This document shows positions 1-25,608 of a stretch of DNA of 25,608 nucleotides, one piece after another. This DNA is from Halocafeteria seosinensis (Eukaryota; Sar; Bigyra; Bicosoecida). The translations under genes were made by a program, and so were the position numbers. Under the pieces are notes generated by a model, which made no database searches, had not been told where the DNA came from, and was given only the letters and a program-made list of their open reading frames with translations. Numbering within the stretch: the first letter of the stretch is position 1; each line of letters opens with the position of its first letter. The stretch is from the NCBI GenBank assembly GCA_001687465.1, contig LVLI01000548.1:1-25608 (forward strand), given 5' to 3'.

Positions 1-2
1 CA

Positions 3-206
3 ATGTCAGAGGTACCGACAAGGCTCAGTCTGGCAGGAGAAGACCCTGAGCCTGCCACAGCGGCGCCAACGCCAAGACCGGTTGCAGCAGCGCAGGCAGG
101 ATGAAGTGTTGTTCCCGACGCAACAGTTGTGACCAATGACAAGCCACCATCTGACGCGGGAGGTGGCTCCCCAGAAATTCCGTCCACCTCATTTTCGTCA
201 TCATAG
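3..206 (+). other. possible 3' tail of an upstream gene, interrupted by TGA
   Basis: Frame 3 reads as a protein-like low-complexity stretch (rich in P, A, T, E) from base 3 to a TGA at 102-104. The same frame continues after it with a similar acidic, Ser/Thr/Pro/Gly-rich composition to a TAG at 204-206. The shared composition on both sides of the TGA suggests the C-terminal tail of a gene that enters from the left, either broken or ending at 104. I recognise no domain. An intron removing the TGA is possible, but no convincing donor/acceptor pair is visible. The minus-strand frame over the same bases looks like its shadow. Confidence 0.22.
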
Positions 207-595
207 CCCAGATTGACCTCAGAACACTGATCACAACCACTTGGAAGTTGGGATCTTCGGGAACATTATGCTACTGGCATATCCAGTCCAAACTAGCATT
301 CCGTAAGAGCAATACAACACACACGGAGATCCATACAAGAAATCCGTGTATCAAACCACCGATCATGGTACATACATGTATGCTAAACGTACGTCGTTCA
401 ACTTCAACATGGAAACGAGCAGACTGTAAACATCATCCTCTAAAGCGGTGTTATTCGGTATAGTCGTTGATTGTAGCTGAATTCGCAGTTCTGAAGGATG
501 ACAAGAGTACGTTCCGTAGTATGGTAACTCTGTCGGTGGATGTAGCTGAAGGAGGATGATTCCAACTGTAACAACGCACTGTGGACTCGTTTGCA
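207..595. other. intergenic, upstream of the Kelch gene
   Basis: About 390 bases with no recognisable coding signal. Open frames of 70-80 codons on both strands have no protein-like composition or splice structure. It presumably holds the 5' untranslated region and promoter of the Kelch gene starting at 596. No clear TATA element or repeat was seen. Confidence 0.5.
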
Positions 596-3552
596 ATGAT
601 AACACATCTGGCCCTGTCCATCGCCCTGTTTCTAAGCCTTGGTGAGATTGCTACGTCAGGTTAGTGATCATATGTTGGGTTTGTAAGGTAACCACGGCGG
701 CAACGTCCATCTCTCCCCGTACAGCCAACTGGGTACAGCTGAACGGTCAACCAGAGCAAAATTACATTACGAGCAGTGCACCCGAGCTAACAGCTCGTTG
801 GGGAGCTGCCTACGTAACCATAAGAATACAGAGTACTGAGAATGGGCGTCCGATAGCAGCTGATAGGCAAGATAGACTGTTTGTATTAGGAGGAGAAGAC
901 TGGCAGGCAGAAGTCGGAAGCGCAGGAAGGAAACGCAACGATGTCTGGTATACGGAGGGGGCCCGTACGTAATACTTCTTGCTAGTGGGTGAGAGTTTTA
1001 GGCTTTATTAAGCCGTGATTCGATGTATTGCAGGAATCGAAACGATAGAGAAACTCATTGAGAAGACCCAATTTAATGAGCGAAGGCCTCGTATCGTTTC
1101 AAAGACTGAATGGAAGCAATCCCGAAGCGATAGCGTACCACCTTCGAACATTGACTACCGACAATGGCTCTGTTGTGTTTTAGATCTTCAAACATGGTGC
1201 GTAGACCCTGCGGATCCTCAAAGGTCTTCGGTCAGCTGTACTCCCACCGACCCCTTTTTCGATGAAAGAAGATGGTCACCTCGTTCCATGCATCAGGCTT
1301 TGAATGTAGATAATACAATATTAGTAATGGGCGGACTGGCACACAGTCTCAGTCCTCTCACCGATAGAGAGTCTAATTCGGGGTTACTTGGAGAAGATGG
1401 TGGCTGGCAAACAACTACCCCAACAAACGATGTCTGGAGGTCTCCCACAGGAGTTGAATGGGAACTAATCAACCCCGGTTGTTTTGTTCCGCAACAGAGC
1501 CACATTGATCTACCCGGGCAATATCGGTTCGTTTGCTCAGATGACAACGACTGCCTAGGTCAAAGGCTTGGCCAAGCATTTTGTTTCCAAGGGTCTTGTG
1601 TGTGTAGTATGTGGAGTCCACGGTGGAATTTTGGCTCTATATCTTTGAATGGTAAACTGTACGTGTTAGGAGGAGCTACCTGGATCAGCCGGCACAGGTG
1701 TAGTGAATATGCGTGTGGGGGCGGTTACATTCGCTATTTGAATGACGTTTGGGTTTCGTCGGACGAAGGCGTTTCTTGGGCTCTGTTACTTGAGCCCGCC
1801 CCATGGACTCCCCGGTTAGGGTTTTCTCTTGTGGAGTATGACAGCGTCGTGTACTTGATGGGCGGAAAGGGCTCCGAGAGTGGGAATGAAGAAGACGTAG
1901 AATTCTTTAATGATGTTTGGTTTACTCACGATATGCTACACTGGGAGAAGAATAACAGTGAGCAACCATGGGCACCGAGAGCTAACTCCCATTCAACCAT
2001 TCACGATGAGAAGATCTTCTTATATGGAGGGCAAGAATTCATTCCTGAATTCCCGCCAACCCCTACCCCTTTACCACATGAAAGGGTTAAGCGGGCAGTC
2101 GCAAACAAGGAGGTAATCAATGTACGTCCTCAGCCTAGTCCTTCCCCATTCGTTGACCCACGTCCAGGTGAATCGTTTTCCGGGAAACGAATGAGAAGCA
2201 AGAACGATATTTGGATCTTTGATCCCAACGATCCGTCCAAAGGTTGGGTTCAAGAACCTGCAGATCCTTTTGTTGCAGCAAATTTTGTGTCAATCCATGA
2301 TGAGTGGGGGGAACACCCGCTGTTAAACATCACAAGTGTTGTAAAGGAACGATTGGCCACGCATAATATTTTTACCGTGGCAGACCTTGCAGAGGCATCC
2401 AATGACGTTATTCTCCATGCAATTGACAGTAATGGTCCGGAGTCGCTGTCCGATATCTGCTTCTACAAGGTATGGGCGGATGATTTAAAGTATCGGTGCA
2501 CATTGCAGGATAGGGGATTTGATGGAGACTTTATCCGAGACCTTGTCATCGACGATAGTTTTGCTTTTGCGCGAAACTTAGGAAAAGAGCGGAGAGAAGA
2601 ACGTCGAGAGAACGACCCGTGCTATAAAGTAAAAGGCATGACTGCTGAAGACGTCCCGGAAATTCTCAGATCAGTGCAGTGCGTTGCTAGGCCATCTTCC
2701 CGGTATAGTGGGATTTTTGCGAGTATGAGAAATGTTTTGTATATCGGACTCGGATCTCAAACGACAGAAAAATTACATAACGATTTTTGGCACCGCGATG
2801 ATTCATTCCCAAGCGCTCGCATCGTCAGAGCTCCTGCTTCAGCTTCTGCAGACTCCGTTTTCGACTTCGAATCTGATAAGGAGCATGTTATTTTCCAATA
2901 TAGGCTGTTCAAGCTGATTGAAAACGAAAATGGTGGTTTTCAGCCGTTTGAGGATGGCTCCGCCATCCTAGCACGCAACTGGTCTGCTGCACTACCTCCC
3001 CTAAATTTGGAGTCTGCACTTGGTGAGGGGTTTTGGCGATTCGAAGTTCGAGCGGTTGATGCAGCGGGAAACAGAGATAAAACCTCAGAAGTGGGAAGGA
3101 ACGTGCACGAATGGGAATTTGTACCAACCATACCATACTTGCTTATAATATTGCTATCACTTTTATTCATAATAATTATCGTAGCTCTATTGCTTTGGTA
3201 CCGCAAGTATCGGAAGAAGAAAGCAAGACAAAAATATGCTCTTGCTCGGATGAAAAGACGCCTCAAGATCGTAGAGTCCGGAAAATATTCTCAGCAGGAA
3301 CAGCACTTACGAAGAGGTGGAAAAGTGGAGGGTAGAAAGAGAAAAACAAAAGAGCAAGTGATGCAAGAGAAGCTTGAGCATGCAGGCGCGGGAGAGGGTG
3401 ATAAAGCTGTGAGGAAATCGACACGGAGGAAGACTGGGCGTTCGACTGCTCGTGGAAATGACACGTCGCGAAGCAGGAGCGGTGATGATAAGAAGTCGAA
3501 GAAGAAGAAAGATAAAAAGAAGAAGCGCTCCAAAAGTAAGAAGGAAGCGTAA
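596..3552 (+). CDS. Kelch-repeat type I membrane protein with signal peptide
   Basis: Three exons: 596-659, 725-964 and 1034-3552 (introns of 65 and 69 nt, GT-AG, both phase 1), giving about 940 residues. Exon 1 encodes a classic signal peptide starting MITHLALSIALFLSL. The ectodomain carries Kelch-type blades, each a hydrophobic strand ending in GG followed by (L/N)NDVW: near residues 90-115, 200-240, 315-350, 375-400 and 440-510. A cysteine-rich EGF-like insertion (residues about 269-294, pattern C-x5-C-x8-C-x4-C-x-C) interrupts the blades. A helix-hairpin-helix-like stretch lies near 531-557 and an Ig/FN3-like segment ending FEVRAVDAAGNRD near 698-788. A 22-residue membrane helix (about 802-824) is followed by a very basic cytoplasmic tail ending in Lys/Ser/Arg runs. 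Fold and topology are supported by sequence; a cell-surface recognition or adhesion role is only inference. Confidence 0.85.
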
Positions 3553-3947
3553 GTGAAGCGAACCCAATTCAAGACTTACCAGTAGGCGCTCTCCCAGTGA
3601 AGTCTACTTGTGGTACATTATTCGGCGGACCGACGTGACACACTTGTCACATAAGTGCGTACTGATCAAACACAAATAATACATCATGTTGCTTCCACGT
3701 CACTAATGAAGGAGAGCAATGAGATCATGTCGAATTGATTTTGTGCTTCCATAGTTAACTTGCACTTACTTGTTGCATTCCTGGATACCTGCACACCTTG
3801 TCTTCAAGGGACTGAGTCTGCACGGCATTAACAATGATAGTTTTGTAAGGTTTGTCAGTATCCCCTATCTTGTCCCAGCACAAACAGCTCTCTTTTTTGG
3901 GTATCGTGTATTCTTTTGCATTATAGGGCAAGTCCGTCTACGGCATA
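3553..3947. other. intergenic between Kelch gene and SRRM1
   Basis: About 395 bases separating two genes in the same direction. It should contain the Kelch 3' untranslated region and the SRRM1 promoter and leader. The only structured element noted is a 6-bp inverted repeat, GTGACA-CACT-TGTCAC, at 3635-3650, of unknown meaning. Short open frames on both strands look like noise. Confidence 0.5.
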
Positions 3948-5457
3948 ATGTCAGGCATTGCGTTCCGAGTAAGTACTTTGTCTTGGTACAGAGGAGGCAC
4001 CTGTTAGAGGTTATACTACCTCTCTCTTGTCCTTGAATCATGTTCATAACTTCTTCCTCTCTATGCAGGGCACTGGGGCTGGCCAGGATCCTCGTTTTAA
4101 GGACAAAACAAAGCGCTTGTTGAAAAATATCAAGTCCTCAGCCCCCAAGGAGTATGAAAAGAAGGTAGGAACTAAAGCACTATACTGCATTCATTCGGTG
4201 ATATATCATGAAGTATTGGCCATTGATACATGCAGGTGGATATGCACAAAGTCAACAAAACCATGATTGACAAATGGATTGCGCAAAAAGTGACAGGTAA
4301 GGACTTGCTAGCTGGAGGACCTTGGATTCCTCCTTCCTCTAGCACGAAGATGGTTCTCGCAGAAATATTAGGATTTGAAGATGAGGTCGTGGTAGGACTA
4401 GTATGTAATACACTAGACCAGAGAGTATGTAATGACGGGGATGGAATTGATGTTGCCGAAAATCGGTTATCCGAAACTCTTTTGTTTTTTGTTTTTGCAG
4501 CACCCTGATCCGAAAGAGTTGCAATTAAATTTGACAGGGTTTTTGGAAAATAATAGTGCATCGTTCGTATTGGAATTATGGAAAATGCTATTGTCTGCTC
4601 AAGACAACCCCACAGGTATTCCCGAACAAATGCTGCAGCAGAAAAAAGAGGAACTAATGTCTAGATCTAACGAAGGCGAAGAGGTCATGTCGAAGATCAG
4701 TGATCGTATTGTTTCTCAAGGGCAAGGAAAAATACAGAATTCAACATCAGTAGGTGGAAAAGTCAACGAAGCTGTTGCTGCAGCTAGACGATATAGTGGC
4801 AGGAAGCGTGATGACTTTGACTCTGAAGAAGATTCGAATGCAGAAGGAGTAGTGGAGACGGACGAGTTCGGTCGCGCTACCCGACGAAAGCGCAGAGAGA
4901 AGTCGGGAGATGAGTATAGGAGATCGTCATATTCATCTCGTAAGCATTATGAATCAAGACAAGAACGACGTTCGCGTTCTCGTTCCCGTTCCCCTCGCAG
5001 AAGATATCGATCTCATCGCCGACACAGTCGTTCGCGATCGGGTAGCCGCGACCGTCATCGTCGGCGTCGGAGGTCCTCGGATGATAGATCTGAAGACGGT
5101 AAGTCTGGCAGTCGAAGAACACATCGTCGACATCGCCATGAAGATAGAGAAGAAGAAAAAGAAGACAGCAGGAGCTCGAAACGCCGTGAAAGAAGAAACC
5201 GGAGCGAAGACAGCAGCAGTGATGAGGAGCGGAAGTCGAGCGATGAGAGCTCCCACCGGAAGAAAAGTGATAAAAAAGAGCGCTCTACCCATGACGAAGA
5301 ACCAACAACTGGTGATGAGAAACCTGTTGCGAACGGTAATGAAGACTCTGGAGAGTCTAAGAATTCTCAAAATGGTGCTGATGCCCAAGAACAGGCAGCA
5401 ACGGACTCAAATGATGATAGATCCTCGATCGGAGAGGACAGTGGCCCTAAAGAATAG
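3948..5457 (+). CDS. SRRM1: PWI-domain splicing coactivator (SRRM1/SRm160-like)
   Basis: Five exons: 3948-3968, 4069-4164, 4236-4296, 4363-4424 and 4501-5457 (introns of 100, 71, 66 and 76 nt), giving 398 residues. The N-terminus MSGIAFRGTGAGQDPRF resembles the start of animal SRRM1. It is followed by the PWI domain (about residues 25-135) with motifs VDMHKVN, DKWIAQKVTEILGFED and LQLNLTGFLENN. The C-terminal half is an RS domain rich in SR, RS and RRH runs, then an acidic Ser/Glu tail. SRRM1 works in the nucleus as a bridging coactivator in the spliceosome and exon junction context, and its PWI domain binds nucleic acid. At 398 residues it is much shorter than human SRRM1 (about 900), mostly because the RS region is shorter. 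Phases agree at all four junctions. It converges on the LC8 gene. Confidence 0.93.
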
Positions 5458-5510
5458 TGAAGATGTGAAGAACTACTGCTATTCATATATCTCTTGTCTA
5501 TTTCCCTAGT

Positions 5511-5934
5511 TCAGCCAGTCTTGAAGATCAGGATGTTCAGTTTACCGGCATTCAAGAAGCAGAAACTCTTGCTCTCGTGACTCATTTGAGCTTTAAAATC
5601 TCCCCCAACTATACAGTGCCACTGCGGACACAAAATACCTAAAATGCCACACAGATTGCTCGTCAGATCTTGCTAGTAGTTACCTACCGTTGGTCCATAC
5701 TGTTCATCCAACTTTCGTTTTATTTGAGCTGAAATAAGCTTTTCGTCTGCGTTTTCCGAATTATTTAAGGCTTCCTGAGCGATCGTCTTAGCATCTGCCT
5801 GCACATACAGAAATGTAGCGAACAGGGATTCTCAGCATATCCCCACCACCCAGTTGACCGAGCTGCGAGCTTACTTTCAACTTGGAATGCTCATCCATAT
5901 CGGACGATAAGAACTCTACACCCCGACTCGTCAT
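5511..5934 (-). CDS. DYNLL: LC8-type dynein light chain
   Basis: This gene consists of three small exons, on the minus strand: 5934-5875, 5798-5688 and 5621-5511 (introns of 76 and 66 nt, GTAAGC...CAG and GTAGGT...CAG, phase 0). The product is 93 residues, the usual LC8 size of about 90. Diagnostic stretches are the helical A-x-x-IK-x-K-x-D-x-x-YGPT segment, the strand WHCIVGGDF spanning the second junction, and the terminal strand ILIFKTG before the stop. LC8 is a homodimeric hub that binds short linear motifs in dynein intermediate chain and many other partners. It is not restricted to cilia. The stop codon lies 53 bp from the SRRM1 stop on the opposite strand. The start codon is chosen as the only ATG giving a normal-length N-terminus in frame with exon 2. 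Confidence 0.92.
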
Positions 5935-6226
5935 TCTTCACACCTTCAAGACAGTAGGAAGGGTACCTATTACTCTCATATAATCCGTCAAAATCGCGCG
6001 CGCTATCCTGCAAAACTGGTATCAGCTGCCCACATCTCAATTCCAAATACCCGGTTTTCGGTGCGTTAAGTCAGATTGTCTCAGAACTGTCAATCATTTG
6101 TTGGAGTCCCCGTAACACAACAAACAAATCGTCTACCTTTGGAGCAAGAGTCGAAAGAAGAGGTCATTTAGGGTTGTTTATGCGTCATTTTAGACCCACT
6201 TCGCATGCATTCTATTAGCAACAAGT
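5935..6226. promoter_or_regulatory. divergent promoter region, LC8 / IDH
   Basis: About 290 bases separate the start codons of the LC8 gene (minus) and the IDH gene (plus), so both promoters and leaders must lie here. A GCGCGCGC run is present near 5996-6003. No TATA box is obvious. Function is inferred from position only. Confidence 0.4.
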
Positions 6227-7552
6227 ATGCGGAATGTTTTTCTTCTGCCATCCTTGTCAAAAGGATTGCAGAGGGGAGCTCTTAGAAGAATATCCACTCG
6301 ACGACTCTTCCACTCCACCCACGATTCGGGCTCGGCGAATAAGGTTGGATCGTTACAATCGCCTGGCGATGGATATTTACGAACAGTAACCGTGTTCCCA
6401 GGTCATGGGTATGTTGCGGTTTTCATGAGCGTCTGCTTGTTTTGAGATATTCCTTCGTTTGCGGTTGGACTCCAGCATCGGACCGGAATTGACAGCTGCT
6501 GCGCAACGCGTGGTCGATGCTACCAATGCTCCTGTTGAATGGGAGGTAGTGGATAATATCACGAACAAGCTTACTCCGGAAGCCTATGCGAGCCTACGCA
6601 AGAATCATGTGGCGCTGAAAGGAGAATTCCAAGTTGGTAAGTCGCCCGACAACCGCAGCATTTCTGTTGCAACTTACACATGTCTGGGACTTGCAGGTGT
6701 TGGGAAAGGAAGTATGAATTCGATCAACGTGGAGTTGAGGAGAGAAATGGAACTGTATGCTAATGTTGTGCATTCGTTTCCTCTGCCTGGTATGTTCCCA
6801 ACGCGCGTTAGTCACTCCGGATCTAATGGAGTCACGCTAATGATGAATATTCAGGTACAAATCCTCGGCACGAAGGGGTAGATATAGTCATGATCCGTGA
6901 AAGCACAGAAGGAGAATACAGCGGCATGGAGCACGAAGTGGCACCGGGAATTACGGAAGCATTAAAAGTCATGACGAAAGCGGGCACCCGTAGAATAGCG
7001 GAGTATGCGTTTGAATACGCGTACTTGAATAGAAGAGGAAAAGTTACAGCTGTGCACAAAGCCAACATTATGAAGCGAGCTGATGGATTGTTTCTTGATA
7101 GTTGTCGCGAAGTTGCTAAGAATTATCCCAACGTCAAGTATGAAGAAGTGATCGTTGACAACTGCATGATGCAACTCGTCTCAAAACCTCAACAGTTCGA
7201 TGTAATGGTGACTCCTAACTTTTACGGGAGTCTGGTGTCAAATGTCGTTGCTGGGTTAGTTGGTGGACCTGGTCTTGTTCCCGGTGCCACAATTGGCAAG
7301 GAGACGGCCATATTTGAACAAGGTGCTCGCCATCTTGCCTCTGACATAGCGGGAACAAATACGGCCAACCCGACAGGCATGCTCTTCGCTGCAGTGATGA
7401 TGCTGCGTCACATACGGCTGCCTGTATTTGCCGACAGTGTTGAGGACGCGCTGTTCTATGTATTAGAACATGGCCCTCGTCCTCGGGATATTGGAGGAAA
7501 CGCTTCCCTGAGCGAGTTTGTCGATGCCGTCTGTGAACACATCAATAAATAG
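6227..7552 (+). CDS. IDH1: NAD-dependent isocitrate dehydrogenase, regulatory-type subunit, mitochondrial
   Basis: Four exons: 6227-6408, 6476-6636, 6697-6789 and 6855-7552 (introns of 67, 60 and 65 nt), giving 377 residues, the normal length. The first 30 or so residues are Arg/Ser/Leu-rich without acids, as in a mitochondrial transit peptide. Family motifs follow: IGPELTAAAQ, IRESTEGEYSGMEHE, TAVHKANIMKRADGLF, VDNCMMQLV, QFDVMVTPNFYGSLVSN, AIFEQGARH and NPTGMLFAAVMMLRH. The match to VDN-x-x-MQ-x-V and FE-x-GA/SRH points to the non-catalytic regulatory subunit of yeast and plants. Where catalytic subunits carry an Arg in ANVRP, this protein has ANVVHS. It would pair with a catalytic subunit encoded elsewhere, in the TCA cycle. 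One oddity is FPGHGIGPE in place of the usual PGDGIGPE, with the change in exon 1 itself. Confidence 0.92.
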
Positions 7553-7559
7553 AAGTTCA

Positions 7560-10343
7560 CTATTGGGAAGTTTCTTGGTTCTTCTGTTGTGTGCCACTCC
7601 TAGATACTCGTAAACCAGGGTGGCCTAAGGCTACCCTTCGCAAATCGTTCATCATTTTTTCTTCCTTCTTTTGTTTATCATCTTCGGATTCTATGGGCGC
7701 CAGCCTGCGTAGCTTACCCGAGACGATGCGGTAAGAAGACTGAGCAAGATCCGATGTAGAACTAGATTTCTTTTGTAGAAGCTTCGACATCATTAACTCG
7801 TGCGGTTGGGGCAGCGAACTGATATGCTGGTTTAGTGGGTCTTCATCAACCATCTGTAGTGCTTGAGAAGCTTTGCTCCCTTTGCGAGTGCTGTTTTCAC
7901 TCTCAATCTCAAGCAAACGTCCTTCGCCATCAGTAGCAGTTTTGTTGCTATTTTCGTCTTCACTAGCCCCTGACTCCTTTGTATCCTGGCTGTTCGCCAC
8001 TCTGTCCAATCTCCTTCGCCTATGCATTTTCTGTCGATCGCTCTGCCCGCGAGATTTCCGCAACTGGATATCAAGAGCCGTTTTCCCGATGTCTTCCTTT
8101 GCCACTGATTTGTCAAAGAGAACCTGCTTGGAAATTTCTCTCTGATCGTCACGGTACTCAAAGCATCGTTCATCACATGATTTCCGAGTCTGAGCGAGTT
8201 TTCGCTTTATTGAAGTCTGCGAGTCAAATATATTTTGGGCTGTTTCCACACGAGGTTTCCGCGTCCGTACAGTCGACAAATCACCAACTTGCGCCCATGG
8301 AACAGGCACGTATCGCTTAACCGTGTATGAGCGCCCTCCAGTAAGAGACTTTCCCGGGGGAAGGGTGCGCTGAACCAGTGCCCCAGTATCCGTCAAGCTG
8401 AAAGAGGTGGTCAACTCTTTCTTTTTCGTTCGTTTCCGAAGAAGATGCATAGCTGCATCATGGTTCGTTGTGTTGCCGATATTGAACTTGTCTACGCTGT
8501 CTATGTCATCTTCGTCAGTCTTGCCGCCCCCTCCGCGACGGTTTCCTGACCCAAACGGACCAAACGCTTTTCGTGAATCGTGAAGCTCTTTGAAAGACTT
8601 TTCCGTGGAGTTTGGGGACTGTCCGGTAGACTCTGGCGATCCAGGCAGAGAGGAAAACGACGGAGGACCTAAAGAACTTTGTTGCAGCTTTTCATATTCT
8701 TCCTGAGGCTGAGCAGCAACTGACAGTTTGCTGGTGGATCTCATGTTCTGCTTCTTATTCTTTTCGAGAATGTACGTGAGGGCTGTGGCTTGGTTTGCCG
8801 CCGGTATTAACAGTTCTTCGGGAAGCGAACGCAAGAGTTCTACCCGAAAAGTATCTCGGTAGCCTAAGAGTTCCCGTTCTTCCTCAGTTGTGTACTTGAC
8901 GGGGAAGTCGATTTCGCTGGCAGGGAGATAAAAGTCATCCACTTCACTCTGTTCCGGCTGCTTCGCCTTGAATGCAACCACCGGCGCCTCCATCGCACTC
9001 GCCACTGAAGAGCGACGTTGGTTCTTGTTCGCATCCGGGTCATCCAACGTAGAGTCCACACTACCCCTGCGTCGGGGAGTGGGCGGAGGCCGCGGAAGGT
9101 CGTCCGGAAAGCACTCCTCCATTTTACTCATCACTGTAATTGCGGTTAGTTCCATTCCAGTCATTATTCTTGAGACAATCATCGCAATTCTCAGTTTGAA
9201 GGCTGCATCAAAATGTGCTCTGGATCCCGGCACTCCGTACCAGAAGCTTAAGAACACGCCGTTGGCGAGGACAAAAGGGAGTACATCAAACATCTTCGGG
9301 TTGCTTTCACTCAGCCACGAGTGGAGCTTGATGTGAGATTTGCCAATACTTTGTAATAATATCTCTTGGCTGTATTCTGTATCAGCTTGGAAGATGTGGC
9401 AATAAACAAACCAAAACAAGTCGAGCAGCGTTGCCTGAACTTGGTTGGATTCTAAGACTCTCAGAAACTTCTTCCGAGAAGGACGAAACCTTTCCGGAAC
9501 ATGTCTCTTTGCTAGTTCCACTCTCCATCCAAGCAATTTTAAGATCCAAGCGACGGGTATTTTGAAGGGAGGATCGTCCAATGAAAAATTCACTTGCTCA
9601 ATCAACACACCCATCCGAGGTTTTGAAAACTCTGCACATTTATTTCTGAATTCCGCGACAGCAGACATGCGTTCTGCCGAACCGTAGTTGTAATTTGTTT
9701 CACCGGTAAGATAGCCTGTGCGGATGCGTTTTTTATTCAGTTCATTCTCGAATGCTTCCTCCTCGCCTCCTTCCGATGTCTCCTGCCGAGCCCCTTCTTC
9801 GTCTTGGCTACCGGTCGGTGTTTCAGCGCCTTCATCGGATTGCTTTTTCTTCGATGATGTCTCGTCCTTACCCGCGACTTCTTCATCTCGTTGCTGTTGC
9901 TTGCTTCGAGAATCCTCTTGTTGTTGTTTCTTGGAATCGCGCACTCGACGCGCCTCAATGACAGAGTATCGACTGCTGCTGCTTTGATCAACATCAGTTT
10001 CGGACCCTTTGAACCGCGTTTGAGCAGTTGCAACCAACTGCTTGACCCTATTGGAAATCCGAGAGTTCATCTCATCTGTCACACGCTGCCTTTGTTCCAA
10101 TGTCATGGCATTATCCTGCATAATGCGTCGCAGTTCTTCAGCGTTAGCCTCTTCCTCCGCCCCGTGCCCATCCTCGCCTTCCTGAAATCCCGTCGCCACG
10201 AAATCATCATCCTCCCCTTCGGCAGTAGTAGTACCACCGTATTGACCAGTGGAGTGGCCTCTACTTGCTCCTTGGCGCCCTGTATGACGGCTTGTCGTTT
10301 GCGACGCGCCACTTAGGGTGCTGTGTGAAGCCGCGCGTCTCAT
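7560..10343 (-). CDS. FAM227 / FWWh-domain-like protein
   Basis: Single-exon gene of 927 residues starting at the ATG at 10343-10341 (MRRAASHSTL). A longer frame would need a GTG start at 10355. The only globular part is about residues 225-405. It contains an aromatic helix LDLFWFVYCHIF, a following helix with LLQSIGKSHIKLHSWL, and a hydrophobic stretch LPFVLANGVFLSFWYGVP, then a phenylalanine-led helix. This order (FW-aromatic helix, paired amphipathic helices, small aromatic helix) matches the FWWh domain of FAM227A/B as I know it, but the assignment is by eye. The rest is low-complexity: acidic and Gln/Lys-rich at the N-terminus, Ser/Lys/Arg-rich and basic towards the C-terminus. FAM227 proteins occur mainly in ciliated eukaryotes and have no established biochemical activity. 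The stop codon lies only 7 bp beyond the IDH stop on the other strand. Confidence 0.62.
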   Translation of the reverse strand: MRRAASHSTLSGASQTTSRHTGRQGASRGHSTGQYGGTTTAEGEDDDFVATGFQEGEDGHGAEEEANAEELRRIMQDNAMTLEQRQRVTDEMNSRISNRVKQLVATAQTRFKGSETDVDQSSSSRYSVIEARRVRDSKKQQQEDSRSKQQQRDEEVAGKDETSSKKKQSDEGAETPTGSQDEEGARQETSEGGEEEAFENELNKKRIRTGYLTGETNYNYGSAERMSAVAEFRNKCAEFSKPRMGVLIEQVNFSLDDPPFKIPVAWILKLLGWRVELAKRHVPERFRPSRKKFLRVLESNQVQATLLDLFWFVYCHIFQADTEYSQEILLQSIGKSHIKLHSWLSESNPKMFDVLPFVLANGVFLSFWYGVPGSRAHFDAAFKLRIAMIVSRIMTGMELTAITVMSKMEECFPDDLPRPPPTPRRRGSVDSTLDDPDANKNQRRSSVASAMEAPVVAFKAKQPEQSEVDDFYLPASEIDFPVKYTTEEERELLGYRDTFRVELLRSLPEELLIPAANQATALTYILEKNKKQNMRSTSKLSVAAQPQEEYEKLQQSSLGPPSFSSLPGSPESTGQSPNSTEKSFKELHDSRKAFGPFGSGNRRGGGGKTDEDDIDSVDKFNIGNTTNHDAAMHLLRKRTKKKELTTSFSLTDTGALVQRTLPPGKSLTGGRSYTVKRYVPVPWAQVGDLSTVRTRKPRVETAQNIFDSQTSIKRKLAQTRKSCDERCFEYRDDQREISKQVLFDKSVAKEDIGKTALDIQLRKSRGQSDRQKMHRRRRLDRVANSQDTKESGASEDENSNKTATDGEGRLLEIESENSTRKGSKASQALQMVDEDPLNQHISSLPQPHELMMSKLLQKKSSSTSDLAQSSYRIVSGKLRRLAPIESEDDKQKKEEKMMNDLRRVALGHPGLRVSRSGTQQKNQETSQ

Positions 10344-10614
10344 TGCCTCGTACACCGCCGTTTATTTCCATGCACTACCATCTCTTTTATTCACACCAAC
10401 TAGCAGCCACCAACCAGTCAATTCGTCTCAAGGAGCGAGATATACAGGGGAATGGGCTCCCTGAGTCGTCTAACGTCATTGAAGTCGCAACTTTTCATCT
10501 TCACAAAGTCCATTCCAAGGTGTATATTAGTCTATTTAGTCGATTACCCACCGCGAAATTGTGTGGAAACGTTTGGTACAACCATTCGACAAGTATTGTG
10601 GAAGTGGGAACAAA
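10344..10614. promoter_or_regulatory. divergent promoter region, FAM227-like / CNX1
   Basis: About 270 bases separate the start codons of the minus-strand FAM227-like gene and plus-strand CNX1. No coding signal fits splice structure here. Shared or back-to-back promoters are inferred from position only. Confidence 0.35.
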
Positions 10615-12793
10615 ATGGAGCGAGTGAAAGAGGTGCCAATGATCAGCTACGATGAAGCGCGGCGGATAGTCATTGAAGAGTCGCATAAAGTATTCCAACA
10701 GAGAAGTGCTCAGGGTCATAACATCGAGCATGTCGTGCTGCGCAAGGAGAATGTGACGCAGGTAAGTTAGATCGTGCCGGAGAAGGACCAACGTCGTCAG
10801 GAGTGGAAGAGTTTGTCTGCAGCTAGTGGGACGCGTGCTCGCCGAAGATGTCACATGCCCCGTAAGTCAATGAATTTCCAACCAATTCCACGTGTGTACA
10901 GTTTGTGCAACGGCACTGACAAGCGCACTGCAGACTGACGTGCCCAAATACCCCTGCTCGATCATGGATGGCTGGGCGGTCAAATTTGGATCGGACAAGT
11001 CTCTCACTGTATGTAGGCTAGTCTCCAAGAATTCATCGCTGCTTCGGCATTGTATGCACAACCCTTTGTACAATGGATCGCAGTACTTACGGCGAGGCAG
11101 CGCGCGTGCTGGTGACAAGGAACAGATATCATTGACCGAAGAGAACACTTGCACGTATGTGACTACGGGGGCTGCCATTCCTCAGGGAACGGACGCTGTG
11201 GTTAGGATAGAACATTCAAGAGTGGAAAGCGACAAAGTGCACATTTGCAAAAATGACGATCTTAGAAGCAAGGCAAACATTCGACCAATAGGATGCGATA
11301 TTGCCAAAGGAGATGTTGTGTTGCAAAAACTGAAGACACTGGAGGCTCAAGACATAGGAATTTTGGCTCACGCAGGAGTTACCAACATTGCTCTCTATAT
11401 TCTGCCAGTCGTGGGCATTTTTTCGAATGGGAACGAGCTGTATGACCCGTTTGACATTAACTCAGGTAGCCAGTCAGAAACATGCTCCAGTCATCGGTTT
11501 GTAGCAGACTCAAACAGGTACAGCCTTAAGACGCTTCTGAACGAGAAGGGATACGGGGCAATAGATTACGGTATTTTGCCGGATGACTATGACGCTTCTT
11601 TGCACAAAATGCAGCAGATGTCTAAGGAATGCGATGTTATAGTCAGCTCTGGTGGAGTGAGCATGGGTGATCACGACTTTATTAAACCAGTTCTTGAGCG
11701 TCTTGGAGCTGTTAAATTTGAAAAAGTGAAATTGAAGCCCGGAAAACCAACAACATTTGCGTGTGTCGATCCCCAGGAATATGGTCAGTGTGCAACGTTG
11801 TTTTTTGCACTACCGGGAAATCCTGCATCCTGTTCTGTTTGCTTTCACCTTTTCGTGCTGCTCTCTCTGAACATCATCAAGGGCTTACCGGAAACTCACG
11901 CTGGATGTCCACGTGCTACAGTTACTACGATTTCTGGCCTAAGCCAGGATCCGGTTAGGCCGGAGTTTCACCGAGCGTACACGTTCTATAACATTATCGA
12001 GAAGACGTTACCAGGAGGTATAACACTGCCGCCCGGGCTAATGGCGGCCTCCACTGGTGCACAACGCTCTTCAAGAGCTATGAGCATGTTGAGAGCCAAC
12101 TCGTTATTGTTCGTTCCGCCGGGAGACTCTTCGTTCGCCCCAGGAACTCTTGTAGAGGCCCTGCTACTCGGTCCCTTAGGTGCTCCTCTTGAAGGTGAGC
12201 TCGTAGATATGGCTCATGGAGCCCTAAGAGAAGCTGACTGCAAATGTCACTCTGATACAATCGGTAACGATCAGCAAAAGAAAGCTTATACCGTCGGCGT
12301 GGTAATTGTCAGCGACCGTGTTAGCAAAGGAGAAATGCGTGATGAAGTTTCTGAGACGCTGGAGGCAACTTTTCGAAGCGAGAAGGCTAGGTATAACATT
12401 CTTCAGGTTGCCTGCGTACCAGATGAGAAGGAAGCGGTTAAAGCTTGTTTGAAGGAATGGAGCGACTCAGGGATTTTTGACGAGAAGGTCGATCTGATTC
12501 TTACAAGTGGTGGGACAGGGTTCGCTCCACGGGATATAACTCCTGAAGCGACCGACGAGGTACTTGAGCGGAAAGCACCAGGTCTGCAGCATCAGATAAT
12601 GAAATATGGATTAGAAAAGACGCCGTATGCGGCGTTATCGCGGGCTTCTGTCGGCACACGGAAGAGTACGCTGATAGTCAACATGCCAGGAAGTCCCAAA
12701 GCGGTTAAAGAGTATATTCAAGCTATAGGGAGCTTGCTTCCGCACGCGTTAGAACTGTTACAGGACGCAGAGCCCACATGTCACAACAAATAG
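10615..12793 (+). CDS. CNX1: molybdenum cofactor synthesis protein CNX1 (MoeA-MogA fusion)
   Basis: Three exons: 10615-10761, 10823-10861 (only 39 nt) and 10934-12793 (introns of 61 and 72 nt, phase 0), giving 681 residues, close to Arabidopsis Cnx1 (about 670). The MoeA-like E domain comes first: MISYDEARRIV, PCSIMDGWAV, TTGAAIPQGTDAVVRIE, VIVSSGGVSMGDHDF (about residue 299) and FALPGNPAS. The MogA-like G domain occupies about 513-675: VGVVIVSDRVSKGEMRD, ILTSGGTGFAPRD (about 586) and NMPGSPKAVKEY. The G domain adenylylates molybdopterin and the E domain inserts molybdate, completing Moco for nitrate reductase, sulfite oxidase and xanthine dehydrogenase type enzymes. E-then-G order is as in plants; animal gephyrin is reversed. 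The start at 10615 is preferred because the reading frame upstream lacks family similarity. Confidence 0.93.
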
Positions 12794-12937
12794 TCAGGTA
12801 TTCGATGGGTAACAAGTGGAAGTTAGGTTCCGTACTAGTAGACGGCATGCTAAGATAGAGTAATCAGCAGCATCCGTTACGACAAAGTAGTTTCAACATA
12901 TAAGACTCTAGTCCCTCCTAAGGAACTGGCAAACCAA
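12794..12937. other. convergent 3' spacer, CNX1 / delta-COP
   Basis: 144 bases between the two stop codons. It must hold both 3' untranslated regions, so the transcripts probably overlap. No canonical AATAAA was noticed. Confidence 0.4.
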
Positions 12938-15034
12938 CTACTCAATGCTGTAATTTTGCACGACCATAGACTTTTTGGTACTAAACCGGACACTCTTTCC
13001 ACCATCACTTGTGATGACATCGCGAACACCGATTGGACAGAGAGTATCCGATGATTGAAACTGCACGTGAATGGGGAAAAACGAGTCTGCATCATCCCCG
13101 TGCGCGTCCACTTCAATTGATCCGTCAGGATTGCTATTGCTAATATTTTCGATATGCCATTCGAAAGTGCCGTTGGTCGTATTATGCACGTACGTTCCTT
13201 GCTCGCACTCCTTCACATGTGGAGCATCTCCGGTGGGTCTGCAAGGAATTTAGATGTAACACGGAGCATAGTTTTCCACTGTCCAGGCGGGAAAAACTTA
13301 CAAAGGGATAGCAATTACTACGTTGTCCAAACCCATTTGACCTTGCAGGGTGTAGTCAATGGTGAGTGTCACCATTCCGTTACCAAGGTCGTTTGGCCAG
13401 CAATTAACTGAAGAAACAAAGAATACGCAGCAAACCAGTGTAACAGTACAAACACGCAAACTAATCCCATGCTAACTTACTCGACAGAGGAACTGCACTT
13501 TCGTCCATCTCGCCACTTCTCCAACGAACGACGCTTACAGTCGTGCCTTGTGGAAACCCCTTCTTGGTTTCTTTTAAAGCAATAGCATTTTCGTCTTGAA
13601 ATACCTTCTTATTCGTATTTGGGTGGCATTGGAATTTGAAATCCTTATCGTTCCCTCTATCTAACAGTATGCGTACGCATGTGGCCTCCGGCTGCTGGCA
13701 ATTGATATCCAGCATTCCTTTCACAGTCATGGATGCAGATCCATCTCGAGTCATTTTGACGTTCAGCTTTTCCTCAACGATCGTAACTACAGCATCGGCA
13801 ACCGCTGCGGCTGCCGCATCACGGGCTGCTGAAACCGCACTCTCGGCACTCTCCCCGTGTTGATCTCTTCCCCCAGTCCCCGCAGACATACCCTCTTCCG
13901 CCATCATGGCGGCCAAATTCGGATTTTGCTTGTTCTCTTTCTTTCCACCAAGTTTCATCCCCTGGGGCTTCCTCTTTTCCTCGTACGACGCAGGCGGCGT
14001 GGCACTAGCACTCGTGCCACTTCCAATACCACTTCTCGCTCCTGCGGAGCCACTCATTCCCACTGAATCGCTACCAATTCCGCCGTAAGTTTGCGATCCA
14101 ACACCGCCGTAGGTGCTGGTCCCAGATTGCATTGCAGAAGACATTCCAGGAGGCATATTTTGCTGCCGTTGTTGTTCCTCGCGCTTCTTCTGGCGGATCT
14201 GCTGTTGCTGCCGCTTGGACTGCTCTTTTGCCTCGTTTTCTTTTGATTGCTTTATCATTTGCGCTAAACGTTCTTCATGTGATTCCATTTCCAAGTTGGT
14301 TCGAACCTGTTCCAGGTTAACTTCCTCTCTGTGTCCTCCTTGTGTTATCACTTCGTCGAATGCGAAGATTATTTCAAACATGCGTTCATTGACTGCTTCC
14401 TCGGAAGCCATACCTACAGTCTCCGGAATCACTGTAATTACATCATTATGTTGCATTAGCCATTATACGGACTGATGACTGGCAGAGTTGTGGCTAAGAC
14501 CTTACCTTTGGTCAAGAGCTTTATAGTATCTAGATCCTGAACGATGTTCGAGTTCTTATTGGTCACAATTACGACGTATAAATCTTCAAGTGGTTGATAT
14601 ACATATCTGCACATTGGGTACTCAAAGGTACACCGTAAGTCGGTTAGGACAAGTGAACGTAGCTAGGGACGGAATCGTATCCTTACCTAACGTTATCCGA
14701 TTCAATGTACGTATGCTGCTTGCCTGTTTCGCCACTCAGCAACTTGGGGAATGCAGCTAGCAGACCCTGAAGGGTATACAGAAATTGGACAAACGTCAAA
14801 ATGCAGCCCAGATAATACACAGGAGTGGCCGAAAACAGCAACCTACTTCAGCTCGTGGCTTGGCCATGTTGACAAACTGGCGGCCCACGATGGCCTTGCC
14901 ATTGTGATCACATACGGCAGCTGATAGAACAACCTGTGATTTGGCAAGCAGTGCCAAGGGATACATAGTGAGAATAAAGCCATTTAAAGGTGCTGAATGA
15001 TGGGGCCTCGTCGGCGTTTTGATGCACTTACCAT
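12938..15034 (-). CDS. ARCN1: coatomer subunit delta (delta-COP)
   Basis: Seven coding exons, minus strand: 15034-15032 (ATG alone), 14933-14847, 14766-14687, 14606-14506, 14431-13481, 13407-13302 and 13238-12938 (introns of 98, 80, 80, 74, 73 and 63 nt). All phases agree, giving 542 residues against about 510-530 in animals and plants. The N-terminal longin domain starts [20 protein letters not shown], then [27 protein letters not shown] and [22 protein letters not shown] and MESHEERL lead into a Gln/Lys-rich coiled region and a Gly/Ser/Ala-rich linker with the near-repeat [15 protein letters not shown]. The C-terminal mu-homology domain has [33 protein letters not shown] and VRFSTKKS. It is part of the COPI coat for Golgi-to-ER retrograde transport. 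The intron right after the ATG is unusual and is shared with the divergent neighbour RPL4. Confidence 0.94.
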
Positions 15035-15381
15035 TCTTTGCGCAGCTGTTTTTCCTCGACCAATGAGCAACTAACACCCAGCACTAGAGAAGATACATAC
15101 AGGAGAGCCACCAAGGGTCCGCAATATCGTCTACAAAGGCATGAAAAGAGCCCACAATGAACGAGCCAAGAATGGGGTAGTAATTAGGTCGACGAAAAGT
15201 TTGGCATATTCTCTGCCCAATACAGCAATCAAAAATTGGACTTGAAATTTGCCCCACTCTTCCCGTGTCACTTACCCCCGTGGAGAGAGTTTGGTGTAGA
15301 GAAGGTGTTTCCCCTTCCTGATTCCACCCTTTAGATAATATTGGTTTTTAACTGTATCCATACGGTTGAAAGACAAGGAAA
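15035..15381. promoter_or_regulatory. divergent promoter region, delta-COP / RPL4
   Basis: About 350 bases between two start codons on opposite strands. A CCAAT motif lies at 15060-15064, and a pyrimidine-rich stretch (15305-15333) precedes RPL4, as is common at ribosomal protein genes. No gene was seen. A shared or bidirectional promoter is inferred from position. Confidence 0.4.
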
Positions 15382-16784
15382 ATGGTACGTAATTGGTCGT
15401 GATCCTTGCTCCTCAAAAGGTCTGACTCTGCAGGGGGCTTACCCCAAGCCCCTGGGCCGCTGGCGTGAGGGCAGCCGAAGGGGCGTGGGTGCCCCTGATG
15501 TTTTTTGTTTTTTTGAGAATTGGGGTTATCAGCCTATTTGATGTGTTTATGTCGTTATACGAGATGACTAACCGTACTGACACATTTCTACAGGCGGCTG
15601 CACGTCCTTTGGTGAATGTATATGATGGGACCACGGGCAAGAAGTCCCATACTCTGCCCTTGCCGTCTGTGCTGACGGCCCCCATCCGCCGCGATGTGGT
15701 GCATTTCGTCCATTCTAACATGGCCAAGAACTCCCGTCAGGCGTATGGTCAAGCCCGCGAAGCTGGACATCAACACTCTGCTGAATCCTGGGGTACTGGA
15801 AGAGCTGTTGCTCGTATTCCTCGTATTTCTGGGTCGGGTACTCACGCTAATGGTCAAGGTGCTTTCGGAAACATGTGCCGTGGAGGACGTATCTTTGCTC
15901 CCATCAAGAGCTACAGGAAATGGCATCGTAAGATCAACGTTAACCAGAGAAGATACGCCACTGCCTCCGCTTTGGCTGCTTCTGCTGTGCCTCCTTTAGT
16001 CATGGCTCGTGGCCACAAGATCGACAACTTGGAGGAAGTGCCTCTGGTCGTCTCTGGAATTGAAGGTATCAAGAAGACCAAGGAAGCCACCGCTGTTTTG
16101 GAACGATTGGGAGCTTTCGAAGATGTACAAAAAGTGAAGGATACAAAACGCATCCGTGTCGGTAAAGGAAAGGCTAGAAATCGCCGCCATGTGCTGCGCA
16201 AGGGACCTCTGGTTATTTTCAACGAGAATAACGGTATCGAGCAAGCGTTCAGGAACATCCCTGGTGTCGAATTGTGCTCTGTCGATAGAATGAACTTGCT
16301 GCAGCTCGCGCCTGGTGGACACATGGGCCGTTTGATTGTTTGGACTGATGGTGCGTTCCAGAGACTCGAGGGTCTCTTTGGGTCTCTTTCCAAGAAGTCC
16401 GAGGAAAAGCACAACTACCAACCACCGCGTCCGTTGATGAACAACGCTGACTTGGCTCGTATCATCAACTCGGAAGAAGTGCAGAAGAAACTCCGCCCCA
16501 CAGTCAAACAGAATAAGCGTCCTACTCATAAGAAGAATCCTCTGAAGAACTTGGGTGCTATGGTCAAATTGAACCCCTATGCCATGACTCGTAAGCGTAA
16601 TGAACTGTTAGCACAAGAGGCTCGTAAAGAAGGACGTGCACAGAAAGTCCAGAAGAAGCGGGCTATGTCGAAAGAGAAGCAGAAGGCTATCAAGCAATCT
16701 GGTCTTGAGTTCTACAACTCATTGAAGAACGACACCTACACCTTTGGGCGACATGGCGATGCCCGTGCTCCCCAAGAGGAGTAA
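15382..16784 (+). CDS. RPL4: 60S ribosomal protein L4 (uL4)
   Basis: Two coding exons: 15382-15384 (ATG alone) and 15594-16784, joined across a 209-nt intron, giving 397 residues, the usual eukaryotic length. The product starts MAAARPLVNVYDG, as in plant L4. Family signatures are VHFVHSNMAKNSRQAYG, GTGRAVARIPRI, GQGAFGNMCRGGRIFAP, RRYATASALAASAVPPLVMARGH (split here only by my quoting), LVIFNENNGIEQAFRNIPGV and APGGHMGRLIVWTDGAF. The C-terminus is a Lys/Arg-rich extension, also typical of eukaryotes. uL4 lines the peptide exit tunnel with a long internal loop. A longer open frame reading back into the intron to 15465 is not supported because it lacks family similarity. An AATAAA signal follows at 16810-16815. 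Confidence 0.96.
15385..15593 (+). other. long structured first intron of RPL4
   Basis: The donor gtacgt directly follows the ATG and the acceptor is ctacag. A plant/yeast-like branch sequence gactaac lies at 15566-15572. At 209 nt it is two to three times longer than any other intron in the window. Its middle is GC-rich and can fold: CAGGGGGCTT (15431-15440) pairs with AAGCCCCTG (15446-15454) with one bulged G, and GGGGC (15480-15484) pairs with GCCCC (15491-15495). A T-rich run follows. No complete C/D or H/ACA snoRNA boxes could be matched. Confidence 0.6.
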
Positions 16785-17078
16785 CTCTTAGGTAAATCCT
16801 TAATCAATGAATAAAACACGGGGGAACAGCTATATTCGACGCATATCCTTGTTAGGTCTATTGTACAATACATTTTAGCAGCGCATAGTAGCCCCGTACC
16901 ACTAACAGAAAGGATGAGCCACTATAACGCAGCGATCAGTGGAAATGGCTATTCATTGTTTACATCTTTGGTGAATGGAATGACTCCAAAGAGAGTATGT
17001 CGCGCCTCCAAGGAGTGTCAACCACTTTCCGCTAACTACAAGAAAAATTAACTACACGGTATTACTCTCAGCGGTGTG
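16785..17078. other. convergent 3' spacer, RPL4 / dioxygenase
   Basis: 294 bases between two stop codons. The RPL4 polyadenylation signal AATAAA is at 16810-16815, 26 bases after the stop. No other coding or structured element was seen. Confidence 0.45.
16810..16815 (+). terminator. RPL4: polyadenylation signal AATAAA of RPL4
   Basis: A canonical AATAAA hexamer starts 26 bases after the RPL4 stop codon. That is close for a 3' untranslated region, but plausible in a compact genome. Confidence 0.5.
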
Positions 17079-18400
17079 TCAGTCAAATCGGAAAGAGGTC
17101 ATCAACATGGACTGCAGGGCGTGACCATCATGAATTGTGGACGCATTCAGATGACTCTTCCTTGGGCTGATAGCCTGTGTTGGGGCTACTTTTGCGCTAT
17201 TGCCTTCCTTTGAAAATTCCCCGAGTTTTCGAACCGCGTAGGGATCAGCTGCCGCTGCTGCCACCAACAACGGGATAAAATGTTCTTCCCTTGGATGTGC
17301 GCGCCGAGCATGAGGCGCTTTTTCCCATTCTAGTAGATATTTGGCCCACAATTCTGGATTCTGTGTCACAGTGGTTCGTAACCACTCCCCAAACTCCGAA
17401 GCCCACTTTGGTATTGCTCTCAAGGGATCACCCAGCTCTGTCAACGCATGTGTTGCCTGTCCGCTTCCCAAAATGAGCACATTCTCCTCGCGTAGAGGTG
17501 CTAGCATAGCTCCTATCTTCAGGTGAAGCGAGGGTTTGAGACTCGCACAGAGGGAAAGTTGTACGACAGGGATATTTGCGTCGGGAAACCTGCACACCTC
17601 GGGTTTTGAAGTAGACGCTGGGAACCAATGCGGAAATAAGTTGACTCGCATCAACTTACATTAGCTTCAGAGGGACGAATACACCGTGATCGAGTCCTCG
17701 TTTAGGGTTGAGCTCAACTTGTACAGGGCCAGATGAAACGAAGCCAGTTTCAATTAATTCCTTTACCCTATTTGCAAGTTGGGGGGATCCTCGGCATTCA
17801 TAAGTAAGATGCGGTGCGTATGTCGACGAAGGAAAACCGTAATAATCATAAACTAACTCTGGTTTCTCCGCCGACGTAACTTCCTGCACCAGCGTATTAC
17901 ATCAGTGGAAACCTATTTCCGGAGACATTAGTGTTGATTTGCGTAGAACGTACAATTGGTCTATCACTCGGGGTCTCCCAATGCGCCGAAATGACTCTGA
18001 ATATTTGTTCCAAGAGAGGTACGATTGTACAATGACATTCTCCCAGTAGGTACACTTCGGTCATGACCACTTACAGTATAGCGCGCGGGAGAGAGTCTAA
18101 CTGGGTCCGTCGAAAGTCCCGCAAGAATTCTGCCGCATCGGAATGCTTGTCCACTTCACTGAATTTGGGGAACTCTTTGCCGTCCAAGAAGAAGCTAGGT
18201 CCCGCCCCGTGACTGATGAAAAAACTCGGGAACTTATACGTGGTATCACTCATGGTCGTGGTATTAGTTCCTGCAACCGAGATGTCTTCCGAGACCTGTA
18301 CTGAGACTTCCGAGGATCTTCGCGGTTCTCTATTTTCCATGCTAGCACACGATACAAACGGCCAAATTATAAACAAACAGATCCATACACACCGCCTCAT
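17079..18400 (-). CDS. DODA: DODA/LigB-type extradiol ring-cleavage dioxygenase with signal peptide
   Basis: Four exons, minus strand: 18400-18075, 17996-17954 (43 nt), 17883-17660 and 17589-17079 (introns of 78, 70 and 70 nt), giving 367 residues; family members are usually about 260-280. The extra length includes a hydrophobic N-terminus (MRRCVWICLFIIWPFVSC) resembling a cleavable signal peptide, and then about 35 polar residues. The enzyme domain starts near FPSFFISHGAGPSFF. Metal-site and core motifs are SHG, VISAHWETP, YDYYGFPSSTYAPHLTY, RGLDHGVFVPLKLMFPDA, IPVVQLSL, VLILGSGQATHAL and RRAHPREEHFIPL, so all expected His/Glu positions are present. Such enzymes open catechol rings (4,5-DOPA in betalain plants, YgiD in bacteria); the natural substrate here is unknown. 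It is divergent from the large fusion gene, 179 bp away. Confidence 0.88.
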
Positions 18401-18579
18401 TCTTCGGAGGTTCTATCAAATCTTGTAATCTAACAACTCTAGGTTTCCGCCGTTGTGAAGCTCAGGTTGAAGTCCTGTTTCGGGAAGGGTTTATGCGCTC
18501 GACACAAGCGTATACCGGTAATGCTTGAATTCACCCCATACCCACATTGGTATCATACTCCGTATGACGGTGCTACACG
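18401..18579. promoter_or_regulatory. divergent promoter region, dioxygenase / fusion gene
   Basis: Only 179 bases separate the two start codons, so the promoters must be adjacent or shared. No clear core promoter motif was identified. Confidence 0.35.
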
Positions 18580-21500
18580 ATGACTGCCGAAACGGCGACG
18601 AGAGGTGGCCATGGAGAGGAGGAGAGTGCTCCGAAAGTCTCCGCCGCCACGCTTATCCCCCTTCGGGATGCCGCCGATGGGACCGTGGAGGTGCTGATGG
18701 CGCAGATCGAGGTGTTGGACGCTCTAAAGTCGACAAAGGATACTTTGCGTATTCAGCCGTTCGCAGGCGAACTGCGCTTTTTTGGTGGAGGGAGTCGAGG
18801 AAAGACCACCGCGGAAACACCCATGGAAATAATTTCTAGGTTAGGTTGCTCGCTTGCCAAAGTGGAACTTATGTCGAGTTCAACTACGAGGTGTTTCGCT
18901 TCCTTGCAGGGAACTGCGTGAACTGGGGTTCCCCGTTCACGAACGACAGCGACTAAGTATACATTTATTCAATCGAATGGCATTTCACTCCGAATATTCG
19001 AGGAAACAGTATGACGTCCTCAGTTATGTGGGACTTGTTCGGGAAAACCCAGTCGCTTTGAATCCAGACATAACCTTTATCAACGCGCTTCTGGAATCAA
19101 CTCGACGTCGACGAAATGAGCTCATTGACTCTGATGAATTCTGGCATCTTCCCAAAGACAAACGCGCAAAGTTTGCAACGAAAATTCACCAAGTATTATG
19201 GCTCCCACTCGAAGAAGCAATGTCGTTATGCGATCCCGGAGGAGCAGCATACGTAAACGCGTTCCAACAAGCCGAATTTGAAAAATTTGGTTTGGGATGT
19301 CGTGACAGGGCGATTGGGACTTGGAAAACTGTAAAACTACTGCACGAGTTGAAGAGCATTGACGACATCAAGAAACGTTTAAGCTCTTACGAAGGAGCTT
19401 CGGAACCTTCGATGGGTTCTCCTTCATGTCTATCCGAAGGCTCAAATTCTAGCACCGCTGGCTCGTACATAACGGCAGCGGAGGTTCAAAGGAGGCAGAA
19501 AAGGCTTCATACGGCAGGAAACGTAGACACAAAATCGTCTGCATACAAGGTGCTGTCATACAATCTGAACGTGCTCCCCTTCGAAGCAACATTTCATAAT
19601 GTGGGTGCACTGCACGGAGGTAACACTGTGCAGCGCTTAGAACTTTTCGTTTCTGACTTATGGAGGCGAGTCGTGGACGGAAAGCCCATTGAAATTGTAG
19701 CACTCCAGGAAGTCTTTTCGAGTCCATTTCTACCGATGCTGTGCTACCAACGAGCACTAATACGACGCCTGCGGCATTTGGGCTACAATTACATAGTCCA
19801 TCCGTCGAGACCAGTTTTGGGGAGAATGCTGGAAAGAAGTGTATGGACAGATAGTGGACTTATTATTGCATCTCGGTACCCCATTGTGGAGGAAGCAGCC
19901 TATTACTTCCGCCATAGAGGTACAGGTGTAGATTCTGGAGCTCAAAAAGGGGCTCTCTTTGCGAGAATTGAAGTGGACAAGGCCCTTGACCTCTATGTCG
20001 ATATATTCAATGTGCATCTGCAAGCTACGCACAATGATGGTGGACCCTATGCAGCAATCCGCAAAGCACAAATGTTCGAACTCGTGCGCTTCATCAAGCA
20101 AAAGACGAGTTGCTTCTCATATCCCTACCTCCTAACCGGGGACTTTAACCTGGACGCTATTCGTACCGAAACGTGTCTTGAAACTGGATTAGCATATTTT
20201 ACTAGAGCAAGTCCTGGCCGCAGGTCTCCAGATACTCCGGAGGAAGATGTACAACCAGTCCAGGCAGACAGCAACGAATATAAAGAACTTGTCAACATTT
20301 TATCCATTGCCGGAGGCTCTATTCCGGTAGTGAATGAGAACCAGAAGCAATTTGCAAGAGAGGAATCTATCGACGCTGGAAACGAAGCTTTATTACCCTG
20401 CACTCCTGGAATAATAGATCTTCTGAAGGAGAAACATGGTGGTCATATCTCGACGCGTCCACCACGTCAGCGCTTTCCGAAGAACATCGAGTATATGATG
20501 TTTCACAAATATCCACAGAGGTTGGATTATGTATTTATGACGCATGGAAGACTAGGGCAACTTGTGCCTGTTGTTTCTGATACGTCTATTCTTCGTTTTC
20601 CGACAAAAAGCGTGCGGGCTACTGCTGAGAGATATGTTTCAAGCCTTCTCCCAGAAGAAATATCCTCCCTCCCGTTCGAGCCCGCACTAGCATGTAGCTT
20701 CCAAACTGCCTCTGCAAACGTGAGTGATCACTATGGTATCATTGTATTCCTCACTAAAGATAATTCTTTGGGAACCTGGGAGTTTGTTCCTCCGGAAATT
20801 GAAGTAATTGAAGAAAGAAGTAGGAGGTCGGCGTCAAGTACCGACAAAGACAGTCCTCCCTGCGACCACAATGCCGACATCGCGGAGAAAATTGAGACTT
20901 CTCAAACGTTCCGAAGTGTTGGTTTCGCCAGGAGTCTTGCATACAAATGTAGTCTACCCTACCTGTACTGGAGGTTTTTTGCGTGGAACTCTCGGTCTTG
21001 GATGCTACTCTCTGTATTCATGGCGGTCGCTGCGTTTCTCTCAACTTTGGGTCTGGGCTCTACGTTTGCATACCTATGGGGGACGATAAGCTCCTCCGAA
21101 CAGTACGCAGAGAGGGTGCAGATTGCATTAAAATTGATCACTTCGGTTGTTTTGTTACTTACCCTACGGCGATTAAGACCGCTCCGATTTGCACGAAGCA
21201 CCGGCTGGAGAGTGTCTCAGCACTTATTTCTTTACGTTGAAAGCGCGTCTTCTTCGGTGGGGTTGTCAGTTGTTCCGTGGGTCGGCGCTGGTGACTATAC
21301 CCCACCATTGATACACTCACATTCGTCTTACCCTAGGCCAGTGTCATCAGGAAACGAGGAAGCTTCTTTTCATGATCAAGCCAATGAAGCAGTGAGGCAA
21401 CTGCTTGCTGTCCAAGGCATTCAATTCTCCCCCGAAATTAGCAGCAGCCGTAACTTGAGTTGTTCTTCTCAATTGTGGAAAGCTTGGGCCCGTCCCTGTC

Positions 21501-23908
21501 GAAGTGTACGCGGAGCCGTTGCGTCCATACAAGCGTCTATTTCAAGGGAGCGAAGCTTTCCTGTGCATTGGATGTCCCAAAAGGGGAGCTTGATGCCCCT
21601 CGGGTCTTACGATAGAGAATTTGTCCAGAAAATACTCAAGAATGGGTTGTCCTCGGAGGAAGTACGAGCATTCGGTTGCGATAGACGAGGCCAAGTCTCC
21701 ACAATGTACGACGCGTTTTTGAAGAGTGTTTTGACTCATGGGTATCAAAATTGTTTGGGATCACCAACTATGGGGGCTTCAGGAGATTGCCCCAAGTCTA
21801 CTTCTGGGATCCCTCACTACGCAACAGGGTCTACAGACCCAGCGACAACATCTGCACTAGGTTCTAGTGGATTTTCGTGGCTAACGTACGACGATGCATT
21901 GTCACTTGCTACTTTTGCGGGCTCAGGTCTCCTTCGATTTGGACGCCTCGTTCCTGGGGATCGCATCGGCCTACTTATTGAATCGAGGCAAAAAGAGTGG
22001 GCACTTGTAGACCTTGCTTGTCTGATGTTCTCCCTTGTATCAGAATGCTTGTTCGTCCCTGGCGAGCACTCATTTACAACACTATTAAGCTTGAGTATGG
22101 CGCGAATGTATGTGGTTGATAAGTCGTGGACGAGTCTGCTATTGAACACATTAGCGAACCAACGACGCGACTCTGACGGAGTCGTCGTTGTACAGGTTGA
22201 GCCAGTGGCGTACGAGCAGCAAATGCTTGCGCATCAGCTAAACATTAAGCTGTTCGACTTTGATTTCTTAGTGGAAGCAGGAAAGAGTTATCCATTGAGG
22301 CATACTCCTCCGTTGGAAACAGAAACTGCTACGATACTCTTTCGTGAAGATGTCGACTCTGAGGATTCTGGCGGAGTGACTTTCTCTCCTATCACCTTGT
22401 CTCATCGTGAGGTCCTCAAGCGCGTTATCCGTTTCAGAAAAACCAACGTGGGCTCGCTATTGACTACTTCGGATATTCATTGTTCGTACTTACCTTGTCC
22501 ACATGAAGCGGAAAGATGTGTGATACATACAGCTTGGTCAATTGGCATGTCTGTTGGGTTTGTTCCTTTTGATATGGATTCTATTTCTACACATTTGCGA
22601 GAGCTACAACCGACGTTTCTTCTTTCGACTCCGAGGTTGATGGAGGCACTTTACACTCATTTCCTGAAAATTCGGAGCTCATGGACTTCTGCATATCGTA
22701 ATTTATTTCGTCATTTCTTTTTGAAGAAGAGCAATGCCTTACCTGAACGAGAATCATTGCAAGACCGTAGGTTCTTGGACGATATGCTATTCTTTGGAAA
22801 GTTGGCAGACAGAGCGGGGACAAACTATTTGAAGTGCATTCTTGTTGTCATATGTGGAAGCTCTAATGGAATGCTTACCCGGCCAGACGTGACTGAATTT
22901 GTCCAGGTAGCGTTATGTTGTCCCGTAGTCCACTGTATCACATCTCCTGACTCCGGAATTTATGGAATCTCCAGATTTGATTCAACTCCTGTGACACGCC
23001 AAAGAGCTTCTTTGTATTTCTTCATTCGCTCATTTTTTCCCCTGCTAAGCAGTACGTTGTACGATAGTACAGCTAGCGCTTCTCCGGAAAAGTGTACCGG
23101 TAAGCTCTCCTCGGCGAGGAAATGCGTCATTCGGCGGGCTGCTCAGGGACTGGAGCTTACACTTGCTACGGATATCCTCCAAGGTGGATCGGTACACGAA
23201 GGAACTCCGGGGTGGGGAATGCTGCCAGACAAGGACGTATCCACAGCGTGCGGATTGACGAAACTGCGGATCAACTACCTTCCTGGCGAAAATGAGATTG
23301 TATACATGGGCAACCGCTCTTCGGAAATCTTGGTGCCAACGTCGATACTCCTAAGTGTGGCAGAGCGTTATGCAGAACTTCCGCACTCTCTTAGACAGTT
23401 GTTAGACCAAAATAAGACTTTATGTATTCCGGGAGAGTATGCTGAGATGCTAGCTCAAGTCTCTTGTGGACTGCTGAGGCAGGTCTGGCTTCAGTGCCAG
23501 AGACCATCGTTGGGAAACGACGCCTCAGTTAGAATGGTTGGAGTGGTTGACAAAGAACAGTGCTATCAATGGGCATTGAAGAATCTGGCGGTGTCAGGTA
23601 GCCCCGAGGAAAGTGATCCAAGTGAGCTGACTATTCAAACGATTTGTTCGGCACCTCGCACTGTTTGCCACGTTTTGTCTTCGATTCAGGAGGCCGGCGA
23701 CCTTTTGGTCAACGATTGTTGCATTGAAAAGGAATTGAACGAATCCTACATTAAAGGGGTTCAATGCATCGTTGGTCTATTGCTGGAGTCAATTACTGAT
23801 CTGGAACTTACTGCTGAACCATTTTTTGCGGGAAACTCTCTCGCAACACCGATCTCTGAATTGAATCGATCGAAAATTCATGGGATCTCATTTTCCAAGC
23901 GTTCCTGA
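18580..23908 (+). CDS. fusion: degenerate Nudix - neutral sphingomyelinase-like phosphodiesterase - 2 TM - pseudo acyl-CoA synthetase
   Basis: Two exons, 18580-18839 and 18910-23908 (70-nt intron, phase 2), giving 1752 residues. Residues about 20-260 look like a Nudix fold: LRFFGGG, then E-x7-REL across the splice junction, RELRELGF, and later VLWLPLEEAMSL. The Nudix box is two residues short. Residues about 300-705 are an endonuclease/exonuclease/phosphatase-fold domain of neutral sphingomyelinase type with all catalytic motifs: LSYNLNVLPF, ALQEVF, DSGLIIASRYPI, GAQKGALFARI, FNVHLQATH, LLTGDFNLD, RLDYVFMTH and SDHYGI. Two hydrophobic helices lie near 781-803 and 825-842. Residues about 1010-1750 align by eye along a whole long-chain acyl-CoA synthetase: TMYDAFLKSV, LTYDDALSLATFAGSGLLRFG, YLPCPHEAERCV, LQPTFLLSTPRLMEALY and the C-terminal EPFFAGNSLATPISEL. 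The adenylation motifs are eroded. It is probably a membrane-bound lipid phosphodiesterase with regulatory flanking domains (inference). Confidence 0.85.
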
Positions 23909-24246
23909 GCTATGTTGCAGCTATACACAGTATTGTTTATACTGTCAGTATACTATTGAATTGTTGGGTGGGCATGCCCTGCGAGTTTGTGGAAGCGATG
24001 GCAACTTGGCACAGGCAAGTTTGCAAAGGTTTGCGGAACAAAGAGAAGAAGCACCGGCCATAAAATGATGATAGATACTTCTATCGGACAAAATAGTTAC
24101 TTGTATGCCTTTCCACTCGGCCATTACTCTCCTTCTCTCCAAATTCTCACAGCCTACAAGTTAGGCTTCGGCAACGCAATGCCCCCCTGGGAGAGCAACT
24201 ACGCTAGGTACTATAACCAGCAACAAACCCGAAGATGAAAGTGGGA
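23909..24246. other. intergenic between fusion gene and tRNA-Ser
   Basis: About 340 bases with the 3' untranslated region of the fusion gene. Open frames of 60-80 codons here have no recognisable content. Nothing else was seen. Confidence 0.45.
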
Positions 24247-24328
24247 GTCAGCGTGCCCGAGTGGTTAAGGGGTCTGACTTGAAATCAGATGGGCTTCGCC
24301 CGCGCAGGTTCGAATCCTGCCGCTGACG
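24247..24328 (+). tRNA. tRNA-Ser (anticodon UGA)
   Basis: 82 nt, intronless, CCA not encoded. The acceptor stem GTCAGCG pairs with CGCTGAC, followed by discriminator G. The D region is CCCGAGTGGTTAAGGGG. The anticodon stem TCTGA/TCAGA encloses loop CTTGAAA with anticodon TGA at 24280-24282. A long class II variable arm GGGC-TTC-GCCC is present. The T arm is GCAGG-TTCGAAT-CCTGC. The long variable arm and anticodon both indicate serine (reads UCA). The tDNA contains the internal A-box-like and B-box (GGTTCGAATCC) promoter elements. Confidence 0.97.
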
Positions 24329-24342
24329 TTTTCTTTTTTTCC
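24329..24342 (+). terminator. RNA polymerase III terminator
   Basis: A TTTT run begins immediately after the tRNA discriminator base, followed by a longer T7 run. This is the normal Pol III stop signal for the tRNA-Ser gene. Confidence 0.85.
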
Positions 24343-24366
24343 CCAACCGATCTAAAGGGGGTAATA

Positions 24367-25242
24367 TTATACATCGTATGTGTGTCTGTGTGACACTCGC
24401 ATCATTTTGCGGATTTTGAGGATGTCTTTTGGTCTCCGGATATCGCATGACAGACGCATATCCGGCTTGGAAGTCGTTGGGACGTCTTGTGACGCTTCAC
24501 CTTCACATTTGAACTGTAGTCCGTAGTGCCCAGTGTACCATACATACGTGCCACTATGTGGTAGGTTAAAATACATTTTGTCATTTAGTGTAGCGAGAAA
24601 AATTGACCAGGGTAAATCGTAATTTATTAATCAAGCTACTGCCTGTTAACTGGTTCGCCTCCCGAGCAAAGCGCAAAGCACTCATGTGGTGCACTGACGG
24701 ACTGCACTGTGCACATGTTCTGTGATCCCGATCCCTCAACTCATTGGTCAACTGTCGTTCGGAGTCCACTTCCCCATCACTTTGCCAATTGTTCGGTATA
24801 TTCCACGACACCGGCACTTCCTCATCCAATCGAAAAGGGTGATCGTACACGAACAGATATGCTTCTTTCTGATCAAACTTGCTCGCGTAAGCCGCAGCTT
24901 GTTGGACGCACTGCCTTAGTTCAGCCATTGACACTTTACTACTCGGGCGCTAGTATTTTATTTCAATGGGATAGTTATTTACCCATTGAACCACATTCGA
25001 TTAGCAAATCCAGAGCATCGCGATCCGCCGGGCGGTCCCCCGCTGTCCAGAATTACAACCCCATGACTGTTGACCGCACGTGCTGTGGTAAGCCATATCG
25101 GCACGTGCAAAGTAATATCTCCTACAACAGTATACTTTTGCAGAACAATTGTTTGTACCGAGTCAACGACGCGTTGTTTAAGCGAGCCAGCCCGATTCCG
25201 AAGTAGCGTACCCTGGTAGTCTTGCCTAGGGATATCGTCTTT
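24367..25242 (-). pseudogene. decayed minus-strand gene, possibly nuclease- or transposon-derived
   Basis: Several protein-like minus-strand blocks follow one another but do not join into one frame. Block 1 (25242-24979) has no start codon and contains QRVVDSVQTIVLQ, TVVGDITLHVPIW and HGVVILDSGG. A different frame near 25026-24976 reads DRDALDLLIECGSMG before a stop. Block 2 (24928-24581) starts MAELRQCVQQAAAYASKF and contains EAYLFVYDHPFRLDEEVP. Block 3 (24576-24367) reads HSGTYVWYTGHYGLQF. The order D-x(n)-LLIE followed by Q-rich helix and hydrophobic strand is reminiscent of a PD-(D/E)XK nuclease core with the lysine lost, but I cannot confirm the family. Frame changes, stops and missing starts favour a relic; a gene with short introns is the alternative. 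Confidence 0.35.
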
Positions 25243-25608
25243 CTATCTCCAAAAACCTTAACGTGGGTTGCTGCCTAATTAGTTAGTGTCGTAAACCCGA
25301 CCACTATTCACACTGGACTCCCAGCAGATAAACCGTGAGCGCAGCCGCTTGTGCCCAGCACCGGGTTCACGACACGCGCTCGTCGTCCATTAGCCGAATA
25401 CGCGAGGCAGTCATTGAGTTAGTGTCATTCTTCCGCACCTTTGACATCCGATGTACTTATTGCAGACCTCTTGTGTCTAGACTCTATCGCCTGTCCCTTC
25501 ATGCATGAACTTAGCAGCCTGATGGATTCTTGTTCAATCTCTACGGTCTCCCCCTTGTCCTGATGCTAAGTCAGATGGAGGAGTACGGCCATGCTGATCA
25601 TCTAGTTC
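25243..25608. other. gene-poor right end with inverted repeat
   Basis: Contains a 14-bp imperfect inverted repeat (25286-25299 and 25362-25375) and a 10-bp direct repeat AGTTAGTGTC (25281-25290 and 25417-25426). On the minus strand, a frame open from about 25583 to a TGA at 25427-25425 is charged and protein-like (GETVEIEQESIRLL), preceded by a possible acceptor ttag. It could be an exon of a gene continuing right, but this is weak. Confidence 0.3.
25286..25375. repeat. imperfect inverted repeat, 14-bp arms
   Basis: GTGTCGTAAACCCG at 25286-25299 matches the reverse complement of 25362-25375 (GTGTCGTGAACCCG) at 13 of 14 positions, with a 62-bp spacer. It could be the ends of a small non-autonomous element or a hairpin. 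Confidence 0.45.

What the first reader, a model, noticed from the sequence alone, without database searches (positions are those of the whole stretch)
18580..23908. Three-enzyme-fold fusion: Nudix-like, neutral sphingomyelinase-like, acyl-CoA synthetase-like in one membrane protein
A single spliced frame of 1752 residues carries a Nudix-like N-terminus, a phosphodiesterase with every expected sphingomyelinase-type motif (NLN, LQEVF, GDFNLD, RLDYVF, SDHYG), two adjacent hydrophobic helices, and a complete long-chain acyl-CoA synthetase-like region. I do not recall this architecture as characterised. Linking a ceramide-releasing hydrolase to an acyl-CoA/nucleotide-sensing module would couple sphingolipid turnover to fatty acid or nucleotide state. 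The single 70-nt intron lies in the Nudix part, so the remaining 4999 nt are one uninterrupted exon, which makes an annotation-merge artefact unlikely.
Basis: partly seen in the sequence, partly recalled or inferred. Interest (0 to 1): 0.82.

Follow-up and report, generated by a model that had tools for sequence, protein, structure and literature searches.

The report
Sphingomyelinase fused to dead acyl-CoA synthetase
A single protist gene joins an apparently working membrane-lipid-cutting enzyme to a fatty-acid-activating enzyme that has lost its active site; the same odd pairing turns up in distantly related single-celled eukaryotes, so the dead half probably senses or scaffolds lipids and is kept for a reason.

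The parts
18580..18839 (+). Exon 1: start codon and first part of the Nudix-like domain
   Evidence: Open frame; transcript protein P0042 starts at this ATG and reads through the predicted splice
18840..18909 (+). 70-nt intron, GT...AG
   Evidence: Sequence; junction matches P0042 and homologous residues in P0006, P0030 and others
18910..23908 (+). Exon 2: rest of the gene to the stop codon, 4999 nt
18628..19399 (+). Residues 17-250: Nudix-like domain, box degenerate (RELRELGF); the span includes the intron
   Evidence: pLDDT of 10-residue blocks mostly 85-97, lowest 66; ortholog P0028 hits Pfam NUDIX at 22.7 bits, cut-off 21.1; alignment A4; no hit for this protein itself
19538..20767 (+). 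Residues 297-706: neutral-sphingomyelinase-type phosphodiesterase (Exo_endo_phos)
20138..20155 (+). GDFNLD, metal/catalytic motif
20975..20980 (+). T6 run where the two transcript proteins imply 7 T (frame conflict)
   Evidence: single copy in the genome
20993..21166 (+). Residues 782-839: two hydrophobic helices, likely membrane hairpin
   Evidence: Hydropathy; helices in the model
21677..23899 (+). Residues 1010-1750: acyl-CoA-synthetase fold, catalytic motifs lost (pseudo-ACSL)
22334..22405 (+). Residues 1229-1252: position of the ATP P-loop (A3), here ILFREDVDSEDSGGVTFSPITLSH instead of a TSGTTGxPKG-type loop
   Evidence: against canonical rows

Best explanation
One gene encodes a membrane-anchored neutral-sphingomyelinase-type phosphodiesterase whose C-terminal half is a catalytically dead long-chain acyl-CoA synthetase. 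Shown from sequence and models: the architecture, the intact phosphodiesterase residues, the retained synthetase fold, the lost adenylation motifs, and the same state in distant eukaryotes. Inferred: the phosphodiesterase hydrolyses the head group of a sphingophospholipid. The two helices form a hairpin that puts both large domains on the same (cytosolic) face. The pseudo-synthetase binds acyl-CoA, fatty acid, CoA or a partner protein without adenylating anything, and so regulates or positions the hydrolase. The Nudix-like domain (or pantothenate kinase in some relatives) would be a further accessory CoA/nucleotide-related module.
Against: No ligand, activity or localisation data; the regulatory role is inference. 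Some relatives keep single catalytic residues (A5 Glu in 18 of 37; P0026 keeps A3 Lys, A5 Glu and A7 Asp), so loss is not equally complete everywhere. A7, A8 and A10 counts rest on subsets because 12, 8 and 19 of 39 rows are gapped there; parts of the model near A6-A7 (model 704-746 and 761-805) have pLDDT under 50. In two pantothenate-kinase-bearing relatives the phosphodiesterase itself deviates (P0035 D498 to N; P0037 N307 to S and K433 to Y). Transcript proteins P0038 and P0042 imply a frameshift between the two halves in this species. The length limits of the protein search favour long proteins. The substrate is not shown.
Confidence: 0.6

Rival explanations
1. The pseudo-synthetase is a scaffold rather than a sensor: it recruits ceramide synthase, an acyl-CoA-binding protein or an organelle contact, without binding a small ligand.
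For: Loss of ATP-site residues with retention of fold; accessory modules are swapped between lineages: Nudix-like N-terminus in one large group, PF03630 pantothenate kinase in 7 relatives
Against: Motifs recalled as acyl-CoA-synthetase pocket elements are partly kept: the Ser, Glu and Arg of SYLPLAHxxER in 34, 34 and 38 of 39 rows
Confidence: 0.25
2. In this species the two halves are separate products: the gene really has 7 T at 20975, giving an 863-aa Nudix-like/phosphodiesterase protein, and the synthetase-like half is made only by +1 frameshifting, slippage or another start, or is decaying.
For: Both transcript-derived proteins need 7 T; no full-length 1752-aa entry was listed
Against: The genome has 6 T, single copy; the downstream frame stays open for 977 aa, and its residues 930-1640 (P0001 numbering) are 60% identical to P0002; P0002 reads in one frame across the very site (LPYYYIRFFSWNSRSW); the two transcripts overlap here and may not be independent assemblies
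Confidence: 0.13
3. A true bifunctional enzyme: hydrolase plus working acyl-CoA synthetase.
For: Pfam AMP-binding above cut-off, ANL fold
Against: P-loop, A5, A8 and A10 residues absent; the same genome has synthetases with intact motifs
Confidence: 0.05
4. The phosphodiesterase acts on a CoA- or nucleotide-type phosphodiester rather than a sphingolipid.
Confidence: 0.08

Closest known systems
Neutral sphingomyelinase (human 8j2f; nSMase2 SMPD3, 5uvg; bacterial SMase 2ddr)
   Same: Endonuclease/exonuclease/phosphatase fold, same residue pattern, best structural match; two hydrophobic helices after the catalytic domain, as recalled for SMPD2
   Different: Fused to a ~740-residue dead synthetase and, here, a Nudix-like N-terminus
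Long-chain acyl-CoA synthetases (Thermus tt0168 1v25/1ult; canonical ACSL in the same genome, L009)
   Same: ANL fold over both subdomains
   Different: A3 P-loop, A5, A8 and A10 catalytic residues lost; fused to a phosphodiesterase
Adenylation domains of carboxylic acid reductases (5msc, 6oz1)
   Same: Best sequence-profile match of the family (5msc, E 1.7e-45) and first in Foldseek (6oz1, E 6.6e-20)
   Different: CARs show TSGSTGTPKG and YGSTE in the alignment; the family does not
NUDIX hydrolases (PF00293)
   Same: PGE...GG...REL region; ortholog P0028 above Pfam cut-off
   Different: No canonical GX5EX7REUXEEXGU box in this protein; no Pfam NUDIX hit in it
Type II pantothenate kinase (Fumble, PF03630)
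   Same: Seven relatives, Leptomonas among them, carry it behind the same fusion
   Different: Absent from this protein; this genome has a separate PF03630 gene on contig C72
Trypanosoma LAP92 (nSMase3-like, PMC11018031, passages read)
   Same: Sphingomyelinase-type protein in a protist
   Different: Described there as nSMase3-like with armadillo fold, zinc site and C-terminal transmembrane domain; a text search of that paper for acyl-CoA, AMP-binding and synthetase gave 0 occurrences

Membership tests
Neutral sphingomyelinase / EEP phosphodiesterase | Exo_endo_phos domain above Pfam cut-off | tested here: met
   35.5 bits vs 24.5
Neutral sphingomyelinase / EEP phosphodiesterase | Catalytic-type residues N, E, H, D-N, D-H in place (roles recalled) | tested here: met
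   All present in this protein; in 37 aligned rows N305, E354, H456, N500, D693, H694 never substituted, D498 substituted once
Neutral sphingomyelinase / EEP phosphodiesterase | Nearest solved structures are sphingomyelinases | tested here: met
Neutral sphingomyelinase / EEP phosphodiesterase | Bacterial-type SMase equivalog score (TIGR03395) | tested here: not met
   41.4 bits, cut-off 248.2: related, not that equivalog
Neutral sphingomyelinase / EEP phosphodiesterase | Hydrolysis of sphingomyelin-type lipid | not testable with these tools
   Needs assay
Long-chain acyl-CoA synthetase (active enzyme) | ANL fold, both subdomains | tested here: met
Long-chain acyl-CoA synthetase (active enzyme) | A3 P-loop [ST]G[ST][TS]Gx[PA]K | tested here: not met
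   Absent in P0001 and the full window protein; found in 0 of 40 relatives; present at 7 of 10 loci of the same genome, an 8th with a looser pattern
Long-chain acyl-CoA synthetase (active enzyme) | A5 Y-G-x-T-E, A8 D-R, A10 Lys | tested here: not met
   The window protein has I, P, D at A5 Y, T, E; H, S at A8; E at A10
NUDIX hydrolase | Nudix box GX5EX7REUXEEXGU | tested here: not met
   Regex no match; RELRELGF only
NUDIX hydrolase | Homology to PF00293 | tested here: inconclusive
   1 of 8 N-terminal segments scanned hits, that one above cut-off; not this protein; PDB profile search gave 0 hits

The most novel reading that the evidence does not exclude
An ancient eukaryotic protein family in which a sphingomyelinase is gated by CoA/acyl-CoA status through a dead acyl-CoA synthetase. 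Lineages bolt on other CoA- or nucleotide-related modules (Nudix-like in the stramenopile/dinoflagellate/haptophyte/apusomonad group, pantothenate kinase in the group with Leptomonas), giving a direct molecular link between CoA metabolism and ceramide release, possibly as old as the last common ancestor of these supergroups.
Probability: 0.3. Interest if true: 0.85.

Novelty: new variant of a known kind. Interest (0 to 1): 0.62.

Why it matters
A catalytically dead acyl-CoA synthetase kept next to an intact sphingomyelinase in distant eukaryotes suggests that the dead domain has a selected, non-catalytic job. If it senses acyl-CoA or CoA, this would be a direct, testable wire between CoA/fatty-acid supply and sphingolipid signalling, present across protists but unstudied as far as the ten paper searches here show. 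It also questions database names: relatives are called 'Long-chain-fatty-acid--CoA ligase 6' (P0032) or 'long-chain acyl-CoA synthetase' (P0027, P0036) although they lack the A3 P-loop.

Tried and rejected
Rejected: annotation merge (one exon holds both domains; the same fusion occurs in gene models of several genomes and in five transcriptome-derived EukProt ORFs with both Pfam domains: P0020, P0022, P0025, P0031, P0040). Rejected: species-specific oddity (36 of 36 hits carry PF00501). Rejected: working synthetase.

Led nowhere: 18S search of the own genome (not completed). PDB profile search with the N-terminal domain gave nothing, and the structure search list of that model was filled by the phosphodiesterase, so the Nudix fold was not tested by structure. 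Scans of viral contigs and of prokaryote species genomes with A1, two short patterns each, matched 87 and 57 stretches, none confirmed as a relative. A second search with the synthetase region gave only P0038 and P0002 at E 1e-10, with only the candidates sharing most words scored. Papers: 10 searches, listings read only; no listed title or abstract start describes this fusion. Passages were read in PMC11018031, PMC5447177 and PMC5294986. Two papers were not held.

Rows dropped: nine family rows (P0005, P0012, P0014, P0015, P0018, P0035, P0036, P0037, P0041) before the ACS tree; P0018 and P0041 before the counts, and the canonical row L011. A2 (34 rows) left out P0007, P0010, P0033-P0037, P0041 and P0044; the residue counts use the window protein and P0002-P0037. 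P0041 has no residues at the A3 columns in the alignment, so its place among the 40 says nothing.

Full report
Gene structure. The window lies in a 30.6-Mb, 605-contig genome. The frame runs from ATG 18580 through a 70-nt GT-AG intron (18840-18909) to the stop ending at 23908, 1752 aa. P0042, a public protein from transcript GECG01003329.1, is identical over residues 1-777, so start and splice are supported by RNA. P0038, from GECG01003328.1, is identical over the last 977 residues. I recall, without a call confirming it, that GECG01 is the Halocafeteria seosinensis transcriptome; the trees place the gene with its close relative P0002 in a group that also holds Cafeteria, which fits a bicosoecid.

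A conflict to keep in view. P0042 leaves the genome's frame after residue 777, and P0038 enters it at residue 776. Adding one T to the T6 run at 20975-20980 reproduces P0042's end; the first 34 residues of P0038 are the window read in another frame from 20871 up to that run. So both transcript contigs appear to have 7 T. The genome has 6 T and a single copy. The close relative P0002 reads in one frame across the site (LPYYYIRFFSWNSRSW against LPYLYWRFFAWNSRSW). A genome error that happens to restore a frame conserved in relatives is, in my judgement, less likely than a transcript error or polymorphism, but recoding or RNA heterogeneity is not excluded. The run is one of four 6-base homopolymers in the coding sequence.

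Distribution. A search with the phosphodiesterase region alone returned 36 proteins. All 36 carry PF00501 and 33 also PF03372; six carry PF03630. The tool's length window (0.55-1.75 times the 1665-aa query) excludes short proteins, so this does not show that unfused forms are rare. Named sources are Cafeteria, Durusdinium, Effrenium, Prymnesium, Thecamonas, Arcella, Balamuthia and Leptomonas; their higher groups are from general knowledge. A profile search (47 proteins at E 1e-20) added others, including one more with PF03630, P0044, and some with only one of the two domains. Pfam over the 34 rows of A2: Exo_endo_phos 34, AMP-binding 31, Fumble 2, NUDIX 2. Scans of prokaryotic species genomes and viral contigs with two short patterns each confirmed no relative.

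Trees. With 32 family rows and 7 canonical rows the synthetase tree separates the two sets at SH-aLRT 99 (quick method, no bootstrap; two family rows and one canonical row have long branches). Inside are three supported sets: six rows with Leptomonas, five of them PF03630-bearing (99); Arcella with Balamuthia and kin (95); and a third with the window gene, Cafeteria, Prymnesium, Thecamonas and Effrenium (97). The phosphodiesterase tree shows the Leptomonas set (95) and the third set (91), but Arcella's and Balamuthia's groups stand apart there. This fits fusion before these lineages split, followed by joint descent; later transfer cannot be ruled out.

N-terminal domain. Residues about 17-250 are mostly confidently folded and conserved in many relatives of the third set. 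P0028 passes Pfam's NUDIX cut-off (22.7 vs 21.1 bits; 27.7 as the isolated segment); P0030 is below (13.8); P0006, P0008 and P0016 give no hit; of eight N-terminal segments only P0028's hits. The box in this protein reads RELRELGF, lacking the second Glu of EE. It is Nudix-derived at best and probably not a hydrolase.

Accessory kinase. Among the seven PF03630-bearing relatives the recalled glycine motif reads DIGGT in five and DIGSY or DVGNY in the other two, so even that module may be decaying in some. In this genome a PF03630 gene lies apart on contig C72.

Function. The most economical reading is an active sphingolipid phosphodiesterase whose partner domains have become binding or scaffold modules. 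The recurring CoA link (acyl-CoA synthetase fold, pantothenate kinase, perhaps Nudix type) makes acyl-CoA or CoA the first ligand to test. That step is inference.

Noticed in passing
20975-20980: T6 run in the genome; both transcript-derived proteins of this organism imply 7 T, a possible polymorphism, assembly error, slippage or recoding site.
   Followed up: partly
6890-7552, 10892-12793, 15465-16784: Neighbouring ORFs match isocitrate/isopropylmalate dehydrogenase, a MoeA/MoCF (gephyrin-like) protein and ribosomal protein L4: ordinary housekeeping genes.
   Followed up: no
1015-3552, 4432-5457, 7560-10355, 17079-17654: ORFs with Kelch repeats, a PWI domain, an FWWh domain and a LigB-type dioxygenase match.
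   Followed up: no
24247-24328: tRNA-Ser (TGA), downstream of the gene on the same strand.
   Followed up: no
P0022, P0033 (relatives): The C-terminal pantothenate kinase has DIGSY or DVGNY where five other PF03630-bearing relatives have DIGGT.
   Followed up: partly
P0035, P0037 (relatives): In these pantothenate-kinase-bearing relatives the phosphodiesterase also deviates at a key residue (D498N; N307S and K433Y).
   Followed up: partly
P0048 (Entophlyctis luteolus): A gene model named 40S protein S1B with kinase, sphingomyelinase-type and ribosomal domains, probably a merged annotation.
   Followed up: no
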